Below are positions 1 through 64,000 of a stretch of DNA of 64,000 nucleotides, one piece after another; position 1 is the stretch's first letter, and the number at the start of each line of letters is the position of its first letter. The stretch comes from Acidiferrimicrobium sp. IK (lineage in GTDB: Bacteria; Actinomycetota; Acidimicrobiia; Acidimicrobiales; Palsa-688), in contig NZ_JAIMCB010000010.1 in NCBI RefSeq assembly GCF_025499425.1, positions 124,001 to 188,000 on the forward strand, in the 5' to 3' direction. The position numbers were made by a program, and so were the translations under genes. The notes under the pieces were generated by a model that saw only the letters and a list, made by a program, of their open reading frames with translations, had not been told where the DNA came from and ran no database searches.

Positions 1-36
1 TGACCGCAGGTCAAACAGGGCGGCCAGGCCCGCCGG

Positions 37-603
37 TCAGTCTCCGGTGCGAGCCAGCATGCCGGCGGCGACGGTAGACACCGCCACGCCGGCGGAAGCC
101 ATCAAGATCCCCGGCCCCCAGTGGCACACCATCTCGAGCGCCATCTGGTGCAGCGGGGACATCGACGACCAGCCGGGAACGCCGAGGAACATGAGCCCCG
201 ACTGCCCGGCGCCGGGCACGATTATGTCGAAGAGCCACGGGCCGGCTCCCATCCACACCCCGAGGAAGATGGTGGCGAGCGCGAGCGCGCGCAGCGCCGG
301 GGCCATGGCCCGGCGGGCATCGGGGCCGCAGCGGGCCACGCGCAGCACGGCGTACCCGAGGAGGACGCCGAGGGCGCCGGGAATGACGTGGAGCACGATC
401 CGGTCGGTGGTCCACTGCCACGCTGCGCCGTCGAGGGGGAGCCCGACCGCAGGCCCGACGAAGGGCATGACGCCCATGAACAGCCCGAGGCCGATCACCG
501 CCTTGGCGACCAGCGCCGGCTCGAGGCCCAGGATCGGGTTGGCGGCGGTCGCCGGAGCGGGGGCCGAGCGCAGGCGGCTGTTGGACGGCTCGGTGGCGGT
601 CAT
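37..603 (-). CDS. Small polytopic membrane protein, unknown function
   Basis: 188 aa from the ATG whose upstream strand carries GAGGAG at good spacing; a longer in-frame extension to 717 has no such site. About four hydrophobic segments are visible (around LVAKAVIGLGLFMGVMPFVG, IVLHVIPGALGVLLGYAVL, ALRALALATIFLGVWMGAG and the C-terminal MASAGVAVSTVAAGML), with conserved-looking Trp and Gly. It resembles small integral membrane proteins of actinobacteria but I do not recognise a family. It is not clearly in an operon with the MarR gene upstream, from which it is separated by about 110 bases. Confidence 0.6.
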   Translation of the reverse strand: MTATEPSNSRLRSAPAPATAANPILGLEPALVAKAVIGLGLFMGVMPFVGPAVGLPLDGAAWQWTTDRIVLHVIPGALGVLLGYAVLRVARCGPDARRAMAPALRALALATIFLGVWMGAGPWLFDIIVPGAGQSGLMFLGVPGWSSMSPLHQMALEMVCHWGPGILMASAGVAVSTVAAGMLARTGD

Positions 604-713
604 GGGGCGAGCATCTCCTCGGTGTGGGTCCGCGGGGTCACCGCTGGCAGCAGCGGCGGTCCCGGCGTAGCGGACTTCGCCGCCGAGCGCCTGAGTTCCT
701 GCCTCGCCTACCG

Positions 714-1127
714 TCAAACCTGGCGCAGCCGGCGCAGGATCGGGAGAACCGCGGCCAGCTCGGCTTGGTCCTGGTCGTCGAGCGCTTCCAGCCGGGAGGC
801 GAACGCCGCCGCGCCGAGTTGGCGTTGCTGGTGCAAGAACTCCCGCCCGGCGTCGGAGATGGCGACCATCACGACCCGCGCGTCGTCCGGGTCGCGCCGG
901 CGCTGGACCAGACCGGCCCGCTCCACCTGGGCGACCACCGCGGTCATCGAGGGTTGGGCCACGCCCTCCACCGCGGCCAGCTCGGTGATCCGCCGCGCCC
1001 CTGTCCGGTCCAGCGTGTCAAGAGTCGAAAGCGACGTGAGACTCAGCTGTCTTGGTCGCTCGCGCACCGCGAGGAGAACCAGCTCCATGAACGCCACGGC
1101 CAGCTCCCGGCGCACATCGTCGTTCAC
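714..1127 (-). CDS. MarR-family transcriptional regulator
   Basis: 137 aa winged-helix regulator. LSLTSLSTLDTLDRTGARRITELAAVEGVAQPSMTAVVAQVERAGLVQRRRDPDDARVVMVAISDAGREFL gives the MarR helix-turn-helix and the DPDDxRxxxVxxTxxG wing. The GTG start overlaps the stop of the upstream acetyltransferase gene as GTGA, so the two are probably translationally coupled. A GGGAG Shine-Dalgarno lies inside the end of the upstream gene. Much longer in-frame extension is possible but would run through the acetyltransferase. The ligand cannot be told from sequence. Confidence 0.85.
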   Translation of the reverse strand: MNDDVRRELAVAFMELVLLAVRERPRQLSLTSLSTLDTLDRTGARRITELAAVEGVAQPSMTAVVAQVERAGLVQRRRDPDDARVVMVAISDAGREFLHQQRQLGAAAFASRLEALDDQDQAELAAVLPILRRLRQV

Positions 1128-1585
1128 CCCCGGCTCCCTTTCTCCAACTGCTTCTCCATGAAGATGAGGGGGCGGCGGGAGTATCCCGCGCCTTCGTAGA
1201 ACGGCATGACCGACGCGTTGTCCCGTTCGACCAGCAGGTTGACCTTGCGACAGCCGCGGGCTCGGAGCCTGTCTTCCAGCTCCTCGACCAAGGCAGTGGC
1301 GATGCGCCGGCCCCGCCACTCCGGGGCGGTGGCCAGGCGCTGAACCCAACCCCGGCGCCCGTCCCAGGTGCCGAGCACCGTCCCCACCGCCACGCCCGTC
1401 GAGGGGGCCTCCGGGTCCGGGGCCTCGGCGATTAGCACCAGGTCGCTCCCCGCTCGCAGGAGCCGCTCCAGCTCCTGCCGGGCCGGCGCGCGCTGCACCT
1501 TTAGGCCGGAGAGCACCCACAAGTCGAGCATGGCGTCGACGTCGCCGGGGCGGGCAGTGCGAACGAGGAAAGAAGGATCGGTCAT
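1124..1585 (-). CDS. GNAT-family N-acetyltransferase
   Basis: 153 aa, start chosen at MTDPSFLVRTARPGD, the usual beta-1 beginning of GNAT proteins; the longer frame to 1723 adds an unlikely basic leader. The acetyl-CoA loop is WRGRRIATALVEELEDRLRARG and the C-terminal half has NLLVERDNASVMPFYEGAGY, the typical N-x-x-A-x-x-F-Y-x-x-x-G-Y end. First gene of a two-gene operon with the MarR regulator (GTGA overlap). The substrate is unknown; the regulator may control its own operon. Confidence 0.85.
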   Translation of the reverse strand: MTDPSFLVRTARPGDVDAMLDLWVLSGLKVQRAPARQELERLLRAGSDLVLIAEAPDPEAPSTGVAVGTVLGTWDGRRGWVQRLATAPEWRGRRIATALVEELEDRLRARGCRKVNLLVERDNASVMPFYEGAGYSRRPLIFMEKQLEKGSRG

Positions 1586-1706
1586 GGCAGCCCGGTTCGG
1601 TATAGCCGCCCGGGGTGTGGTGTGGTGGGCACCTCGACTGGCGGGGCGTCGCGTGACGCTCCTGAGTCCTTGCCGGGAAGCACCTTGCCCAAATTTTCGT
1701 TGCTTG

Positions 1707-1723
1707 TTGCGAGCAGCACGCAA
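1707..1723. promoter_or_regulatory. Candidate Nur (nickel-responsive Fur-family) operator
   Basis: TTGCGA-GCAGC-ACGCAA, a 6-5-6 inverted repeat whose outer TTGC/GCAA pairs match the Streptomyces Nur box pattern tTGCaa-N5-ttGCAA; one further base pair (G/C) extends the symmetry on each side. The inner two bases of each half-site deviate. It lies about 65 bases before a nickel/cobalt permease start, and a Fur-family regulator gene follows the permease, which fits autoregulated nickel-repressed uptake. Seen: palindrome and position. Inferred: function. Confidence 0.55.
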
Positions 1724-1788
1724 CTACTCTTCAACTGGGCGCTCGGAACCAGACCGGCGCCCTCACCGACCAGAGGAAGCCCACCGCC

Positions 1789-2985
1789 GTGAGCGTGACC
1801 GCCGCACCCCCGCTGTCTCGATTGGAGGCGATCAGGCGCGGGCTGACACCCCACGAGTGGCGCCGGGTAGGAGGAATGGCCGGGTTCATCCTGCTGCTCC
1901 ACGTCGCCGGTATCGTGCTGCTCGTCGCCGCGGCGCGCGGCCACTACCACCTGAGTGGCACCAAGACCTTCGGGATCGGCACCGGAGTGCTGGCCTACAC
2001 CCTCGGGATGCGCCACGCCTTCGACGCCGACCACATCTCGGCGATTGACAACACCACCCGCAAGCTGATGTCGGAGGGCCAGCGGCCCCTCGGGACCGGC
2101 CTGTGGTTCTCCCTCGGCCACTCCTCCGTCGTGTTCCTGCTGTCGGTGCTGCTCAACTTCGGCATCCGAGCCCTAAACAGCCAGGTGAAGGACACCAACT
2201 CCGGCCTGCACCACTACACCGGGCTCATCGGGACGTCGCTGTCAGGCGGGTTCCTCTACATAATCGCCGGTCTCAACGTCGTGATCCTGGTCTCCATCGT
2301 GCGGATGTTCCTCGACATGCGCCGCGGCCGGTTCGACCAGGAGGAACTGGAGCGCCAGCTCAACGCTCGGGGCATGATGAACCGGTTCTTCGGGCCGATG
2401 GCCAGGAGGATCGACAAGCCCTGGAAGCTGTACCCGATCGGGTTCCTCTTCGGGCTGGGGTTCGACACCGCGACGGAGGTGGCGTTCTTGATCCTGTCGG
2501 GCACGGCGGTGGCGTCGGGGCTGCCCTTCTGGGCGGTGCTCAGCATGCCGATCCTCTTCGCGGCGGGCATGAGCCTGCTCGACACCATCGACGGGTCGTT
2601 CATGAACTTCGCCTACGAGTGGGCGTTCTCCCGGCCGGTGCGAAAGGTGTACTACAACATCATCATCACCGGGCTGTCGGTGACCGTAGCGTTCGCCATC
2701 GGGACCGTCGAACTGCTGTCGGTGTTGAGCGGCCAGCTGCGGTTGTCGGGCGGGGTGTGGGACGTGGTCAACGGATTCAACCTCAACGTCGCCGGATACA
2801 TCATCGTCGGTGTGTTCGTGCTCACCTGGGTCGCGGCGCTGGCCGTTTGGAAGTACGGTCGGGTGGAGGCCCGGTGGGACGCGGCCGCGGCAATCGGCGC
2901 CGGCGGTCATGTCGGTGGCTCTACCGGTCACGGTCATGGGGGCGCCGGCGGCGGGCACTACGGGGCCGGGGGTCATGCGGGCTAG
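1789..2985 (+). CDS. NiCoT-family nickel/cobalt permease (HoxN/NixA type)
   Basis: 398 aa secondary transporter in the cytoplasmic membrane importing Ni2+ and/or Co2+. The family signature in the second helix is present: RHAFDADHISAIDN (HX4DH). GFLFGLGFDTATEVAFL supplies the second conserved stretch. About eight membrane helices can be traced. The C-terminus is rich in His and Gly (HGHGGAGGGHYGAGGHAG), plausibly metal-handling. GTG start with AGAGGAAG upstream. The Fur-like gene starts before this gene ends (11-base overlap), so they form one operon, probably repressed through the palindrome at 1707-1723. Confidence 0.93.
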   Translation: MSVTAAPPLSRLEAIRRGLTPHEWRRVGGMAGFILLLHVAGIVLLVAAARGHYHLSGTKTFGIGTGVLAYTLGMRHAFDADHISAIDNTTRKLMSEGQRPLGTGLWFSLGHSSVVFLLSVLLNFGIRALNSQVKDTNSGLHHYTGLIGTSLSGGFLYIIAGLNVVILVSIVRMFLDMRRGRFDQEELERQLNARGMMNRFFGPMARRIDKPWKLYPIGFLFGLGFDTATEVAFLILSGTAVASGLPFWAVLSMPILFAAGMSLLDTIDGSFMNFAYEWAFSRPVRKVYYNIIITGLSVTVAFAIGTVELLSVLSGQLRLSGGVWDVVNGFNLNVAGYIIVGVFVLTWVAALAVWKYGRVEARWDAAAAIGAGGHVGGSTGHGHGGAGGGHYGAGGHAG

Positions 2986-3496
2986 GGCGGCTGTGGAGCG
3001 GGGAGTCGACCCCGTCGGCCAGAGCACGGCTGACGGGGCCGAGGATCGGGTGGCCGAAGATCGGGTGGCCGAGGTGATGGACCTGCTGCGAGCCCGGGGC
3101 GGTCGGGCCAGCGGTGCTCGTCGGGTGATCCTCGAGGCCATGGCTACCGGGCCGGCGCACCGCACCGCCGAGGAGCTGGCCGAGCAGATCCACGCCGAGC
3201 ACCCAGCGGTGCACCAGGCGACGGTGTACCGCACCCTTGAGCGCTTCGAGGAGCTGGGTGTGGTGTATCACAGCCATCTCGGGCACGGGCCGGCGCAGTG
3301 GCACCTCGGCGAGAACCATCATGTGCATCTGACCTGCGACCGCTGCGGAGCGGTCATCGACGCCGACCAGGCGGACTTCGAGGAGGTCGCGGCGGCGCTG
3401 CGGGACCGTTACGGGTTCTCGCTCGACATCCGCCATTTCGCCATCACCGGCACTTGCGCCGGCTGCGCGGACGGGGACGGCCGCGACCCGTGGTGA
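2975..3496 (+). CDS. Fur-family metalloregulator, probably Nur-like
   Basis: 173 aa from the ATG inside the end of the permease gene; a GTG 18 bases later is also possible. DNA-binding half: LRARGGRASGARRVILEAM...TAEELAEQIHAEHPAVHQATVYRTLERFEELGVV. Metal half: ENHHVHLTCDRCGAVID with a His cluster and CxxC, and a second CAGC near the C-terminus, which makes a structural zinc site. Fur paralogues (Fur, Zur, Nur) are hard to separate by sequence, but overlap with a nickel permease plus the Nur-box-like operator favours nickel sensing. A short in-frame duplication (DRVAEDRVAE) lies in the N-terminal leader. Confidence 0.85.
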   Translation: MRARAAVERGVDPVGQSTADGAEDRVAEDRVAEVMDLLRARGGRASGARRVILEAMATGPAHRTAEELAEQIHAEHPAVHQATVYRTLERFEELGVVYHSHLGHGPAQWHLGENHHVHLTCDRCGAVIDADQADFEEVAAALRDRYGFSLDIRHFAITGTCAGCADGDGRDPW

Positions 3497-3590
3497 TCGG
3501 GCCACGACAACACCATCGCGGCCTGGCCGTTGCACCCCCTCCCCCCCACCGCGGCACCCGCGCCCCCCGGCCGGGGCTGACGCCGGCGGG

Positions 3591-4160
3591 TCAGGAAGGG
3601 CAGGGCCGGAAGAACTGTGCGACGATCCGGTCGATGTAGGCCTTGTCGAGCGGTTCGCCGGCCAGCTGCCGGCGGTGACGGATCAGCGCCGGAGCGATGT
3701 CGCCGAGCAGCTCCACGTCGGTGTCGGCCGGCAGCTGGCCTCGCTCCACTCCCCTGGCGACGATGCCCCGGAACATGGCGGTGAACCGGGCGATGACGGT
3801 GTCGCGGCATTGCATCGCCAAGTCCGGGTCGGCGGCGATCGCCGCGCTCAGCGCTTCGTAGGTCCCCGCGTCGGCCCGCTTCTCGATCATGAATCCGAGA
3901 AGGAACTCGACGAGATCGGCCCGCACGTCCCCGGTGTCGGGCACGACGACCTTGGTGGTCGCGAGATGGGCGATCGCATCGACGGTCAACGCCAGCTTGT
4001 TGGGCCAGCGGCGGTACAGCGCCGCCTTGCTGACCCCGGCACGCGCCGCGATCCGGTCCATGCTCACACCGTGGTAGCCGCCCTCGACGATGAGCCCGAT
4101 GACCGCGGTCATCGCCGCGTCGTCGAGTTGGGGGTCGCGGGGCCGGCCGGGCGGTGTCAC
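3591..4160 (-). CDS. TetR-family transcriptional regulator
   Basis: 189 aa. The N-terminal helix-turn-helix is clear: IVEGGYHGVSMDRIAARAGVSKAALYRRWPNKLALTVDAI. The C-terminal part (YEALSAAIAADPDLAMQCRDTVIARF, FRPCPS end) resembles the TetR C-terminal domain found in many YRRWPNK-type members. GTG start, 19 bases after the MMPL transporter stop in the same direction, so it is the second gene of that operon and probably its ligand-responsive repressor. The palindrome at 6441-6458 in the operon promoter is its likely operator. Confidence 0.9.
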   Translation of the reverse strand: MTPPGRPRDPQLDDAAMTAVIGLIVEGGYHGVSMDRIAARAGVSKAALYRRWPNKLALTVDAIAHLATTKVVVPDTGDVRADLVEFLLGFMIEKRADAGTYEALSAAIAADPDLAMQCRDTVIARFTAMFRGIVARGVERGQLPADTDVELLGDIAPALIRHRRQLAGEPLDKAYIDRIVAQFFRPCPS

Positions 4161-4179
4161 GCGCCCCGCCGCACGCCGC

Positions 4180-6369
4180 TCAGCGGCCGGTCAGCACCGG
4201 CTCGGGCTGCCCTCCAACCGACCCGGCGGAGTCGGCGCCCTCCACGTTGAGCTGCGGAATGGCCCGGTCCAGCCATCCCGGCAGCCACCAGTTGCGGGGC
4301 CCGAAGAGGTGCATCAGCGCGGGGACGAGAACGGTTCGCACGACGAAGGCGTCGATGATGATCGCCCCGGCCAGGCCGATCCCGAACTGTTTGATGATGA
4401 CGTTGTCGCCGAGGGCGAACGACGCGAAGACGAGGATCATGATGCTCGCGGCGGCGGTGATGACCCGCCCGGTCGCAGCCTGCCCGGTCGTCACGGCCCG
4501 CTGGTTGTCCCGGGAGTGGGCCCATTCCTCGTGCATCCGGCTGACGAGGAACACCTCGTAGTCCATCGACAGGCCGAACAGGATCGAGATCAAAAGGACC
4601 GGGATGAACACCTCGACGGGCGCTTTCTCCGATATGCGGAACAGCGAGTGGCCCCAGCCCCATTCGAACACCGCGTTCATGATCCCGAGGGCGGCCCCGA
4701 CCGAGAGCAGGTTCATGACCGAAGCGATGAGCGGCACCAACAGGCTGCGGAACACCGCCATCAACAGGATGAACCCGAGGATCACGACCACCGCGAGAAA
4801 CAGCGGCAGCTTGGAGGAGAGGATGTGGGAGAAATCGGACTGGATGGCGGTGGCCCCGCCGACGAGAACCGTTATGCCGGTGCCCGCGACGGCCTTGGGG
4901 ACGGCCTGGCCCCGCAACCGGTGGAGCAGGCTGGTGGTGGCCTTCGACTGCGGGCTGGTGGCGGGATACAGGTTGGCGACCGCGACCAATCCGTCGGGGC
5001 TGACCACCGGCGGGCCGACGGAGACCACGCCTGGTTCCTTGGCCAACGCCTTGGTCAAGGCCGCGAACGCCGGCTGGGCGCTGGGCGAGGGCAACTCGCC
5101 GACGATCTGGAACGGGCCGCTGACGCCGGGACCGAAACCCTTGGCCAGCAACGTGTAGGCCTGCAGCGTGGTGCTGCCTGGCGGATCGGTGCCGGCGTCG
5201 TCAAGGCCGAGGCGCAGGGTCAACACGGGCAGGGCGACGACGACCACGACGAGCAGCGCGGCGATGGCCGGCAGCGTGGGCGTTCGCTGGATGAAGCCGG
5301 CCCAGCGGGCCCAGAACCCGACGACCGCCTCGTCCACCGGACCGTTGGCGGCCAGGCTGGCGCGCTGCTTGCGGCTGAGGACCTTCATCCCGAAGAAGCC
5401 AAGGAGGGAGGGGAGGAGGGTGAGAGAGGCGAGCATGGTGAGGATCACCGTCACCGACGCGGAGACGGCCACCCCGTAGAGGAACGACAGGCCGAGCGCG
5501 AACTGCCCGAGCAGGGCGATGCACACCGTGATACCGGCGAAGAACACGGCCCGCCCGGCGGTGTTGACGGCGATCACTGCCGATTCCTCGACGTCTCGGC
5601 CGGCTTTGAGCCCGGCGCGGTGGCGGGTGACGATGAACAGTGCGTAGTCGACGCCGACGCCGAGGCCGATGAGGATCCCGAGGATGGTGGCGAACTCCGC
5701 CACCGAGAACACGTGGCTGGCTAGGCCGGTGAGGGCGTAGCCGATGCCGATGGCGACCAGGGCGGTGATGATCGGCAAGAACGCGGCGAACAGCGCGCCG
5801 AACGCCACCCCGAGGACGATGAGGGCGAAGAGCACTCCGAGCCCGGTGCTGCTGTTGCTGCTCTGCTGCTGGGCCTGCTCGATGTCCTGACCGCCGAGCG
5901 CGACCTGCAGCTGGCTGTCAGCGGCCGCCTGAGCGGTGGAGATGACCTGCTTGACATCGGCCTTGGGGTTGGTCTGGCTGCCGTCGAAAACCACGGTGGC
6001 AAAAGCGACGGTGCCGTCCTTGCTCACCTGCCCGGCGCCCCTCGCCGAGTACGGGCTGGTCACCGTCCGGACGTCGGGGAGCGTGGCCACCTTGGCCAGC
6101 ATCGCACTGACCCTGGCCTGGATCGCCGGGTCCCGGACTGTGCCGGAGGTGGCATGGAGGACGATTTGATCAGAGCTTCCCGAGACCGCAGGGAAGTCCT
6201 TTTGCAGCAACGTCAGGGCCTTACCCGACTCGGTGCTCGACAGCTGGAACTTGGTCGCGAACTTCGTTCCTGCGGCCTGCGAGAGCGCCGAGGAACCGAT
6301 CAGAGCGACCAGCCAGATGGCCAGCACCCAACGGCGATGCCGGAAGCACCAGCGCGCCAAAGACCTCAT
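4180..6369 (-). CDS. MMPL-family RND transporter
   Basis: 729 aa inner-membrane exporter with the actinobacterial MmpL plan: one N-terminal helix (RHRRWVLAIWLVALIGSSALSQAAG), a periplasmic domain, five helices, a second periplasmic domain and five more helices. ILIGLGVGVDYALFIVTRHRAGL and SILFGLSMDYEVFLVSRMHEEW carry the conserved G-x-x-x-D-Y proton-relay motif of each half. ATG start with AGGAGG seven bases upstream; the frame to 6534 only adds the promoter. Likely exports a lipid or drug; paired with a TetR repressor downstream. Confidence 0.93.
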   Translation of the reverse strand: MRSLARWCFRHRRWVLAIWLVALIGSSALSQAAGTKFATKFQLSSTESGKALTLLQKDFPAVSGSSDQIVLHATSGTVRDPAIQARVSAMLAKVATLPDVRTVTSPYSARGAGQVSKDGTVAFATVVFDGSQTNPKADVKQVISTAQAAADSQLQVALGGQDIEQAQQQSSNSSTGLGVLFALIVLGVAFGALFAAFLPIITALVAIGIGYALTGLASHVFSVAEFATILGILIGLGVGVDYALFIVTRHRAGLKAGRDVEESAVIAVNTAGRAVFFAGITVCIALLGQFALGLSFLYGVAVSASVTVILTMLASLTLLPSLLGFFGMKVLSRKQRASLAANGPVDEAVVGFWARWAGFIQRTPTLPAIAALLVVVVVALPVLTLRLGLDDAGTDPPGSTTLQAYTLLAKGFGPGVSGPFQIVGELPSPSAQPAFAALTKALAKEPGVVSVGPPVVSPDGLVAVANLYPATSPQSKATTSLLHRLRGQAVPKAVAGTGITVLVGGATAIQSDFSHILSSKLPLFLAVVVILGFILLMAVFRSLLVPLIASVMNLLSVGAALGIMNAVFEWGWGHSLFRISEKAPVEVFIPVLLISILFGLSMDYEVFLVSRMHEEWAHSRDNQRAVTTGQAATGRVITAAASIMILVFASFALGDNVIIKQFGIGLAGAIIIDAFVVRTVLVPALMHLFGPRNWWLPGWLDRAIPQLNVEGADSAGSVGGQPEPVLTGR

Positions 6370-6425
6370 CAATTCCTCCGGGGGGTTGAGGGGACCGCGA
6401 GGGGGGTTACCGCGGTCCAGCGCAA

Positions 6426-6476
6426 ACGGTAGCAGCGTTCCGATCCGTATACGTATCGAAAAGCCGCCGCTACCGT
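6426..6476. promoter_or_regulatory. Operator-like nested inverted repeats between MMPL and NUDIX genes
   Basis: CGATCCGTATACGTATCG at 6441-6458 is palindromic at 16 of 18 positions, unusually AT-rich for this genome. It is nested inside a second, perfect 8-base inverted repeat, ACGGTAGC (6426-6433) and GCTACCGT (6469-6476). The site sits in the 113-base divergent region directly upstream of the MMPL-TetR operon and of the NUDIX gene. The size fits a TetR dimer site. The binding claim is inference. Confidence 0.55.
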
Positions 6477-6482
6477 CGAGGG

Positions 6483-7253
6483 GTGGCTGATTCCGGAAAC
6501 CTCGAGGGCGCAGCCACCGACAGCGGCGCAGCACAGCGGTGGGGAGCGCCGCTTCGGGCCCACCTGACCGCCAACCTGCGCCGCCATGACCGCCAAGCGG
6601 AGGCGGTCGGCGCCCGGCGCCACGCCGCGGTGGCGGTGGTCGTCGTCGACAGCGACGCGGACACCGATGGCGGGGATGACCAGCCGGCGTCGGTCGAAGA
6701 CCTGGCGGCGATCCCGGGCGCCGAGGGTCTTGGCCTTACCGGCAGCGTGGTCGGCACCGCTGGCGGCCCGGCGGTGCTGCTGACCCGCCGAGCCGCCGGC
6801 CTGCGCGCCCACGCCGGCCAGTGGGCTCTTCCCGGCGGCCGTGTCGACGACGGCGAGACGCCGCTCGGCGCCGCGCTTAGAGAGCTGCGCGAGGAGTTGG
6901 GCCTGGCCCTGGAGCCCTCAGCACTGCTCGGTGCGCTGGACGACTACCCGACCCGGTCCGGGTATGTGATCTCGCCGTTCGTGTTCTGGGGCGGCGACGA
7001 CCCTGTCATCTCGCCCCACGCAGGTGAGGTGCGCTCCGTCCACCGCGTGTCGTTCCGGGAGCTGTGCCGGGCGGACTCCCCCCGGTTTGTCACCATCCCC
7101 GAGTCGGACCGGCCGGTCGTGCAGCTCCCGATCGGCGGCGACCTCATCCACGCCCCGACCGGCGCGATCCTCCTGCAGTTCCGCCGGGTCGCCCTCGAGG
7201 GCGTCACCGAGCGGGTGGCCGGCTACGAGCAACCGGTGTTCGCCTGGCGTTGA
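6483..7253 (+). CDS. NUDIX hydrolase (CoA diphosphatase-like)
   Basis: 256 aa. The full Nudix box is present: GGRVDDGETPLGAALRELREELGL, matching G-x5-E-x7-R-E-U-x-E-E-x-G-U, which binds the catalytic metal. The layout, with TRRAAGLRAHAGQWALPGG before the box, resembles the NudL/CoAse group that cleaves coenzyme A or similar nucleotide diphosphates; the substrate is not certain. The N-terminal 60 residues are variable. GTG start; weak GAGGGG-like site upstream. Divergent from the MMPL exporter gene. Confidence 0.85.
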   Translation: MADSGNLEGAATDSGAAQRWGAPLRAHLTANLRRHDRQAEAVGARRHAAVAVVVVDSDADTDGGDDQPASVEDLAAIPGAEGLGLTGSVVGTAGGPAVLLTRRAAGLRAHAGQWALPGGRVDDGETPLGAALRELREELGLALEPSALLGALDDYPTRSGYVISPFVFWGGDDPVISPHAGEVRSVHRVSFRELCRADSPRFVTIPESDRPVVQLPIGGDLIHAPTGAILLQFRRVALEGVTERVAGYEQPVFAWR

Positions 7254-7255
7254 GC

Positions 7256-7966
7256 TCAGGCCAGCTTGCCGAGCGCAGCGGCGAGCGTCGAGGGGAAATT
7301 GCCGTAGATGGCGTTGGAGGGGGGCACGGTGTCGATGTAGATCACCAGCAAGACGACCTGTGGCTGAGCGACCAGGCCGATGTCGACCGACCAGGTGCGC
7401 CCTTGGACCACCCCGGTGCCCCCAAAGGCGCTCTCGGTGTCACTGGCAGGCAGCGTGTTCGCGACGGGCGCCAGCCGGAGGGTGGCGGTCGCGCCGGCGA
7501 CGGTGACGGTGACCGGGCTGCAGTGCTGCAGGACCGAGACGTCGTGGGCGTAGGCGGCGGTCGCCGCGGCGCCGTTGTACCCGGCCACCACTTCGTTGAT
7601 GGCGGGCAGCGAGCCGCGGGCCGGGCCGGCGAAGTACGTCGAGGCGGACGTGGCCGCGCCTGTGGGTGCCAGCTGGCTCAGGCAGGGGGAGGCGGCCAGC
7701 TGACGGGAGCTGTCGGCAGGCACCGGATCGTAGAACCCGCCGAGATCGGCGAAGGCCAAGAGGTTGGCGGACAGGGTCGCCGACGAGGGTGCGCTCCCCG
7801 CTGCGGGCGGCAACGTCGTCACCGGGATGGTGGCGGTGCCGGTGGGGCCTGCTGCGGTCGTGGCGCTGTGCCCGCTCGGATGCCCTCCGCTTTCGGAGGC
7901 GCCTCCCGGCAGGCGCCCGCCACCTCCGCCGACCACGACCGCCCCGATGACGCCGGCGACCAGCAC
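7256..7966 (-). CDS. Membrane-anchored extracellular protein, unknown function
   Basis: 236 aa from the GTG given, but this start cuts into the hydrophobic segment (LVAGVIGAVVV). The same frame is open back to a CTG at 8050-8048 that overlaps the PfkB stop as CTGA and would give 264 aa with a complete signal anchor (VVRALAPAVAAVLVAGVIGAVVV). The exported part has a Thr/Pro linker, two Cys (SPCLSQL, VLQHCSP) that may form a disulfide, and alternating beta-like segments such as GRTWSVDIGLVAQPQVVLLVIYID, reminiscent of actinobacterial sensor-like extracellular domains. Last gene of the amino-acid ABC/PfkB run. Confidence 0.6.
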   Translation of the reverse strand: MLVAGVIGAVVVGGGGGRLPGGASESGGHPSGHSATTAAGPTGTATIPVTTLPPAAGSAPSSATLSANLLAFADLGGFYDPVPADSSRQLAASPCLSQLAPTGAATSASTYFAGPARGSLPAINEVVAGYNGAAATAAYAHDVSVLQHCSPVTVTVAGATATLRLAPVANTLPASDTESAFGGTGVVQGRTWSVDIGLVAQPQVVLLVIYIDTVPPSNAIYGNFPSTLAAALGKLA

Positions 7967-8046
7967 CGCCGCGACGGCCGGCGCCAGGGCCCGGACGACC
8001 GAGGAGGTCTCAGCTCCGGGGCCGGCGGAATGCTTACCGGAGGAGG

Positions 8047-8922
8047 TCAGCGTCGGGCGCCCTGGCGAAGGTGGGAGGCAGCGACCGCGCCGGCGGCGCG
8101 GAGGTGCGCCGCGAGGTGCTCGACCCCGACCGCGGCGAGCGCGTGGCGGTCGAGGTGACCGGCGCCGGCCAGGCTCTGGAGCAGGCCGGCCGAGAACGCG
8201 TCGCCCGCGCCGATGGCGTCGGTCGCGTCGACCGGCGCCGCCTCGACGTCGGCCCGGGCGCCGGCGGTGAACGCCTCGCTGCCGGCGGCGCCCCGGGTGA
8301 CCGCCACCAGGCTGGCGCCGAGGTCCATCCAGCGGCCGGCGACCTCAACAAAGGGCGCCCCCGGGTAGAGGAACTGGATGTCGCTCTCGCTGGCTTTGAT
8401 GACGTCGGCCCGTCCGATCCATCGCTCCACCTGGTCGCGGTAGTCGGCGATCCCGGCCACGAACGCCGGGCGAACGTTGGGGTCGTACATGCGGATCGCG
8501 CTCGCCGGGAGATCCGCCAGCAGCTCGTAGAGGGCGGTGGCCATCGGCTCGACGATGGTGCCCAACCCTCCGACGTAGAGCGCGCTCGTGGCTGCTGGTG
8601 CCCGGTCGACCGCGGCGAACGTCGCCGTGCCCTCCACGTAGAAGGTGTAGGTCACGTCGGCGTGGGTGGTGTCGGCGACGGCCAGAGCGGTTGCTTGGAG
8701 CGCCGGCGGGCAGCGGCTCACGTCGACGCCGGCGTCTTCCAGGTGGGCTCGCAGCATTCGCCCGAACCCGTCGGACGACAAGCCACCCAGGAACACCGTC
8801 GGCGCCCCGAGGGCCGACAGCGTCCGGGCGACGTTGGCCGGGGCGCCGCCCGGGCGGGCCTCCCACAACCCGTCGGGACGGGGGACGAAGTCGACGAGCG
8901 CCTCGCCGCACACGACGATCAC
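8047..8922 (-). CDS. PfkB-family carbohydrate kinase (fructokinase-like)
   Basis: 291 aa ribokinase-fold kinase. Sugar-binding N-terminus: GEALVDFVPRPDG...RPGGAPANVARTLSALGAPTVFLGGLSSDGFGRML. The catalytic signature is DATDAIGAGDAFSAGLLQSLAGAG with the base Asp in GAGDAF. Fructokinase is the closest-looking subgroup, but sugar specificity is not proven. GTG start 37 bases after the amino-acid ABC ATPase stop in the same direction, so probably co-transcribed with that uptake system; a functional link between them is not obvious. Confidence 0.88.
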   Translation of the reverse strand: MIVVCGEALVDFVPRPDGLWEARPGGAPANVARTLSALGAPTVFLGGLSSDGFGRMLRAHLEDAGVDVSRCPPALQATALAVADTTHADVTYTFYVEGTATFAAVDRAPAATSALYVGGLGTIVEPMATALYELLADLPASAIRMYDPNVRPAFVAGIADYRDQVERWIGRADVIKASESDIQFLYPGAPFVEVAGRWMDLGASLVAVTRGAAGSEAFTAGARADVEAAPVDATDAIGAGDAFSAGLLQSLAGAGHLDRHALAAVGVEHLAAHLRAAGAVAASHLRQGARR

Positions 8923-8959
8923 AGCGGCGCGGCGGGGGCGATCGGAGAAGCTTCGACCA

Positions 8960-9721
8960 TCAGAGAACCTTCGACAAGAACGCCTGCGTCCGCTTGTGCC
9001 GGGGGGCGGCGAGCACCTCCCGGGGTGGCCCGGACTCGACGATGGTCCCCTCGTCCATGAAAACCAGCTGGTCGCCGACCTCCCGGGCGAACCCCATCTC
9101 GTGGGTGACGACGATCATCGTCATCCCGTCGGCGGCGAGCTGGCGCATCACGTCGAGCACCTCGCCGACCAGCTCCGGGTCCAGCGCGGATGTCGGCTCG
9201 TCGAAGAGCATCAGCTTGGGGCCCATGGCCAGGGCTCTGGCGATGGCCACCCGCTGCTGCTGGCCGCCCGACAGCTGCGAGGGGTAGTTGTCGGCCTTGG
9301 CGCTCAGCCCGACCCGCTCGAGCAGGGCCACCGCCTGGGCCCGGGCCTCGGCGCGCGGGCGCCCGAGGACCTGCATCGGCGCCTCCATGACATTGCCGAG
9401 GGCGGTCATGTGCGGGAACAGGTTGAAGCGCTGGAACACCATGCCGATGTCGCGCCTGGTGGCGCACACCTCGCGCTCCCTCAGCTCGTGCAGGCGGCCG
9501 CCCTCCTCCCGGTACCCGACGAGCACCCCGTCGACTAGGAGTCGCCCGGCGTCCACCTTCTCCAGGTGGTTGACGCAGCGCAGGAAGGTACTTTTCCCCG
9601 ACCCTGACGGACCGACGATGCAGAGCACCTCGCCGGCGGCCACCGACAGATCGATGCCGCGGAGGACCTCGGTCCTCCCGAAGCGTTTGTGGACGCCTTG
9701 CGCCTCCACCATCGGGGTCAT
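8960..9721 (-). CDS. Polar amino-acid ABC transporter ATPase (GlnQ/HisP type)
   Basis: 253 aa cytoplasmic ATPase. Walker [11 protein letters not shown]-loop [21 protein letters not shown], signature [19 protein letters not shown], Walker [15 protein letters not shown] and H-loop [11 protein letters not shown] are all intact. The ATG start shares one base with the stop of the permease gene (TGATG), so translation is coupled. Together with the permease and binding protein it forms a complete three-component importer for a polar amino acid. Confidence 0.95.
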
Positions 9722-10659
9722 CAGCCGAGCCCCCCGGCGGGCCGGCCGAAGCCCAAGACCCGCAGGCGCTGCAAGGGGGTCGGGGGAAGGTCGCGGGCGG
9801 TACCCCGGCCGAAGCGGCGTTCGAGGTAGTACTGGCCGACGTAGGAGACGGAGGTGAGGACCAGGTACCAGATGCTGACCGTGAGCAGCAGCGGGATGAT
9901 CAGGTAGTTGCGGGCGTAGATCAGCTGCGCGGAGCCGAGCAGCTCGAGGTAGCCGATGGTCGACGCCAGCGATGTCGTCTTGAGCATCGAGATGGTCTCG
10001 TTGCCGGTCGGGGGGATGATCACCCTCATGGCCTGCGGCAACACGATGCGCCGCAGCGTCTGGACCCGGCGCATGCCGAGCGCCTGCGCGGCCTCGGTCT
10101 GGCCCTCATCGACCGACAGGATCCCTGCCCGGGCGATTTCGGACATGTACGCCGCCTCGTTGAGACCGAGCCCGAGCAGGACCGACCACAGCTGGGTGAT
10201 GACGGTCTTGGCGTCGGCGTGCACGATCGAGGGTCCGAACGGCACGCCGAAGCTGAGGGAGTGGATCACCGTCGGCAGGAAGAACCAAAACAGCAGCTGC
10301 ACCAGCACCGGGGTGCCCCGGAAGAACCAGATGTACAGCCACGCCACCGACTTGACGACCGGGTTGGGCGACATCCTCATGACCGCCAGGGTGACGCCGA
10401 GCGCCACCCCGATCGCCATGCACCCGACGGTCAGCAAGACGGTGCGCTCCAACCCGACCAGGATCTGGTGGTTGAAGAGGTAGCTGCGCACCACGTCCCA
10501 GCGCAGCTTTGACGTCGCTACGAGGAAGTGGACGAGCTGGGCGACCAGCACCGCGAGGACGGCGGCCGCCACCCACCGCCCGGGGTGGCGGACCGGGACC
10601 GCCTTGATGTCCTCAGGCGCGTTGTGCGCGTCGCGCACGCCGGGGTCGACGCTGGTCAC
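9721..10659 (-). CDS. Polar amino-acid ABC transporter permease (HisM/GlnP type)
   Basis: 312 aa. After a hydrophilic leader with one extra helix, the permease core begins at [23 protein letters not shown]. The EAA loop that docks the ATPase is [46 protein letters not shown] is typical of this family. Only one permease gene is present, so the channel would be a homodimer. Seven bases separate it from the binding-protein gene upstream. Confidence 0.94.
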
Positions 10660-10666
10660 GGTTCGC

Positions 10667-11575
10667 TCAGCTGGTGGCGCCGTTGATGGTGAAGCTCGAG
10701 ATGGCGCCGGCCTGCACGCCCCACTTGCTGAGGATCTGCTGGTAGGTCCCGGACTTCTGCAGGTCGGTCAGCGCGGCGGCGATCGCCTTGTCGAAGCCCT
10801 GGTAGTCGGCGCCGAGCGGGACGGCCATGCCGTAGGGGGCGGTGGAGAGGATCGGCCCGACGATCTGGAACGTCCCGTTGGACTGCTTTGCGTAGTAGGC
10901 GTTCACCGGCGAGTCGGCGAACGCGACGTCGACCCGGCCGGCGGAGAGCGCCTGGTTGACCTCGGTCTCGGTGTCGAAGGCCTGCACGTTGACCTTGCAG
11001 CTCTTGGACTGGGTGGTGGCGTCATCGAGCTCGGTGGTGCCCTTCTCGACGCCGACGTTGAGGTTGCAAAGCGACGCCAGGCTGGTGAGGTTGGTGTGCT
11101 GGCCCTTGTTGACCATGAACGACTCGCCGGCAGAGAAGTAGTCGACCATCGTCACCTGCTTTTCCCGGGCCTTGGTGTCGGTGAACGACGAGATGCCAAG
11201 GTCGTAGCGGGTTCCGAGCGTGCCGATGATCGAGTCGAAGGACTGGTTGGAGAACTTGAACGGCACCCCGAGCACCTTGCCGATAGCCGTTCCGAGGTCG
11301 ACGTCCATGCCTTCGATCGACCCGTTGGCGGCCTGGAACTCGTTGGGCGCGTACGTGGCGTCGGTGGCGACTTGCACCACCCCGGCGGTCTTCAGCTTCG
11401 CCGGCACCAGCGCGGCGGCCGCGCTGTCGACTCCCCCACCTGCCGCGGCGGTGGTCGCCGTCGTCGCGCCGGCGGCCGTCGTCGACGACGAGCTGGACGA
11501 CGAGCTGCCGCAAGCGGCGACGAGCAGGGCCGCGCCGGCGGTTGCTGCGGCGAGACGAAGTGGGCGACGGGTCAC
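10667..11575 (-). CDS. Polar amino-acid ABC transporter substrate-binding lipoprotein
   Basis: 302 aa family 3 solute-binding protein. The start at VTRRPLRLAAATAGAALLVAACGSS is chosen because AGGAG precedes it and it gives a clean lipoprotein signal with lipobox LVAAC. A Ser/Thr linker is followed by LKTAGVVQVATDATYAPNEFQAANGSIEGMDVDLGTAIGKVLG, the classic start of amino-acid binding proteins, and AGRVDVAFADSPVNAYYAKQ in lobe 2. First gene of the importer operon. Substrate unknown (polar or aromatic amino acid). Confidence 0.93.
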   Translation of the reverse strand: MTRRPLRLAAATAGAALLVAACGSSSSSSSSTTAAGATTATTAAAGGGVDSAAAALVPAKLKTAGVVQVATDATYAPNEFQAANGSIEGMDVDLGTAIGKVLGVPFKFSNQSFDSIIGTLGTRYDLGISSFTDTKAREKQVTMVDYFSAGESFMVNKGQHTNLTSLASLCNLNVGVEKGTTELDDATTQSKSCKVNVQAFDTETEVNQALSAGRVDVAFADSPVNAYYAKQSNGTFQIVGPILSTAPYGMAVPLGADYQGFDKAIAAALTDLQKSGTYQQILSKWGVQAGAISSFTINGATS

Positions 11576-11699
11576 GGCTACTCCTGGAGGTGAGGAAAGG
11601 CGGCGGGCCAGCACAGGCCCGTCCGGGAGCGCACATCTTCGCGCCCCGGAGCCAGGGCTGCGTCGACAAGTGGCAGCCGCCGCCCGCTAAAGGGCGCGA

Positions 11700-11723
11700 C
11701 CCGGGCCGGCGAGCCGGCCCGGG
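11700..11723. repeat. Perfect 11-bp inverted repeat with 2-base loop
   Basis: Two perfect 11-base arms, CCCGGGCCGGC (11700-11710) and GCCGGCCCGGG (11713-11723), separated by GA, lie in the divergent region between the amino-acid binding-protein gene and a GNAT gene. Both neighbours are transcribed away from it, so it is not a terminator for either. It could be a regulator site or a leader hairpin of the GNAT transcript. Confidence 0.5.
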
Positions 11724-11765
11724 CGGCGCCCAGCCCCGCGGCTCGAGGCGCGAGACTGGCCGTTC

Positions 11766-12401
11766 GTGGTCGCAGTGCAGCTTCCCGAGGCGGTCCGCAG
11801 CCGGCGCCTCCTCCTGCGCCGCTGGACCGTTGACGACGTCGATCTGCTCGCGGCGGCCGTGGCCAACAACATCGAGCACCTGCGGCCGTGGATGCCCTGG
11901 GTCGCCGACGAGCCGATGGCCAGGAGCGACCGGGCGGCGGTGATGCACGACTGGGACCGCAGCTGGCGGAGCGGTGGCGACGTCGTCATGGCGATGGTGC
12001 TCGACGACGGGGTGGTCGGCGGCACCGGACTCCACCGAGGGCGCGATCCGCGCTGCTTGGAGATCGGCTACTGGGTCGACCGGGACCACACCGGGCAGGG
12101 GCTGGCCACGGAGGCCGCCGAGACGCTGACAGGAGTGGCGTTCTCGATGCCCGACATCGAGACCGTCGAGATACACCACGATCGGGCGAACGTCGCTTCC
12201 GGTGCGGTCCCCGCCCGCCTGGGATACGCCTGCGCCGGCGAGCGGCCCGACAGGGTACAAGCGCCCGGCGAGTGCGGCATCGACTGCACATGGCGGGTCA
12301 CCCGCGCCCGATGGGCTGCGTTGAGGGCCAGCCAGCTGGCAGCAGCCAGGATCAGTGGACGAGGCCCTCGACGTCGTCCCATGCGTCCTGCCGGGAGATG
12401 A
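11766..12401 (+). CDS. RimJ/RimL-type GNAT N-acetyltransferase
   Basis: 211 aa. Starts VQLPEAVRSRRLLLRRWTVDDVDLLAAAVANNIEHLRPWMPWV, the characteristic opening of ribosomal-protein N-acetyltransferase homologues. The acetyl-CoA loop is IGYWVDRDHTGQGLATEAAETLTGVAF. VEIHHDRANVASGAVPARLGYACAGE shows the usual N-x-x-S-x-x-x-x-x-x-L-G-Y end. The C-terminal 30 residues are Arg/Ala-rich and overlap, on the opposite strand, the end of a small gene, so the true stop region deserves care. The acceptor is unknown. Confidence 0.82.
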   Translation: MVAVQLPEAVRSRRLLLRRWTVDDVDLLAAAVANNIEHLRPWMPWVADEPMARSDRAAVMHDWDRSWRSGGDVVMAMVLDDGVVGGTGLHRGRDPRCLEIGYWVDRDHTGQGLATEAAETLTGVAFSMPDIETVEIHHDRANVASGAVPARLGYACAGERPDRVQAPGECGIDCTWRVTRARWAALRASQLAAARISGRGPRRRPMRPAGR

Positions 12402-12540
12402 TGTCCATCAGCTCGGCCCGCTCCCGGGTGTCCGCGCTGGCCAGAACGCTGGCCAGCTCCGTCGGCTTCTGCGGCCGCTGGGGGCCGGCGATACGCCATG
12501 CGCTTTTCAACGCGTCAACAAACGATGATGTCGCCATCAT
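12352..12540 (-). CDS. Small protein of unknown function
   Basis: 62 aa starting MMATSSFVDALKSAWRIAGPQRPQ, preceded by GAGAGAAGG at proper spacing, which decides this start over a longer frame to 12732. It is soluble, helical-looking and Asp/Arg-rich at the end (ELMDIISRQDAWDDVEGLVH). The last 50 bases overlap the 3' end of the convergent GNAT gene. I do not recognise a family. Confidence 0.5.
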   Translation of the reverse strand: MMATSSFVDALKSAWRIAGPQRPQKPTELASVLASADTRERAELMDIISRQDAWDDVEGLVH

Positions 12541-12596
12541 GCCTTCTCTCGATTCGGTGGGGGGCGTGATCTGCGCAGCTCGGTCCGGGGCCGCCG

Positions 12597-12616
12597 CCTG
12601 CCTGCCTGCCTGCCTG
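12597..12616. repeat. CCTG tetranucleotide tract (5 copies)
   Basis: Five uninterrupted CCTG units lie in the divergent region between the 62-aa gene and the MFS gene. Outside this tract, the 239 bases between those genes show no gene; an AGGAGTGG stretch near 12651 has no convincing start after it. Confidence 0.6.
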
Positions 12617-12779
12617 CTGATCACGTCACCAGATCGGCCATTTCTCCCGGAGGAGTGGCCAATCGCAGGTGGAATTGCCAGGATATCAGCCCGGTGAGGG
12701 TCCCCCGGCTTTCTGGCTATGACATCGGCCACGTCGGCACGAGACCCGTCGAAGGTGCAAACGCGAGACGCAGGCTAGA

Positions 12780-14066
12780 TTGCCGCCGGTGCCACCCGCT
12801 GCCAGCCTGCCGACCGGGGCCGGCATCAACCGCCGCCAGCTGGCCGTGGCCTACGCGCTGTTTGTAGCGCTGCTCGCCAGCAACGCGCCTTCTCCGCTGT
12901 ATGTCGTCTACCAGCAGCAGTGGCACTTCGCGGCGCTGACGGTAACCGCGATCTTCGGCACCTACGCCCTGGCCGTGCTCGGCTCGCTGCTCCTCGTGGG
13001 TCGCATGTCCGACGAGATCGGGCGCCGGAAGGTGATCCTCCCTGCGATGGTCATGCTCGGGGTCAGTGCGTCGGTGTTCCTGCTCGCGGAGAACGTGGCG
13101 TGGCTGTTCGTCGCCCGTGCGGTGCAAGGCGTCGCGACCGGCGCCTTGACCGGAGGGGTGGCGGCGGCGCTGGTCGAGCTCGACGATGACCGCGACCCTC
13201 GCCGGGCGTCGCTGCTCAACACGATCACGTTCGTGGCCGGAGCGGCGACCGGGCCGCTCCTATTCGGGGTGTGCGCCCAGTACCTGCCGGCTCCGACGGT
13301 GCTGCCCTTCGCAGTGGAGCTCGGCCTGGTGGCGATTTCGGTGCCGCTGCTGCGCTCGGTGCCCGAGACGGTCATCCGCCCACCCGGCGTGCGCTGGACG
13401 CCTCGCGTGACCCGGCCCGAAGTGCCCCGGCAGGTCCGGCGGTCCTTCGCGGTGGCCGGCGCCGCGGTCGGAGTGGCCTGGTCGGTCGGGGCTCTCTACG
13501 CGGCGCTCGGCGCGACGATCAGCCGGCAGATCCTCCACGTCAACAGTCACCTGGCAGCGGGCGGCCTGCTCTTCGGATTCAACCTGCTCGGGGGTGTGAG
13601 CCAGCTCAGCCTGCGGCATTGGAGCCCCAGGCGGTCCATGGCAGCGGGGGTCGGCGCCCTCGGCGCTGGCCTGGCTCTGGTGTGGGCTGCCCTCGACGCC
13701 GGCTCGGTGGCGCTCTTCGCCGCCGGCTCGGTCCTCACCGGCTTGGGCGGCGGCATCACGTTTATGGGCAGCCTGGCGTTGATCAACCACATCGCGCCCA
13801 CCCACAACCGGGCCGGGATGGTGTCCGCGTTCAACATGGTGGGTTACCTGGCATTGGCCCTTCCCGTCATGGCCGTCGGAGTCCTCACCGGCCCGTTGGG
13901 CCTGCTGCACTCGACGGGGATCTTCACCGTCCTCACCGTCGTGGTGGCGGCGGGCACGCTGGCCGCGGTCGTCACCCACCCTGGAGATCCCCTGGCCCAT
14001 CTGACCGATGAGGAGCTCGACGGCCTCGGGCTGTCACCGGGCGCCGCGGCCAGCGGGATCACCTGA
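12780..14066 (+). CDS. Major facilitator superfamily transporter
   Basis: 428 aa with about 12 hydrophobic segments. The motif A loop after helix 2 is LLLVGRMSDEIGRRKVILPAM (G-x-x-S-D-x-x-G-R-R). ASNAPSPLYVVYQQQWHFAALTVTAIFGTYALAVL is typical of drug-efflux-like MFS proteins. The given start is TTG; a GTG nine bases downstream is equally possible and no strong ribosome-binding site decides. The C-terminus ends in a short acidic tail. The substrate is not predictable. Confidence 0.85.
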   Translation: MPPVPPAASLPTGAGINRRQLAVAYALFVALLASNAPSPLYVVYQQQWHFAALTVTAIFGTYALAVLGSLLLVGRMSDEIGRRKVILPAMVMLGVSASVFLLAENVAWLFVARAVQGVATGALTGGVAAALVELDDDRDPRRASLLNTITFVAGAATGPLLFGVCAQYLPAPTVLPFAVELGLVAISVPLLRSVPETVIRPPGVRWTPRVTRPEVPRQVRRSFAVAGAAVGVAWSVGALYAALGATISRQILHVNSHLAAGGLLFGFNLLGGVSQLSLRHWSPRRSMAAGVGALGAGLALVWAALDAGSVALFAAGSVLTGLGGGITFMGSLALINHIAPTHNRAGMVSAFNMVGYLALALPVMAVGVLTGPLGLLHSTGIFTVLTVVVAAGTLAAVVTHPGDPLAHLTDEELDGLGLSPGAAASGIT

Positions 14067-14194
14067 GCTCACGCCGGTCGCCCGCCGGACGACCGAGCGT
14101 CACGAGTCCGTAACAGAGGTATTTGCCAGAGACGGTGGCGTAACGCTCGTTTCGCGGCAATACTCTGCTCTTCAACGTCAGGTGGGAGGAAAAC

Positions 14195-17100
14195 GTGCCG
14201 AAAAGACCTGTTATCGCGCGCCTCGGAGTCCTCGGAGCAGCGGCGCTCTCGGCGGGGGTGGCGTTGCCGCTGACGCCCGGGAGCGCAGCCGCCGCACCGA
14301 CCGCGCCTATCGGGCAGCTGGCCGGTCCGCAGGCCGCTGCGTTGGCCACGGGGGCCACGCACCCGGTCATCGTGCTGTTCAAGGACCAGCTGAACAGCCT
14401 GCCGGCCACCCCCGGCCTCACCCCGCAGCGCAAGGCGGCGGTGGCCTCGCAGCAGGCCCCGGTGGTGGCTGAGCTGCACCAGCTCAACGCCCCCCACCTG
14501 AAGACCTACTCGGTGCTCAACGCCCTCAGCGCCAACGTCTCGGCCGCCGAGGAGCGCCGCCTGGCCTCTGACAGCGCGGTAGCCGCCGTGGTCCCCGACC
14601 AGACCGCCCACCTCTCCTTCAAGGCCCCCGCTGCACCCACCACCCCGGCAGCCGCCGCGCCGAGCACTGCGTGCCAGCCCGGCCCCAACGGCGTGGAGCT
14701 CGACCCCCAGGCCCTCGAAGCCATCCACGCCGACAGCAACCTGCCCGGTGCCGGGCCCACCGCCTCGTCGCTCGGCATCACCGGCAAGGGCGTGACCGTG
14801 GCGTTCATCGCCGAGGGCTTCCAGCCCAACCAGCCCAACTTCCTCCGACGCAACGGCAAGTCCGTCGTGGTCGACGAGAAGGACTTCACCGGCGAGGGCA
14901 TCGGCACAGTGAGCGGCGGTGAGGCCTCCCTCGACGCCAGCTCGATAGGGGCCCAGGGGACCAGCGTCTACACCGCCAAGTTGAGCGACGGGACCACCTG
15001 CAAGTTCAACGTGCTCGGCGCCGCCCCTGGGGCCGACATCGTCGGGCTCAAGGTGTTCCCGACCAACTACGACGCCACCACCTCCGCCATCCTGCAGGCC
15101 ATCGACTATGCGGTGACCGTCGACCACGTCAACGTGCTCAACGAGTCGTTCGGCTATAACCCGCTGCCCGACACCATGACCGACGTGGTCCGCCAGGCCG
15201 ACGAGCAGGCCACCGAGGCGGGCACCCTGGTCGACGTGTCGAGCGGTGACGCCGGTCCCACCAACACCGTCGGCTCGCCGAGCACCGACCCGGCGGTCCT
15301 GAGCGCAGGGGCCAGCACCACCTACCGGGTCTACGCCCAGGAAGGCATCACCCCTAGCGGCGTGGCCTTCAACGGCTGGGAGGACAACAACCTCAGCTCC
15401 CTCAGCAGCAGCGGGTTCACCGAGGGCCTGAAGGGCCCGAACCTCATCGCCCCCGGTGACCTCAACTGGGTGTCGTGCCAGGTCTCGGCGACCCAGTACG
15501 GCGCCTGCATCTCCGGAGGCACGAGCGAGGCGGCCCCGCTGACGTCGGCCACCGCCGCGCTGGTCATCCAGGCCTACCGCAAGACCCACCATGGGGCGAC
15601 CCCCACGCCGGCGCTGATCAAGCAGATCATCACCTCCACCGCCACCGACGTGGGGCTGCCCGCTGACCAGCAGGGCGCCGGCTTGCTCAACGCCTACCAG
15701 GCGGTCCTGGCCGCGGAGTCGGTGAAGACCGCTGACGGCTCCCCGCGGGGGAAGGGCATGACGCTGCAGACCAGCCCCGACACGATCGCGGCCACCGCTC
15801 CCGCCGGCACCACCGTCACCCAGCCGGTGACGGTCACCAACTCCGGCTCGGGCACCCAGACCGTCCACCTGGCCGGCCGGGTGCTGTCTGACCCGACCAC
15901 GCTGGCCGCCCGCCGGCTGAAGGCCACCTCGGCGAGCTACCAGCAGAAACTGACCTTCACCGTGGCCCCCGGGACGTCCTACCTGGCCGCCCACGCCGCC
16001 TTGGCCGCCGCCGACCAGAACGGCTTCGTCGACGTCAGCTTGATCGACCCGTTCGGGCGGCTGGCCATCGACGGCCTCCCTCAGGGCTCGACGCTGACCT
16101 CCAACGTCGGGGTCCGCTACCCGGCGGCCGGCACCTGGACCGCGTACGTCACCTACCAGGGTGACGTGGCCCCGAGCTCGCCGATCGACTTCGTGGCCAC
16201 CGGCCAGAGCTGGCAGCCGTTCGGGACGGTGACCCCCTCGAGCATCACCCTGGCCCCGGGGGCCTCCAAGACGGTGTCGGTGGCGGTGGCCACCCCCGCC
16301 ACCGCCGGCGACGAGACCGCCGCCATCACCCTGACCAGCCCATTCGGCCAGCCGGCGTCCATCCCGGTGGCGCTGCGCAGCCTGGTGCCGCTCACTGGCG
16401 GGACCGGCACCTTCAGCGTGCCGGTGTTCGGCGGCAACGGCCGGGGTGGCGCCCCGGCGACGACGCAGTACTTCTCCTTCGACGTCCCGCAGGGGACCCC
16501 GGAGCTGAACGTGTCGACCAGGTACCGCAACGGGAACGCCGACAACTACTCGTTGTTCCTGGTGTCGCCCACCGGTGAGGCGCTCGGCCACGCCAGCAAC
16601 CAGCTGGCGGTCGGGGGCACCACCTCCAGCCCGGTAACCGTCACCGAGGTCGGCGCAGCCAGCCACGTGCTCGCCCCTGCAGCGGGACGCTGGACGGCCA
16701 TCGTGGCGTTCGCCAACCCGGCCAGCGGACCGAACGTGTCCTCGGCGCTCGACGGGAAGATCACCCTGGCCCCGGTGGCTGCCACCGCCACCGGGCTGCC
16801 CACGGGCAGCGTGGCGCTGAAGTCGTCGAAGGTGGTGGCCGTGACGGTGCACAACACCAGCGGAGCGCCCCAGGCGTACTTCCTCGATCCCCGCCTCAAC
16901 CAGACCGTGACCCAGACCCTGCAGCCCTACAACTCCAGCGCCTCGGTCACCCTGCCCCTGCCCACCGCCACCCCGATCCCGCAGTTCATCGTGCCGACCG
17001 ACACCACCGGCCTGGCCGGGCAGCTGGACGCCACCGCACCGGCCACCTTCGACATGTCGCCCTACCTGGGCGACTTCGGCGGGGAGCTCAACGGCGACCC

Positions 17101-17509
17101 CCAGGTGGCCGCCACCAGCACCGGCGACTCGGCCACCGCCACCTGGACCGACAACCCGGTGACCCCGGGCGACTGGAACGTGGACCCGGCGCTGGTCGGC
17201 GTCTTCACGCAGCAGGGCGCCACCCCCGCCCCAGCCCACATCACCTTGCAGGCGACGACCCAGGCGTTCGACCCGGCCGTCACCACCACCTACGGGGACC
17301 TGTGGCAGACCGGGACGGTCAACCCGGTGATCGTGCAGCCGGGCCAGACCACCACCCTCTACGCGGTGATGAAACCCACTGCGGCCGGACCGGTAAGCGG
17401 CACCCTGTACGTGGACACCGCCAGCGAGCTGTCACCCTTCGGCCAGGCCATCCCGGCCGGCGACCAAGTGGCGGCCGTGCCCTACAGCTACACCGCCGCG
17501 GCGGGCTAG
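14195..17509 (+). CDS. Secreted sedolisin-like (S53/S8 clan) serine peptidase with C-terminal beta domains
   Basis: 1104 aa with GGGAGG before its GTG start. Signal peptide VPKRPVIARLGVLGAAALSAGVALPLTPGSAAAA; an inhibitor-like propeptide (about 55-150) with HPVIVLFKDQL; the catalytic domain begins near 190 (GKGVTVAFIAEGFQP). The subtilisin Asp and His boxes are missing, but EASLD (E243, D247) matches the E-x3-D pair of sedolisins, SSGDAG (D352) their oxyanion Asp, and SGGTSEAAPL (S444) the nucleophile. GAGLLNAYQAV closes the domain as in subtilases. About 560 C-terminal residues form Fn3/PPC-like beta domains (TSYLAAHAALAAADQNGF, YFSFDVPQGTPELNVSTRYRNGN). Probably an acidic-type extracellular protease. 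Confidence 0.82.
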   Translation: MPKRPVIARLGVLGAAALSAGVALPLTPGSAAAAPTAPIGQLAGPQAAALATGATHPVIVLFKDQLNSLPATPGLTPQRKAAVASQQAPVVAELHQLNAPHLKTYSVLNALSANVSAAEERRLASDSAVAAVVPDQTAHLSFKAPAAPTTPAAAAPSTACQPGPNGVELDPQALEAIHADSNLPGAGPTASSLGITGKGVTVAFIAEGFQPNQPNFLRRNGKSVVVDEKDFTGEGIGTVSGGEASLDASSIGAQGTSVYTAKLSDGTTCKFNVLGAAPGADIVGLKVFPTNYDATTSAILQAIDYAVTVDHVNVLNESFGYNPLPDTMTDVVRQADEQATEAGTLVDVSSGDAGPTNTVGSPSTDPAVLSAGASTTYRVYAQEGITPSGVAFNGWEDNNLSSLSSSGFTEGLKGPNLIAPGDLNWVSCQVSATQYGACISGGTSEAAPLTSATAALVIQAYRKTHHGATPTPALIKQIITSTATDVGLPADQQGAGLLNAYQAVLAAESVKTADGSPRGKGMTLQTSPDTIAATAPAGTTVTQPVTVTNSGSGTQTVHLAGRVLSDPTTLAARRLKATSASYQQKLTFTVAPGTSYLAAHAALAAADQNGFVDVSLIDPFGRLAIDGLPQGSTLTSNVGVRYPAAGTWTAYVTYQGDVAPSSPIDFVATGQSWQPFGTVTPSSITLAPGASKTVSVAVATPATAGDETAAITLTSPFGQPASIPVALRSLVPLTGGTGTFSVPVFGGNGRGGAPATTQYFSFDVPQGTPELNVSTRYRNGNADNYSLFLVSPTGEALGHASNQLAVGGTTSSPVTVTEVGAASHVLAPAAGRWTAIVAFANPASGPNVSSALDGKITLAPVAATATGLPTGSVALKSSKVVAVTVHNTSGAPQAYFLDPRLNQTVTQTLQPYNSSASVTLPLPTATPIPQFIVPTDTTGLAGQLDATAPATFDMSPYLGDFGGELNGDPQVAATSTGDSATATWTDNPVTPGDWNVDPALVGVFTQQGATPAPAHITLQATTQAFDPAVTTTYGDLWQTGTVNPVIVQPGQTTTLYAVMKPTAAGPVSGTLYVDTASELSPFGQAIPAGDQVAAVPYSYTAAAG

Positions 17510-17520
17510 GCCCGCAGCCA

Positions 17521-17567
17521 CGCGCCTTGGCGTCCCGGCCGGCACCGCCGGTCGGGGCGTCGGCGCG
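17521..17567. terminator. Hairpin between convergent genes
   Basis: A long imperfect stem: CGCGCC (17521-17526) pairs with GGCGCG (17562-17567), and GGCGTCCCGGCCGGC pairs with GCCGGTCGGGGCGTC around an ACC loop, with a few G-U pairs or mismatches. No T-tract follows, as is common for actinobacterial terminators. It lies just after the peptidase stop and before the stop of the convergent membrane-protein gene, so it may serve both. Confidence 0.6.
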
Positions 17568-17581
17568 TCCGGGTCCCGCGG

Positions 17582-19627
17582 CTACCGACCGACGGGTATC
17601 TCAGAGAGCCGGAGGTCTACCGAAGACTTTGAGGCCCAAGGGTCGTTGGATACCACCGTTAGAGAATGGACCGCTGGGACCGCCATAGTAGTGCCACTAT
17701 CAACGGGCCAGTTGAGCAGGTGGGCTGACGACCCAGTGCCTGTTACGAACCGATATCGGGTCGTGTTGTTGACGATGACCGAATAGGTGCCACCTTTGAA
17801 AACCGCACCAGCAAGAAGTCCGGCCAGTGACGGGCTGGTGTGGATGGTGGTCACCAACGCCATGCCCGCCGCTGGTGCCGGAATGGTGACGGCACGACCC
17901 AGCTTTGCGTGAACGTCGGCTAGCGGCTGTGCCCGTCCGCACATGTCATGGGTTCGGTGCAGCAACGTGAGAAACGGCGAGTCGGTGCTGACGACGCGAT
18001 AGTTGCATCGAAGAGCCAGCTCGGCCGCCGGGGAATCCCAGGCGGGGTTTCGGCCATCCAGGCCGAAGCTTTGCTGAAGCACCCACGGCGGCGCGTCCTG
18101 CGAGCCAAAGAACGATGCGTCCAGGTTGTCGAGCGACGATGTGTACGCCGTATATTCCTGTATCGTCGGCATGGGCTGCCATCGCAACTGCGGGTACGTC
18201 CAGGCCATCGGTTGGCCGCGGGGAGCGGCAGCGACACGCTGGCCCCTCATCTCGGTCAACCAGCTCGACGGCAACCTGTAGATGCCCTGCAAGCCGCTCC
18301 TCCCCTCTGCTTCCAAGGTCCGACGGTCTGACGGCAAGACGATCGTCTTGCCGTCAGAGAGCCAAAGGTGTGCCGCGGTTTGGGGACGCGCCACCAGCGA
18401 CGGAGCGACTCCGACCACAGCCGACTCGCAGACCGCTACGGTCAGAAGCAGAGCGGGCTGCACACGCCAAACACGTCGTTGCGCAGGACCGGCAACAGCT
18501 ATAAACAGCAGGGGCGTGGCGGCGAGGAACAGCACATCGTGTTGATCGTGGCGGACAAATGATTCCCTGAAGAGCACCTCCGTCACGACGAGAGTCATCA
18601 GTATCCACCCAGCGGCATGTGGCAATCCTCCCCTCTGGAAGCCACGGAGTCCTGCGATGACCACGACGGTGACGATGGCAACTCCGGCCAACCAGTAGGA
18701 GTAGAGACGTCCGGGCATCTCGCTGGCCATTGCCGAATATCCCGATATGAAAGCGGCCTCGAGTCTCAGCCAGGTGAAGACCGACAGCAGACTATTGCCG
18801 GTAGCAAGCCACACTGCAGCAAACGCGACGGCCAGGCCGCCGATGTAGCCGCCGAGTTGGCGGACGGCACGATCTGGTCGAAGTGCCCAGGCCACGACAA
18901 ACACCAGAAGCACTGGCGGGCCCAGGCTCACCTTGATCAGGCCGGCAACGGCAGTAAAGCCTCCGGCCATGACAAGCTCTTCCCCGAGGCGACGTCCGCC
19001 AGGCCGATCAACGATCTTGACAGCCCAAACAAAGCCCAACGGCACCAGGAATTCCACGGCGAATCCGGGGCTGATCAGCGCCATAACCAGGTAGGAGAAA
19101 AGCAATGCCGCGACGGCGGGAGCGGAACTGCGGAGGGACCGATAGATGACACATCCCGTGCACGTCTTCAGTGCGGTAAGAAACGCGAAGCCGAAAAAGG
19201 CAGGGACCGCGAAGAACAGAACTGGTGACGCCAGGAAGCCGAGAGGGCCAAACGTGAACACCAGGTGCGATCCGAATGAGAGGCGGTCTGTCGCCGCCCA
19301 TTCCAACGCTGCCCGATAGTCGTAATCGATAACATCGACCGGTTTCAGGCTCTGCGGCGAGATGTTCCAGGTGGCTATCGCCAAGAGGAACCCGATGACC
19401 AGTGGCCAGCCAAGTAGCCGCCGTGCAGTCAACGGAGCCAGGATGCCCCCACCGGACCTCTCACGCCTCGGGCGCGCAGCCGACTTCGCAGCCGAGGGAT
19501 CGGGGTTTAGCGGCGAAGGTAGGCCTGCCGTCTCCGCATCGCTCGCCATTACGAGAGATGCCGCGCTGCCCGACTGCGGAAAGCCAAGGTTCGTCGAGGG
19601 GGTGGCACTTTCGCATGCTACCGACAT
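17582..19627 (-). CDS. Large polytopic membrane protein, possibly GT-C glycosyltransferase-like
   Basis: 681 aa. The N-terminal 400 residues hold about ten hydrophobic helices; helix 1 is LGWPLVIGFLLAIATWNISPQ. It is followed by SLKPVDVIDYDYRAALEWAATDRLSFGSHLVFTFGPLGFL, whose aromatic/Asp-rich first loop recalls membrane glycosyltransferases, though no diagnostic motif is secure. The last 280 residues are an extracytoplasmic domain with Cys and Trp. Third positions contain visibly more A and T than neighbouring genes. A start nearer MASDAETAG is possible. It lies downstream of tRNA-Arg on the same strand. Possible laterally acquired surface-glycan gene. Confidence 0.65.
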   Translation of the reverse strand: MSVACESATPSTNLGFPQSGSAASLVMASDAETAGLPSPLNPDPSAAKSAARPRRERSGGGILAPLTARRLLGWPLVIGFLLAIATWNISPQSLKPVDVIDYDYRAALEWAATDRLSFGSHLVFTFGPLGFLASPVLFFAVPAFFGFAFLTALKTCTGCVIYRSLRSSAPAVAALLFSYLVMALISPGFAVEFLVPLGFVWAVKIVDRPGGRRLGEELVMAGGFTAVAGLIKVSLGPPVLLVFVVAWALRPDRAVRQLGGYIGGLAVAFAAVWLATGNSLLSVFTWLRLEAAFISGYSAMASEMPGRLYSYWLAGVAIVTVVVIAGLRGFQRGGLPHAAGWILMTLVVTEVLFRESFVRHDQHDVLFLAATPLLFIAVAGPAQRRVWRVQPALLLTVAVCESAVVGVAPSLVARPQTAAHLWLSDGKTIVLPSDRRTLEAEGRSGLQGIYRLPSSWLTEMRGQRVAAAPRGQPMAWTYPQLRWQPMPTIQEYTAYTSSLDNLDASFFGSQDAPPWVLQQSFGLDGRNPAWDSPAAELALRCNYRVVSTDSPFLTLLHRTHDMCGRAQPLADVHAKLGRAVTIPAPAAGMALVTTIHTSPSLAGLLAGAVFKGGTYSVIVNNTTRYRFVTGTGSSAHLLNWPVDSGTTMAVPAVHSLTVVSNDPWASKSSVDLRLSEIPVGR

Positions 19628-19752
19628 GGCGGAATGCGCTCAGCGACTGGCGCTGCCAGCCGCAGCCTGGTGGCAGCCGGCGGGCCGGCCGTCCCAGCGC
19701 CCCTCCGCTTCAATCAGCCCCTCAGCAAAGCACCCTCTGACCAGGGCGTTTC

Positions 19753-19828
19753 TGGTGCACTCGGCGGGATTCGAACCCACAACCTTCTGATCCGTAGTCA
19801 GATGCTCTATCCGTTGAGCTACGAGTGC
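19753..19828 (-). tRNA. tRNA-Arg(ACG)
   Basis: On the minus strand the acceptor stem GCACTCG pairs with CGAGTGC. D-arm GCTC...GAGC; anticodon stem TCTGA/TCAGA with loop CTACGGA, anticodon ACG (read as ICG, decoding CGU/CGC/CGA). T-arm GTGGG-TTCGAAT-CCCGC. The 3' ACCA is encoded. The gene sits between the membrane-protein gene and nhaA. Flanking bases 19628-19752 and 19829-19977 show no other gene. Confidence 0.96.
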
Positions 19829-19977
19829 GAGACAGCCCAGCCAGTGTAGTAGGCGGGCTCATCGCCGTCATCCCGGCGAGGCGAGGCCAGCGCGGTGGGC
19901 CGACCGTCGCCGCCTGAGGCGGCCAGCGTCGCCTACGAAGCCCCGCCGGCCCTCTAGGTCTGCCGTACCGCTAGCTT

Positions 19978-21513
19978 GTGAAGCTGGGTGTGCCGGGAAG
20001 CCTGGTCGGCGTGTCTTCGCCGACCCCCGGAGATCCTGTGCCCGCACCAGCCCAACCCCGCCGCCGCAACGCGTTCGTCGCCCGCCTGGCCGATGACCGA
20101 GTCGCCGGCAGCGGCCTGCTACTGGCCGCCGTCGCCGCCCTGGTTTGGGCCAACTGGCCTTCGTCGGGCTACAGCCGGTTTTGGACCGCGCACCACGAAG
20201 CGCTCAACCTCAGCCTGCGGGACTGGGCCAATCAGGGTCTGCTGGTGGCGTTCTTCGCCGTCGTCGGGTTGGAGATCCGCCGGGAGGTCATCGCCGGCGA
20301 GTTGAAGACGCTGCGCAGGGCGGTCGTCCCGGTGGTCGCCGCGCTCGCAGGCATGACCGTTCCGGCGCTCCTCTACACCGTCGTCATCGCCGGCGGGGCG
20401 GGTTCGGGCGGCTGGGGGATCCCGACGGCCACCGATGTGGCGTTCGCGGTCGCCGCGCTGACGGTGGTCGGCAACGTCGGCGGGCGAGCCCGGATGTTCT
20501 TGCTGACCCTGGCGGTGGCCGACGACTTGGTCGCCATCGTCATCCTGGTCGTCGCCTACAACCAGGGGGTCAAACTCGGATGGTTGCTGGCCGGGGCCGG
20601 TTCTCTGGGCCTGCTTGTCGGCGTGTGGTGGACGCGGGCGCCGGTCGGTGCGCTGCGCGTCGCGCTGGCCGCCGTCGCCTGGTGGTCGATGCTCCACGCC
20701 GGCGTCGAGGCGTGCGTCGTCGGCGCTGCCCTCGGAGCGTGGGGACCCCGCCGGCGGCCGGCCGACGGTGGGTACAACCCGAAGGTCCGCAGGTGGGAGC
20801 AGCGAGTCCAGCCGCTGGTGAACACCGTCGTGCTCCCCGTGTTCGCGCTGGCGAACATCGGGATCGTGCTGTCGGGCAACCTCTTCGCCGGCGCCGACGC
20901 CACCCGCATCTTCGTGGCGGTGGTCGTCGCCCGGGTCCTCGGTAAGCCGCTCGGGATCGTGGCTGGGACCGCGCTCGGGCGGCGGGCGACCCGGCAGCCC
21001 GACGCTCCGCGCGTCTCGTCGCGCCATCTCCTCGGGACCGGTGCGGTGGCGGGGATCGGGTTCACCGTCCCGCTGCTGATAATCGCCGCCGCGCTCCCGG
21101 CCGGCCCGGAGGCGACCGCGGCGACCGCGGGGCTGCTCACCGGGTCGGTGCTCTCGGTCGGCGCCGCGGCGAGCGCGGTGCGCCTCGAGCTGCGCGAACC
21201 GTGGCTGGTCGCGGTCGGGCTCGACGTGGTCCTCGCCGGCATCGACGCGGCCCTCGGCCGGCACGTGGTCATGGCCGGCCTCTTGGCCCTCGGGCCGGTC
21301 TGCGCCGCGGCCCTGTCCCGCCGGCTCCGACCGACGGCGGCCGTCGGCGCTCTAAGCGCGGCCCTGGTGTTGGTGGTCGCCGGGCCGGACGGAATCTGGG
21401 GCCGTCCGGCTCTTCTCGGGTGGGCGGCCTTGTCGGTCACCGCCGCGGTGGCCTCCGCCGCGATCGTCGCTGCGAGCGGTCCGGTCCGCCCGGTCGGTCG
21501 GTCGGAGAAATGA
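19978..21513 (+). CDS. nhaA: Na+/H+ antiporter NhaA
   Basis: 511 aa. The NhaA core is plain: LRDWANQGLLVAFFAVVGLEIRREVIAGELK, GWGIPTATDVAFAVAALTVVG and LTLAVADDLVAIVILVVAYN, where the paired Asp (ADDL) are the ion-binding residues of the family. ANIGIVLSGN and GTGAVAGIGFTVPLLI match the later conserved helices. It is longer than the usual ~390 aa because of extra C-terminal helices (AALSRRLRPTAAVGALSAALVLVVAG). GTG start; several in-frame GTGs in the first 20 codons leave the exact start open. Exports sodium in exchange for protons. Confidence 0.93.
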   Translation: MKLGVPGSLVGVSSPTPGDPVPAPAQPRRRNAFVARLADDRVAGSGLLLAAVAALVWANWPSSGYSRFWTAHHEALNLSLRDWANQGLLVAFFAVVGLEIRREVIAGELKTLRRAVVPVVAALAGMTVPALLYTVVIAGGAGSGGWGIPTATDVAFAVAALTVVGNVGGRARMFLLTLAVADDLVAIVILVVAYNQGVKLGWLLAGAGSLGLLVGVWWTRAPVGALRVALAAVAWWSMLHAGVEACVVGAALGAWGPRRRPADGGYNPKVRRWEQRVQPLVNTVVLPVFALANIGIVLSGNLFAGADATRIFVAVVVARVLGKPLGIVAGTALGRRATRQPDAPRVSSRHLLGTGAVAGIGFTVPLLIIAAALPAGPEATAATAGLLTGSVLSVGAAASAVRLELREPWLVAVGLDVVLAGIDAALGRHVVMAGLLALGPVCAAALSRRLRPTAAVGALSAALVLVVAGPDGIWGRPALLGWAALSVTAAVASAAIVAASGPVRPVGRSEK

Positions 21514-21630
21514 ACGCCGCGACAGACCTCGCTTCGATGGCAGGGATGTGGCGCGGCGCGCCGGCGCAGAAGGCCTGCAACCCGCGACAGACCCCGGCAA
21601 CAAGCGCCAGGTATGTCGCGGCTTTCATCT
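21511..21630. repeat. Inverted/direct repeat cluster after nhaA
   Basis: TGAACGCCGCGACAGACC at 21511-21528 recurs inverted at about 21611-21628 with two mismatches, and the core CGCGACAGACC occurs a third time directly at 21583-21593. The last copy and the inverted one can form a hairpin (CCGCGACAGACC/GGTATGTCGCGG) with a 17-base loop. The 171 bases between nhaA and surE contain nothing else I can identify. This could be a REP/MITE-like remnant or a transcript 3' structure. Confidence 0.55.
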
Positions 21631-21684
21631 TTCGGGCTGCGGTGGCCGCACGGTGAGGGCCCCGGCACGGCGTAGGGTCAAGCA

Positions 21685-22509
21685 GTGCCCCGGATCCTTG
21701 TCACCAACGATGACGGCATCGACTCCGCCGGCCTCCACAGCCTCGCCCGGGCGGCCACCGCCCTCGGCGACGTCGTGGTCGTCGCGCCTGACACCGAGTA
21801 CTCCGGCGCCAGCGTGGCGCTCGGACCGCTCCATCTCGTCCAACCCGACGTGCACGAAGCGAGCATCGAGGGGGTCCCCGAAGCCTGGGCGGTGAGCGGG
21901 CCGCCGGCGCTGTGCGTGTACTACGCCCGGCTCGGCGCCTTCGATGGCGACTTCGACATGGTGCTGTCGGGGATCAACCCGGGAGCCAACGTCGGCCGCT
22001 CGGTGCAGCATTCCGGCACCGTCGGCGCCGCACTCACCGCCATCAGCGGGGGGATCCCCGGTGTGGCGGTGAGCCAGTCGGTACGAGGCGCGGCGGTCGA
22101 GGGCCAAGCCGTCGGTGACGGCCTCGACGGCCAGCAGTGGGAGACCGCGGCGACCGTCGGGGTGACCGTAGCCAGGGCCGTGCTCGGCGGCCCGGCCGTG
22201 GCGGTGAACGTCAACGTGCCCAACCTGGCGCTCGAGGATCTGGTCGGCTGGCGCCCCACGGTGCTGGCCCCGGCCCCCAGCCGGGGGATCGGCGAGGTGC
22301 GGCTCAGCCCGAAAGAAGGCGCGCCCGGCAGCTACACCGTGAAGCTGAGCTGGGGTGAGCCCCAGCACCTCCCCGCCGACTCCGACGGCGGGGCGGTGGG
22401 CCGAGGCCTGGTCTCGGTGAGCGTCTTGTCCCCCGTCGGCGCCCAGGACCCGTCGCTGCCGGTGCCCGGCGCCTCGGAGTTGACGGCGTTGGTGGGCCGA
22501 GGCCAATGA
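21685..22509 (+). CDS. surE: 5'/3'-nucleotidase SurE
   Basis: 274 aa. Starts VPRILVTNDDGIDSAGLHSLARAATALGDVVVVAPDTEYSGAS, containing the metal-binding NDD and the conserved Ser of SurE. Second motif: VLSGINPGANVGRSVQHSGTVGAAL. Third: GWRPTVLAPAP. Dephosphorylates nucleoside monophosphates. GTG start with AGGGTC upstream. A GH43-like gene follows after 22 bases in the same direction and is probably co-transcribed. Confidence 0.93.
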   Translation: MPRILVTNDDGIDSAGLHSLARAATALGDVVVVAPDTEYSGASVALGPLHLVQPDVHEASIEGVPEAWAVSGPPALCVYYARLGAFDGDFDMVLSGINPGANVGRSVQHSGTVGAALTAISGGIPGVAVSQSVRGAAVEGQAVGDGLDGQQWETAATVGVTVARAVLGGPAVAVNVNVPNLALEDLVGWRPTVLAPAPSRGIGEVRLSPKEGAPGSYTVKLSWGEPQHLPADSDGGAVGRGLVSVSVLSPVGAQDPSLPVPGASELTALVGRGQ

Positions 22510-22531
22510 CCGGAGCGGGGACGGGCTGAGC

Positions 22532-23482
22532 ATGCTGGCCGGTCCCGCCGCACCCGGCGACTTTCCCGACCCCTTTGTCGTGGCGGTCCCCGGCGGCTGG
22601 GGTGCGTTCGCCACCAACGCGGTGGGCCGCAACGTGCAGGTCCGCTTCAGTCCCGACCTGAACAGCTGGGAAGATCGACCCGACGCGCTGCCCGACGTCG
22701 CGTCTTGGGCGGTCGGCGGGTTCACCTGGTCGCCGGCGGTGGCCGCCACCCCCGACGGTTGGGTGCTTTGGTACGCGGTGCGCGAGCCGGTGTCGGGACG
22801 TCAGGCCATCTCCGTGGCCACCTGCTCCACGTGGGACGGGCCCTACCGGGACGTCACGACCGGCCCGGTGATCTTCCAGCGCGACGAGGGCGGCTCGATC
22901 GACCCGAGCGTGTTTCGCGACAGCGACGGCACCCGCTATCTGTTGTGGAAGGCCGACGCCAACGCCTTGCACCGTCCTTCCAGCCTGTGGGGCGCGGCGC
23001 TGGGTAGCGGCGGCGCGTCGCTCGCCGGCGACCCGGTCCGGCTGCTCGATCACGACCGGGGGTGGGAGCAGCCGCTGATCGAGGCCCCGAGCTTGTGGTC
23101 GGCGGGCGGTCGGTACTGGCTGGCGTACTCCGCCGGCTGGTGGGAGTCGAGCGGCTACGCAATGGGGTTGGCGGTGGGTGAGGGGCCGCTCGGCCCGTTC
23201 ACCAAGCTGACGGCGCGACGCCCGTGGGTGAGCAGCGATCGGATGGCCGCGGGCCCCGGCGGCCAAGAGGTGTTCGCCGACGCCGCGGGCGGCCTCCGGC
23301 TGGCGTACCACGCGTGGACGCCGGGCCAGGTGGGCTACGCCAACGGCGGGGCGAGGACGCTGCGTATCGGGCGGGTCGGCCCGGTGCCGGCCGCTGACGA
23401 CCTGCCGGTCAACTCCCGCCGGTGGTGGGAGCTGTGGAAGCCGGCGGGTCCGGCGCCGGCGTTGCCCCCGGTGACGCCGTAG
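22532..23482 (+). CDS. GH43-like five-bladed beta-propeller glycosidase
   Basis: 316 aa without signal peptide. The three carboxylates of family 43 can be placed: FPDPFVV (D13, base), EGGSIDPSVF (D124, pKa modulator) and LIEAPSLW (E184, acid). Repeating W/Y-rich blade edges (GYLLWKAD-like RYLLWKADANA, RYWLAYSAGWW, GLRLAYHAW) agree. The family contains arabinofuranosidases, xylosidases and arabinanases; the specificity here is unknown, and lack of a signal suggests action on imported oligosaccharides. Downstream of surE on the same strand. Confidence 0.8.
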   Translation: MLAGPAAPGDFPDPFVVAVPGGWGAFATNAVGRNVQVRFSPDLNSWEDRPDALPDVASWAVGGFTWSPAVAATPDGWVLWYAVREPVSGRQAISVATCSTWDGPYRDVTTGPVIFQRDEGGSIDPSVFRDSDGTRYLLWKADANALHRPSSLWGAALGSGGASLAGDPVRLLDHDRGWEQPLIEAPSLWSAGGRYWLAYSAGWWESSGYAMGLAVGEGPLGPFTKLTARRPWVSSDRMAAGPGGQEVFADAAGGLRLAYHAWTPGQVGYANGGARTLRIGRVGPVPAADDLPVNSRRWWELWKPAGPAPALPPVTP

Positions 23483-23515
23483 GCGGTTAGCGGCGAGTGG
23501 ACTGCGCTCCGGGCC

Positions 23516-23548
23516 CGGGTGCTCAGGGGCCCGAGTGCTCAGGGGGCC
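23516..23548. repeat. Short direct/inverted repeat at a convergent gene junction
   Basis: CGGGTGCTCAGGGGCC at 23516-23531 is followed at once by a near-copy, CGAGTGCTCAGGGGGCC. The same stretch contains GGGCCC/GGGCCC complementarity able to form a GC-rich stem. The second copy includes the stop codon of the convergent PLP-enzyme gene. It may act as a terminator for the GH43 transcript. Confidence 0.4.
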
Positions 23549-24846
23549 CGGCGGGCCTTGACGCCCGCCCCGCCGAGGATCACCACGACCGGAGCGTCCT
23601 CGTCGGCGGGGCCGGTAGCGGCGTGGCGGGCAAGGTCCCACGCGGCCCACACCGCCGCCGCGGTGGGCTCGACGTCGACGCCTTGCGACCCGAGGTAGCG
23701 CTGCGCCGCACCGATGCGTTCTTCGGGGGCCAGCAGCACCCGGCCGCCGGTGCGGCTGAGCACCTCCAGGATCTGGGTGCCTCGGGGCGGGTCGGCGATG
23801 GCGATGCCCTCGGCGACCGTCGGCCCCGGGCCGCCGGCGGCTGCGGCGGGGGCTGCCGCTGCGGAGGCGGCTGGGGCTGCCGGCCCGGGAGCGGCGACCG
23901 GCCCGGGCGCGGCTGGGCCCTGGTGGGCGCCGGCGAGGAGCGGGGCGCAACGTTGCGCCTGCACGGCGAGGACCCGCGGTACCCGCTCGATCAGCCCGGC
24001 GCGCTGAAGCTCCAGGAACCCGAGGTCCAAGCCGAGCACCATGCTGCCGTTGCCGGCCGCGCATACCACGGTGCCGGGCGCCCGGCCGCCGAGCTGCTCC
24101 CAGAGCTCGTAGGCGCAGGTTTTGGTCCCGTGGAGGAACAGCGGCTGGTGCACGTGGCTGGCGTACACCGCGCCGGTCTCGCCGAGCCGGGCGACCGCCG
24201 CGGCGGTGGCCGCCGCCCGGTCGCCCTCCACCCGCCGCACCGTGGCGCCGGTGCCGGCGATGGCCGCTTCCTTGCCCGGGGAGGTCGAGGCCGGAACGAA
24301 GATCTCCGCGGCGATCCCGGCTCGGGCCGCGTACGCAGCCAGCGCGGCGCCGGCATTGCCGCTGCTGTCCGCGACCACCGACCCGACGCCGGCCGCTGAC
24401 ATGCCGGCGACCATCACCGCCGCGCCGCGGTCCTTGAACGACAGCGTGGGGGTCACGAAGTCCAACTTCAGCCACACGCCGCCCGGACCGGGCACCAGCG
24501 GGGTCAACCCCTCCCCCATGCTCACCGCCGGCGACCCGGCCACTGCCAGGGGCGGGAGGGCGCCGGCGTAACGCCACAGCGACCAAGGCGTCCCGGTGGG
24601 CGCGCCGGGCGCGCCAGCGGCGCTGGGGGTGCCGGCCGCGCCAGGGGCGCCGGGCGCGCCAGTTGAGCCGGGCGCCCCTAGGAGCATCGCCGGGTCGAGG
24701 GGCGGCGAGGACGGGTCCAACAGCCCGCCGCAATCGCATCGCCAGCGGAAATCCTCCAGCGGGTACGCGGCCGCGCAGGCGGAGCAGGTAGCGGCCCACC
24801 CACCCGGCCCGGCACGCAAGGCCCGGTCAGTCGGAGATGTCGGCAC
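23539..24846 (-). CDS. Threonine synthase-like PLP enzyme with low-complexity inserts
   Basis: 435 aa. N-terminal zinc-ribbon-like CSACAAAYPLEDFRWRCDCGG, typical of this threonine synthase branch. MGEGLTPLVP precedes LKLDFVTPTLSFKDRGAAVMV, where Lys in SFKDRG binds PLP. ADSSGNAGAALAAYAARAGI is the substrate Ser/Asn loop. VVCAAGNGSMVLGLDLGF stands where the phosphate-binding GxGxG-type loop is expected. Two unusual stretches interrupt the fold: GAPGSTGAPGAPGAAGTPSAAG near residue 57 and a ~40-residue Ala/Pro/Gly run (GPAAPGPVAAPGPAAPAAS). No thrB or hom lies nearby, so another beta-elimination or replacement reaction is possible. GTG start. Confidence 0.8.
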   Translation of the reverse strand: MPTSPTDRALRAGPGGWAATCSACAAAYPLEDFRWRCDCGGLLDPSSPPLDPAMLLGAPGSTGAPGAPGAAGTPSAAGAPGAPTGTPWSLWRYAGALPPLAVAGSPAVSMGEGLTPLVPGPGGVWLKLDFVTPTLSFKDRGAAVMVAGMSAAGVGSVVADSSGNAGAALAAYAARAGIAAEIFVPASTSPGKEAAIAGTGATVRRVEGDRAAATAAAVARLGETGAVYASHVHQPLFLHGTKTCAYELWEQLGGRAPGTVVCAAGNGSMVLGLDLGFLELQRAGLIERVPRVLAVQAQRCAPLLAGAHQGPAAPGPVAAPGPAAPAASAAAAPAAAAGGPGPTVAEGIAIADPPRGTQILEVLSRTGGRVLLAPEERIGAAQRYLGSQGVDVEPTAAAVWAAWDLARHAATGPADEDAPVVVILGGAGVKARRAP

Positions 24847-24876
24847 CGGCCGACGGTACCCCGACCCCGCGACCGC

Positions 24877-25545
24877 TCAGCGGGTCACGGCGCTCGCAGG
24901 CGCGTCTGCGTAGATCTCACACGCCCGCCAGCAGTACCACGCCACCACCGACCGGTACGGCCGGTAAGGATCTCCGAGCGGTTCGAGCTCTTTGGCCGAG
25001 GGCATCGGGACCTCCCACGCCAGCCCGAACCCCTTGCGGACGCCGAGATCCCCCGTCGGCCACACGTCGAGGCGGCGCAGCTGGAAGATCAAGAACATCT
25101 CCGCGGTCCACCGCCCGATGCCCCGCACCGTAGTGAGACGGGCCACCACCTCGTCGTCGTCCTCGCGCCGCAGGCCGTCGGGGTCGAGCACCACCGTGCC
25201 GTCGAGGACCTTGGCCGCGAGGTCCTGGATGGACGCCGCCTTGTTGGCGGACAGCCCGGCCTCGCGGAGGGTCTCGGTCGGCAGCGCCATGATCCGCTCG
25301 GGGACGACCTGACCCTCCAAGAGGGCGACCAGGCGGCCGTGGATCGCGGCTGCCGCCCGACCCGCGAGCTGCTGGTAGAGCACGCTGCGGACCAGCGCCG
25401 CGAACTCGCTGTCTTGCGGTTCGCTGACCCGCGGCGGGCCGACCTCGGCCACCAGCCGGGCCATGACCGCGTCGGCGGCGGCGAGCCGGGCCGCCGCGCC
25501 GGCGAAGGTCCGGGCCGGGCGGGAGGCGGCTGCAGGCAGGCGCAT
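24877..25545 (-). CDS. DNA-3-methyladenine glycosylase II (AlkA-like, HhH-GPD)
   Basis: 222 aa beginning MRLPAAASRPARTFAGAAARL. The HhH-GPD core is EFAALVRSVLYQQLAGRAAAAIHGRL, LSANKAASIQDLAAKVLDGTV and the hairpin LTTVRGIGRWTAEMFLIFQLRRLDVWPTGDLGVRKGF. The catalytic Asp is the one in the VWPTGDLG stretch. Excises alkylated purines in base-excision repair. The longer frame to 25806 overlaps the patatin-like gene and lacks family similarity. It lies 30 bases upstream of the PLP-enzyme start. Confidence 0.9.
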   Translation of the reverse strand: MRLPAAASRPARTFAGAAARLAAADAVMARLVAEVGPPRVSEPQDSEFAALVRSVLYQQLAGRAAAAIHGRLVALLEGQVVPERIMALPTETLREAGLSANKAASIQDLAAKVLDGTVVLDPDGLRREDDDEVVARLTTVRGIGRWTAEMFLIFQLRRLDVWPTGDLGVRKGFGLAWEVPMPSAKELEPLGDPYRPYRSVVAWYCWRACEIYADAPASAVTR

Positions 25546-25607
25546 GGCGGGAGTCTGCCCTCCGCGGCGGCGGACCGCACGTTCTCTGCCGGCGGCCCGG
25601 TGCCTGG

Positions 25608-26468
25608 CTAGTCCAGGGGAGGGCGGCGGGCGGTGGTGGCGCTGCGACCCGTCTCGCCGGGGGCGACCGGGCGGGCAGCCGGCAGCCACGCTTCGGTCCG
25701 GGCCCGGGCCTCGGTCATCAGCTGCAGACCGTGGGAGAAAGAGAACGGCGACACGCCCGGCACCCACGGCGCCGGCACGACGAAGATGTCGACCCGGTCG
25801 GCCCACGGGCCGATCTCGCTGTCACGGGCGTTGCCGAGCATCAGGTTGACCGACCGCAGCAGCACGTCCCCTGCGCCGCGAGGCCGGCCGGGCGGAGTCG
25901 GCCCGAGGGTGGGCAGGACGAAGATCCGGTCCGCCCCGGCCTCCATCGCCACCTCGATCGGGGCGTCGGCTGCGAGGCCGCCGTCCACCAGGGTCCGCCC
26001 GCCGAGGGCGACCGGCGGGAACACGCCGGGGACCGCGCACGACGCCACCAGGGCGGGGATGGCGTCGCCGGATGAGAAGTAGACCGGGTCGCCGGTGTCG
26101 AGGTCGGTGGCGGTCACGGTGATCGGGAGGCGGGCTTCTTCCAGCCGGCGGTACGGCAGGTGGGCGCTCAGCCACCTGGTCAGGGCGGTGTTGGGCACCA
26201 AGTGGTCCCGCCGGCCAAGCAGGCCGAGGCCGGCAGCGACGGGGCGGAACGGGAAGATCTGGTTGCGGCGCACCTCCAGCCACAAGCGGCGCAGGGACGC
26301 GACGCCCCGGGGAGTGGGGTCGGCGGCCAGCCACGCCGCGTTGAGGGAACCGGCCGACGTGCCGATCAGGAGGTCAGGGGCGTGCCCGGCGGCGACGAGG
26401 GCCTCGGCCTGGCCGACCTGGATCGCTCCCATGCTCGCCCCGCCGGGGAGCACCCATGCTGTGGTCAC
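25608..26468 (-). CDS. Patatin-like phospholipase
   Basis: 286 aa. The patatin catalytic dyad is visible: oxyanion loop WVLPGGASMGAIQVGQAEAL, nucleophile GTSAGSLNAAWLA (GxSxG) and DGGLAADAPIEVA with the catalytic Asp. TVTATDLDTGDPVYFSSGDA is the usual middle segment. No signal peptide. GTG start. Acts on acyl lipids; the true substrate is unknown. 62 bases upstream of alkA on the same strand. Confidence 0.88.
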   Translation of the reverse strand: MTTAWVLPGGASMGAIQVGQAEALVAAGHAPDLLIGTSAGSLNAAWLAADPTPRGVASLRRLWLEVRRNQIFPFRPVAAGLGLLGRRDHLVPNTALTRWLSAHLPYRRLEEARLPITVTATDLDTGDPVYFSSGDAIPALVASCAVPGVFPPVALGGRTLVDGGLAADAPIEVAMEAGADRIFVLPTLGPTPPGRPRGAGDVLLRSVNLMLGNARDSEIGPWADRVDIFVVPAPWVPGVSPFSFSHGLQLMTEARARTEAWLPAARPVAPGETGRSATTARRPPLD

Positions 26469-26601
26469 CGTCCCTGCCTCCGTGGTACCCGGGCGTCACC
26501 CGCAGGTCGCACGCCGTTCAACTCGATGAGACCGGAAGGTTACCTGCCCTGGCCCCGGATTCTGTCGCCGCCGGCGCCCTCCGAGTCGGGCAGGGCACGG
26601 A

Positions 26602-27684
26602 TCAGCCCGCCGCCGTGCTGGTGCTGGACTTCCCGGCCACGGTGGTCGAGGTGGTGGTGGTCGTGCTCGGCGGGGGCGGGGCCGCCACCTCGATCTGGAG
26701 GGTTTTGGTCACCGGCGGGGTGGCCGAGCCGGCGGGGGGTGTGACGGTCACCGTGAGGGTGCTCGGCGCTCCCGACACCGGCACGACCGGTCCGATGGTC
26801 GTCGCGTAGCTGTTGCCCGGCGTCAGGTTGGCGAAGTCCCTGACCTGCGAGGTCTGGTTGGGGGCGGACGGTGACACCGCAGCGGAGATGGTCAGGTTGT
26901 TCTCGGGCTGGTTGCCGGTGTCGGCCACCACGATCGTCACCGTCAGGCCCCGGGTCGGCGCGATCTGCTGGACGTTGTTGGTGGTGCCGACCGGCGGCGG
27001 GTTGGTGCTGACCGCTTCGATGGTCAGCTGATGGACCGGGGTCAGCGAGGTCCCGTTGCGGAGCGCGACCAGGTACACCTGGAGCCCGTCGGGGGTCCAC
27101 ACCGCAGGGTCGCCGACCCAGGTCGAGGCTGGCATGGTCACGCCGAGCGACTTGGGAAGGTTGGACGCGAAGAGCTGATAGGCCCGGTCGGAGACCGCGA
27201 AGTCCTGGCCGGCGGTGGCCAGGGCCTGCACGTTGGGATCGGTGGCCGACGCGGGCGGGGCCGCCGCGCTCAGCACCGCGGTCATGGCCGTCGCCGCGGC
27301 CTGGGCCGCGTGGGCTCGGACCAGGAGGCACGCCTCGAGCAGGCCCGGTGCCCCGCCGGCGCTGGCCGGCGCCTTGAGGGCCAGCACCGACTGGTAGTTG
27401 TGCTCGGCGCCCTTCGCGGCCTGATTCAGCGCGGCGCTGATCTGGGATCCCGACATGCCCAGCCCGTGAGCGCGGATCTGGGTGATCTCCTGGCCTTCGG
27501 TGGTGGAGGCGGCGATGACCGGCAGGACGTCGTCGATCCACGCCTGGCCGCTCAGGGTCTGGGCCGGCGCCGGGGAACGGGACTTGAGCGAGGCGTCGAT
27601 GATGACCACGACGATCGTCACGATCAGAGCGACGATCAGCAGCCGCCGCCCTCCGCCCGAGCGGGATGAGGGACGAGAAGCCAA
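26602..27684 (-). CDS. Membrane-anchored extracytoplasmic protein, unknown function
   Basis: 360 aa, TTG start. N-terminal anchor GGRRLLIVALIVTIVVVIIDASL, then an alpha-helical Ala-rich domain (about 45-150), a middle beta-rich domain with DPAVWTPDGLQVYLVALRNGTSLTPVHQLTIEAV, and a domain that looks CARDB/Fn3-like (LTVTIVVADTGNQPENNLTISAAV...YATTIGPVVPVSGAPSTLTVTVTPP). The Ser/Thr tail STTTTTTSTTVAGKSSTSTAAG is typical of wall-spanning or glycosylated ends. The family is not recognised. About 150 bases separate it from the divergent aldo/keto reductase gene; they hold only promoters. Confidence 0.65.
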   Translation of the reverse strand: MASRPSSRSGGGRRLLIVALIVTIVVVIIDASLKSRSPAPAQTLSGQAWIDDVLPVIAASTTEGQEITQIRAHGLGMSGSQISAALNQAAKGAEHNYQSVLALKAPASAGGAPGLLEACLLVRAHAAQAAATAMTAVLSAAAPPASATDPNVQALATAGQDFAVSDRAYQLFASNLPKSLGVTMPASTWVGDPAVWTPDGLQVYLVALRNGTSLTPVHQLTIEAVSTNPPPVGTTNNVQQIAPTRGLTVTIVVADTGNQPENNLTISAAVSPSAPNQTSQVRDFANLTPGNSYATTIGPVVPVSGAPSTLTVTVTPPAGSATPPVTKTLQIEVAAPPPPSTTTTTSTTVAGKSSTSTAAG

Positions 27685-27835
27685 CTAGTGATGCGTCCCC
27701 GAACGGCCTGCCAGCGTCATAGCGGGCTCAGGTTAGCCAGGTGCCGGCCGGCCCGACCCGCGGGCGGTGGGAAAAGAGGCGGGTAGCCCGGAGGGCGCGC
27801 CGCCGGTAGGAATCCCCGGGCAGGCAGGCTGAGGG

Positions 27836-28771
27836 ATGCGCTACCGCCAACTCGGAACGTCGGGCCTCACCGTGTCGGTCGTCGGTCTCGGCTGCAACAA
27901 CTTCGGCATGCGGCTCGGCCTGGAAGACTCCCGCCGGGTGGTCGACGCCGCCATAGAGGCGGGGATCACCCTCCTCGACACGTCCAACACCTACGGCAAC
28001 CGGGGCGGCAGCGAGGCGATCCTCGGGGAGGTCCTCGAGGGCCGCCGGGACCAGGTGGTCCTGGCCACCAAGTGGGGGATGGACATGGGGGACGGTCCCG
28101 GCGACCAGGCCCGCGGCAGCCGGCGCTACATCCGCCGGGCGGTCGAGGACAGCCTGCGCCGGCTGCGCACCGACTGGATCGACCTCTACCAGCTGCACCG
28201 CCCGGACCCGCTGACGCCGATCGGCGAGACCCTGGCTGCCCTCGACGAGCTGATCGACGAGGGGAAGGTGCGCTACATCGGCAGCTCCAACTTCGCGCCC
28301 TGGCAGGTCGCCGACGCCGATTGGACGGCCCGCTCGGCGGGCACGGAGCGGATGATCTCCGCCCAGAACCACTACAGCCTCCTCGAGCGCGGCGCCGAGA
28401 AAGAGCTCCTGCCGGCCTGCGAGCACTTCGGGGTCGGCGTGTTGCCGTTCTTCCCGCTGGCGAACGGCTTGCTGACCGGCAAGCACTCCCGCGGCGGGCT
28501 GGCCGACAACACCAGGATGGCCGGGCGCGACGTCCCCGACGCCACCTGGGACACCGTGGAGGCCCTGGCCGAATACGCCCTGGAGCGCGGCCGGTCCCTG
28601 CTGGAGGTGGCCATCGGGTCGCTGGCCGCCCGCCGCCCGGTGGCTTCGGTGATCGCCGGCGCGACCAAGGTCGAGCAGGTCCACGCCAACGTGGCCGCCG
28701 GCGAGTGGGTTCCGTCCGAGGAGGACCTGGCTGCGCTGTCCGACGTGCTGGTCAGTCCAGACCGGCGGTGA
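27836..28771 (+). CDS. Aldo/keto reductase
   Basis: 311 aa TIM-barrel NADPH oxidoreductase. The catalytic tetrad is visible: LLDTSNTYGNRGGSE (Asp, Tyr), VVLATKWGM (Lys) and LYQLHRPDPLTPIGETLAALDELIDEGKVRYIGSSNF (His). The NADP-binding end is SVIAGATKVEQVHANVAA. It belongs to the YajO/Tas-like group. ATG start with GAGGG close by. The last 20 bases overlap the 3' end of the convergent HAD gene. Confidence 0.92.
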   Translation: MRYRQLGTSGLTVSVVGLGCNNFGMRLGLEDSRRVVDAAIEAGITLLDTSNTYGNRGGSEAILGEVLEGRRDQVVLATKWGMDMGDGPGDQARGSRRYIRRAVEDSLRRLRTDWIDLYQLHRPDPLTPIGETLAALDELIDEGKVRYIGSSNFAPWQVADADWTARSAGTERMISAQNHYSLLERGAEKELLPACEHFGVGVLPFFPLANGLLTGKHSRGGLADNTRMAGRDVPDATWDTVEALAEYALERGRSLLEVAIGSLAARRPVASVIAGATKVEQVHANVAAGEWVPSEEDLAALSDVLVSPDRR

Positions 28772-29453
28772 GCAGCTTGAGGATCCCGTCGGTGTCGGAC
28801 AGGTCGTCGACGGCTGCGTCGGCGCCGAGCACCGCCAGCTCCTCGGCCGGGGTGCGGCCGGTACCGACCAGCAGGCAGTGCGCCCCTCCGGCCTGAGCGC
28901 ACGCCAGGTCCCGTTCGCTGTCGCCGATCACCCAGACGTCGTCGGGCGTGAAGCGCGCCGAGTAGGAGGTCGCGGCCCGGGTCATCGCGACCGGTACCAG
29001 CATCCGCCGGTCGGCGTGGTCGCTGCCGTAGGCGCCGACCTCCAGGTCCAGCCAACGGTCGAGGCCGAAGGCGGCCAGCTTGACCACCGCGTTGGGTGCG
29101 ATGTTGCCGGTGAGCACCGAGGACAGGATGCGCCGGTCGGCGGCCACCGCGGCGAGCAGCCGGTCGACGCCGGGGCAGATCGTCCCGTTGGCCCGCAGCT
29201 CCTCGGCGGCCGCCGCCATCCTCCGCTCGAGGTGGCCGACCACGGCCGGGACGTGATGCTCCTCCTCGGCGATGTGCATGAGCGCCAGGTACTCCCGCAC
29301 GATCTGCGGGTCGGTCTTCCCGCTCATCCGCACCCGGGTCTCGGGCCGGCGCCCGAACACGTCCTCGAGGGCCTGGTCGAACACCAAGGCCCCGAGCTCG
29401 CCGGCTCGGACCAGCGTCCCGTCGATGTCCCACAACAGCAGCCGGCGCAGCAC
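28752..29453 (-). CDS. HAD-superfamily hydrolase (phosphoglycolate phosphatase-like)
   Basis: 233 aa from the GTG of VLRRLLLWDIDGTLVRAGELG. Motif I DIDGTLV holds the nucleophile Asp, motif II is the SSVLTGNI region, motif III the Lys/Arg before FTPDDVWVIGDSERDLACAQAGG, which is motif IV. A helical cap lies between motifs I and II. The substrate is unknown. The 3' end overlaps the convergent aldo/keto reductase gene by 20 bases; the 5' end diverges from pgi. Confidence 0.87.
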   Translation of the reverse strand: MLRRLLLWDIDGTLVRAGELGALVFDQALEDVFGRRPETRVRMSGKTDPQIVREYLALMHIAEEEHHVPAVVGHLERRMAAAAEELRANGTICPGVDRLLAAVAADRRILSSVLTGNIAPNAVVKLAAFGLDRWLDLEVGAYGSDHADRRMLVPVAMTRAATSYSARFTPDDVWVIGDSERDLACAQAGGAHCLLVGTGRTPAEELAVLGADAAVDDLSDTDGILKLLTAGLD

Positions 29454-29536
29454 CGGGCCAACGTAGCCAAACCGGGCAGGAGGCGACCGGCGCGGTGGTG
29501 GGGTAGGAACGTGGCGCACACCTTTCGGAGGCACCA

Positions 29537-31174
29537 GTGACGATCGACCCGGTACGCATCACCGACACCCCCGAGTGGAAGGCGCTGTCAGCCCACCACG
29601 CCACGATCCGCGACGTGCACCTGCGCGACCTGTTCGCGAAAGACCCGCAGCGAGGGGAGCGCCTCACCCTCGACGCCGGCGACTTGCACCTCGACTACTC
29701 GAAGAACCGCCTCACCGACGAGACCGTCGGGCTGCTCGTCGGGGTCGCCGAACGAGCCGGGCTGCGGGAACGCATCGACGCCATGTGGGCCGGGGAGCGC
29801 ATCAACGTCACCGAGAACCGCCCGGTCCTGCACGTCGCGCTGCGCGCCCCGAGAGGCGAGCGGATCGTGGTGGACGGCGTCAACGTCGTGGACCAGGTCC
29901 ACGAGGTGCTCGACAAGATGGCCGCGTTCGCCGACCGGGTCCGCTCCGGCGAGTGGCGGGGTCACACCGGCAAGCGGATCACCACGGTGGTCAACGTGGG
30001 CATCGGCGGGTCCGACCTCGGCCCGGCGATGGCCCACGAGGCCCTCCTGGACTTCAGCGACCGGCGGATCGCCTGCCGGTTCGTGTCCAACGTGGACGGC
30101 AACGACGTCTGGGAGGCCACCCACGACCTGGACCCGGCCGAGACCCTGTTCGTGATCGCCTCGAAGACCTTCACCACGCTCGAAACCCTGACCAACGCCG
30201 GTTCGGCGCGCGACTGGCTGCTGGCGGCCCTCGGCGACCCGGCGGCGGTGGCCAAGCACTTCGTCGCGGTGTCGACCAACACCGAGAAGGTCACCGAGTT
30301 CGGGATCGACCCCGACAACATGTTCGGATTCTGGGACTGGGTCGGCGGCCGGTACTCCTACGACTCGGCGATCGGGCTGTCTTTGATGATCGCGGTCGGC
30401 CCGGACCGGTTCCGGGAGATGCTGGAAGGTTTCCACGCCATCGACGAGCACTTCCGCACCGCCCCGTTTTCCCAGAACCTGCCTGTGCTGCTCGGGCTGA
30501 TCAGCATCTGGTACAACGATCTCTTCGGCGCCGAGACCCACGCGGTGCTCCCCTACAACCACTACCTGTCGCGCTTTTCGGCCTACCTGCAGCAGCTGGA
30601 CATGGAGTCCAACGGCAAGAGCGTCACCTTGGCCGGCGATCCCGTCGACATGCCGACCGGGCCGATCGTGTGGGGCACGCCCGGCACCAACGGCCAGCAC
30701 GCCTACTACCAGCTGATCCATCAGGGGACCCGGCTGGTCCCGGCCGACTTCATCGGGTTCGTCGAGTCAGCCCACCGGGTCGGATCCCACCAGGACCTGC
30801 TCATGGCCAACTTCTTCGCGCAGACCGAAGCGCTGGCGTTCGGCAAGACCGCGGAGGAGGTGCGCGCCGAGGGAGTCCCCGAGGCGCAGGTGGCCGCACG
30901 CACCTTCCGTGGAAACCACCCGACCAACACCATCCTGGCCCCTCGCCTCACCCCCAGGGTCCTAGGCGAGCTGGTCGCGACCTACGAGCACTCGGTTCTC
31001 ACCCAGGGGGTGGTGTGGGGGATCAACTCCTTCGACCAGTGGGGCGTCGAGCTGGGCAAGGCCTTGGCCCAGAGGATCGTCCCTGAGCTGACCTCCGAGG
31101 CCGAACCGGCACTGGATCACGACAGCTCCACCAACGCTCTGATCCGCCGGTACCGGGCCGGGCGGCGGCGGTAG
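29537..31174 (+). CDS. pgi: Glucose-6-phosphate isomerase
   Basis: 545 aa, full family length. Signature 1 is [19 protein letters not shown], signature 2 is [29 protein letters not shown], and the catalytic base region is [29 protein letters not shown] near the end carries the conserved Lys. Interconverts glucose 6-phosphate and fructose 6-phosphate in glycolysis and gluconeogenesis. GTG start with GGAGG eight bases upstream. Confidence 0.97.
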
Positions 31175-31181
31175 CCCGCGC

Positions 31182-31634
31182 TCAGGCCTCGACGACCGCT
31201 TTGATGCGCTCCAGGGTGGTGCGCATCCCTTCCTCGTTGGTCCGGCCCCGGGCCCGGCCCGCGATCCGCCAGTAGAGGCGGTTCAAGGGGTTGTCGGCCA
31301 GCTCGAACCACTCGGTCACCTCGGTTCCCTCACCGCTCGGCTCCAGGTGGTAGCCCCACGTGTTGATGGTCTTACCGGCGGTACCCACGCTGAAGGCGAA
31401 GTCCCGCTGCTCCTCGCAGCGGGTCACGGTGCAGGTGGTCCAGTACACCGGGCCGCGCCCGTTGCGCCTGACGTGCCCACGGAAGCGGGCTCCGGGCGCG
31501 GGACCGGTAGCGCCGTCCAGCCATTCCGCCTCGAAGGTCTCGGGGCTGAACTCGCCGATCCTGGTCACGTCCGACACCAGCGCCCAGACCCGCTCCGGGG
31601 GGGCTGCCATCTCCACTGCCACAGAGCCGCGCAC
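31182..31634 (-). CDS. SRPBCC-family protein (polyketide cyclase/START-like)
   Basis: 150 aa from the GTG of VRGSVAVEMAAPPERVWALVSDVTRIGEFSPETFEAEWLDG, the usual first strand and helix of the fold. EWFELADNPLNRLYWRIAGRARGRTNEEGMRTTLERIKAVVEA is the long C-terminal helix lining the ligand cavity. The ligand is unknown. Ends seven bases from the convergent pgi gene. Its start is 10 bases after the stop of the DUF2520 gene, suggesting co-transcription. Confidence 0.82.
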   Translation of the reverse strand: MRGSVAVEMAAPPERVWALVSDVTRIGEFSPETFEAEWLDGATGPAPGARFRGHVRRNGRGPVYWTTCTVTRCEEQRDFAFSVGTAGKTINTWGYHLEPSGEGTEVTEWFELADNPLNRLYWRIAGRARGRTNEEGMRTTLERIKAVVEA

Positions 31635-31644
31635 AGCGGACAGG

Positions 31645-32403
31645 TTAGGGCGCGCCCGACACCGGCCAGTCGGTCCCGGCGAGACGGGCTGCCCGGCGGG
31701 ACATGGCGTCGTAGGCCTCGAGCTCCTCGGGTGCCAGCGCGCCGCGGTGGGCGCGTACCGTCGCCCAGTCCCCTCGGGCGACGGGGCCGGTGAGCGCGGC
31801 GCCCGGCCCGAGGGCGGCGACGTCGCTGAGGGCGCCGGCGGCCAGGGCGGTGAAGGCCTGCAGCGGAACCCCGGCGGCGCCGGCGACGGCCTCCACCTGG
31901 GCCATGAGCGCCACCAGGTGGTTGGCGGCGATGGCCGCAGCCGCGTGGTACGCGGCCCGGTCGCGGTCGGCGACGGCCACAGCCCGGCCGCCCAGGTCGT
32001 CGACGACCCGCTCGACCATCTGGCGGGCTCGTTCGGTGGTAGCCGCGACGCCGAACCACGCGCCCGACACCAGGCGGGTCTCGCCGACATCGGGCGAGGG
32101 AAGCGCCACCAGCGGGTGCAGGCCGCCGGTGTCGGTGTGGGGCGCCAAGACGTCGCAGCCGAGCGACCCGGCCAGGTGGATGACCACCGCGTCACCGGGC
32201 CCCACCGACGCGGCGACGGGCGCCACCGCGGCGTCGGGGACCGCCACGACCAGCAGCTCGACCCCGGTGGCCGCATCGCTCAGGTCGTCGTCCCGGTAGA
32301 GGCTGGGTTGGGCCGACCAGCCGGCGCCGGCCAGGGCCCGGCGCAGCGACTCCCCGGCCCGTCCGGGTCCGATGACCCGCAGCGACAGCGGGCCGTCGGT
32401 CAC
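31645..32403 (-). CDS. Rossmann-like/DUF2520 domain protein
   Basis: 252 aa. LSLRVIGPGRAGESLRRALAGAGW is the dinucleotide-binding start, VELLVVAVPDAAVAPVAASV the second strand, and LGCDVLAPHTDTGGLHPLVALPSP the conserved HPL loop. The helical C-terminal domain (AAYHAAAAIAANHLVALMAQVEAVAGAAGV) is DUF2520, structurally like ketopantoate and pyrroline-5-carboxylate reductases. Often found near panC in actinobacteria, but no pan gene lies here. GTG start. Upstream XdhC gene is 19 bases away, same strand. Confidence 0.82.
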   Translation of the reverse strand: MTDGPLSLRVIGPGRAGESLRRALAGAGWSAQPSLYRDDDLSDAATGVELLVVAVPDAAVAPVAASVGPGDAVVIHLAGSLGCDVLAPHTDTGGLHPLVALPSPDVGETRLVSGAWFGVAATTERARQMVERVVDDLGGRAVAVADRDRAAYHAAAAIAANHLVALMAQVEAVAGAAGVPLQAFTALAAGALSDVAALGPGAALTGPVARGDWATVRAHRGALAPEELEAYDAMSRRAARLAGTDWPVSGAP

Positions 32404-32422
32404 GTCGTCGTGGTCTGGCTGC

Positions 32423-33439
32423 TCACCGCTGCGCCCTGGGCTGGTCGTGGATCGGGCCGGTCCGGTCCCGCAGCGAACGGCCGTCGCTGCCGGTGCGCTC
32501 GGCGAGGATCTCGGCGCAGATGGCCAGCGCCACCTCCGGGGCCGAACGGCCGCCGAGGTCCAGTCCGACCGGCCGGTGGATGCGCTCGAGCAGGTCGGGG
32601 TCGACGCCGGACTCCTGGAGCCGGTCGATGCGCCGGCTCTGGGTCCGGCGCGAGCCCATCGCCCCCACATAGGGCACTTCTCGCTCCAGCCCGATGCGCA
32701 GGGCCGGCACGTCGACGTGCGGGTCGTGGCTGAGGACCACCAGCGCGGCGGTGGTCCCGGCCCAGTCGAGGGCTGCATCCAAGCCTTCGGGGTTCTCGAC
32801 GGCGCGGGTGTCCCAGCCGAGCAGGGCGGCTTGGGCGGCCAGCGCCGGCACCAGATCCCCGTTGCCGACCACGACGACCCGGGGCGGGGAGATCCACGCC
32901 TCGACCAGCACCGCGCCGGCCGGGGTGTCGATCGACTGGGTCGAGGAATGACCCGACGCGAGCACCGACGCGCCGAGACGAAGCGGCTCGCTCGACGCCG
33001 CTTCGTCCTGGGCCGGGCCGCCCCCAGGGGCGGGGGCGCTGACCACGCTCATACCGCCGTCGGGTTCGGTGACCAAAGCCACCGGGGCGCGCGCCGCCAG
33101 CGCACTCCACAACGCGGCAGGGAACGCGGCGGCGGGCTGCAGGCGCACCGTCGCCTGCCCGCCGCAGGACAGGCCGGCCTCGATGACCGCTTTGCCGTGG
33201 ATCTCCACGGTCACCGTCCGCTGGGCGTCGCCCGAAGCGAGCATCTCCACCGCGGCGCCGCGCAGCTGGTCGGTCCCTGCGGCGCCCAGGATCGACCCGG
33301 CGGTGGCGCCGTCGGCGTCGACCGCCAACAGCTCGTCTCCGGGCCAGGTCGAAAAGCCCTGGATGGCGACGACACGACCGACCGCTACCGGTCGTCCCTC
33401 GTCCAACCATGAGCGGATCTGCTGGGCGGTCTGGTGCAT
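32423..33439 (-). CDS. XdhC/CoxI-family molybdoenzyme accessory protein
   Basis: 338 aa. The start at MHQTAQQIRSWLDEGRPVAVGRVV is chosen because GGAG lies eight bases ahead. The N-terminal XdhC domain includes WPGDELLAVDADGATAGSILGA; the C-terminal Rossmann domain has PPRVVVVGNGDLVPALAAQAALLGWDTRAVE and VVLSHDPHVDVPALRIGLEREVPYVGAMGSRRTQSRRIDRL. Family members help insert or sulfurate the molybdenum cofactor in xanthine dehydrogenase or CO dehydrogenase, but no such enzyme gene lies in the window. Confidence 0.85.
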   Translation of the reverse strand: MHQTAQQIRSWLDEGRPVAVGRVVAIQGFSTWPGDELLAVDADGATAGSILGAAGTDQLRGAAVEMLASGDAQRTVTVEIHGKAVIEAGLSCGGQATVRLQPAAAFPAALWSALAARAPVALVTEPDGGMSVVSAPAPGGGPAQDEAASSEPLRLGASVLASGHSSTQSIDTPAGAVLVEAWISPPRVVVVGNGDLVPALAAQAALLGWDTRAVENPEGLDAALDWAGTTAALVVLSHDPHVDVPALRIGLEREVPYVGAMGSRRTQSRRIDRLQESGVDPDLLERIHRPVGLDLGGRSAPEVALAICAEILAERTGSDGRSLRDRTGPIHDQPRAQR

Positions 33440-33497
33440 GTGTGCCACTCCGATCGGCGCGGGGGTGCCGAGACCCACGCTACCGAGCGGCTGGGGT

Positions 33498-34238
33498 TCA
33501 GCCGGCGGTGACGGTGAAGCGGGGCGCCACCCCGAGGAGGCGGTCGGGCATCGGCAGCCCGACCGCGGTGGCCCACTCCACGTCGTGCAGGCGCTCGAGC
33601 CACGGGTCGGGCCATCCCGCCGCGCTCACCGTCTCCACGACCTGCGAGGGCGACGTGCTCCGTCCCATCGGCAGCGCCGCGAGCAGAGCGTCGCTGTAAG
33701 GGGCGTGGTGGTCGGCGTGGCGTCCCCGGGCCCGCCCGAGGAGGGCGCGGGCCTTGGCTTTGAGCGCCTCGGCCCGATCGGCGTCGCCCCTCACGCTTTC
33801 GATGACGACCAGGCGCCCGCCTGGCGCGACCGCCCGCCACGCCCGCAGCGCGGCTACCGGATCGGGAAGGGTCCACAGCAGATGGCGTTCCATGACCGCG
33901 TCGAACGGTCCGGGGGGCGGCTGGTCGGCGGGCCCTTCGACGATCTCGACGCCGACGCCCTCCGCGGTGGCCCGGTCGTGGAGCTTGGCCAGCATCCCCG
34001 GCGACAGGTCAAGGGCGGTCACCTTGTGCCCGAGCCGGGCCGCGATGAGGCTGAGAAAACCGGTTCCGGCGCCGCAGTCAAGGACCCGGGACGGAGGGGC
34101 CGGCAGCAACCGGGCCAGGGCGCTGGACCACGCCGCGATCTCACCGGCCGACGTCGGCCGGTGAGACGGCATTTGGTCATAGGTGGCGGCGTCGGCGTCC
34201 CAATAGCGACGAATCTGATCGGCGATGGACATCGCCAT
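33498..34238 (-). CDS. SAM-dependent class I methyltransferase
   Basis: 246 aa. IRRYWDADAATYDQMPSH opens many small-molecule methyltransferases; motif I is VLDCGAGTGFLSLIAARLGHKVTALDLSPGML; MERHLLWTLPDPVAALRAWRAVAPGGRLVVIE covers motifs II-III. The acceptor cannot be predicted. ATG start; the upstream acetate-permease gene ends five bases before it, so the two are likely one transcript. Confidence 0.85.
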   Translation of the reverse strand: MAMSIADQIRRYWDADAATYDQMPSHRPTSAGEIAAWSSALARLLPAPPSRVLDCGAGTGFLSLIAARLGHKVTALDLSPGMLAKLHDRATAEGVGVEIVEGPADQPPPGPFDAVMERHLLWTLPDPVAALRAWRAVAPGGRLVVIESVRGDADRAEALKAKARALLGRARGRHADHHAPYSDALLAALPMGRSTSPSQVVETVSAAGWPDPWLERLHDVEWATAVGLPMPDRLLGVAPRFTVTAG

Positions 34239-34243
34239 CGACG

Positions 34244-34867
34244 CTACTGCGGCACGAGCGGCACGACCGGAAGCACGGTCCGCCTCCAGGTGGCGTTGAG
34301 AACCCCTGCAAACGAGGCGTACCAGGCGACGACCGCGGTGATCAGGCCGAGCCAGCCGCCGACCTTGGTGATCGTGGTCGACTGGTCCAAGGCGCCGATG
34401 GTGAGGAACAGGAACGTAAGGGCCAAGGTCAAAAAGACCGCGGCTACCGCCACGCTGACCCGCAGCGAAGCGATGAGCATGTAAGCAGTAAAGATGGTCC
34501 AGACCAGCAGGAACAGACCGGTCGCCTTGTACGCGTCGCTGGCCGGTAGACCGCCGGCGACGAACTTGGCGTAAGCGGCGTAGGCAAGCCAGAAGGCGCC
34601 GTAGCTAGAGAAGGCCAGCGCGCCGAACGTGTTGCGGTTTTTGAACTCCCACATGCCGGCCAGGAACTGGCCGAGGCCCCCGTAGAACAGGGCCAGGGGC
34701 AGCACCACGCCCTCCAGCTTGGCGTCGGTGATGATGTGGGCGTTGAACACCGACAGCACGAAGGTGGTCATGGCGAACGCCGCCAGACCGAGCGGTGCAG
34801 GGTCGGCCACGGCAGGAAGCGCTGGTTCAGCGACGACCTCGTGGTGCGGCGTGGTGGTGGTGGCCAT
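34244..34867 (-). CDS. GPR1/FUN34/YaaH-family acetate/succinate permease
   Basis: 207 aa with six helices. The family signature ADPAPLGLAAFAMTTFVLSVFNA corresponds to the N-P-A-P-L-G-L motif with Asp in place of Asn. YGGLGQFLAGMWEFKNRNTFGALAFSSYGAFWLAYA is the second conserved block. Start MATTTT has a textbook AGGAGG; the longer frame to 34969 is the promoter. Imports acetate or related short acids with protons. The 150 bases upstream hold no gene. Confidence 0.92.
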   Translation of the reverse strand: MATTTTPHHEVVAEPALPAVADPAPLGLAAFAMTTFVLSVFNAHIITDAKLEGVVLPLALFYGGLGQFLAGMWEFKNRNTFGALAFSSYGAFWLAYAAYAKFVAGGLPASDAYKATGLFLLVWTIFTAYMLIASLRVSVAVAAVFLTLALTFLFLTIGALDQSTTITKVGGWLGLITAVVAWYASFAGVLNATWRRTVLPVVPLVPQ

Positions 34868-35017
34868 TGTGCGCCCTCCTTGTCCCCCGGACCCCCCGAG
34901 TCCTCCGCACTGTACCCTTCCGCGCCCTCCGTGGTGGGGTATCCCCCGGGCGTACGCGGCGGCCGCCAAAACCGGTCCGCGCTGGCTGGATGACCTCGCC
35001 GGGAGCGGCCGCGACCA

Positions 35018-36130
35018 TCACTCGTGGTGGGCTGCCTCGTGGGCGGCGTGGCCCGCCGGCTCGATCTGAAAGGTCGAGTGGGTCACGTCGAAGTGTCCCG
35101 CCAGGCACGCCTGGAGCTGGTCGAGCAGCCACGGCGAGCGACCCTCGGCGAAGCACTCGTCGGCGACCACGATGTGGGCCGACACGGCCGGCAGGTCCGA
35201 GGTGACCACCCACGCGTGGAGGTCGTGGACGGCGGTCACCTGCGGCAGCCGCAGGAGGTGGGCGCGCAGCTCGCTCAGGTCGACGCCCTCGGGAGCACCC
35301 TCGAGCAAGACCCGGCCTGCGGCCCGCGCCAGGCCCCACCCAGCCCGCAGCATGAGTGCGACGGTGAACAGGGAGGCGACCGCGTCGGCCCGGGCGAAGC
35401 TCGTGACAACGATCACGATGCCGGCGACGAGGGTGGCGAGGAAGGCCCAGGCGTCGGTCAGGAGGTGGGCGAAGGCGCCGGCGATGTTGAGCGAGGTGCG
35501 GTCGGCGCGGGCCAGGATGAAGGTGGCCGCGGCGTTGACCACCACGCCGACCGCGGCCACCGCGATGACGGTGGGGCCGTCGACCTTGCCCGGGTGGACC
35601 AGGCGGACGACGGCCTCGATGGTGACCACCACGCTGATCGCCAGCAATGTGACGCCGTTGGCCAGGGCCGAGAGGATCTCGGCGCGTTTGAACCCGAAGG
35701 TCATCGACCCCGCGGCGGGTCGGGACGCCAGGCGCAGTGCCCACATCGACAGCCCCAGCGCGGCGGCGTCGGTGAGCATGTGGCCGGCGTCGGCGAGCAG
35801 CGCCAGCGAACCGGCCAGGACGGCGGCGACGACCTCCCCAACCATGAAAGCGACGATCAGGGCCAGCGCGCCGGCAAGAAAGCGCAGGTCAGCGGTATCA
35901 GAAACGCCGTGGTGATGGCCGTGGCCGGCGTGAGAGTCGCCGGCGGCGTGAGAGTCGCCCGCGGCGTGAGAGTCGCCCGCGGCGTGAGAGTCGCCGGCGG
36001 CGTGAGAGTCGCCCGCGGCGTGAGAGTCGTGGGTGTCGCCGGCAGCCCGGACGTCGCCGGTGGGCGCAGGGCAGGCGGCGGCCTCGGGGCGCGGCCCCGG
36101 GCCGGAATGCTCGTCGTCGGTAGCGCCCAT
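35018..36130 (-). CDS. CDF-family zinc/cobalt efflux transporter with His-rich repeat loop
   Basis: 370 aa of the CzcD/ZnT type. Six helices; the transport sites are ADAGHMLTDAAALGL in helix 2 and AFAHLLTDAWAF in helix 5 (H-x3-D each). The C-terminal cytoplasmic ferredoxin-like domain has TAVHDLHAWVVTSDLPAVSAHIVV. Unusual is the N-terminal tail: six repeats of GDSHAA followed by GHGHHH, presumably a cytoplasmic metal-collecting arm, encoded by an 18-base DNA repeat. A second His cluster ends the protein (HAAHEAAHHE). Exports Zn2+, Co2+ or Cd2+ using protons. Confidence 0.92.
   Translation of the reverse strand: MGATDDEHSGPGPRPEAAACPAPTGDVRAAGDTHDSHAAGDSHAAGDSHAAGDSHAAGDSHAAGDSHAGHGHHHGVSDTADLRFLAGALALIVAFMVGEVVAAVLAGSLALLADAGHMLTDAAALGLSMWALRLASRPAAGSMTFGFKRAEILSALANGVTLLAISVVVTIEAVVRLVHPGKVDGPTVIAVAAVGVVVNAAATFILARADRTSLNIAGAFAHLLTDAWAFLATLVAGIVIVVTSFARADAVASLFTVALMLRAGWGLARAAGRVLLEGAPEGVDLSELRAHLLRLPQVTAVHDLHAWVVTSDLPAVSAHIVVADECFAEGRSPWLLDQLQACLAGHFDVTHSTFQIEPAGHAAHEAAHHE
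35930..36037. repeat. 18-bp tandem repeat, six copies, inside the CDF gene
   Basis: GTGAGAGTC recurs at 35930, 35948, 35966, 35984, 36002 and 36020, an exact 18-base period; only one or two bases vary between units. It encodes the GDSHAA hexapeptide on the minus strand. Because units are nearly identical and in frame, copy number could vary between strains without breaking the gene. Confidence 0.9.
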
Positions 36131-36191
36131 GGCCCCCACCAGGCTACGGGAGCGGCACGGGAGGCGTCCGCCAACCCGTAGCGTTGGCTCG

Positions 36192-36569
36192 ATGGTCGTG
36201 GAGGTGGGGCGCCGGGAGTTCGAGGAGCTGGTCGCCGACGCCCTCGACTCCATCCCCGAGCGCCTGGGGCGGCGCATGGAGAACATCGCGGTCACCGTGG
36301 CGCAGTGGCCCACCGCTCGCCAGATCGGGCCCGGGCCGCCGGGGCGGACCCTGCTCGGGTTGTACGAGGGGGTGGACCTGACCCGCCGTTCGCCGCTGTC
36401 CTACGGCGGCACGATGCCGGACCGGATCACCATCTTCCAGGGGCCGATCACCGCGCTGGCCCGCGATAGGGACCACCTGGTGGCCATGGTCCGCACGACT
36501 GTCATCCACGAGGTGGCCCACCACTTCGGGATCTCCGACGCCCGGCTGCGCGAGCTGGGCTGGGCCTGA
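36192..36569 (+). CDS. Small zincin-like metallopeptidase (DUF1025 family)
   Basis: 125 aa starting MVVEVGRREFEELVADALDSIPERLGRRMENIAVTV, the usual beginning of this family of minimal zinc proteases. TTVIHEVAHHFGISDARLRELGW contains HExxHxxGxxD, which supplies the zinc ligands and catalytic Glu. LLGLYEGVDLTRRSPLSYGGTMPDRITIFQGPI is the conserved middle. The biological target is unknown. It diverges from the CDF gene and converges on a patatin-like gene five bases away. Confidence 0.9.
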   Translation: MVVEVGRREFEELVADALDSIPERLGRRMENIAVTVAQWPTARQIGPGPPGRTLLGLYEGVDLTRRSPLSYGGTMPDRITIFQGPITALARDRDHLVAMVRTTVIHEVAHHFGISDARLRELGWA

Positions 36570-36574
36570 GGGCG

Positions 36575-37459
36575 TCAGGGGGTCCAAAGAGCGCTCAGGC
36601 GGGGGGCTTCGAGCGCCGCTTGGCGCACACCGGCCTGGTAGGCGGCCTCGGCGCGAGTGAAGTCCATCAGGTTGAGGCCCCAGCCGCTGACCTCGAGGAA
36701 CTCGTCCCCGGGGACCACCGTCTCCACCTTGGAACCGCCGTCTCGCAGGGAGTCGATCTGGGCCTGAGTCCCGGCCAGCATCGCCTCGAGGGTCGGATCC
36801 CCGAACCCTTCCGGCAGCGACAGGAGGGTGCAAGACACCGCCACCACCACGTCGTGACCGGCGGCCACGTCGGCGTTGAGCATGTCGCGCATCCCGCCGT
36901 CCATGTACCTGGCGCCGTTGATCGTCACCGGCGGGTAGATCGTCGGCACCGAGCAGCTCGACGCAACGGCGTGCGCGAGATCGACGCCGTCCCCGCGCTC
37001 CCACAGCCGGAACGCGCCGGTCGCGGCGTCCACGGCGGTGCAGGCGAAGCGATCCGGCCACTCCCCGGCGGCCATCACCGCGAAAAGTCCCAAAAAGTCG
37101 GCTTCGGACACGGTCGGCGAGTCGAGGGCCAGCCGGCCGAGCTTGGCTCGGACCTCGTCGCTCGAGCCGCCGCTAGCGACCGCCTCGGCCACGATGGTGG
37201 TCAGCTTCTGGAGACCCTCAACCGCCGCCTGGTTCGCCTCGGCGTCGACCTCGCCGGTCGACGCTGTCAATAGCTCGATCGCGCTCGCCAGGTCTACTCC
37301 GCCGGCCAGCTGCGCTCCGACGACGGAGCCCGCCGAGGTGCCGACGATCAGATCGGCGTCAGCCAGCGACACTCCAGCGTCGCGCAGCCCGACTACCAGC
37401 CCTGCTTCCCAGCCGATCCCAACCGGACCGCCCCCTCCAAGTACCAGTGCGCGTGACAT
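36575..37459 (-). CDS. Patatin-like phospholipase
   Basis: 294 aa. Oxyanion loop ALVLGGGGPVGIGWEAGLVVGLRDAG, nucleophile IVGTSAGSVVGAQLA and catalytic Asp in ARYMDGGMRDMLNADVA. The first Gly-rich motif and VGIGWEAG resemble the RssA-like actinobacterial branch. No signal peptide is visible. Second patatin-like gene in this window; the two differ strongly and are not a recent duplication. Confidence 0.88.
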   Translation of the reverse strand: MSRALVLGGGGPVGIGWEAGLVVGLRDAGVSLADADLIVGTSAGSVVGAQLAGGVDLASAIELLTASTGEVDAEANQAAVEGLQKLTTIVAEAVASGGSSDEVRAKLGRLALDSPTVSEADFLGLFAVMAAGEWPDRFACTAVDAATGAFRLWERGDGVDLAHAVASSCSVPTIYPPVTINGARYMDGGMRDMLNADVAAGHDVVVAVSCTLLSLPEGFGDPTLEAMLAGTQAQIDSLRDGGSKVETVVPGDEFLEVSGWGLNLMDFTRAEAAYQAGVRQAALEAPRLSALWTP

Positions 37460-37571
37460 GCCGGGACCCTACCGTCACCACGCTTCAACAAACCGTTCAA
37501 CATCCACCTCACCACCGCCGGTGGTGGTCAACTGGACGTCGAGGCGCGGCGGCACCGTTCCGAGGCCGGCC

Positions 37572-38918
37572 CTATTCAAGGGGGACGGCGAACGCCACGA
37601 CGTTGTCCGCGTAGTGGCCGGTGGACGTGTCGAAGGCTCCGCCGCAGGTCACCAGGGCTAGACGGCCCTGCACCTGGCTGCTGAAGATGCTGGCCCACGG
37701 GAGGGCGCCCTTCGAATATTCACGAGTACCGCTGACAATGAACCTCCTTAGACCGCCGTCGCCACTGAGCGTGATAATCGCTCCTGGCGCGAGCTGGCTG
37801 AGCCGGGCGAAGGCCCCCGGGTGGCCTCCGTAGTTGATGTGACTGTCGAGCACTGCGGTGCCGGCGCCTGAACCCGGGCGCGGGCCGGCCGACCACCAGC
37901 CGACGGTGGCCGGGTTGAGAGGCACGCCGAGCGCTCCGGAGGCGCTGACCGACTCCGGGGCGATGGCCGTGTCGACCCCTAGGGATGGGATGGAGATGTG
38001 GACCGGGACCACGCCCGGATCGGGCGCCTCCGCGGGGGCGGGCGCCGCCGGAGGAACCCCGCCGACCGTAGCGATTGCGGCGGGGTCCGCTGTGACCCCA
38101 CCGATCCCACTTGCTGCGGTGGGAGAGACGCTGCTGGTGGCGGTGGCGGCTGGGGGAAGGCGATCCCCCGCACGCAGAGCCGCCGGCCTCGCGTCGGCCG
38201 CCACCGATAGGGGGTTGGGCCGGTGGGTGCTCGCCAGCGCGGTGGGCAGGGCGGCGTCGGGGACCAGTCCGGTGTCAGCCGGGGCCGAGAAGCGCAGATT
38301 GCCGATGCCGGCGGCGGCGACCGGTGACAGGGCGAAGACCGCGGCCAGCCCGACGGCTGCCGCCCGGTGGGCCGCCGGCCGGCTGCGACCCATCGCGGCC
38401 CATCGGTGGATCGGCCGCAGGGCCGGGGCCCAAGCGATCTGCGCTACCCGCAGGGCGCCCCGGCGGCGCAGAAGCAAAGCGCCGCTCGCGGCGGGTATTC
38501 CAAGGGCCAGCGCCAGACCTCCGGCGGAACCGGGCCACGGCGGCGAGGAGATCGGCCCCAAACCGGCGCTCACCGACCTCGGCAGGGCGGCGCCCCCCTG
38601 GCTGGTGGAGGCCGAGCCGGTGGAGGCCGAGCCGGTGGCGCCGGTCGTCACCGCTCCGCTGCTGGTGGTGTAGTAAACGCACTGCGCGGACGGTGGGGTC
38701 ACGCCCGGCGGGCAGTTCCACCCCCACGCTGGCGGGTTGGCCACCGCTGGCAGCGGCGCGGCGGCAGCTGCCGGGGCCGCACCGACGAGCATTGACAAGC
38801 CGACCACGATGACCGCGGTCACCGACATCAGCAGCGCCACCGCCGCCGAGGACGCCCCCGCCGCTGCGCGTCGCTCGGCGGTGCCGGCGTCGGAGCGCGG
38901 CTGTACGAGGTCGGCCAT
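37572..38918 (-). CDS. Class F-like sortase with long N-terminal membrane region
   Basis: 448 aa from MADLVQPRSDAG; a start up to 39002 is possible. N-terminal helix AVALLMSVTAVIVVGLSMLVGAAPAAAA, a Ser/Thr/Gly linker, two further hydrophobic segments, then the sortase barrel from about residue 300 (VPVHISIPSLGVDTAI...GVPLNPATVGWWSAGPRPGSGAGTAVLDSHINYGG). H360 (LDSHIN) and C425 (ALVTCGGAFD) are the catalytic pair. Where many class F enzymes have GHYRDN this one has GHYADN (A437), so the usual Arg may be missing. Sortases join surface proteins at sorting signals; no substrate is evident nearby. Confidence 0.8.
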   Translation of the reverse strand: MADLVQPRSDAGTAERRAAAGASSAAVALLMSVTAVIVVGLSMLVGAAPAAAAAPLPAVANPPAWGWNCPPGVTPPSAQCVYYTTSSGAVTTGATGSASTGSASTSQGGAALPRSVSAGLGPISSPPWPGSAGGLALALGIPAASGALLLRRRGALRVAQIAWAPALRPIHRWAAMGRSRPAAHRAAAVGLAAVFALSPVAAAGIGNLRFSAPADTGLVPDAALPTALASTHRPNPLSVAADARPAALRAGDRLPPAATATSSVSPTAASGIGGVTADPAAIATVGGVPPAAPAPAEAPDPGVVPVHISIPSLGVDTAIAPESVSASGALGVPLNPATVGWWSAGPRPGSGAGTAVLDSHINYGGHPGAFARLSQLAPGAIITLSGDGGLRRFIVSGTREYSKGALPWASIFSSQVQGRLALVTCGGAFDTSTGHYADNVVAFAVPLE

Positions 38919-39138
38919 TCCGAGCAGACCGTACCCGAGCGCGCGCCAAGGCACCACCCCGGCGGACCGAACAGCGGACTGCCCGCTCAGAGGTGACGGC
39001 ACGGCGCCAGGCTGTGCGGCCCGGGCCTCGTTGTTAAATCGTCGCGCGCCGAGACGCCGCGACCGCGGATGGTCACCTCCTGGGCGGCGTCCCCGCGCTC
39101 AGCCGTCGCCACCACGCCCGAGGGTCAGCGCCCGAGGG
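38919..39138. other. Intergenic stretch upstream of the sortase gene
   Basis: About 220 bases with no supported gene. It must hold the sortase promoter. A perfect 14-base tandem duplication CGCCCGAGGGTCAG lies at 39115-39128 and 39129-39142, the second copy containing the stop codon of the DUF5666-like gene, so the end of that gene may have been duplicated. A TTGTTAAAT stretch near 39031 is the most AT-rich spot. Confidence 0.5.
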
Positions 39139-39807
39139 TCAGCCCCCGCCGGCCGCTCCGCCGGCGAACCCGGCACCGCCGGCCGCTCCGCCGGCGCCTG
39201 CGGCGGTCACGCCCGCCGCAGTGGCCACGACCGACGTCGCGGCGATGACCCCGCCGGCTCCGGCGGTGCCCCGGACGATCACCGTGTCGCCGATCTGGAG
39301 GCTCCCCGGCGCACCGTCGCCGGTGCGGGTCACCGTCGTCGACGGTCCGATCCTGAACTTGTCGATCGCACTGGTCGAGGAGTCGGTGAGCGCCACAACG
39401 GGACCAGCAACGTCGATGACCGTCCCGCGGGTCGCCGCGCCGAGCCCGCCTGCGCCGAGCCCGCCTGCGCCGCTGGCGCCGCTGCGGGCGAAGCCGCCGG
39501 CGCGCAGGCGGGCGGCCAGGGCGCTGGTCCCGCTCGACGCCGAGGAGCCGTCGTGTCTTTGCACCACCGCGCCCGCCCAGAAGCCGCCGGCCGCGAGCCC
39601 GAGCGCCAGGAGCACCGCGGTGGGGACCCGAACCCGCACGCCGCGGGCCGGCGGCAGGGCCATCCAGTCGTCCTCGTCCTCCTCGCCGAGCAGCGGCGCG
39701 GCGGCCGGCGGGGCCCACTGCGCGCCCGGTACCGGCTGTTCCGCGGTGCGGACCGCGGAGGTCACCGGCATCTGTCGGGTGTCGTCGTCGTCCACGTCAT
39801 CCTCCAC
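39139..39807 (-). CDS. Single-pass membrane protein with DUF5666-like extracytoplasmic domain
   Basis: 222 aa. Acidic cytoplasmic N-terminus (VEDDVDDDD...GEEDEDDW), one helix VPTAVLLALGLAAGGFWAGAVV, then a domain with RGTVIDVAGPVVALTDSSTSAIDKFRIGPSTTVTRTGDGAPGSLQIGDTVIVRGT, which follows the DUF5666 pattern of a small OB-like barrel. Gly/Ala-rich tail. GTG start 33 bases after the ABC permease stop, so it is the last gene of the MacAB-type operon; in many actinobacteria such proteins accompany these exporters. Confidence 0.75.
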   Translation of the reverse strand: MEDDVDDDDTRQMPVTSAVRTAEQPVPGAQWAPPAAAPLLGEEDEDDWMALPPARGVRVRVPTAVLLALGLAAGGFWAGAVVQRHDGSSASSGTSALAARLRAGGFARSGASGAGGLGAGGLGAATRGTVIDVAGPVVALTDSSTSAIDKFRIGPSTTVTRTGDGAPGSLQIGDTVIVRGTAGAGGVIAATSVVATAAGVTAAGAGGAAGGAGFAGGAAGGG

Positions 39808-39840
39808 GTCTGATCCGCCCCTTTTCCCAACCTCTGCCGG

Positions 39841-41064
39841 TCACTCGTAGCGGAGCGCGTCGATCGGGCGCATCGACGCCGCCCGGTTCGCCGGGTAGAA
39901 CCCAAAGAAGACGCCGACGGCCACCGCGACCCCGAAGGCCTCGACGATCGACTGCCACGACAGGACCGGCTGCACGCCAACGATCCGGAAGTGGCTGCCG
40001 GCGACACCGATGATCACCCCGGCGACCCCACCGATGAGCGACAGGATCACCGCTTCGGTGAGGAACTGACCGAGGATCGCCGACTTGGGGGCCCCGATCG
40101 CCTTGCGGATCCCGATCTCGCGGGTCCGTTCGGTGACGGTGACCAGCATGATGTTCATGATCCCGATGCCGCCGACGAGCAGGGAGATCGCCGCCACCGC
40201 CCCGAGCAAGACGGTGAAGGTCTGGTTGGTGGACTGCGAGGTCGACAGCAGGCTCCCCTCGTTCAAGAAGTTGAACGGCAGGGCCGACACGGTGGTGTGG
40301 TTGGCCCCGGCGAGGATGGAGGCGGCCTCCGACTCGGCAGCGTTGATGTCGGAGCTGGACCGGGACTGCACGATCAGTTCCGAGAACGACGCCGAGTACC
40401 CGGTCAGGCGGTCCTGGGCGGTGGTGTAGGGGATGATCGCCACCGCGTTGGGATCGTTGTTCCCCGTGGAACCTTTGGTGGCCAGCACCCCGACGATCTG
40501 CACCTGCAGCGAACCGAGCGAGATGACCGACCCGATCGGGTTGGCGCCGGCGCTGAACAAGTCGCTCACCAGCGTGGTCCCCACCACCGCCACCCGGGTG
40601 TGGGCCGTGACATCAGACGAGGTGAGGTTGCGACCGGCTTGCAGCTGGAAGTCGGACGCCCCGATGTAGGTGGGTGTGGTGCCAGTGACGGTCATGGTGG
40701 AGGTCGCGGCGCCGTTGGTGGCGGTGACCGAGGTGCTGTCGACTGGTGACACGGTCAGGATGTCGGGGGCTTGGGTGCGGTCCTGGAGCAGCCCGACGTC
40801 GGCGGCGGTGAGCGTCGCGGCCCGGGTCTGGGTCCCGGTTGTGGCCGGCCCCCTCCCGAAGCGGCCGGTGCCGAGGACGGTGATGGTGTTGGTGCCGAGC
40901 GCCTTGATCCGGTTCTGGACCGCTTGAGAGGAGCCGGTGCCGACCGCTACCAGGATGATCACCGCGCCGACCCCGATCAAGATGCCGAGGACCGTGAGCG
41001 ACGACCGGAGCTTGTTGGCGTTCAGGCCGCGGAGGGAGATGCGGACGTTCTCCAGCCAGCTCAT
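39841..41064 (-). CDS. MacB-type ABC transporter permease (FtsX-like)
   Basis: 407 aa. N-terminal helix NKLRSSLTVLGILIGVGAVIILVAVGTGSSQAVQNRI, a large periplasmic MacB_PCD domain with ALGTNTITVLGTGRFGRG, and three C-terminal helices with the FtsX block LVGGIGIMNIMLVTVTERTREIGIRKAIGAPKSAILGQFLTEAVILSLIGGVAGVIIG. It ends NRAASMRPIDALRYE, the classic permease terminus. Works with the ATPase gene 13 bases upstream in a mechanotransmission exporter. Confidence 0.94.
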   Translation of the reverse strand: MSWLENVRISLRGLNANKLRSSLTVLGILIGVGAVIILVAVGTGSSQAVQNRIKALGTNTITVLGTGRFGRGPATTGTQTRAATLTAADVGLLQDRTQAPDILTVSPVDSTSVTATNGAATSTMTVTGTTPTYIGASDFQLQAGRNLTSSDVTAHTRVAVVGTTLVSDLFSAGANPIGSVISLGSLQVQIVGVLATKGSTGNNDPNAVAIIPYTTAQDRLTGYSASFSELIVQSRSSSDINAAESEAASILAGANHTTVSALPFNFLNEGSLLSTSQSTNQTFTVLLGAVAAISLLVGGIGIMNIMLVTVTERTREIGIRKAIGAPKSAILGQFLTEAVILSLIGGVAGVIIGVAGSHFRIVGVQPVLSWQSIVEAFGVAVAVGVFFGFYPANRAASMRPIDALRYE

Positions 41065-41077
41065 CGGTCCGTCGGGT

Positions 41078-41890
41078 TCATCGGGCGCCCATGTCGCTGG
41101 CGTGGAGGTGCTCGCCGGCGGTCGACTCGTCGCTCAGCACCAGGCCGTCGCGGAGGCGCACGATCCGCCGGGTCAGCTCGGCCACCTCCGGCTCGTGGGT
41201 GATCAGCACGACGGTGCGCCCGTCCTGGTTGAGCCGGGCGAAGATGTCCATGATCTCGTGGGTCGAGCGGGTGTCGAGGTTCCCGGTCGGCTCGTCAGCG
41301 AGGATGAGGGACGGGTTGGTGGCGATGGCGCGGGCCACCGCAGCCCGCTGCTGCTGGCCCCCGGACAGCTCGTTTGGCAGGTGGTGGGCACGGTCGGCGA
41401 GGCCGACCTCTTCGAGCGCGGCCATCGCCCGGGCCCGCCGCTCTCGGGCACCGACCCCGGCGTAGGCGAGCGGCATCTCCACGTTCGCCACCGCGCTGGT
41501 CCGGGGGATCAGGTTGAAGGACTGGAAGACAAATCCGATCTTGCGGTTGCGGACCCGGGCCAGGATCGTCTCGTCCAGCCGGCGCACGTCGACGCCGTCG
41601 AGGAGGTAGCGGCCGGAGCTGGGGGTGTCGAGGCAGCCGAGGATGTTCATCATCGTCGACTTGCCCGAGCCCGATGCACCCATGACCGACACGAGCTCTC
41701 CGGGCAGCACGTCGAGGGACACCCCCCGGAGGGCGGCCACCTCTATTTCCCCCATCCGGTAGACCTTGGTGATCTTCCGCAAGGAGATGACCGGGCGGCG
41801 CGGCGGCCCTTCGGGCGGCGGGACATCTATGTCAGCCCCCTCGGGCGGGGGGACGGCTACGTCAGCCCGTTCGGGCGGGGGGATGGCCAC
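41078..41890 (-). CDS. MacB/LolD-type ABC transporter ATPase
   Basis: 270 aa. Walker A MGASGSGKSTMMNILG, signature [19 protein letters not shown], Walker B LILADEPTGNLDTRSTHEIMDIFARLNQDGRTVVLITHE. The ATPase core starts only at PVISLRKITKVYRMGE; ahead of it are three tandem decapeptides of the form ADVAVPPPEG, encoded by a 30-base repeat. GTG start one base after the adaptor gene stop. Confidence 0.94.
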   Translation of the reverse strand: MAIPPPERADVAVPPPEGADIDVPPPEGPPRRPVISLRKITKVYRMGEIEVAALRGVSLDVLPGELVSVMGASGSGKSTMMNILGCLDTPSSGRYLLDGVDVRRLDETILARVRNRKIGFVFQSFNLIPRTSAVANVEMPLAYAGVGARERRARAMAALEEVGLADRAHHLPNELSGGQQQRAAVARAIATNPSLILADEPTGNLDTRSTHEIMDIFARLNQDGRTVVLITHEPEVAELTRRIVRLRDGLVLSDESTAGEHLHASDMGAR

Positions 41891-41900
41891 GTCAGCCCCC
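41811..41900. repeat. 30-bp tandem repeat at the start of the ABC ATPase gene
   Basis: TCGGGCGG(C/G)GGGA recurs at 41811, 41841 and 41871 with a 30-base period, each unit ending in GTCAGCCC. It encodes the N-terminal decapeptide repeats of the ATPase and extends over the junction into the last codons and stop of the upstream adaptor gene. Confidence 0.8.
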
Positions 41901-43577
41901 GGCCTTGGCGCCGCCGAAGCCGCCGCCGCCGAGCCCGCCGCCCCCGAGGCCGCCGCCCCCGAGCCCGCCGGTCAGTGCCCTTCCGGTGGTCGCCCGGCTG
42001 GCGCCGGTCGAACTGACCGACACCGTCGGCAGGACGACGGTGTCGCCCGCCGAGAGGCCGCTGATTATCTGGGTGGTGGTGGCCCCCTGCACGCCGGTGG
42101 TCACCGCACGGATGGTGCGGACGCCGTTTTGCAGGACGGTCACCGTCGCGTTCGAACCGGTGGTGGTGATGGCCGAGGACGGCACGGTCAGCACGCCGCT
42201 CACCGACTTGGTGGTGACACTGATCGACGTGCTCATTCCGGGCTTCACCGTCGCCGGCGGGTCGGTGAGGCTGATGGTGTCGTCGTATTCCACCACGTTG
42301 CTGACCGTCGTGGACGTGTCGCTCACCGCCGACACCTGGCCGGGGACGGTCACGTTCGGCAGGGCGTCGAAGCTGACCGTCGCCGGCTGGCCGACCGCGA
42401 CGCTCGGTGCGTCGGCCTCCGCGAAGCCGGCGGTCACCACCAGGTGGGCCAGGTCGGAGATGACGAGGAACGCCGAGGAGGAACTGGTCGAGGCGGAGCT
42501 GCTGGCCGCCGAGCCGCTGGCGGCCGACCCCGAGCCACTGCCGGCGGCGCCGCTGCCGGCGGCGCCATTGCCGGCCGACCCCGAACCGCTACCGGAGCCG
42601 CTGGTGGAGGAAGAAGCGCCGGTCCCGCTGCCGGAGGAAGCCGAGGCGCTGCTACCGCTCACCGTCTGGCCGACCGATCCGTTGAGGGCTGTGACCGTCC
42701 CGCTGATCGGGGCGGTGAGCGTGGTCTCACCGACCACCTTCTGGTCGTTGGCGACGGTGGCCTGGTCCTGCTCGACCGCGGCCCGGTCCTCGGCGAGGGC
42801 CGCAGGGCTGACGTACTCCTTGGCCGACACTGACAGCTCGGTGTTGGTCAGCTGCCCCTGGGCAGAGGTCACGCTGTTTTCGGCCTGGGTGAGCGCGGCC
42901 TGGTCCTGGGTCAGCGCGCTGCAGGCGCTGGAGACCGCCCCGCCCGTCGTCGAACCGGCCGGGGTCGCCGCCGCGCCGGGCGGGGTCGTGGTGGCGGAGG
43001 TCGGCGAGCCGGCGCCCGAACCGGGCGCCACCGCGGCGGCCACCCCGGCTCCGCTCGCCTGGCTGGCCGTGCAGGCCGCTTGGTCCTTGTCCAGCTGGGC
43101 CTGGTCGTTGGCGCGCGTCGCGGTGGCGGTGTTTAGAGACTGTTCGGCAGAGGTGATCGAGTACTGGTCGCTGGCCCGGGCGGCTGGCGTCTCGCCACCG
43201 TTGGTCTCCGCGTTGGTCAGCGTCTCCTGCGCGGCCTCGAGCTGGGCCTGGGCCATAGCCAGCGTGGCATCCGCCGCCGTGGGGTCGAGCTTGGCCAGGA
43301 CCTGGCCGGCGGTCACCGTAGCGCCGGCGGCCACGTCGAGCTCCGCGACGGTACCGCCCGCGGCGAAGGAGACGTCGTCTGTGGCCGCGGGTGCCACGTT
43401 CCCGGTGGCGGTGACCGAGGAGGTGACCGTGCCGGTGGCGACGGTCACCGTACGGACTCCCGACGACGCGGAGGCCTTGTGGAACACCGAGGAGATGCCG
43501 AGGTAGGCGACTACGCCGACTACTGCGAGCAGGGCCACGTTTCCGAGCACGAAGCCCCGCGAGAACCGGCCGGCCAT
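41892..43577 (-). CDS. MacA/HlyD-type periplasmic adaptor
   Basis: 561 aa. Anchor RGFVLGNVALLAVVGVVAYLGISSVF, lipoyl half-motif VSFAAGGTVAELDVAAGATVTAGQVLAKLDPTAADATLAMAQAQLEAAQETL, a long coiled-coil hairpin, second lipoyl half VVGETTLTAPISGTVTALNGSVGQTV, then beta-barrel and membrane-proximal domains. Odd are a ~75-residue Ser/Gly/Ala insert inside the second lipoyl region (SGSGTGASSSTSGSGSGS) and the Gly-rich end GGLGGGGLGGGGLGGGGF. The start shares one base with the stop of the upstream lipoprotein gene. Confidence 0.9.
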   Translation of the reverse strand: MAGRFSRGFVLGNVALLAVVGVVAYLGISSVFHKASASSGVRTVTVATGTVTSSVTATGNVAPAATDDVSFAAGGTVAELDVAAGATVTAGQVLAKLDPTAADATLAMAQAQLEAAQETLTNAETNGGETPAARASDQYSITSAEQSLNTATATRANDQAQLDKDQAACTASQASGAGVAAAVAPGSGAGSPTSATTTPPGAAATPAGSTTGGAVSSACSALTQDQAALTQAENSVTSAQGQLTNTELSVSAKEYVSPAALAEDRAAVEQDQATVANDQKVVGETTLTAPISGTVTALNGSVGQTVSGSSASASSGSGTGASSSTSGSGSGSGSAGNGAAGSGAAGSGSGSAASGSAASSSASTSSSSAFLVISDLAHLVVTAGFAEADAPSVAVGQPATVSFDALPNVTVPGQVSAVSDTSTTVSNVVEYDDTISLTDPPATVKPGMSTSISVTTKSVSGVLTVPSSAITTTGSNATVTVLQNGVRTIRAVTTGVQGATTTQIISGLSAGDTVVLPTVSVSSTGASRATTGRALTGGLGGGGLGGGGLGGGGFGGAKAGG

Positions 43578-44290
43578 CAGCCGGCCGCGGTCGGGGTGGT
43601 GGTGCTCGTCGAGCCACCGGCGCCGGGTGTGGCCGCTGCCGGCCGCAGCGGCGCGCACGCGGCCATGGCCGCCTGACGAGTGGCGGCGGACACGGTGGTG
43701 GTGGTCTCAGCCGGCGCTGTCGTAGTGCTGGTCGCGCCCGCACCCCGCGGGCCGGCCGGGACGGTCAGGCCGTGTAATTGCAGGCACTGGCGGTAGGCGG
43801 TGAACGCCGGGCTGTTGACCGCCGGGCCGCCGAAGGTGGGCAGAGTCGAGCGGCACGCGGACAGCGCCGAGGTGTACTCCGCGGTGGTGACGCCGGCGGG
43901 GAGGCTGGTGGGGACTCGACCGATGCCGCCGCCTCGAGATCCGCCGCGAGCAGGGAATCCGCCGCCGGCAGGGAAGGTCTGGCCGGGCGTGGTGGACGGC
44001 GGGGTGGGCGTGGCGCTGCCCGAGGCCGCCCGACCTTTGCCGGTCGGGAGGGCACTGGCCGGGATGCCCTTCGACTCCATGCAACTGTCGAACGCCGCCA
44101 GGCGGTTGGCCCCCGCGGAGGGGGCTGCCGCCGAGGCCGTCGTCGATGTCGTCGACGGTGAGGCGGTGGTGGTGGACGAGCCGCACGCCGCGAGACTGGC
44201 GGTGGCGGCCGCTATGGCCGCGGCGGTTCCGGCGGCTCGAAGGCCGGGGATCCGCCGACCGGCGAGGAGAAGTGCACCAGGGGTTGACAC
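43577..44290 (-). CDS. Predicted lipoprotein heading a MacAB-type operon
   Basis: About 237 aa. The signal with lipobox is GTAAAIAAATASLAACGSS, so the mature protein is lipid-anchored outside the membrane. A Ser/Thr linker is followed by a domain with regularly placed Cys (FDSCMESKG, LSACRSTLP, YRQCLQLHG, MAACAPLRP), likely two disulfides. GTG start with AGGG upstream; a TTG six bases earlier is the alternative. Cys-spaced proteins of this type commonly precede MacA-like genes in actinobacteria; the function is unknown. Confidence 0.72.
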   Translation of the reverse strand: MSTPGALLLAGRRIPGLRAAGTAAAIAAATASLAACGSSTTTASPSTTSTTASAAAPSAGANRLAAFDSCMESKGIPASALPTGKGRAASGSATPTPPSTTPGQTFPAGGGFPARGGSRGGGIGRVPTSLPAGVTTAEYTSALSACRSTLPTFGGPAVNSPAFTAYRQCLQLHGLTVPAGPRGAGATSTTTAPAETTTTVSAATRQAAMAACAPLRPAAATPGAGGSTSTTTPTAAG

Positions 44291-44382
44291 GGCCAAGACC
44301 CTGGCAGGGCTACCGAAGAGCCTGATAAGAGAACCGTCCGGATTCCCTTAGAGTCTCCTTGGAATACCCTGGGAACCGGGAA

Positions 44383-44418
44383 CCGGTCAGGCCGGTCAGG
44401 CCGGTCAGGCCGGGCAGG
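44383..44418. repeat. 9-bp tandem repeat at a gene end
   Basis: CCGGTCAGG occurs three times in a row (44383, 44392, 44401), followed by the degenerate CCGGGCAGG. The repeat covers the stop codon of the lipoprotein gene ending at 44405; each unit contains TCA, so the stop codon itself is present in each copy on the minus strand in some frame. Confidence 0.7.
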
Positions 44419-44881
44419 TCTTGCGGTAGGTGACCAGCGGGGTCAGGTCGCCCTGGAGCTGGGTGGCGAGCGCCTGCTCAGCGGGGTTGGGCTCTTCCCG
44501 GGTAAGCGCCTGCGGATCGGTCTTCAACATCCCCACCAGTTGGCGGAAGTCGCCGGCGACCGCCGACAGCGACGGCTTGAGCGACGCCGGGCCGGTGGTG
44601 GCCAGGTGGTCGAACGACGCAGCAGCGTTGGCGATGTCGGTCGACGTCGGGTTCGACACCGCCTGGAACTGGTTGAGCACGGCGTCGACCTGCGAGCAAA
44701 ACGCCGCAGATCCGGTGGGAGCGACCGTCGTCGCCGACGATCCGGCGCCCGCTGGCACGGTGGTCACCGGCGCGGCCGAGGTCGGCGCGGTGGTCCCCGC
44801 CGCCGACTTGGAGCTGCTGCTCCCGCACGCAGCCAGGCCGATAGCGGTCACGAGAACGACAGCGCCGAGAGTGGTCTTCAC
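44405..44881 (-). CDS. Predicted lipoprotein, unknown function
   Basis: 158 aa from VKTTLGAVVLVTAIGLAACGSSSSK, a clean lipoprotein signal with lipobox GLAAC; a GTG three codons earlier is possible. A Ser/Thr/Ala linker is followed by an all-helical domain (AAFCSQVDAVLNQFQAVSNPTSTDIANAAASFDHLATTGPASLKPSLSAVAGDFRQLVGML) with two Cys near its ends (FCSQ, KTCPA). This pattern is common in uncharacterised actinobacterial lipoproteins. It diverges from the PAS-GGDEF gene. Confidence 0.72.
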   Translation of the reverse strand: MKTTLGAVVLVTAIGLAACGSSSSKSAAGTTAPTSAAPVTTVPAGAGSSATTVAPTGSAAFCSQVDAVLNQFQAVSNPTSTDIANAAASFDHLATTGPASLKPSLSAVAGDFRQLVGMLKTDPQALTREEPNPAEQALATQLQGDLTPLVTYRKTCPA

Positions 44882-44971
44882 CCGCGGCACGCTACACCGG
44901 GTGGCCCAAATCGGGCACAAGCGACCGCCTCCGGCAGGGCGCCCGGGGAGGGCCACCGAACCGCGCAAGCA

Positions 44972-45030
44972 GGGCCTTTCGCCCTCTCCCCGGCCAGCGG
45001 GACCACCGGTACCATCCGCCCCATACCGGT
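44972..45030. promoter_or_regulatory. Inverted repeats upstream of the PAS-GGDEF gene
   Basis: Two short symmetric elements lie in the 245-base divergent region: AGGGCCTTTCGCCCT (GGGC/GCCC around CTTTC, near 44971-44985) and ACCGGTA/TACCGGT (45005-45011 and 45024-45030). The first loosely resembles GGGxCxxxxGxCCC sites of DosR-like response regulators, but the match is weak. No gene or recognised riboswitch is visible in the rest of the region. Confidence 0.35.
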
Positions 45031-45126
45031 CGGTGCGCCATCCAAGGACGGCGCTCCGCCAAGCTCTCCTCACCAGCTCCCCGACCGGGTCACGGCCCGA
45101 CAGAGCCACGAAAGGGCACACCAAAG

Positions 45127-46902
45127 GTGCAACACGAGCAGCCCGGAGACGCCGGCGGAGCGATAACCCTCGGACACGGGGTCGGCGCCGAGCGTCCCTC
45201 GGATGAGCACTCTCGGATCCTGGTGGAGCGCTCCCCGCACTGCGTGGCGGTCATCGACCGCCAGGGCCGCCTGGCGTACGCCAACCCGTCGGCGATCGGC
45301 CTGCTCGGCGGCCGCAACCCGATGGGAGTCGTCGGTCGCCCTGCTGCGATGTTCGTCCCCGACGACGAGCTGGCCGCCGCCCGGGAGGTGTTCCAAAGCG
45401 TCCTGCGGGGGCAGACGGTGATGGAACGCCGCTGCCACGCTCTTCGCCGCGACGGCGTGCGGGTAGAGGTGGAGATCACCGCGACCCGCACCCGGTACAA
45501 GCACCAGACCGCGGTACTCCTCGAGGTTCGAGACATCACCGCTCAGGTGCAGGCCGAAGCAGCCCTCGTCGAGTCCGAGCGAAGGTGGCGGGCGGTGTTC
45601 GACCAGTCACCGGTGGGCATGGCCCTCGTGGACGAACGAGGCCGGGCCGTGGCCGTCAACGCGTCCCTGTGCGACCTGGTCGGCCGCAGCGAGCGCCAGC
45701 TGCTCGACCACAGCGCCGCGGGGCTGGTCGAGCCCGACGAGCCGTCGATGATGCCGGCTGTCGGAGCCTCCCCCAGCGGTGACAGCCGCGGCGTGGCCCG
45801 CTTCGAGAAACGCTACGTCCGCCCGGACGGCGAGGTCCGCTGGGCGTGGGTCACGGTCAACCACACTCCGGGGCCGGCAGGCGAGACGTGGACCCTGGCG
45901 CACGTCCAGGACGTGACCGAACGCAAGGCCTCAGAGCAGGCGGCCGCCGCCTCGCGGAGCAACCTGCGAGCCGTGGGCGAGGTAATCCGCCAGATCCAGT
46001 CCGGGGGAGACGCCCGCCAGATAATCGTCGAGGCCGGCCGGCAGCTCGCCGAGGCTTCGTACGTCTCGCTCATCGAGCCCTACAGCGGCGAAGACGGCCT
46101 CCGGGTCTCGGCCGCCACCGATCTGCGGTCCCTCGACGCGGCCTTCGGGCTCGACGGGCTCTCCTCCGCCGTGGGGGTCTACCGGGGCGGACAGTCACTG
46201 TTCTTGGCCGAGGCGGCGGACGATCCCTCGGTATCCCCGGCGTTCCTCACCGGCATGTCGGCACGCTCGCTGTATCTGGTCCCGGTCCGCTGCGGCGACG
46301 CCGTCACTGGCGTGCTGGTCGTCGCATGGGACCAGCACGTCCCCGACCTGGATGATCGCCGGGCGGAGGCGGTCACCTTGCTCGTTTACTACGCCGGCGT
46401 AGCGCTCCGGCAAGCGGAGCTGGTGGCGGAGCTGGAGGCGCTGGCGATGCGGGACCCCCTGACCCTGCTCCCCAACCGTCGCGGCTGGGACGAGGAGCTG
46501 CGCTCGGCGCTGGCCACCGCGCAGCGGAGCAGCCGGCCGCTGACCGTCGCCGTCGCCGCCGTCGACGCCTTCGACTCCTTCAGCGAGACCTTCGGGGGCT
46601 CCGCCGGCGACGAGATGCTGCGCCAAGTCGCCCACGCGGCCCACCGCGCGGTGCGCGCCGACGACACGGTGGCCCGGTGGGGCGCCGAGCAGTTCGCGTT
46701 CGCGCTGCGGGACTGCCCGGCCGAGGAAGCCGCCGCGGTCCTCGGCCGGGTCCGCCAAGCCATGCCCGAACGCCTGACCTGCAGCATCGGCTTCGCCGTT
46801 TGGGACGGCCAGGAGGACGGCATCTCCCTGGCTGCTCGCGCCGAGGAGGCCCTCCGCACCGCACGACGCGACGGGAGCAACCGCATCGCAGCCGCCGGCT
46901 AG
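45127..46902 (+). CDS. PAS-PAS-GAF sensor with degenerate GGDEF domain
   Basis: 591 aa, cytoplasmic, no helices. PAS 1 about 28-140 (ILVERSPHCVAVIDRQGRLAYANPSAIGLLG), PAS 2 with PAC about 150-270 (VFDQSPVGMALVDERGRAVAVNASLCDLVGRSERQLL), a GAF domain about 285-440, then GGDEF from RDPLTLLPNRRGWDEEL. The diguanylate cyclase signature reads RWGAEQF (residues 519-523 G-A-E-Q-F) instead of GGDEF, and the metal-binding line is VAAVDAFDSFSETFGGSAGDEML. With Gln at the catalytic Glu position it is probably a non-enzymatic or weakly active c-di-GMP-related regulator. GTG start. Confidence 0.88.
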   Translation: MQHEQPGDAGGAITLGHGVGAERPSDEHSRILVERSPHCVAVIDRQGRLAYANPSAIGLLGGRNPMGVVGRPAAMFVPDDELAAAREVFQSVLRGQTVMERRCHALRRDGVRVEVEITATRTRYKHQTAVLLEVRDITAQVQAEAALVESERRWRAVFDQSPVGMALVDERGRAVAVNASLCDLVGRSERQLLDHSAAGLVEPDEPSMMPAVGASPSGDSRGVARFEKRYVRPDGEVRWAWVTVNHTPGPAGETWTLAHVQDVTERKASEQAAAASRSNLRAVGEVIRQIQSGGDARQIIVEAGRQLAEASYVSLIEPYSGEDGLRVSAATDLRSLDAAFGLDGLSSAVGVYRGGQSLFLAEAADDPSVSPAFLTGMSARSLYLVPVRCGDAVTGVLVVAWDQHVPDLDDRRAEAVTLLVYYAGVALRQAELVAELEALAMRDPLTLLPNRRGWDEELRSALATAQRSSRPLTVAVAAVDAFDSFSETFGGSAGDEMLRQVAHAAHRAVRADDTVARWGAEQFAFALRDCPAEEAAAVLGRVRQAMPERLTCSIGFAVWDGQEDGISLAARAEEALRTARRDGSNRIAAAG

Positions 46903-46986
46903 GCCCGGCGGCCAAGCACCGGCTGCCGATTGGCGACTGCCGGCTGGCGCAGCTTCTGGGTAAGCCCAGCCGCGAGGTCCCGGCCG

Positions 46987-47967
46987 CTAGGTATCGGCGG
47001 TCACGAATCCCAATCCGAGCCGGTCGGCGGCCGCACGCACGATCGGCAGCTTCTCGCGGGGGACCAGAGCGTGGTTCCAACCGTCGGGGTCAAACTCGAC
47101 GGGGCCGCCGGCCACCAGCGTCTCGGGCCGGAGCCGCACATCGACATATCCGGCGCCCGCTACAAGCCGCTCGGCGCCTGTCGGGTCGGCGCGGGGCAGA
47201 AGCTCGTAGACGACTATTGGTCGTTGCTCTTGGATGAGACGGCTCGCACCGGCGAACACCCGGTGCTCTGTCCCTTCGGTGTCGATCTTGACCAGGTCCA
47301 CCTCCGGACGACCGGCGCCGGCCCACCACGTGTCCAACCGCTGGGCGGTCACGTCGAGGACCACATCGGTGACCTCCTTGAAGGTGGGGTCGAGCGACGC
47401 GCTGGTCTCGATCGTCGTCCCGCTCGGCGGAGGGAGGTACAGCTGCACGGTGCCGTCGACATCGGTGATCGCCCGCTCGAGGACCTCGACGCGCCTGGCT
47501 CGGGGCTGATTGATCCGCAGGTTCGCCCGCAGCAACTCGACGATCGCCGGGACAGGCTCGAAGGCTACGACTCGCCCCTTCGACCGGGCCGCGAGCGCCA
47601 GCACCGCATACACGCCGGTGTTCGCGCCGACGTCGAGGAACGCTCCACCGCAGCGGTGGACCAGCTCGACGAGCAGCGCCGGCAACGGAGCCTCGAACCC
47701 TCCCAGTCCTCCCGACGCGAGAGACTCGATGCCCTGGTCGTTGCCGCCTCAGCGAAGCAGCCTCGCCCGCTGCTGCCGGAGCGCACCAGCAGCGACCGGC
47801 AGCGGCACCACGACGACGTCTCCGCCTCCGAAGGCCTGGTAGAGCTTCCCGGCGACGGTGTGGAAGCCGGCTGCCTCGGCCAGGTTGGCGGGCCACGGCG
47901 AACGCCCGAGCCGGCTCGCGACGTACCTTCGTACAGCCGACCCCCCGTTGGACACCCCGCGGATCAT
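46987..47967 (-). pseudogene. FkbM-family methyltransferase interrupted by in-frame TGA
   Basis: Read in one frame from ATG 47967, the product runs MIRGVSNGGSAVRRYVASRL to DVVVVPLPVAAGALRQQRARLLR, then a TGA at 47751-47749, then continues in the same frame with GGNDQGIESLASGGLGGFEAPLPALLVEL into the intact SAM domain FLDVGANTGVYAVLALAARSKGRVVAFEP and VDLVKIDTEGTEHRVFAGASRLI, the FkbM signature. Both parts together give normal family length (about 326 codons). Without the stop it would methylate a sugar or polyketide hydroxyl. A single-base error, a real nonsense mutation, or restart at TTG 47685 (232 aa) are all possible. Confidence 0.72.
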
Positions 47968-48109
47968 AAGCTTGGCCGCGGCAACGAACCGGGATGGCCG
48001 AGAATCGGATCGTCACTCCGGTCGATGACAGTGCCGGGTCGTTGGAAACCAGCCGCAGCGTGCGGACCATGGGGACGCCCAGGGAGCCGGGCCCGCGCGG
48101 AGGTCGTCG

Positions 48110-48193
<84 letters not shown>

Positions 48194-48301
48194 GAGTGGT
48201 CCCACCCTTGATGGGAGCGACGAGCATACATCAGGAGCGCGCCAGGTGCACCCGGGTGCCGCCGGACGGCGGGCGGTCCCGAGTACGCTCGTGACCCGAC
48301 C

Positions 48302-48955
48302 ATGGGACTGCAGCAGTTCGAACGCCGCCTGGAGCGCCTCGTCGAAGGGGTGTTCGCCAAGGCTTTCCGCAGCGGGCTGCAGCCCGTCGAGGTAGGACGC
48401 CGTCTGACCAGGGAGATGGACCTCCGCCGCACGGTCGCGCCGCGGGGCACCCTGACCCCCAACCGGTTCGTGGTCCTGCTGTCCCCCGAGGACCACGACC
48501 GCTTCGCCCCGATCGAGGAGGAGCTGATCGCCGAGCTGGTCTCGCAGGCCCGCGACCACGCCCGCAGCGAGAACTACGTCTTCATCGGCCCGGTCACCGT
48601 CACCCTCGACATCGACCACGGCCTCTCTCCGGGCATGTGCCTGGTCGCCGGCGAGATGGTCCGCCCCGCGGCCGGCGCCGCCAGCCTGGTCCTGCCCGAC
48701 GGTCGCCGGGTGGCGATCGGCAACCGGCCGGTCACCCTCGGGCGTCTACCCGAGTGCGAGGTGGTCCTCGCCGATCCCAACGTCAGCCGGCGCCACGCCG
48801 AGGTCCGCGCCGGTGAGGACGGGGGCTACGTGGTGCGAGACCTGGGTTCGACCAACGGCACGAGACGCAACGGCGTGATCGTCAACGGAGTGGAACGGCT
48901 AGCCCCTGGTGACGAGATCACCGTCGGCGCGTCGACTGTCCGCTTCGAGGTCTGA
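48302..48955 (+). CDS. fhaA: FhaA: DUF3662 and FHA domain protein
   Basis: 217 aa. The N-terminal DUF3662 domain is MGLQQFERRLERLVEGVFAKAFRSGLQPVEVGRRLTREMD. The C-terminal FHA domain, which binds phosphothreonine, has VTLGRLPECEVVLADPNVSRRHAEV and VRDLGSTNGTRRNGVIVNG with the conserved R, S-R-R-H and N-G residues. Shorter than the Mycobacterium protein because the long linker is missing. First gene of the operon fhaA-fhaB-pstP-rodA-pbpA-pknB; in mycobacteria FhaA tunes peptidoglycan export downstream of PknB. Confidence 0.95.
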   Translation: MGLQQFERRLERLVEGVFAKAFRSGLQPVEVGRRLTREMDLRRTVAPRGTLTPNRFVVLLSPEDHDRFAPIEEELIAELVSQARDHARSENYVFIGPVTVTLDIDHGLSPGMCLVAGEMVRPAAGAASLVLPDGRRVAIGNRPVTLGRLPECEVVLADPNVSRRHAEVRAGEDGGYVVRDLGSTNGTRRNGVIVNGVERLAPGDEITVGASTVRFEV

Positions 48956-48977
48956 GCGGTCGGGGTAGAAGGGCGGA

Positions 48978-49487
48978 GTGTCAAGCGGGGTCATCACCCT
49001 CTTCAAGTACGTCTTCCTGGCCGTGCTGTACCTGTTCTTCCTGCGGGTACTGCGCGCGGTGTGGGTCGAGCTGCGCGAGCCCAAGCCGGCGCCGGTGATG
49101 GCCCCGCCGGCGGGGACGCCGGCCGCGGCGCCCCCGCCGGTGCCGATGCCCGAAGGCCGCCGCCGGAGGGGCAAGGGCGAGCCGAGCCACCTGCGCATCA
49201 CCGAACCGCCGGAGCGGCGAGGCCAGACCTTCGCCCTCCCCGGCAACCAGGACGGCGGCGAGCTGACGGTGGGGCGGGCCCCGGGGTGCGGGGTGTCGCT
49301 GCCGGAGGACACGTTCATCTCCCAGCTCCACGCCCGCGTGTTCCGACGAGACGGGGACGTGTGGGTCGAGGACCTGGGGTCCACCAACGGGACCCTGCTC
49401 AACGGCAAGAAGGTGTCGGCCCCCGCCGTCATGCGCCGCGGCGATCAGCTGACGGTCGGCCGCACGGTCCTGGAGCTGTCCTCGTGA
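48978..49487 (+). CDS. fhaB: FhaB: membrane-anchored FHA protein
   Basis: 169 aa. The N-terminal helix is ITLFKYVFLAVLYLFFLRVLRAVWVELRE, followed by a Pro/Ala linker and an FHA domain: LTVGRAPGCGVSLPEDTFISQLHARVFRRDGDVWVEDLGSTNGTLLNGKKV. The phosphate-contacting Arg, Ser and Asn are present; the usual S-R-x-H is S-Q-L-H. GTG start with AGAAGGGCGG upstream. It ends ten bases before pstP. Links kinase signalling to the divisome and elongasome. Confidence 0.94.
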   Translation: MSSGVITLFKYVFLAVLYLFFLRVLRAVWVELREPKPAPVMAPPAGTPAAAPPPVPMPEGRRRRGKGEPSHLRITEPPERRGQTFALPGNQDGGELTVGRAPGCGVSLPEDTFISQLHARVFRRDGDVWVEDLGSTNGTLLNGKKVSAPAVMRRGDQLTVGRTVLELSS

Positions 49488-49497
49488 GCGGCCACCG

Positions 49498-50763
49498 GTG
49501 ACGGTGCTGCGGGCGGGGGCGGCGACTGACACGGGGCTGGTCCGGGCCAACAACCAGGACCAGCTGCTGCTCGCCGACTCCCTCTACGCGGTGGCCGACG
49601 GGATGGGCGGCCACGCCGCCGGCGAGGTCGCGTCCGACACCGCGGTGAAGGCCCTCGAGGCCGCGTGGAGCGCCGGGGCGGCCCACGATCCTGGCGCCCT
49701 GGCGGCTGCGGCCAAAGAGGCCAACCGGAAGGTGTGGCAGACCGCCCAGAGCGACCCTGAGCTTCGGGGCATGGGCACGACGTTGGTCGCGGTGGCGCTG
49801 ACCGGGTCGGGGGACAACCAGGAGCTGGCGGTGGTCAACGTCGGCGACTCGCGCGTCTACCTGCTGCGCGACGGCGAGCTCGAGCAGCTGACCGTCGACC
49901 ACAGCCTGGTCGCGGAGCTCGTCGCCGAGGGTCAGCTGCGGGCCGAGGAGGCCGAGTTCCACCCGCAGCGCCACGTGCTGACCCGGGCCCTCGGCGTCGA
50001 CAGCGACGTCCCCGTCGACCTGCTGACCGTCGCCCCGTTCAAAGGCGACCGCCTGCTGCTGTGCTCCGACGGCCTGATCCGGGAGGTCAAGGACAACCAG
50101 GTGGCCTCGGTGCTGCGCCGGCTGTCGGACCCCACCGAGGCGGCCAAGGAGTTGGTCGCAGAAGCCAAGCTTCGGGGCGGCAGCGACAACATCACCGTTG
50201 TCGTGGTCGACGTCCTCGACGACGGCGACCGCGCCGCCCAAGCCTCCGCCGCGCTGACCCCCGAGCGCGACGCCACCGCCACGCTGCTGCCCGCTTCGGA
50301 GGTGGGGAAAGAAGACGTGCGCGACCCGACCACCGCGGTGCCGGTGGTACCCCCCGTCGCGGCCCCGGCCCCCGCCGTTTCCCGCCGCCAGCGGCGCAGA
50401 GCCGAGCGGGCCGCGGCGCCGGCCCGTCCCCGGGCGCGGCTGGTGACGGTGCGGGTCGTGCTGTTCTTCCTGCTGCTGCTGGCCGTGCTCGGCGCGGCCG
50501 CCGGCGCCCTGGCCTGGTACGGGCGGGGCAGCTACTACGTGGGGTTGAGCGGCCAGCAGATCACCATCTACAAGGGACGGCCCGGCGGGGTGCTGTGGAT
50601 CAAACCGACCGTGGCGCAGCGCACCGCGGTGACCACCGCGCAGGTGGAGAGCCGCCACATCCCCGATCTGCAAAGCGGCGTCACCGAATCGTCGATGTCC
50701 GCCGCCCAGGCGTACGTTGCCAACCTGACCCGCGAGTTCCAGCAGGCGCAGGCGCAGGGATGA
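49498..50763 (+). CDS. pstP: PP2C-family Ser/Thr phosphatase PstP
   Basis: 421 aa. Catalytic domain about 1-240: GLVRANNQDQLL, VADGMGGHAAGEVASD, GMGTTLVAVAL, VNVGDSRVYLLRDGELEQLTVDHS, LCSDGL and GGSDNITVVVVDV, covering the metal-binding Asp residues. A basic linker (RRQRRRAERA) precedes one helix LVTVRVVLFFLLLLAVLGAAAGALAWYG and a small extracytoplasmic domain ending QAQAQG. Reverses PknB phosphorylation. GTG start; the last bases overlap rodA (ATGA). Confidence 0.96.
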   Translation: MTVLRAGAATDTGLVRANNQDQLLLADSLYAVADGMGGHAAGEVASDTAVKALEAAWSAGAAHDPGALAAAAKEANRKVWQTAQSDPELRGMGTTLVAVALTGSGDNQELAVVNVGDSRVYLLRDGELEQLTVDHSLVAELVAEGQLRAEEAEFHPQRHVLTRALGVDSDVPVDLLTVAPFKGDRLLLCSDGLIREVKDNQVASVLRRLSDPTEAAKELVAEAKLRGGSDNITVVVVDVLDDGDRAAQASAALTPERDATATLLPASEVGKEDVRDPTTAVPVVPPVAAPAPAVSRRQRRRAERAAAPARPRARLVTVRVVLFFLLLLAVLGAAAGALAWYGRGSYYVGLSGQQITIYKGRPGGVLWIKPTVAQRTAVTTAQVESRHIPDLQSGVTESSMSAAQAYVANLTREFQQAQAQG

Positions 50764-52172
50764 ACGCCGCCGCAGCCGTCGCAGCGCCCACCACGCCCCG
50801 GGCCCCGGCCCGGCGCCGCACCGAGCTCGGGTTGATCGTGCTGGCGGTCCTCCTCGTCGGGGGCCTCTACGCCATCGCGGGGCTGGGCAAGGCCGGCTCG
50901 CTCCCCGCCAACATCGTCCCCTTTCTCCTCATCTTCTTCGCGCTGCTCGTCGTCGCCCACGTGGCCATGCGCTACCTGGCCCCCAACGCGGATCCGATCC
51001 TGCTCCCCACCGCCGGCCTGCTCAACGGCGTCGGCTACACGTTCATCGCCCGGCTGTCGAGCTCGCAGGCCTCCAAGCAGGCGGCGTGGACCGCCCTCGG
51101 CTTCCTCGTGTTCATCGCCACCCTGGCCGTCGTCCGGCGAGGGCGAGACCTCGAGCGGTACCGGTACCTGTTCGCGTTCGCCGGCATCGGCCTGCTGCTG
51201 CTGCCGTTGGTCCCCCACATCGGCGAGAACATCAACGGCGCCCGGCTGTGGATCCACCTCGGCTCGTTCAGCTTCCAGCCCGGGGAGCTGGCCAAGCTGG
51301 CCCTCGCGGTGTTCTTCGCGTCCGTGCTGGTCGAACGGGCCGATCTGCTGGCCCACGGCACCGTGCGCATCGGCCGGTTCCTGGTCCTCGACCCCCGCTA
51401 CCTGGCCCCGATCATCGTCGCCTGGGGTCTGTCGCTGCTGATCTTCCTGGCCGAGAACGACCTCGGCTCGTCGTTCCTCTTCTTCGCGCTGTTCATCGGG
51501 ATGCTCTGGATGGCGACCGGGCGGGCCTACTACCTCGGGCTCGGAGTCGGGCTCTTCGCCGCCGGAGCGGTGTTCGCGCTGAAAGTCATCGGTCACGCCC
51601 AGTCCCGGGTGCAGGCCTGGCTGGACCCGTGGGCCCATCCCGAGACCACCGGCTACCAGATCATCCAAGGCCAGTTCGCCATCGCCGACGGCAGCGTCTT
51701 TGGCACCGGGCCCGGACAGTCCAACGCCAGCCACATCCCCTACGCGTCGTCGGACTTCATCTTCGCGGTAGTGGCCAACGAGCTGGGCCTGGTCGGCGCG
51801 GCCGCGCTGCTCATGGGCTACCTGCTGATGGTCGGCACCGGGCTGCGCATCGCGCTGCGCGCCGACCGCCAGTTCGAGAAGCTGCTCGCCGCCGGCCTGG
51901 CGCTCATCCTCGGCGTCCAGACGTTCGTGATCGTCGGAGGCGTGACCCGCCTCATCCCCCTGACCGGAATCACGCTCCCGTTCGTGTCCTACGGCGGCAG
52001 CTCGCTGATCGCCAACTGGATCCTCGTCGCGGTGCTGCTGCGGATCTCCGACGACACCGAGACGCCAATGGTCGTGCGGCCCTCCTCGCTGGTCGAGTTG
52101 AGTGACGTCGGCCTCGACACCGGCATGATCGACCTGGGCACCCCGACCCCGCCGGAATCGGGGGTGTCGTGA
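50760..52172 (+). CDS. rodA: RodA/FtsW-family SEDS peptidoglycan polymerase
   Basis: 470 aa from ATG 50760, which overlaps the pstP stop as ATGA. Ten or more helices. The SEDS signatures are GARLWIHLGSFSFQPGELAKLALAVFFA, AENDLGSSFLFFALFIGMLWMATG (catalytic Asp), and ASSDFIFAVVANELGLVGAAALLMGYL with ITLPFVSYGGSSLIANWILVAVLLRIS. Polymerises glycan strands with the class B PBP encoded directly after it (GTGA overlap). Confidence 0.96.
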   Translation: MNAAAAVAAPTTPRAPARRRTELGLIVLAVLLVGGLYAIAGLGKAGSLPANIVPFLLIFFALLVVAHVAMRYLAPNADPILLPTAGLLNGVGYTFIARLSSSQASKQAAWTALGFLVFIATLAVVRRGRDLERYRYLFAFAGIGLLLLPLVPHIGENINGARLWIHLGSFSFQPGELAKLALAVFFASVLVERADLLAHGTVRIGRFLVLDPRYLAPIIVAWGLSLLIFLAENDLGSSFLFFALFIGMLWMATGRAYYLGLGVGLFAAGAVFALKVIGHAQSRVQAWLDPWAHPETTGYQIIQGQFAIADGSVFGTGPGQSNASHIPYASSDFIFAVVANELGLVGAAALLMGYLLMVGTGLRIALRADRQFEKLLAAGLALILGVQTFVIVGGVTRLIPLTGITLPFVSYGGSSLIANWILVAVLLRISDDTETPMVVRPSSLVELSDVGLDTGMIDLGTPTPPESGVS

Positions 52173-53875
52173 ACCGGCAGATCCGCCTCGTGGGAGCCGG
52201 GGTGATGGTCCTGTTCATAGCCCTGTTCGTCCAGCTCAACTACCTGCAGGTGTTCCACGCCAGCGCCCTCGACAACAACCCGCTCAACGGGTCCCGAGTG
52301 GTGCGGGAGTACGACCGGCCCCGAGGGCAGATCGTGTCCGCCGACGGCCAGCTGCTGGCCACGTCGGTGCCGACCAAGGACCAGTTCAAGTACCAGCGGC
52401 AGTACCCGCTCGGAAGCCTGTTCGCCCAGATCACCGGGTACTTCTCGTTCACCTACGGCGCGGAAGGAGCGGAGAAGACCTACGACAGCATCCTGACCGG
52501 CGCCAACCTGTCCAACTCGCTGCCCACGTCCATCCAGGGACTGCGCAACCTGCTGACCCAGACCAACAAGTCCCAGAGCATCACCCTCACCGTCTCGCAG
52601 AAGATGCAGCAGGCGGCGGCCACCGCCCTGGGCGGGCGGACCGGGACGGTGGTGGCCATCGAGCCGGCCACCGGCGCGGTGCTGGCGCTCTACTCCAACC
52701 CGACCTACGACCCCAACCTCCTTTCCGGCCACAGCCAGACCCAGGTCATGGCCAACTACAAGAAGCTGGTGGCCGCCCCCGGCAACCCGCTGTCGCCCGG
52801 GTCGTACCGCAACACCTGGCCTCCCGGATCGACGTTCAAGATCATCACCTCCTCCGCGGTCTACGACCACAACCCGGCGCTGGCCACCAAGACCTATCCG
52901 GTCCTCAACGCCCTGCAGCTCCCCCAGACCACCTCCCTGCTCCACAACTTCGCCGGGGAGACCTGCGGCGGGCAGCTGCTCAGCCTCTTCACGGTGTCGT
53001 GCAACACCGGATTCGGTGCAATTGGCCTGGATCTCGGCGGCCAGAACCTCTACGACGAGGCCCATTCGTTCGGCTTCGACCAGACCCCGCCGCTGGACCT
53101 GCCCGCGGTGGCTCAGGCCCGCTTCCCGGCGGTGTCCAGCTTCAGCCAGAACCAGCCGGCGATCGCGTTCTCTGCCATCGGTCAGGAGAACGTGTCGGCG
53201 ACCCCCTTGGAGATGGCGCTGGCGGCGGCCGGTATCGCCGACAACGGGACGATCATGGCCCCCCACGTCCTCGACCACGTGACCGACAGCCAAGGCCGGA
53301 CGGTATCGACCTACTCCGACAAGCCGTGGCTGCAGGCGACGTCGCCGGCAACGGCCGGGGCGGTAACCCAGCTCATGCTGAGCGTGGTCAACGCCCCCAA
53401 CGGCACCGGCGGGGCCGCGAAGATCCCCGGCGTGCAGGTGGCGGCCAAGACCGGCACCGCCCAGACCGGGCACAACACCATCGACGCGTGGTTCGCGGCC
53501 TTCGCTCCGGTCCCCAACCCGACGATCGCCGTCGCCGTGCTCCTCCCGGACCAGCCGAGCGGCAACGCGTACCAGGGCGGCACGCTGGCGGCCCCGGTCG
53601 CCAAGGCGGTCATCCAGGCGTGGCTGGCCAGCGGCGCGGCCACGGCCAAGGCGGTGCAGTCGTCGTCCGCGGTGACCAGCCCCTCCACCACTTCCACCAC
53701 CGCTCCTTCCACGACCTCGCCGTCGGTCACCACCCAGGTCACCTCACCGCCGGCGACCTCGCCGGTGACCTCGCCCCCGCTCACCGCCCCGCCGGCGACG
53801 AGTCCCGCCACCACGCTCCCTCCGGCCACCACCCCGCCGACGAGCGCATCCACCAGCCCGACGAGTGCGCCTTGA
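52169..53875 (+). CDS. pbpA: Class B penicillin-binding protein PbpA
   Basis: 568 aa. Anchor IRLVGAGVMVLFIALFVQLNYLQVFHA, dimerisation domain starting NNPLNGSRVVREYDRPRGQIVSADG, then the transpeptidase: PPGSTFKIITS (S221 nucleophile, SxxK), TVSCNTGF (S277-x-N) and AAKTGTAQTG (K427-T-G). The C-terminal ~70 residues are Ser/Thr/Pro repeats (TTSTTAPSTTSPSVTTQ) that probably reach into the wall or are glycosylated. GTG start overlaps rodA. Partner of RodA in cross-linking. Confidence 0.95.
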   Translation: MNRQIRLVGAGVMVLFIALFVQLNYLQVFHASALDNNPLNGSRVVREYDRPRGQIVSADGQLLATSVPTKDQFKYQRQYPLGSLFAQITGYFSFTYGAEGAEKTYDSILTGANLSNSLPTSIQGLRNLLTQTNKSQSITLTVSQKMQQAAATALGGRTGTVVAIEPATGAVLALYSNPTYDPNLLSGHSQTQVMANYKKLVAAPGNPLSPGSYRNTWPPGSTFKIITSSAVYDHNPALATKTYPVLNALQLPQTTSLLHNFAGETCGGQLLSLFTVSCNTGFGAIGLDLGGQNLYDEAHSFGFDQTPPLDLPAVAQARFPAVSSFSQNQPAIAFSAIGQENVSATPLEMALAAAGIADNGTIMAPHVLDHVTDSQGRTVSTYSDKPWLQATSPATAGAVTQLMLSVVNAPNGTGGAAKIPGVQVAAKTGTAQTGHNTIDAWFAAFAPVPNPTIAVAVLLPDQPSGNAYQGGTLAAPVAKAVIQAWLASGAATAKAVQSSSAVTSPSTTSTTAPSTTSPSVTTQVTSPPATSPVTSPPLTAPPATSPATTLPPATTPPTSASTSPTSAP

Positions 53876-53917
53876 CGCTCACCCGGCGGCCTTCCTCCCG
53901 TAAGGTCTGAAACGCCC

Positions 53918-55894
53918 ATGTCCCAGCAGCAGGTCTTCAGCGACCGCTACGAACTGGTGCGCCACATCGCCCGAGGCGGGATGGCCCAGGTGTACCTGGC
54001 CAAGGACATCCTCCTCGACCGCCCTGTCGCGTTGAAGGTCCTCTTCCCTGAGCTGTCGACGGATCAGTCGTTCGTGCAGCGGTTCCGGGCCGAGGCCAAG
54101 GCGGCCGCCAACCTCTCGCACCCCAACATCGTCGCCGTCTACGACTGGGGCCAGGGCGAGCGGACCTACTTCATCGTCATGGAGTTCATCGACGGGTCGA
54201 CGCTCAGCCAGCAGATCCGCCAGGCCCCTCTCGACCCCAACCGGGCCGCGGTGATCGGCGCCGACGTGGCCGCCGCTCTCGAGTTCGCCCACCGGCGGGG
54301 CGTGATCCACCGCGACGTGAAGCCCGGGAACGTGCTGATCGACCAGGCCGGGCAGGTCAAGGTGGCCGACTTCGGCATCGCCCGGGCGGTCGGCGCCGCG
54401 GAAAACCTGACCCAGACCGGGGCGGTCATGGGCACCGCCACCTACTTCTCGCCCGAGCAGGCACAGGGGCTAACCGTCGACGCCCGCAGCGACGTCTACT
54501 CCCTCGGGGTGGTCCTCTACGAGATGGTCGCCGGGCGGGCCCCGTTCACCGGTGACAACCCGGTGACCATCGCCTACAAGCACGTGCGGGAGGAGCCGCC
54601 GTCGCTGGCCCAGGCCCGACCGGGCCTCCCCCCGGCCTACGAGGCCATCGTCATGAAGGCCATGGCCAAGGACCCCGCCGCCCGGTACCAGACCGCCGGC
54701 GAGCTGCGGGCCGACCTGCTGCGCTTCGCGCAGGGCCAGGCCGTCACCGCCGGCGACTACGCCCCGACCGTCGTAGGCGGCGCGGTCGGCGCCGCGGCCA
54801 CCCGCGTCCAGCCGGCGGCCGACAGCACCCGGGTCGTTCCGGTCCCCGGCCCCGGCGACCGCAGAGCCGCCGCCTTGGCCGCCGCCGAGGAGGACACCGA
54901 ACGGTCCCGGACCGCCTTGTTCGTCGGGCTGCTGGTCGCGCTGCTGGTCGTCCTCGGAGTGCTGCTGTTCTTCCTCGGCCGCCAGGTCGGGTGGTGGTCC
55001 TCGTCGTCGGGGACCACCAAGATCATCCCGAACGACATCATCGGCAAGCCGGTGGCCGCGGCCCAAAGCGAGCTGTCCGGGCTCGGCTTCACCAAGATCA
55101 CCCAGACCGGCGCCAAGAGCGACTCGGTCAACCAGGGCCTGGTCATCAGCAGCAGCCCGGCGGCGGGAACCAGCACGTCCACCACCACGCCGATCGTGCT
55201 CACCTACAGCACCGGCCCGACGTCGGTGCAGATACCCAACGTCACCAACCAGACCCAGGACGCGGCGACCACCACCCTACGGGCCGCCGGGTTCCAGGTC
55301 ACCGTCGGCCCGTCCCAGAACTCCTCGACGATCCCCGCCGGCATCGTCATCAGCACCAACCCGGCCGCCGGCCAGCAGGCCCCCAAAGGGTCCAGCGTGC
55401 AGCTGATCCTGTCGTCGGGACAAAAGCAGGTCCAGATCCCGGCGCTCGCCGGCCAGGACAGCGTCACCGCCAGCAACACGTTGGGCAAGTTGGGTTTCAA
55501 CGTCACCCAGGCCAATGAGGCGTCGACCAAGTACCCCGCCGGCCAGGTCACCCGCACCGACCCCCCCGCCGGCTCCAGCGAGCCGTTCGGCTCCCAGGTC
55601 ACCCTCTACGTGTCGACCGGCGCCCAGGTACCCAACGTGGTCGGCCTGTCCCAGTCCGCGGCCCAGCAGAAGCTCGCCGCCGCCGGCCTCACCGCCACCC
55701 CGACAAACGCCCCCACCGCGGACCCGAGCCAGGTGGGCGTGGTGACCAGCCAGAATCCCGCGGGCGGGACTCAGGTGGCGCCGGGCAGCGCGGTGGCCAT
55801 CGTGATCGGCACCGCCGAGCCTTCGACCACCACGACCAGCACCACGATGCCGCCCTCCACGACGTCGACGCCGTCTACGACCGCGTCGACCTAG
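53918..55894 (+). CDS. pknB: PASTA-domain Ser/Thr protein kinase PknB
   Basis: 658 aa. Kinase domain 10-275: [26 protein letters not shown] (Gly loop and Lys), [14 protein letters not shown] (HRD), [11 protein letters not shown] (DFG), [31 protein letters not shown]. Juxtamembrane linker, helix [23 protein letters not shown], then four PASTA repeats ([86 protein letters not shown]) that sense muropeptides or lipid II. Ser/Thr tail. Its last 20 bases overlap the convergent trpG end. Only one kinase is encoded, where Mycobacterium has pknA and pknB. Confidence 0.96.
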
Positions 55895-56528
55895 CCTCGC
55901 GGCGCTCGCCGGCTGCGGCCGGGCCGGCGGCGACCGCTGCGGCGATGGCGCCGGCCTGGCCGCAGGCCTCCAGCCAGTTGGCGACCATCCGGTGACCGCC
56001 GGCGGTCAGGATCGACTCCGGGTGGAACTGCACACCCTCCACCGCCAACTCCCGGTGCCGCAGGCCCATGAGGGTGCCGTCTTCGGTCCACGCCGTGGCT
56101 TCCAGCTGGGGCGGTAGGCCCGAGGGGTCGACCACGAGGGAGTGGTAACGGGTCGCGGTGAGCGGGTCGGGCAGGCCGGCGAACACGCCCCGCCCGTCGT
56201 GGGTCACCTCGGAGGTCTTGCCGTGCATCACCGCGGTGCGCACCACCGGCGCCCCCCACGCCGCGCCGATGGCCTGGTGGCCGAGGCACACGCCGAAGAC
56301 CGGGACCTCGCCGGCGGCCGCTCGGATGAGCTCGATGGTGATTCCAGCGTCCTCTGGGCGGCCCGGGCCCGGCGAGATCAGGATCCCGGCGGGCCGCATG
56401 GCCAGCGCGTCACGCACCTCCAGGCGGTCGTTGCGGACCACTACCGGCTCCGCCCCCAGCTGGCCGAGGTACTGGACCAGGTTGTAGACGAACGAGTCGT
56501 AGTTGTCCACCACCAGGATCCGGGTCAT
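55875..56528 (-). CDS. trpG: Anthranilate/aminodeoxychorismate synthase glutaminase subunit
   Basis: 217 aa class I glutamine amidotransferase. Begins [42 protein letters not shown]; nucleophile [11 protein letters not shown]; and [13 protein letters not shown] with the His-x-Glu of the triad. It hydrolyses glutamine to feed ammonia to TrpE or PabB; neither partner is nearby, so trpG versus pabA stays open. In mycobacteria the homologous gene sits at the same place between crgA and pknB. Confidence 0.93.
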
Positions 56529-56546
56529 CGGCCGGCGAGGTTACCG

Positions 56547-56622
56547 CCGGCCAGGGGCGCGGGCGCCGGCCAGGGGCGCGGGCGCCGGCCAGGGGCGCGG
56601 GCGCCGGCCAGGGGCGCCGGCC
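56547..56622. repeat. 19-bp GC-rich tandem repeat, four copies
   Basis: CCGGCCAGGGGCGCGGGCG repeats exactly at 56547, 56566, 56585 and, with a truncated end, 56604. It fills the region between the divergent trpG and crgA genes, where their promoters should be. Each unit contains GCCGGC-type dyads, so strong alternative hairpins are possible. The rest of 56529-56701 is GC-rich with no gene. Confidence 0.85.
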
Positions 56623-56701
56623 CCGCCGCTGGGGCGCTGGCCGCCCCCGCGGCTGCCGGCCGCTGGGGTGCGGATGCCGGCGGTCGCCTACGCTGGCGCC
56701 C

Positions 56702-57025
56702 ATGGCCAGGAGGACCAAGGACGCGCCCGGTCGGGTAACACCCAAGGGAGGACCGGCGCGGGCGCGCGGCGGCTCCTCGAGGGCTGGTACCGAGGAGTCG
56801 GGTCGCCCGGCGAGCGGCCGCTACACCGCTCCCGTCCCCCACGAGTGGGACAGGAGCTCCCCGTGGTGGGTCCCGGTGCTGATGCTGGCCCTGTTCGGCA
56901 TCGGCGTGCTCGGTATCGTCTTGAACTACCTCGGCGTGCTGCCCGGCGGCGCCAGCAACGTCTATCTGCTGATCGGCCTCGGCTGCATCGTCGCCGGGTT
57001 CATCACCGCCACCCAGTACCGGTGA
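56702..57025 (+). CDS. crgA: Cell division protein CrgA
   Basis: 107 aa. Hydrophilic basic N-terminus (MARRTKDAPGRVTPKGG), then HEWDRSSPWWVPVLMLALFGIGVLGIVLNYLGVLPGGASNVYLLIGLGCIVAGFITATQYR, the two-helix CrgA domain with the family's S-P-x-W-W-V, N-Y-L and G-F-x-x-A-T-x-Y-R elements. It bridges divisome proteins and is essentially confined to Actinomycetota, which supports the assignment of the window. Confidence 0.95.
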   Translation: MARRTKDAPGRVTPKGGPARARGGSSRAGTEESGRPASGRYTAPVPHEWDRSSPWWVPVLMLALFGIGVLGIVLNYLGVLPGGASNVYLLIGLGCIVAGFITATQYR

Positions 57026-57099
57026 CCCCGCTACCGGCAGCTGATACCGGCGGCGGCTGCCCCGCCGCGACCGGCACCAGCTGAGTTACACCGCTGTTA

Positions 57100-57134
57100 C
57101 TCGTCCCCAGATTCATCCACAACCTGGGGACGAG
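57100..57134. terminator. Perfect 11-bp hairpin between convergent crgA and peroxiredoxin genes
   Basis: CTCGTCCCCAG (57100-57110) and CTGGGGACGAG (57124-57134) are exact complements around a 13-base AT-rich loop. No T-tract follows. It stands between two convergent genes, so a bidirectional terminator is most likely. The loop contains TCATCCACA, one mismatch from a DnaA box, but it stands alone. Confidence 0.75.
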
Positions 57135-57171
57135 CGATGTGACGGGCGCCACTCCGTCACGGCGTAGCGTC

Positions 57172-57804
57172 CTACTTGGGCTGAGGGGTGAGGCGCAGGT
57201 ACGGGCGGAGGGTGTTCCAACCTGCCGGGAACTTCTCCTTGGCCGCCTCGTCGGAGATGGCCGGGGCGATGATCACGTCGTCGCCCTCCTTCCAGTCCGC
57301 GGGGGTGGAAACCTGGTGCTTGGCGGTGAGCTGCAGCGAGTCAAGGACCCGCAGGATCTCCTGGAAGTTGCGGCCGGTGCTCTGCGGGTAGGTGATCGTC
57401 AGCTTGATCTTCTTGTCCGGCCCGATGATGAAGACCGAACGCACGGTCACGCTGTCGCCGGCGTTGGGGTGGATCATCCCGTACAGGTCAGCGACCTTGC
57501 GGTCGGGGTCGGCGATGATCGGAAAGTTGACCGTGGTCCCCTGCGTCTCGTTGATGTCGGGGATCCAACCCTTGTGGGACTCGACGGTGTCGACGCTGAT
57601 CGCGATCACCTTGGTGTTGCGCTTGTCGAACTCGTCCTTGAGCCGAGCCACCGCGCCTAGCTCCGTGGTGCACACCGGCGTGAAGTCCTTCGGGTGGGAG
57701 AACAGCACCCCCCAGCTGTCGCCGAGCCACTCATGGAAGGAGATGGTCCCCTCCGAGGTCTCAGTCGTGAAATCGGGGGCTTCGTCACCGAGCTGCAGAG
57801 CCAT
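57172..57804 (-). CDS. 1-Cys peroxiredoxin (Prx6-like)
   Basis: 210 aa. MALQLGDEAPDFTTETSEGTISFHEWLGDSWGVLFSHPKDFTPVCTTELG gives the peroxidatic Cys in PVCTTE. IADPDRKVADLYGMIHPNAGDSVTVRSVFIIGPDKKIKLTITYPQSTGRNFQEILRVLDSLQL is the long Prx6 C-terminal part; no resolving Cys is seen. Reduces hydrogen peroxide and organic peroxides. ATG start with AGGAGG. Sits between crgA and mscS, away from the usual origin gene order. Confidence 0.95.
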   Translation of the reverse strand: MALQLGDEAPDFTTETSEGTISFHEWLGDSWGVLFSHPKDFTPVCTTELGAVARLKDEFDKRNTKVIAISVDTVESHKGWIPDINETQGTTVNFPIIADPDRKVADLYGMIHPNAGDSVTVRSVFIIGPDKKIKLTITYPQSTGRNFQEILRVLDSLQLTAKHQVSTPADWKEGDDVIIAPAISDEAAKEKFPAGWNTLRPYLRLTPQPK

Positions 57805-57914
57805 GGGTTCCTCCTGGAGATGTCCGGCTGGAATGTTTCCGGCACGTGTCACGAGCCGATGAGCAGCACGGTACCGCAAGCCGGGATGGAAAGTCGATCC
57901 ATCTACTCAACATT

Positions 57915-59045
57915 TCAGCCCCGGCGGCGGAACCGGCGGGGAGGCGTGGCGGAGGAGCGCTCGGTCGGCCCGCCAGGGGCGGTCCCGGACCCGGCGGCGC
58001 CACTGGCGGTGGTCACGCCGGCGTCAGCACTGGCAGCGGGCGCGGCGGCGGCAACACCGGCCGGGCTTGCGGCGGGGGGCGCCGGCGACAGCGCCGGCGG
58101 GTCCTCAGCCCAGGCCAGACCCTCGACCCGCAGGGCCTCGAGGATGGCTAGGCGAAGCTCCCGGGCCGCCCGATAGTGGCTGCCCGGAGTGGTGTGGGCG
58201 ATCACCCGGAGCGTCACACTGTCGTTGTCGGTCGCCTGCACGCCCACGAAGGCGGGCGGGGCACTGAACACGCTCTCCCACTCCGGCCGGGCCGCCAGCC
58301 GGCGGGCGGCGGCCTCCGCCTCGTGACCCGCGGCGACCAGATCGGTGCCATGGGGGACCATGATGTCGACGAGCGCCGCGCTGTCGGTCTCCGTGCTGTT
58401 GCCGACCGCTCGGATGTCCCCGTTGGGGACGTACCAGACCATCCCGTCCAGCGCCCGCACCCGGGTCGTGCGGAGATTCACGCTTTCCACGACTCCTGTC
58501 GTGCCCGACGAGTTGATGGTGATGCTGTCGCCCACGCCGTACTGGTCCTCGGCCAGGATGAGCACGCCCGATAGGAAGTCCTTGACCAGGGTCTGGGCGC
58601 CGAAGCCAACCGCCGCGCCGATCACCGTGGCGGTGGCCACGAACGGCGCCAGGTTGATGCTCAGCTCCCCGAGGGCGGTCAGGAACGCCACGATCCAGAT
58701 GATCGCCTTGAGGATGCTCGTGATCACCCCGGCCAGGGTGCGAGCCCGGTCGGCTCCCCGGGGCGTGGCCTTGACCAGCGGCGACACCAGCCTGAGGGAC
58801 CCCACCAGGCGGCGGGACAGGCGGGAGACCAGCCGGGTGATCACGAATGCGATGACGAACACCAGAACGATCCGCAGCGGGCCGACCGCGTAGACCTGGA
58901 CGTCGTGGGCGGTCGAGCTGCCCACCCCGACGCTGGTGAGGAACTGGTAGATCACCCCGCGGTCGTTGGTAGCCGACCCGCTGGCGACACCGAGGAGGGT
59001 GCTCAGTGCGGAGTGGACGTGGTGAGGGGCGGAGGCGTCGATCAT
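57915..59045 (-). CDS. MscS-family mechanosensitive channel
   Basis: 376 aa. Helices PLRIVLVFVIAFVITRLVSRL and AGVITSILKAIIWIVAFLTALGELSI lead to the pore helix APFVATATVIGAAVGFGAQTLVKDFLSGVLILAEDQYGVGDSITINS, the MscS core followed by the beta domain (GVVESVNLRTTRVRALDGMVWYVPNGDI). The C-terminal cytoplasmic vestibule is present; a ~55-residue Ala/Pro tail is added. Releases solutes on osmotic downshock. Confidence 0.93.
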   Translation of the reverse strand: MIDASAPHHVHSALSTLLGVASGSATNDRGVIYQFLTSVGVGSSTAHDVQVYAVGPLRIVLVFVIAFVITRLVSRLSRRLVGSLRLVSPLVKATPRGADRARTLAGVITSILKAIIWIVAFLTALGELSINLAPFVATATVIGAAVGFGAQTLVKDFLSGVLILAEDQYGVGDSITINSSGTTGVVESVNLRTTRVRALDGMVWYVPNGDIRAVGNSTETDSAALVDIMVPHGTDLVAAGHEAEAAARRLAARPEWESVFSAPPAFVGVQATDNDSVTLRVIAHTTPGSHYRAARELRLAILEALRVEGLAWAEDPPALSPAPPAASPAGVAAAAPAASADAGVTTASGAAGSGTAPGGPTERSSATPPRRFRRRG

Positions 59046-59150
59046 CGCGATGGAGGTGGAGAAAAGGGGCCGGCGCGGCCCGCCGGCAGGAGTAGCGGCA
59101 CAGGCCCTGCCGCGGGCGGGGCTCGACCCCCGCGTGAGCCACCCTAACTG

Positions 59151-60221
59151 TCAACGGGTGAGGATCGCGACCGTCACCAAGAGGTTGTAAAGCCCGTGGC
59201 CGATCATCCCTGCGGCCAGCCGACCGGTGAGCTGAGCGGCCAGACCGAGCAGCACGCCGAACGCGCCGATGACCACCACCACCTCGACGTTGCCCAGCCC
59301 GCTCGTCGGGTTGAGATGTGCCAGCCCGAACAGGCCAGCCTGGGCGAACACCGCCCCGATCGGCCCGAGCCGGGAGCTCAGCGCAGCACGCACCAGCCCC
59401 CGGAAGAACAGCTCCTCGAAGATCGGCGCCCCGACCGACACGATCACCGCGATCACCGCGAACCCGGCGGTGTTATGGGTCTGACCGTCGATCAGCTGCG
59501 TGTTGCTCCCCGACAGACGGGTCCCGACGAACGCATGGGACAACACCGCCGTGGCGACCAGACCGGCAACGGTGACCAGAGGCCCCCACCCGAGGTCGGC
59601 GGGACGGAACCGGGCACCGAAGTCCCGGCGGAGCGACCCCGTGCCGTACCGGCGGGCCACGAAGATGCAGGCGCCGAGCATCCCAGCCCACAGGCCGAGC
59701 TCGCCGGCCAGGACGACCAGCGCTGAGGTGCTGCCGGCGCCGGTGACCGCCCCAGCGAGCGCACCGATTACGCCCCCGGCGACCTCCCCGATCGCGAGGC
59801 CGAGCAGGGCCCACCACGCGGCGCGAGCCGGCATACGGGTCGCGGACGGCCCATCGGCGGCGCCACAGTGATCGGGCGGCGGATCTGGCGGCGTCCGTAG
59901 CGGGGACGTCGGCGGCGGTGAGGGCGGCGGCCAGTAGCCGGCCGGCGGCGCTGGCGGTGAGGGCGGCGGCCAGTAGCCGGCCGGCGGCGCTGGCGGTGAG
60001 GGCGGCGGCCAGTAGCCGGCCGGCGGCGCTGGCGGTGAGGGCGGCTGGCGGTAGGCGGGGGCTCGACCGGTGGTGTGGCTCCAGCGGGCCCCGTCCCACC
60101 ACCTGACGCTGCCGGGGAACCCAGTCGGGTCGGCGTACCAGCCGGGAGGCGGCAAATGCGCGGGCGCTGGCCCGCTCACCGCGCCGCCGCAGGATGTGGC
60201 ACCGTGGTGCTCGCCGTCCAC
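59151..60221 (-). CDS. DUF2510 - proline-repeat - CPBP intramembrane protease
   Basis: 356 aa with three parts. Residues 20-55 form DUF2510 (LPPPGWYADPTGFPGSVRWWDGARWSHTT), a small Trp-rich domain common in actinobacterial membrane proteins. Next, three exact PPSPPAPPAGYWP repeats. Then a membrane domain of about eight helices with PIFEELFFRGLVRAAL (EExxxR), FGLAHLNPTSG and MIGHGLYNLLV, the metal-site motifs of the CPBP (Abi/Rce1) family. CPBP enzymes cleave or act on membrane-bound peptides; the target is unknown. GTG start; divergent from the rpmH operon. Confidence 0.9.
   Translation of the reverse strand: MDGEHHGATSCGGAVSGPAPAHLPPPGWYADPTGFPGSVRWWDGARWSHTTGRAPAYRQPPSPPAPPAGYWPPPSPPAPPAGYWPPPSPPAPPAGYWPPPSPPPTSPLRTPPDPPPDHCGAADGPSATRMPARAAWWALLGLAIGEVAGGVIGALAGAVTGAGSTSALVVLAGELGLWAGMLGACIFVARRYGTGSLRRDFGARFRPADLGWGPLVTVAGLVATAVLSHAFVGTRLSGSNTQLIDGQTHNTAGFAVIAVIVSVGAPIFEELFFRGLVRAALSSRLGPIGAVFAQAGLFGLAHLNPTSGLGNVEVVVVIGAFGVLLGLAAQLTGRLAAGMIGHGLYNLLVTVAILTR
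59931..60047. repeat. 39-bp tandem repeat, three copies, inside the CPBP gene
   Basis: CCAGTAGCCGGCCGGCGGCG begins units at 59931, 59970 and 60009, exactly 39 bases apart and virtually identical. It encodes the 13-residue PPSPPAPPAGYWP unit; partial units flank it on both sides. Near identity implies recent duplication or ongoing homogenisation. Confidence 0.9.
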
Positions 60222-60226
60222 ACATT

Positions 60227-60247
60227 GTGAACGTACGCGCCGTTCAC
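60227..60247. promoter_or_regulatory. Inverted repeat upstream of the CPBP gene
   Basis: GTGAACG and CGTTCAC, perfect 7-base arms with a 7-base spacer, lie just before the CPBP GTG start and about 190 bases before rpmH. It may be an operator for the CPBP gene. The remaining bases to 60427 must carry the rpmH promoter; I cannot assign -35/-10 boxes with confidence. Confidence 0.4.
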
Positions 60248-60427
60248 TTCGATCACGGCGCGGGCGAGGGACGAGGCCCGGACGGGCCGGGAGCGAGGGG
60301 CGAGTGGCGTGCGGCCTCGCACTGTTCTACCCTTGCTCAACGTGCCCGCGGGCCGTCTGGACTGACGCGCATCGCCGTTGCTCATCCGGCACGGCGCAGC
60401 GGCCGGGCCTTCAAACTGACGGCACTC

Positions 60428-60434
60428 GAGGAGG
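60428..60434 (+). promoter_or_regulatory. Shine-Dalgarno apparently shared by rnpA and rpmH
   Basis: GAGGAGG lies two bases before the ATG at 60437 (rnpA frame) and six bases before the GTG at 60441 (rpmH frame). The six-base spacing favours rpmH; the two-base spacing would allow only weak initiation at the ATG, which would fit the much lower need for RnpA than for L34. Confidence 0.6.
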
Positions 60435-60436
60435 CA

Positions 60437-60952
60437 ATGAGTGAAGCGCACCTATCAACCCAACAATCGCAAGCGGGCCAAGAAGCACGGCTTCCGGCAT
60501 CGCATGTCGACCCGCGCCGGGCAGGCGATCCTGAAGAGCCGCCGGCTCAAGGGCCGTCACAAGCTGTCGGCCTGATCTGGCGGGTCGATCGCCGTGCCAC
60601 CTTCCGGGCACTGCGTTCCGGGCGGCGCCGCCGCAGCGGCCCCCTCACGGTATCGTGGGTCCCCGGGGACCCCTCGGAGCCTCCCAGGGTGGCGTTTGCC
60701 ATCGGTAAGCGCGTGGGCTCGGCCGTCGTACGCAACCGATTGCGCCGCCAGCTCCGTACCTGTTTGCGGAGCGCAGCTAATCGGTTGCCGCCCGGCGCTT
60801 ACCTGGTCGGCGCTGGGCCCGACGCCGTTCACCTCTCCTACGAGGACCTTCGGATGACTCTCCTACGAGCGCTCGACGCGGTCACGACCCTCGCCGAGCG
60901 CTCGCGGCCGTCCGCGCCCGGGTCCGAACTCTCCGAGCGGGGACCGGCGTGA
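60437..60952 (+). CDS. rnpA: Ribonuclease P protein component, probably containing rpmH in another frame
   Basis: 171 aa if started at ATG 60437. The conserved RnpA domain is [32 protein letters not shown]...[28 protein letters not shown] (RNR box, RNA binding). No ATG, GTG or TTG lies between the rpmH stop and this conserved start; the first canonical in-frame codon with a Shine-Dalgarno is ATG 60437, four bases before the rpmH GTG. The resulting ~45-residue leader ([20 protein letters not shown]) is polar and disordered-looking. The alternative is a CTG at 60572 overlapping the rpmH stop (CTGA). The stop overlaps yidD (GTGA). Confidence 0.85.
60441..60575 (+). CDS. rpmH: 50S ribosomal protein L34
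   Basis: 44 aa, [44 protein letters not shown], the complete and highly conserved L34 sequence. GTG start six bases after GAGGAGG. First recognisable member of the rpmH-rnpA-yidD-yidC-jag-rsmG run. The reading frame of rnpA is open through the entire gene in the +2 register relative to it. Confidence 0.97.
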
Positions 60953-61272
60953 CCTCGACGGCGCGTCCGGCCCCGGCAGACACCGCCCCGGAACACCAGT
61001 GCTCTGGTAGCGACGCCCACGGTGACGAAGCCACCAGCCGGGCGGCTGCTGCTCCGACCTGGGTGGCCCGGGGGGTGGTGGGGCTGCTGCGCGTCTACCA
61101 GGTGGCCCGGGCCGGTCGTCTCTCCCCCTGTCGCTTCACCCCGACCTGCTCCGAGTACGCCGCCCAGGCCGTCGCCCGCCACGGCACTCGCCGAGGCCTT
61201 GTCCTGACCGTCCGCCGGCTCGGACGGTGCCGCCCCGGGGGCCCCTTCGGTCCCGATCCCGTTCCCGAATGA
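60949..61272 (+). CDS. yidD: Membrane protein insertion efficiency factor YidD
   Basis: 107 aa. After a variable ~35-residue leader, [69 protein letters not shown] is the full YidD domain with its three conserved Cys. An amphipathic helix attaches it to the membrane near YidC. GTG start overlaps the rnpA stop as GTGA; yidC follows after ten bases. Confidence 0.95.
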
Positions 61273-61282
61273 GGACGCACTG

Positions 61283-62551
61283 ATGCATTTCCAAGCCGCG
61301 CACGTCCTGGCCGCCGGCGGGCTCAGCCTCGACCCGATCGCCAAGCCCATCGCCGCCATCCTGGCGGGCATCTACTCGGTGATCCCCAACTACGGGGTCG
61401 CCATCTTGGTGCTGTCGCTGGCCTGGATGATCCTCATCGCCCCGCTGACGCTGAAGACAACCCGGTCGATGCTGGCCATGCAGAAGCTGCAGCCCCAGAT
61501 CAAGAAGCTCCAGGAGCAGCACCGCAACGACCGGGCCGCCCTCAGCCAGGCGACGATGGACCTGTACAAGGAGCACAACGTCAGCCCGTTCGGCTCCTGC
61601 CTGCCGACGCTGCTGCCGCTCCCGGTGTTCTTCGCGCTGTTCCGGGTGATCGACGGGCTGTCGCACATCACCAACGGGACGCCCACCCCCCGGTACCTGT
61701 CGAAGTCGACGACGATGTACCACGACATCGTCGCGGCGCACGGCCACCTCAACGCTTTCGGCGTGGATCTGTCGAAGAACGCCCTGAGCAGCCACAGCGG
61801 CGTCGGCTCAGCTCTCCCCTACTTCATCCTGCTGCTGATCATGATGGGCACGCAGTACGCCCAGACGGTCCAGATGATGAACCGCAACCCGGCGAACGCG
61901 GACAACCCGCAGGCGAAGATCATGAAGTACCTGCCGTTGATCTTCGGCGTCATCTGCATTCGGTTCCCCGCTGGCGTGGTCCTCTACTACGGCATGTCCA
62001 ACCTGTGCCGGATCGCCCAGCAGACCCTCATGTACCGCTACGACCCGAAGGTCAAGGCGCTGGCGGCGCAGGAGATCAAAGAGATCGAGGCGGAGACCCG
62101 CGATATCGAGACCGGGAAGCGCAAGCGGGAGGCCCCCTCGGCTCCCGCGCCCAAGAGCCGCTTTCGCGACCTTCTCTCCTCGGCGGCAGAGCAGTCCGCC
62201 AAGGCCCGCGAGGAGCGCGCCGCCAGGGAGCCCGGGCGCACCCCTTCCAAGGGCGCATCCGCCAAGGCGACCCCTCCGAAGGGACCTGCAGCCAAAGGGC
62301 AGGCGGCCAAGGGGCTGCCTCAAGCGGCCCCGGCAAACAAGAACACCGGCGCGAAGGCAACGGGCGCCGGCAAGGGGGCCAACGGTAAGGCCGTCAACGG
62401 CAGCGGGGCCACCCCCACCCGCGCCGACGGCAACGGAAACGGTGACGGAGCTGGTCCCACCCGTCCGCGCACCGGCGCAGGCGCCGGTAACGGTGGACGA
62501 ACGGGAGCCGCCCGCACCCCCCGAACCAACAGGAAGCGGCGAGGACGCTAG
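61283..62551 (+). CDS. yidC: Membrane protein insertase YidC
   Basis: 422 aa, Gram-positive type without the large periplasmic domain. Core: IAAILAGIYSVIPNYGVAILVLSLAWMILIAPLTLKTTRSMLAMQKLQPQIKKLQEQHRNDRAALSQATMDLYKEHNVSPFGSCLPTLLPLPVFFALFRVI, with the hydrophilic-groove Arg in TTRSM. Further helices are SALPYFILLLIMMGTQYAQ and KYLPLIFGVICIRFPAGVVLYYGMSNL. The last ~150 residues are a Lys/Ala/Gly-rich disordered tail ending RTNRKRRGR, likely ribosome-binding. Confidence 0.96.
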   Translation: MHFQAAHVLAAGGLSLDPIAKPIAAILAGIYSVIPNYGVAILVLSLAWMILIAPLTLKTTRSMLAMQKLQPQIKKLQEQHRNDRAALSQATMDLYKEHNVSPFGSCLPTLLPLPVFFALFRVIDGLSHITNGTPTPRYLSKSTTMYHDIVAAHGHLNAFGVDLSKNALSSHSGVGSALPYFILLLIMMGTQYAQTVQMMNRNPANADNPQAKIMKYLPLIFGVICIRFPAGVVLYYGMSNLCRIAQQTLMYRYDPKVKALAAQEIKEIEAETRDIETGKRKREAPSAPAPKSRFRDLLSSAAEQSAKAREERAAREPGRTPSKGASAKATPPKGPAAKGQAAKGLPQAAPANKNTGAKATGAGKGANGKAVNGSGATPTRADGNGNGDGAGPTRPRTGAGAGNGGRTGAARTPRTNRKRRGR

Positions 62552-63529
62552 ATGGAGTGGATCGAAACCACCGGCAAGTCGATCGAGGAGGCCAAAGAGG
62601 CCGCCCTCGATGAGCTGGGTGTTGACGAGCAGGACGCAGAGTTCGAGGTGCTTGCGGAGCCCAAGGCCGGCCTGTTCGGCCGGATGCGAGGAGAGGCCAG
62701 GGTTCGTTCTCGGGTCCGTCCCACTGCGCCGCGCCCGAAGGACGACCGGCGCAACCGCCGGCGCAACCGGGCCGGGGGAGCCGCCGGCGAAACGGCCAGC
62801 GCGCCGGGAGCGGTAGCGACCACCGCAGTGTCAGCCGAGGCAAGCGGCAGTGATGCACCGGCCGCCGCTCCGGCCGGTGGGGACCCCGTCGGCGAAGCGA
62901 TCGCAGAGGCCGCAGCTGCGGTCACCGAATCCCCGGCCGACAAGGGCCGCCCGGCGGGCAGCGGCCGGCGAAACGGCTCGGCGTCGGCGGGCACCGGTCG
63001 CGGATCGCGCCGCGCCACCGAAGAGCGCAACGAGGAGAGGGACAAGATGAGCAACGTGGACGTACCGCTCGAGGAGCAGGGCAAAGTAGCCCGGGAGTTT
63101 CTCCTCGGCTTGGTGCAGGAGTTCGGAGTGGCCGCGGAGGTCACCGCAACCGTCGGGGACGAGGACGTCATCGACGTCGCGGTGACCGGCACCGACCTGG
63201 GCATGCTCATCGGCCCGAAGGGCACCACGCTTCTCGCCCTGCAGGACCTGACCCGCTCTGCGGTCCAGCAGAAGACCAGCGCCGGTAACGGCCGCATCAA
63301 CGTCGATGTAGCCGGCTACCGCCGGAAGCGGTCCGAGGCCCTGGCCCGCTTCGCTCTCCAGATCGCCGAGAACGTCAAGGCCACCGGGGTGCGCCAGGCC
63401 CTGGAGCCGATGAGCGCGGTTGATCGCAAGGTCGTCCACGACACCCTGACCGACGTGGATGGTGTGTCCACCATTTCCGAGGGCGAGGACGCCCGCCGTC
63501 ACGTCGTCGTCGTGCCGGCCGAAGACTGA
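62552..63529 (+). CDS. jag: Jag/KhpB-type RNA-binding protein (Jag_N, KH, R3H)
   Basis: 325 aa beginning in the base after the yidC stop. Jag_N: WIETTGKSIEEAKEAALDELGVDEQDAEFEVLAEPKAGLFG. A ~120-residue Arg/Ala/Gly-rich linker follows, longer than usual. The KH domain has MLIGPKGTTLLALQDLTRSAVQQK (GxxG), and R3H has ALEPMSAVDRKVVHDTLTDVDGVSTISEGEDARRHVVVVP with the R-x3-H pair. Binds RNA and affects cell elongation and division in Gram-positives. Confidence 0.95.
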   Translation: MEWIETTGKSIEEAKEAALDELGVDEQDAEFEVLAEPKAGLFGRMRGEARVRSRVRPTAPRPKDDRRNRRRNRAGGAAGETASAPGAVATTAVSAEASGSDAPAAAPAGGDPVGEAIAEAAAAVTESPADKGRPAGSGRRNGSASAGTGRGSRRATEERNEERDKMSNVDVPLEEQGKVAREFLLGLVQEFGVAAEVTATVGDEDVIDVAVTGTDLGMLIGPKGTTLLALQDLTRSAVQQKTSAGNGRINVDVAGYRRKRSEALARFALQIAENVKATGVRQALEPMSAVDRKVVHDTLTDVDGVSTISEGEDARRHVVVVPAED

Positions 63530-63622
63530 CGCCGGTCACCGCTCGCTGCGTGCGTGACCGCTCCCCCGTGGGCCTGACTGCTCCCCCGCTGTGGGCGTCG
63601 AGGTCGGCCCGTCTGGTGCCGA

Positions 63623-64000
63623 GTGACTACATCTGATCCGGTCCCCGGCCTCGAGGCCGGGGACCGGGCGCGTCTGACCGAGGTCTTACACCGGTCCCGG
63701 GAGCTGGGGTTCCTCGGTCCCGGGCCCATAGACGACCAGATCGACCGCAGCTTGGCCCTGGTCCCGGTAGTGCTGCGCAGTGCTGCTGCCGCCAATCGGA
63801 CCGGGAGCTCGCTCGAGCCCGCCCGAGAGGGCGCTGCAGAGGCACGCAAAGGGAGCGCCGCCGCGAGCGGACGACTCCGGGCGATGGACCTCGGCAGCGG
63901 CGGAGGTGTGCCCGGACTGGTGCTGGCGCTGGCGATCCCAGCGTGGGAGTGGACGCTCCTGGACGGGTCGGCCAAGCGTGCAGGGGCTCTGGAGGAGTTC
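63623..64000 (+). CDS. rsmG: 16S rRNA (guanine-N7) methyltransferase RsmG, 5' part
   Basis: 126 codons to the window edge, no stop reached. VTTSDPVPGLEAGDRARLTEVLHRSRELGFLGPGPIDDQIDRSLALVPVVL is the N-terminal helical region, and RAMDLGSGGGVPGLVLALAIPAWEWTLLDGSAKRAGALEEF carries SAM motif I (DLGSGGG) and the following D-x-x-x-K-R. Methylates G527 of 16S rRNA. GTG start chosen by family length, with no strong Shine-Dalgarno; 93 bases after jag hold nothing else. A 30-base palindrome lies in codons 6-15. Confidence 0.9.
   Translation, partial: MTTSDPVPGLEAGDRARLTEVLHRSRELGFLGPGPIDDQIDRSLALVPVVLRSAAAANRTGSSLEPAREGAAEARKGSAAASGRLRAMDLGSGGGVPGLVLALAIPAWEWTLLDGSAKRAGALEEF
63638..63667. repeat. 30-bp perfect palindrome in the start of rsmG
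   Basis: CCGGTCCCCGGCCTC and its exact complement meet at 63652/63653, giving a 30-base palindrome with no mismatch, 16 bases after the start codon. In RNA it would form a very stable hairpin with a 2-4 base loop, able to slow initiation or early elongation; in DNA it could bind a dimeric protein. It is not a parS sequence. Confidence 0.85.

Follow-up and report, generated by a model that had tools for sequence, protein, structure and literature searches.

Subtilases (S8) and sedolisins (S53) share a fold, not a catalytic chemistry, and the catalytic aspartic acid is placed on a different structural element in each family. Passages of two publications on the serine-carboxyl proteinases (PMC11593635, PMC6278154) describe the change relative to S8: glutamic acid occupies the place homologous to the histidine, the aspartic acid has moved to the same helix and the asparagine is replaced by aspartic acid. 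Subtilases with unusual catalytic residues include the E-H-S subset of Siezen, Renckens and Boekhorst (2007), treated in a part of PMC3937732. No intermediate between S8 and S53 was found described in the open-licence literature searched. A family combining an S8 body with the complete S53 site would reveal which elements of the sedolisin fold serine-carboxyl catalysis requires and which it can do without.

Organization of the gene and its relatives

The window, meaning the whole 64,000-nucleotide stretch of DNA analysed, contains an ORF at positions 14195-17509 (+ strand) that starts with GTG, is open throughout and encodes a protein of 1104 amino acids; a GGGAGGA purine stretch lies 5' of the start codon. 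The original prediction described a secreted peptidase with a sedolisin-type active site in a subtilase-like frame. The gene, the motifs AEG (residues 206-208), AQGTSV (253-258), SSGDAG and SGGTSEAAPL and the subtilase-like domain end GAGLLNAYQAV were all present in the translation as claimed. The approximately 560 residues of beta domains placed after the catalytic domain were also recovered, as residues 525-1104 with weak PPC- and Fn3-like matches; the PPC profile scored 25.3 bits on the window protein, under the cut-off of 25.9, and 38.9 bits in homologue L005, and fn3_5 scored 33.6 bits in homologue L028. The features of the gene are as follows.

14195-14299, +, putative Sec-type signal peptide (~residues 1-35, ending ...SAAAAP), read from the translation
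14312-14674, +, I9-like propeptide (~residues 50-140) and linker to C160; Inhibitor_I9 profile and predicted fold
14789-15688, +, subtilase-fold catalytic domain (~residues 199-498); PF00082 profile and VIA fold comparison
14810-14815, +, A206-E207, with A206 at the place of subtilisin Asp32; family alignment and alignment with S8 rows
14921-14935, +, E243-x3-D247, proposed catalytic glutamic acid (base) and aspartic acid on one predicted helix; conservation, AF2 model and alignment
14954-15016, +, Q254-G255 to ~T274 including C269, a beta-hairpin insertion following the Glu-Asp helix; conservation and predicted strands
15248-15250, +, D352 in SSGDAG, S53-type oxyanion-hole aspartic acid; conservation and S8/S53 alignment
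15476-15508, +, C428 and C438, near the nucleophile; conservation
15524-15526, +, S444 in GGTSEAAPL, nucleophile; conservation and S8/S53 alignment
15767-17506, +, C-terminal beta domains (residues 525-1104), PPC- and Fn3-like; profile matches and alignment of homologues to the C-terminus

Inspection by eye showed the gene flanked by an MFS-like ORF, which precedes it in the same orientation, and by a convergent ORF resembling a membrane protein; a promoter and terminator scan of 14000-17700 gave nothing useful. An NhaA-like Na+/H+ antiporter ORF (19978-21513) adjoining a SurE-like ORF (21685-22509) was also seen by eye.

Full-length relatives are rare and share 35-46% identity with the window protein. 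Counting matches at E <= 1e-30 and including the window's own genome, the class contained 6 carriers in 198 genomes, the order 6 in 298 and the phylum 3 in 396, with 9 in 110 genomes for the class of a Dormibacterota MAG and one in eight for a further order. A family profile search of the 396 phylum genomes gave none beyond the same three carriers. A relative is also found on a plasmid of Streptantibioticus cattleyicolor, the scan of genome contigs gave one named relative, in a Dormiibacterota fen MAG, and the viral contigs searched contained no relative.

For the analysis of conservation the window protein was aligned with 19 homologues, the catalytic-domain identity across the 20 sequences being 36.5-97.8% (median 51%). 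L032, without the region, and L033, cut by a contig end with its E-x3-D kept, were left out of this set, as were duplicates (L003, identical to L020, and L002, L004 and L047-L049, copies of other rows); because L024/L025 and L027/L028 are nearly identical pairs, the 20 rows represent about 18 independent sequences. From the comparison sets the S8 rows S8_L058 (a fragment) and L059 (over 600 amino acids) were omitted, the 11 S53 rows exclude L039 and L043 (no S53 motif match), and the S53 segment taken from L037 begins at a motif match that precedes its true Glu-Asp.

Three of the loci (L031, L032 and L033, from genomes G834 and G833) represent a divergent second copy of the family at 31-39% identity; in L031 the acid of the Asp32 strand is lost and the surrounding loop shortened, and E-x3-D is retained in both L031 and L033. 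The matched frames of L023 and L025 contain one or two TGA codons, with the catalytic part open; these are perhaps assembly errors or decaying N-termini. L010-L017, from several genomes of the same class, are canonical D-H-S subtilases with long C-terminal WSG-type repeats.

Proposed active-site residues and the place of the lost histidine

The four residues proposed as the active site, E243, D247, D352 and S444 (codons at window positions 14921, 14933, 15248 and 15524), were found at these positions and were identical in all 20 sequences, as were Q254, G255 and C269. Among the 31 acidic residues of the catalytic domain only three are invariant, and these are E243, D247 and D352; the chance of drawing exactly those three of 31 at random is 1 in 4495. 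They had been named from a single sequence before any homologue was compared.

The aspartic acid and histidine of subtilases are gone. Residue 206, at the place of Asp32, is alanine, proline or asparagine in every sequence; residue 207 is aspartic or glutamic acid in 19 of the 20 and alanine in the divergent L031, which keeps E, D, D and S despite this loss. The Asp-His-Ser triad of S8 is absent, the sole invariant histidine across the 20 sequences being H465. H465 comes just after a helix predicted for residues 443-464 (22 residues), which has its start at the nucleophile, and is therefore expected to lie far from S444; with the only invariant histidine past this helix none would be able to serve in catalysis. 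At the oxyanion site, where S8 rows have GN and S53 rows GD, the family has GD, with D352 instead of asparagine in all 20 sequences. The S53 order of Glu-x3-Asp, oxyanion aspartic acid and serine is likewise present in 20/20, and the nucleophile motif GGTS matches the S53 rows, most S8 rows having xGTS.

C428 and C438 are each conserved in 19/20 and probably form a disulfide near the nucleophile. C160, in the linker before the catalytic domain, is present in 19/20 and C269, in the inserted hairpin, in 20/20 (span 14672-15001); a disulfide between them could tie the mature N-terminus to the hairpin beside the Glu-Asp helix.

Alignment placed subtilisin His64 on E243 in 9/9 accurate MAFFT runs that included diverse S8 rows. 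This placement held in 37/37 S8 rows (family and S8, three modes, and the same after adding S53) and, under accurate MAFFT, in 29/29 S8 rows without the WSG-repeat subtilases. When the family was aligned with the 11 S53 rows only, the S53 catalytic glutamic acid fell on E243 in 11/11 rows and in 4/4 MAFFT modes, and hhalign forced to full length gave the same result. Other runs gave other placements: fast MAFFT set His64 on 254 or 234 (on 254 in the full sets), and the three-way alignment of family, S8 and S53 put the S53 glutamic acid on 256 instead of 243 in 3/4 runs. Against the larger S8 set hhalign placed AQG on GHG, and against the smaller set D247 on His64, by our reading of the alignment. 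With the eight WSG-repeat subtilases alone MAFFT put His64 on 247 or 256. In the printed alignment of hmmsearch against PDB, EAFLDASSIAA is read as matching the GHGTHVASIAA helix with a shift of one residue.

The predicted structure fits E243 as the replacement of His64, since a helix (243-252) is followed there by a strand (254-262). This AF2 model of residues 40-520 (pLDDT 74, pTM 0.82) has E243 as the first residue of the helix, so that E243 and D247 stand on one predicted helix, and a further strand at 268-274; pLDDT falls below 50 near D352 (model 312-320) as well as over 336-372 and 384-402. When residues 243-512 were modelled alone, the result was too poor to fix the register (mean pLDDT 52, first ten residues 31). 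On balance, E243 stands for His64 with D247 one turn later, which is the arrangement of serine-carboxyl proteinases given in the relevant passage of PMC11593635. Of the two boxes that the original prediction had assigned, AEG does lie at the place of the Asp box, with A206 at Asp32 and residue 207 one position off; AQGTSV, in contrast, probably does not mark where the His box was lost, judging from the accurate alignments.

The S8 body and its evolutionary placement

Analysis of the remaining domain revealed an affinity to S8. Scanned alone, the catalytic domain matched Peptidase_S8 (PF00082) at 95.3 bits over model positions 1-288 of 288, and PF00082 was found in 20 of 21 family members; the whole-protein Pfam scan of the window protein did not list it, apparently a quirk of the tool. 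The profile comparison upheld the proposed S8-like frame, with 93-99 bits for the S8 sets and 23.7 bits for the 11-row S53 profile, so that closest overall similarity is not to S53; hhalign scores were 295 against S8 and 111 against S53. The predicted fold matched pro-subtilisin E with a VIA Z of 35.5 (rmsd 3.0 over 341 residues) and subtilisins with Z of ~32, aligned with pro-subtilisins from model residue 15 onward and found S8 matches by Foldseek too; in both fold searches S8 entries filled the 50 matches listed, with no S53 entry among them.

The propeptide is also of S8 type. Among 21 family members 16 had an Inhibitor_I9 match, the best at 9.5e-8; the window protein itself scored 17.1 bits, under the cut-off of 21.2. 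The Pro-kumamolisin propeptide (Pro-kuma_activ, PF09286) was listed for 0/21 members; the window's own genome provided the positive control, with three PF09286 genes at other loci. The S53 C-terminal calcium-site motif is D-[IV]...G-x-D..TGxG; it occurred in 0/22 family rows and in 8/13 S53 loci. The contrast between S8 and S53 can be seen within this one genome, which, besides an ordinary D-H-S subtilase, encodes three true S53 peptidases that carry Pro-kuma_activ, among them one related to kumamolisin (1e-151). By strict membership the family belongs to neither, because it lacks the S8 triad as well as the S53 propeptide, C-terminal motif and overall similarity. Judged by profile scores, predicted fold and propeptide, the body is S8, and the family fits neither S8 nor S53 cleanly.

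A tree was calculated from 20 family, 37 S8 and 11 S53 rows (262 columns, active-site columns removed). In the best tree all 37 S8 rows stood on one side of a branch (91/81) with the family and S53 on the other, and the family (100/97) and S53 (100/100) each formed one group. AU tests did not reject other placements (p-AU 0.55-0.57), the alternatives being slightly likelier than the free tree, nor a grouping of the family with the WSG-repeat subtilases (p 0.57). No evolutionary order is claimed, because the AU tests reject neither a stem lineage nor convergence. The term S53/S8 intermediate thus holds for an S53-type site in an S8 frame, on conservation, alignment and scaffold, but not for an evolutionary intermediate, as the tree cannot tell a stem lineage of S53 apart from one that lies within or next to S8. 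We give somewhat less than an even chance to a living transitional lineage, either a stem of S53 from S8 that kept the S8 body and propeptide or an independent second invention of Glu-Asp-Ser.

Competing explanations and comparison with known systems

Overall, our analysis suggests that the protein is likely a secreted clan SB serine-carboxyl peptidase, with a subtilisin scaffold, an I9-like propeptide and the sedolisin set in place of Asp-His-Ser. The general base for S444 would be E243, which occupies the His64 position on the helix. D247, a turn further along, would take the part of subtilisin Asp32 in holding E243, and D352 would replace Asn155 as acid/oxyanion residue. With these side chains converging in space, the enzyme would, like sedolisins, degrade extracellular protein, with a putative role in nutrition, and it would be active at acid pH, since such a site depends on a cluster of carboxyls that is partly protonated. 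A working site of this type is favoured because the four residues are invariant at a median identity of 51%, because GD and GGTS are S53-like and the S53 glutamic acid falls on E243, and because L031 drops the acid at 207 and keeps E, D, D and S. It is also favoured by the co-occurrence of S53 genes (E <= 1e-15), found in 8/8 carriers examined in the class versus 5/58 non-carriers (Fisher p 2e-7; 4e-5 with one carrier per family, relatedness not otherwise corrected). This co-occurrence is not general, because in the Dormibacterota class an S53 gene passing this cut-off accompanied only 4/9 carriers (only carriers were counted there). The co-occurrence would fit an acid habitat and gives indirect support to activity at low pH.

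A different pairing, in which the strand acid 207 (E207; aspartic acid in most relatives) beside the Asp32 place partners E243 and D247 is structural, would resemble the 'sedolisin-like' subset attributed to Siezen et al. and draws on the presence of an acid there in all but one sequence. It is unlikely, given that D247 never varies whereas residue 207 switches between aspartic and glutamic acid, is alanine in L031 and is displaced by one position from Asp32 when aligned with S8. The loss of both Asp32 and His64 from every sequence would suit a pseudoprotease, a subtilase now only binding and with structural Glu and Asp; we regard this as quite improbable, for the nucleophile, oxyanion aspartic acid, Glu and Asp are invariant, no other acidic residue of the domain is, and a dead enzyme would have no reason to retain the exact S53 set, GGTS and an I9-like propeptide. 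The earlier view that the protease is not dead thus gains support from conservation, the alignment of the S53 glutamic acid with E243, the predicted helix and the S8 scaffold. Placing the family within S53 itself as a divergent member, without an S8 scaffold, would account for the same four catalytic residues, GGTS and the branch separating S8 from the family and S53. This branch, however, is not significant against the alternatives, the profile and hhalign scores lie with S8, the propeptide is I9-like instead of Pro-kuma and the S53 C-terminal motif is missing throughout, all of which makes S53 membership very improbable. A variant within clan SB that works like a sedolisin is most likely.

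Such a family would be a natural starting point for acid-active subtilisins and a useful test case for the change of one protease chemistry into another, and it indicates that a Pfam S8 label can hide two chemistries.

The CDD entry cd05562 (Peptidases_S53_like) may, we presume, already gather bacterial proteins of this kind; a literature search for the name Peptidases_S53_like gave nothing relevant. Siezen, Renckens and Boekhorst are said to have described, in 2007, odd subtilase subsets including a 'sedolisin-like' one with glutamic acid on the helix and aspartic acid on a beta strand. By that description the subset likewise has altered catalytic residues and resembles sedolisins; its aspartic acid is on the strand, whereas in the window family the invariant aspartic acid is on the predicted Glu helix. 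With S53 sedolisins and kumamolisin (1GT9, 1T1E) the family shares Glu-x3-Asp on one helix (predicted here), the oxyanion aspartic acid and GGTS; it differs in its S8-like overall sequence, its I9-like propeptide, an additional hairpin that separates the Glu-Asp helix from the APGA strand, and the absence of the C-terminal D-I/V...G-x-D..TGxG motif. With S8 subtilases (subtilisin E, Tk-SP 3AFG and Vpr) it shares the fold (predicted here), the domain order, the I9-like propeptide, the domain end GAGLLNAYQAV and PPC/Fn3-like extra domains, and it differs from them in that Asp32, His64 and Asn155 are replaced by alanine, glutamic acid and aspartic acid, with an additional aspartic acid at +4 from the glutamic acid.
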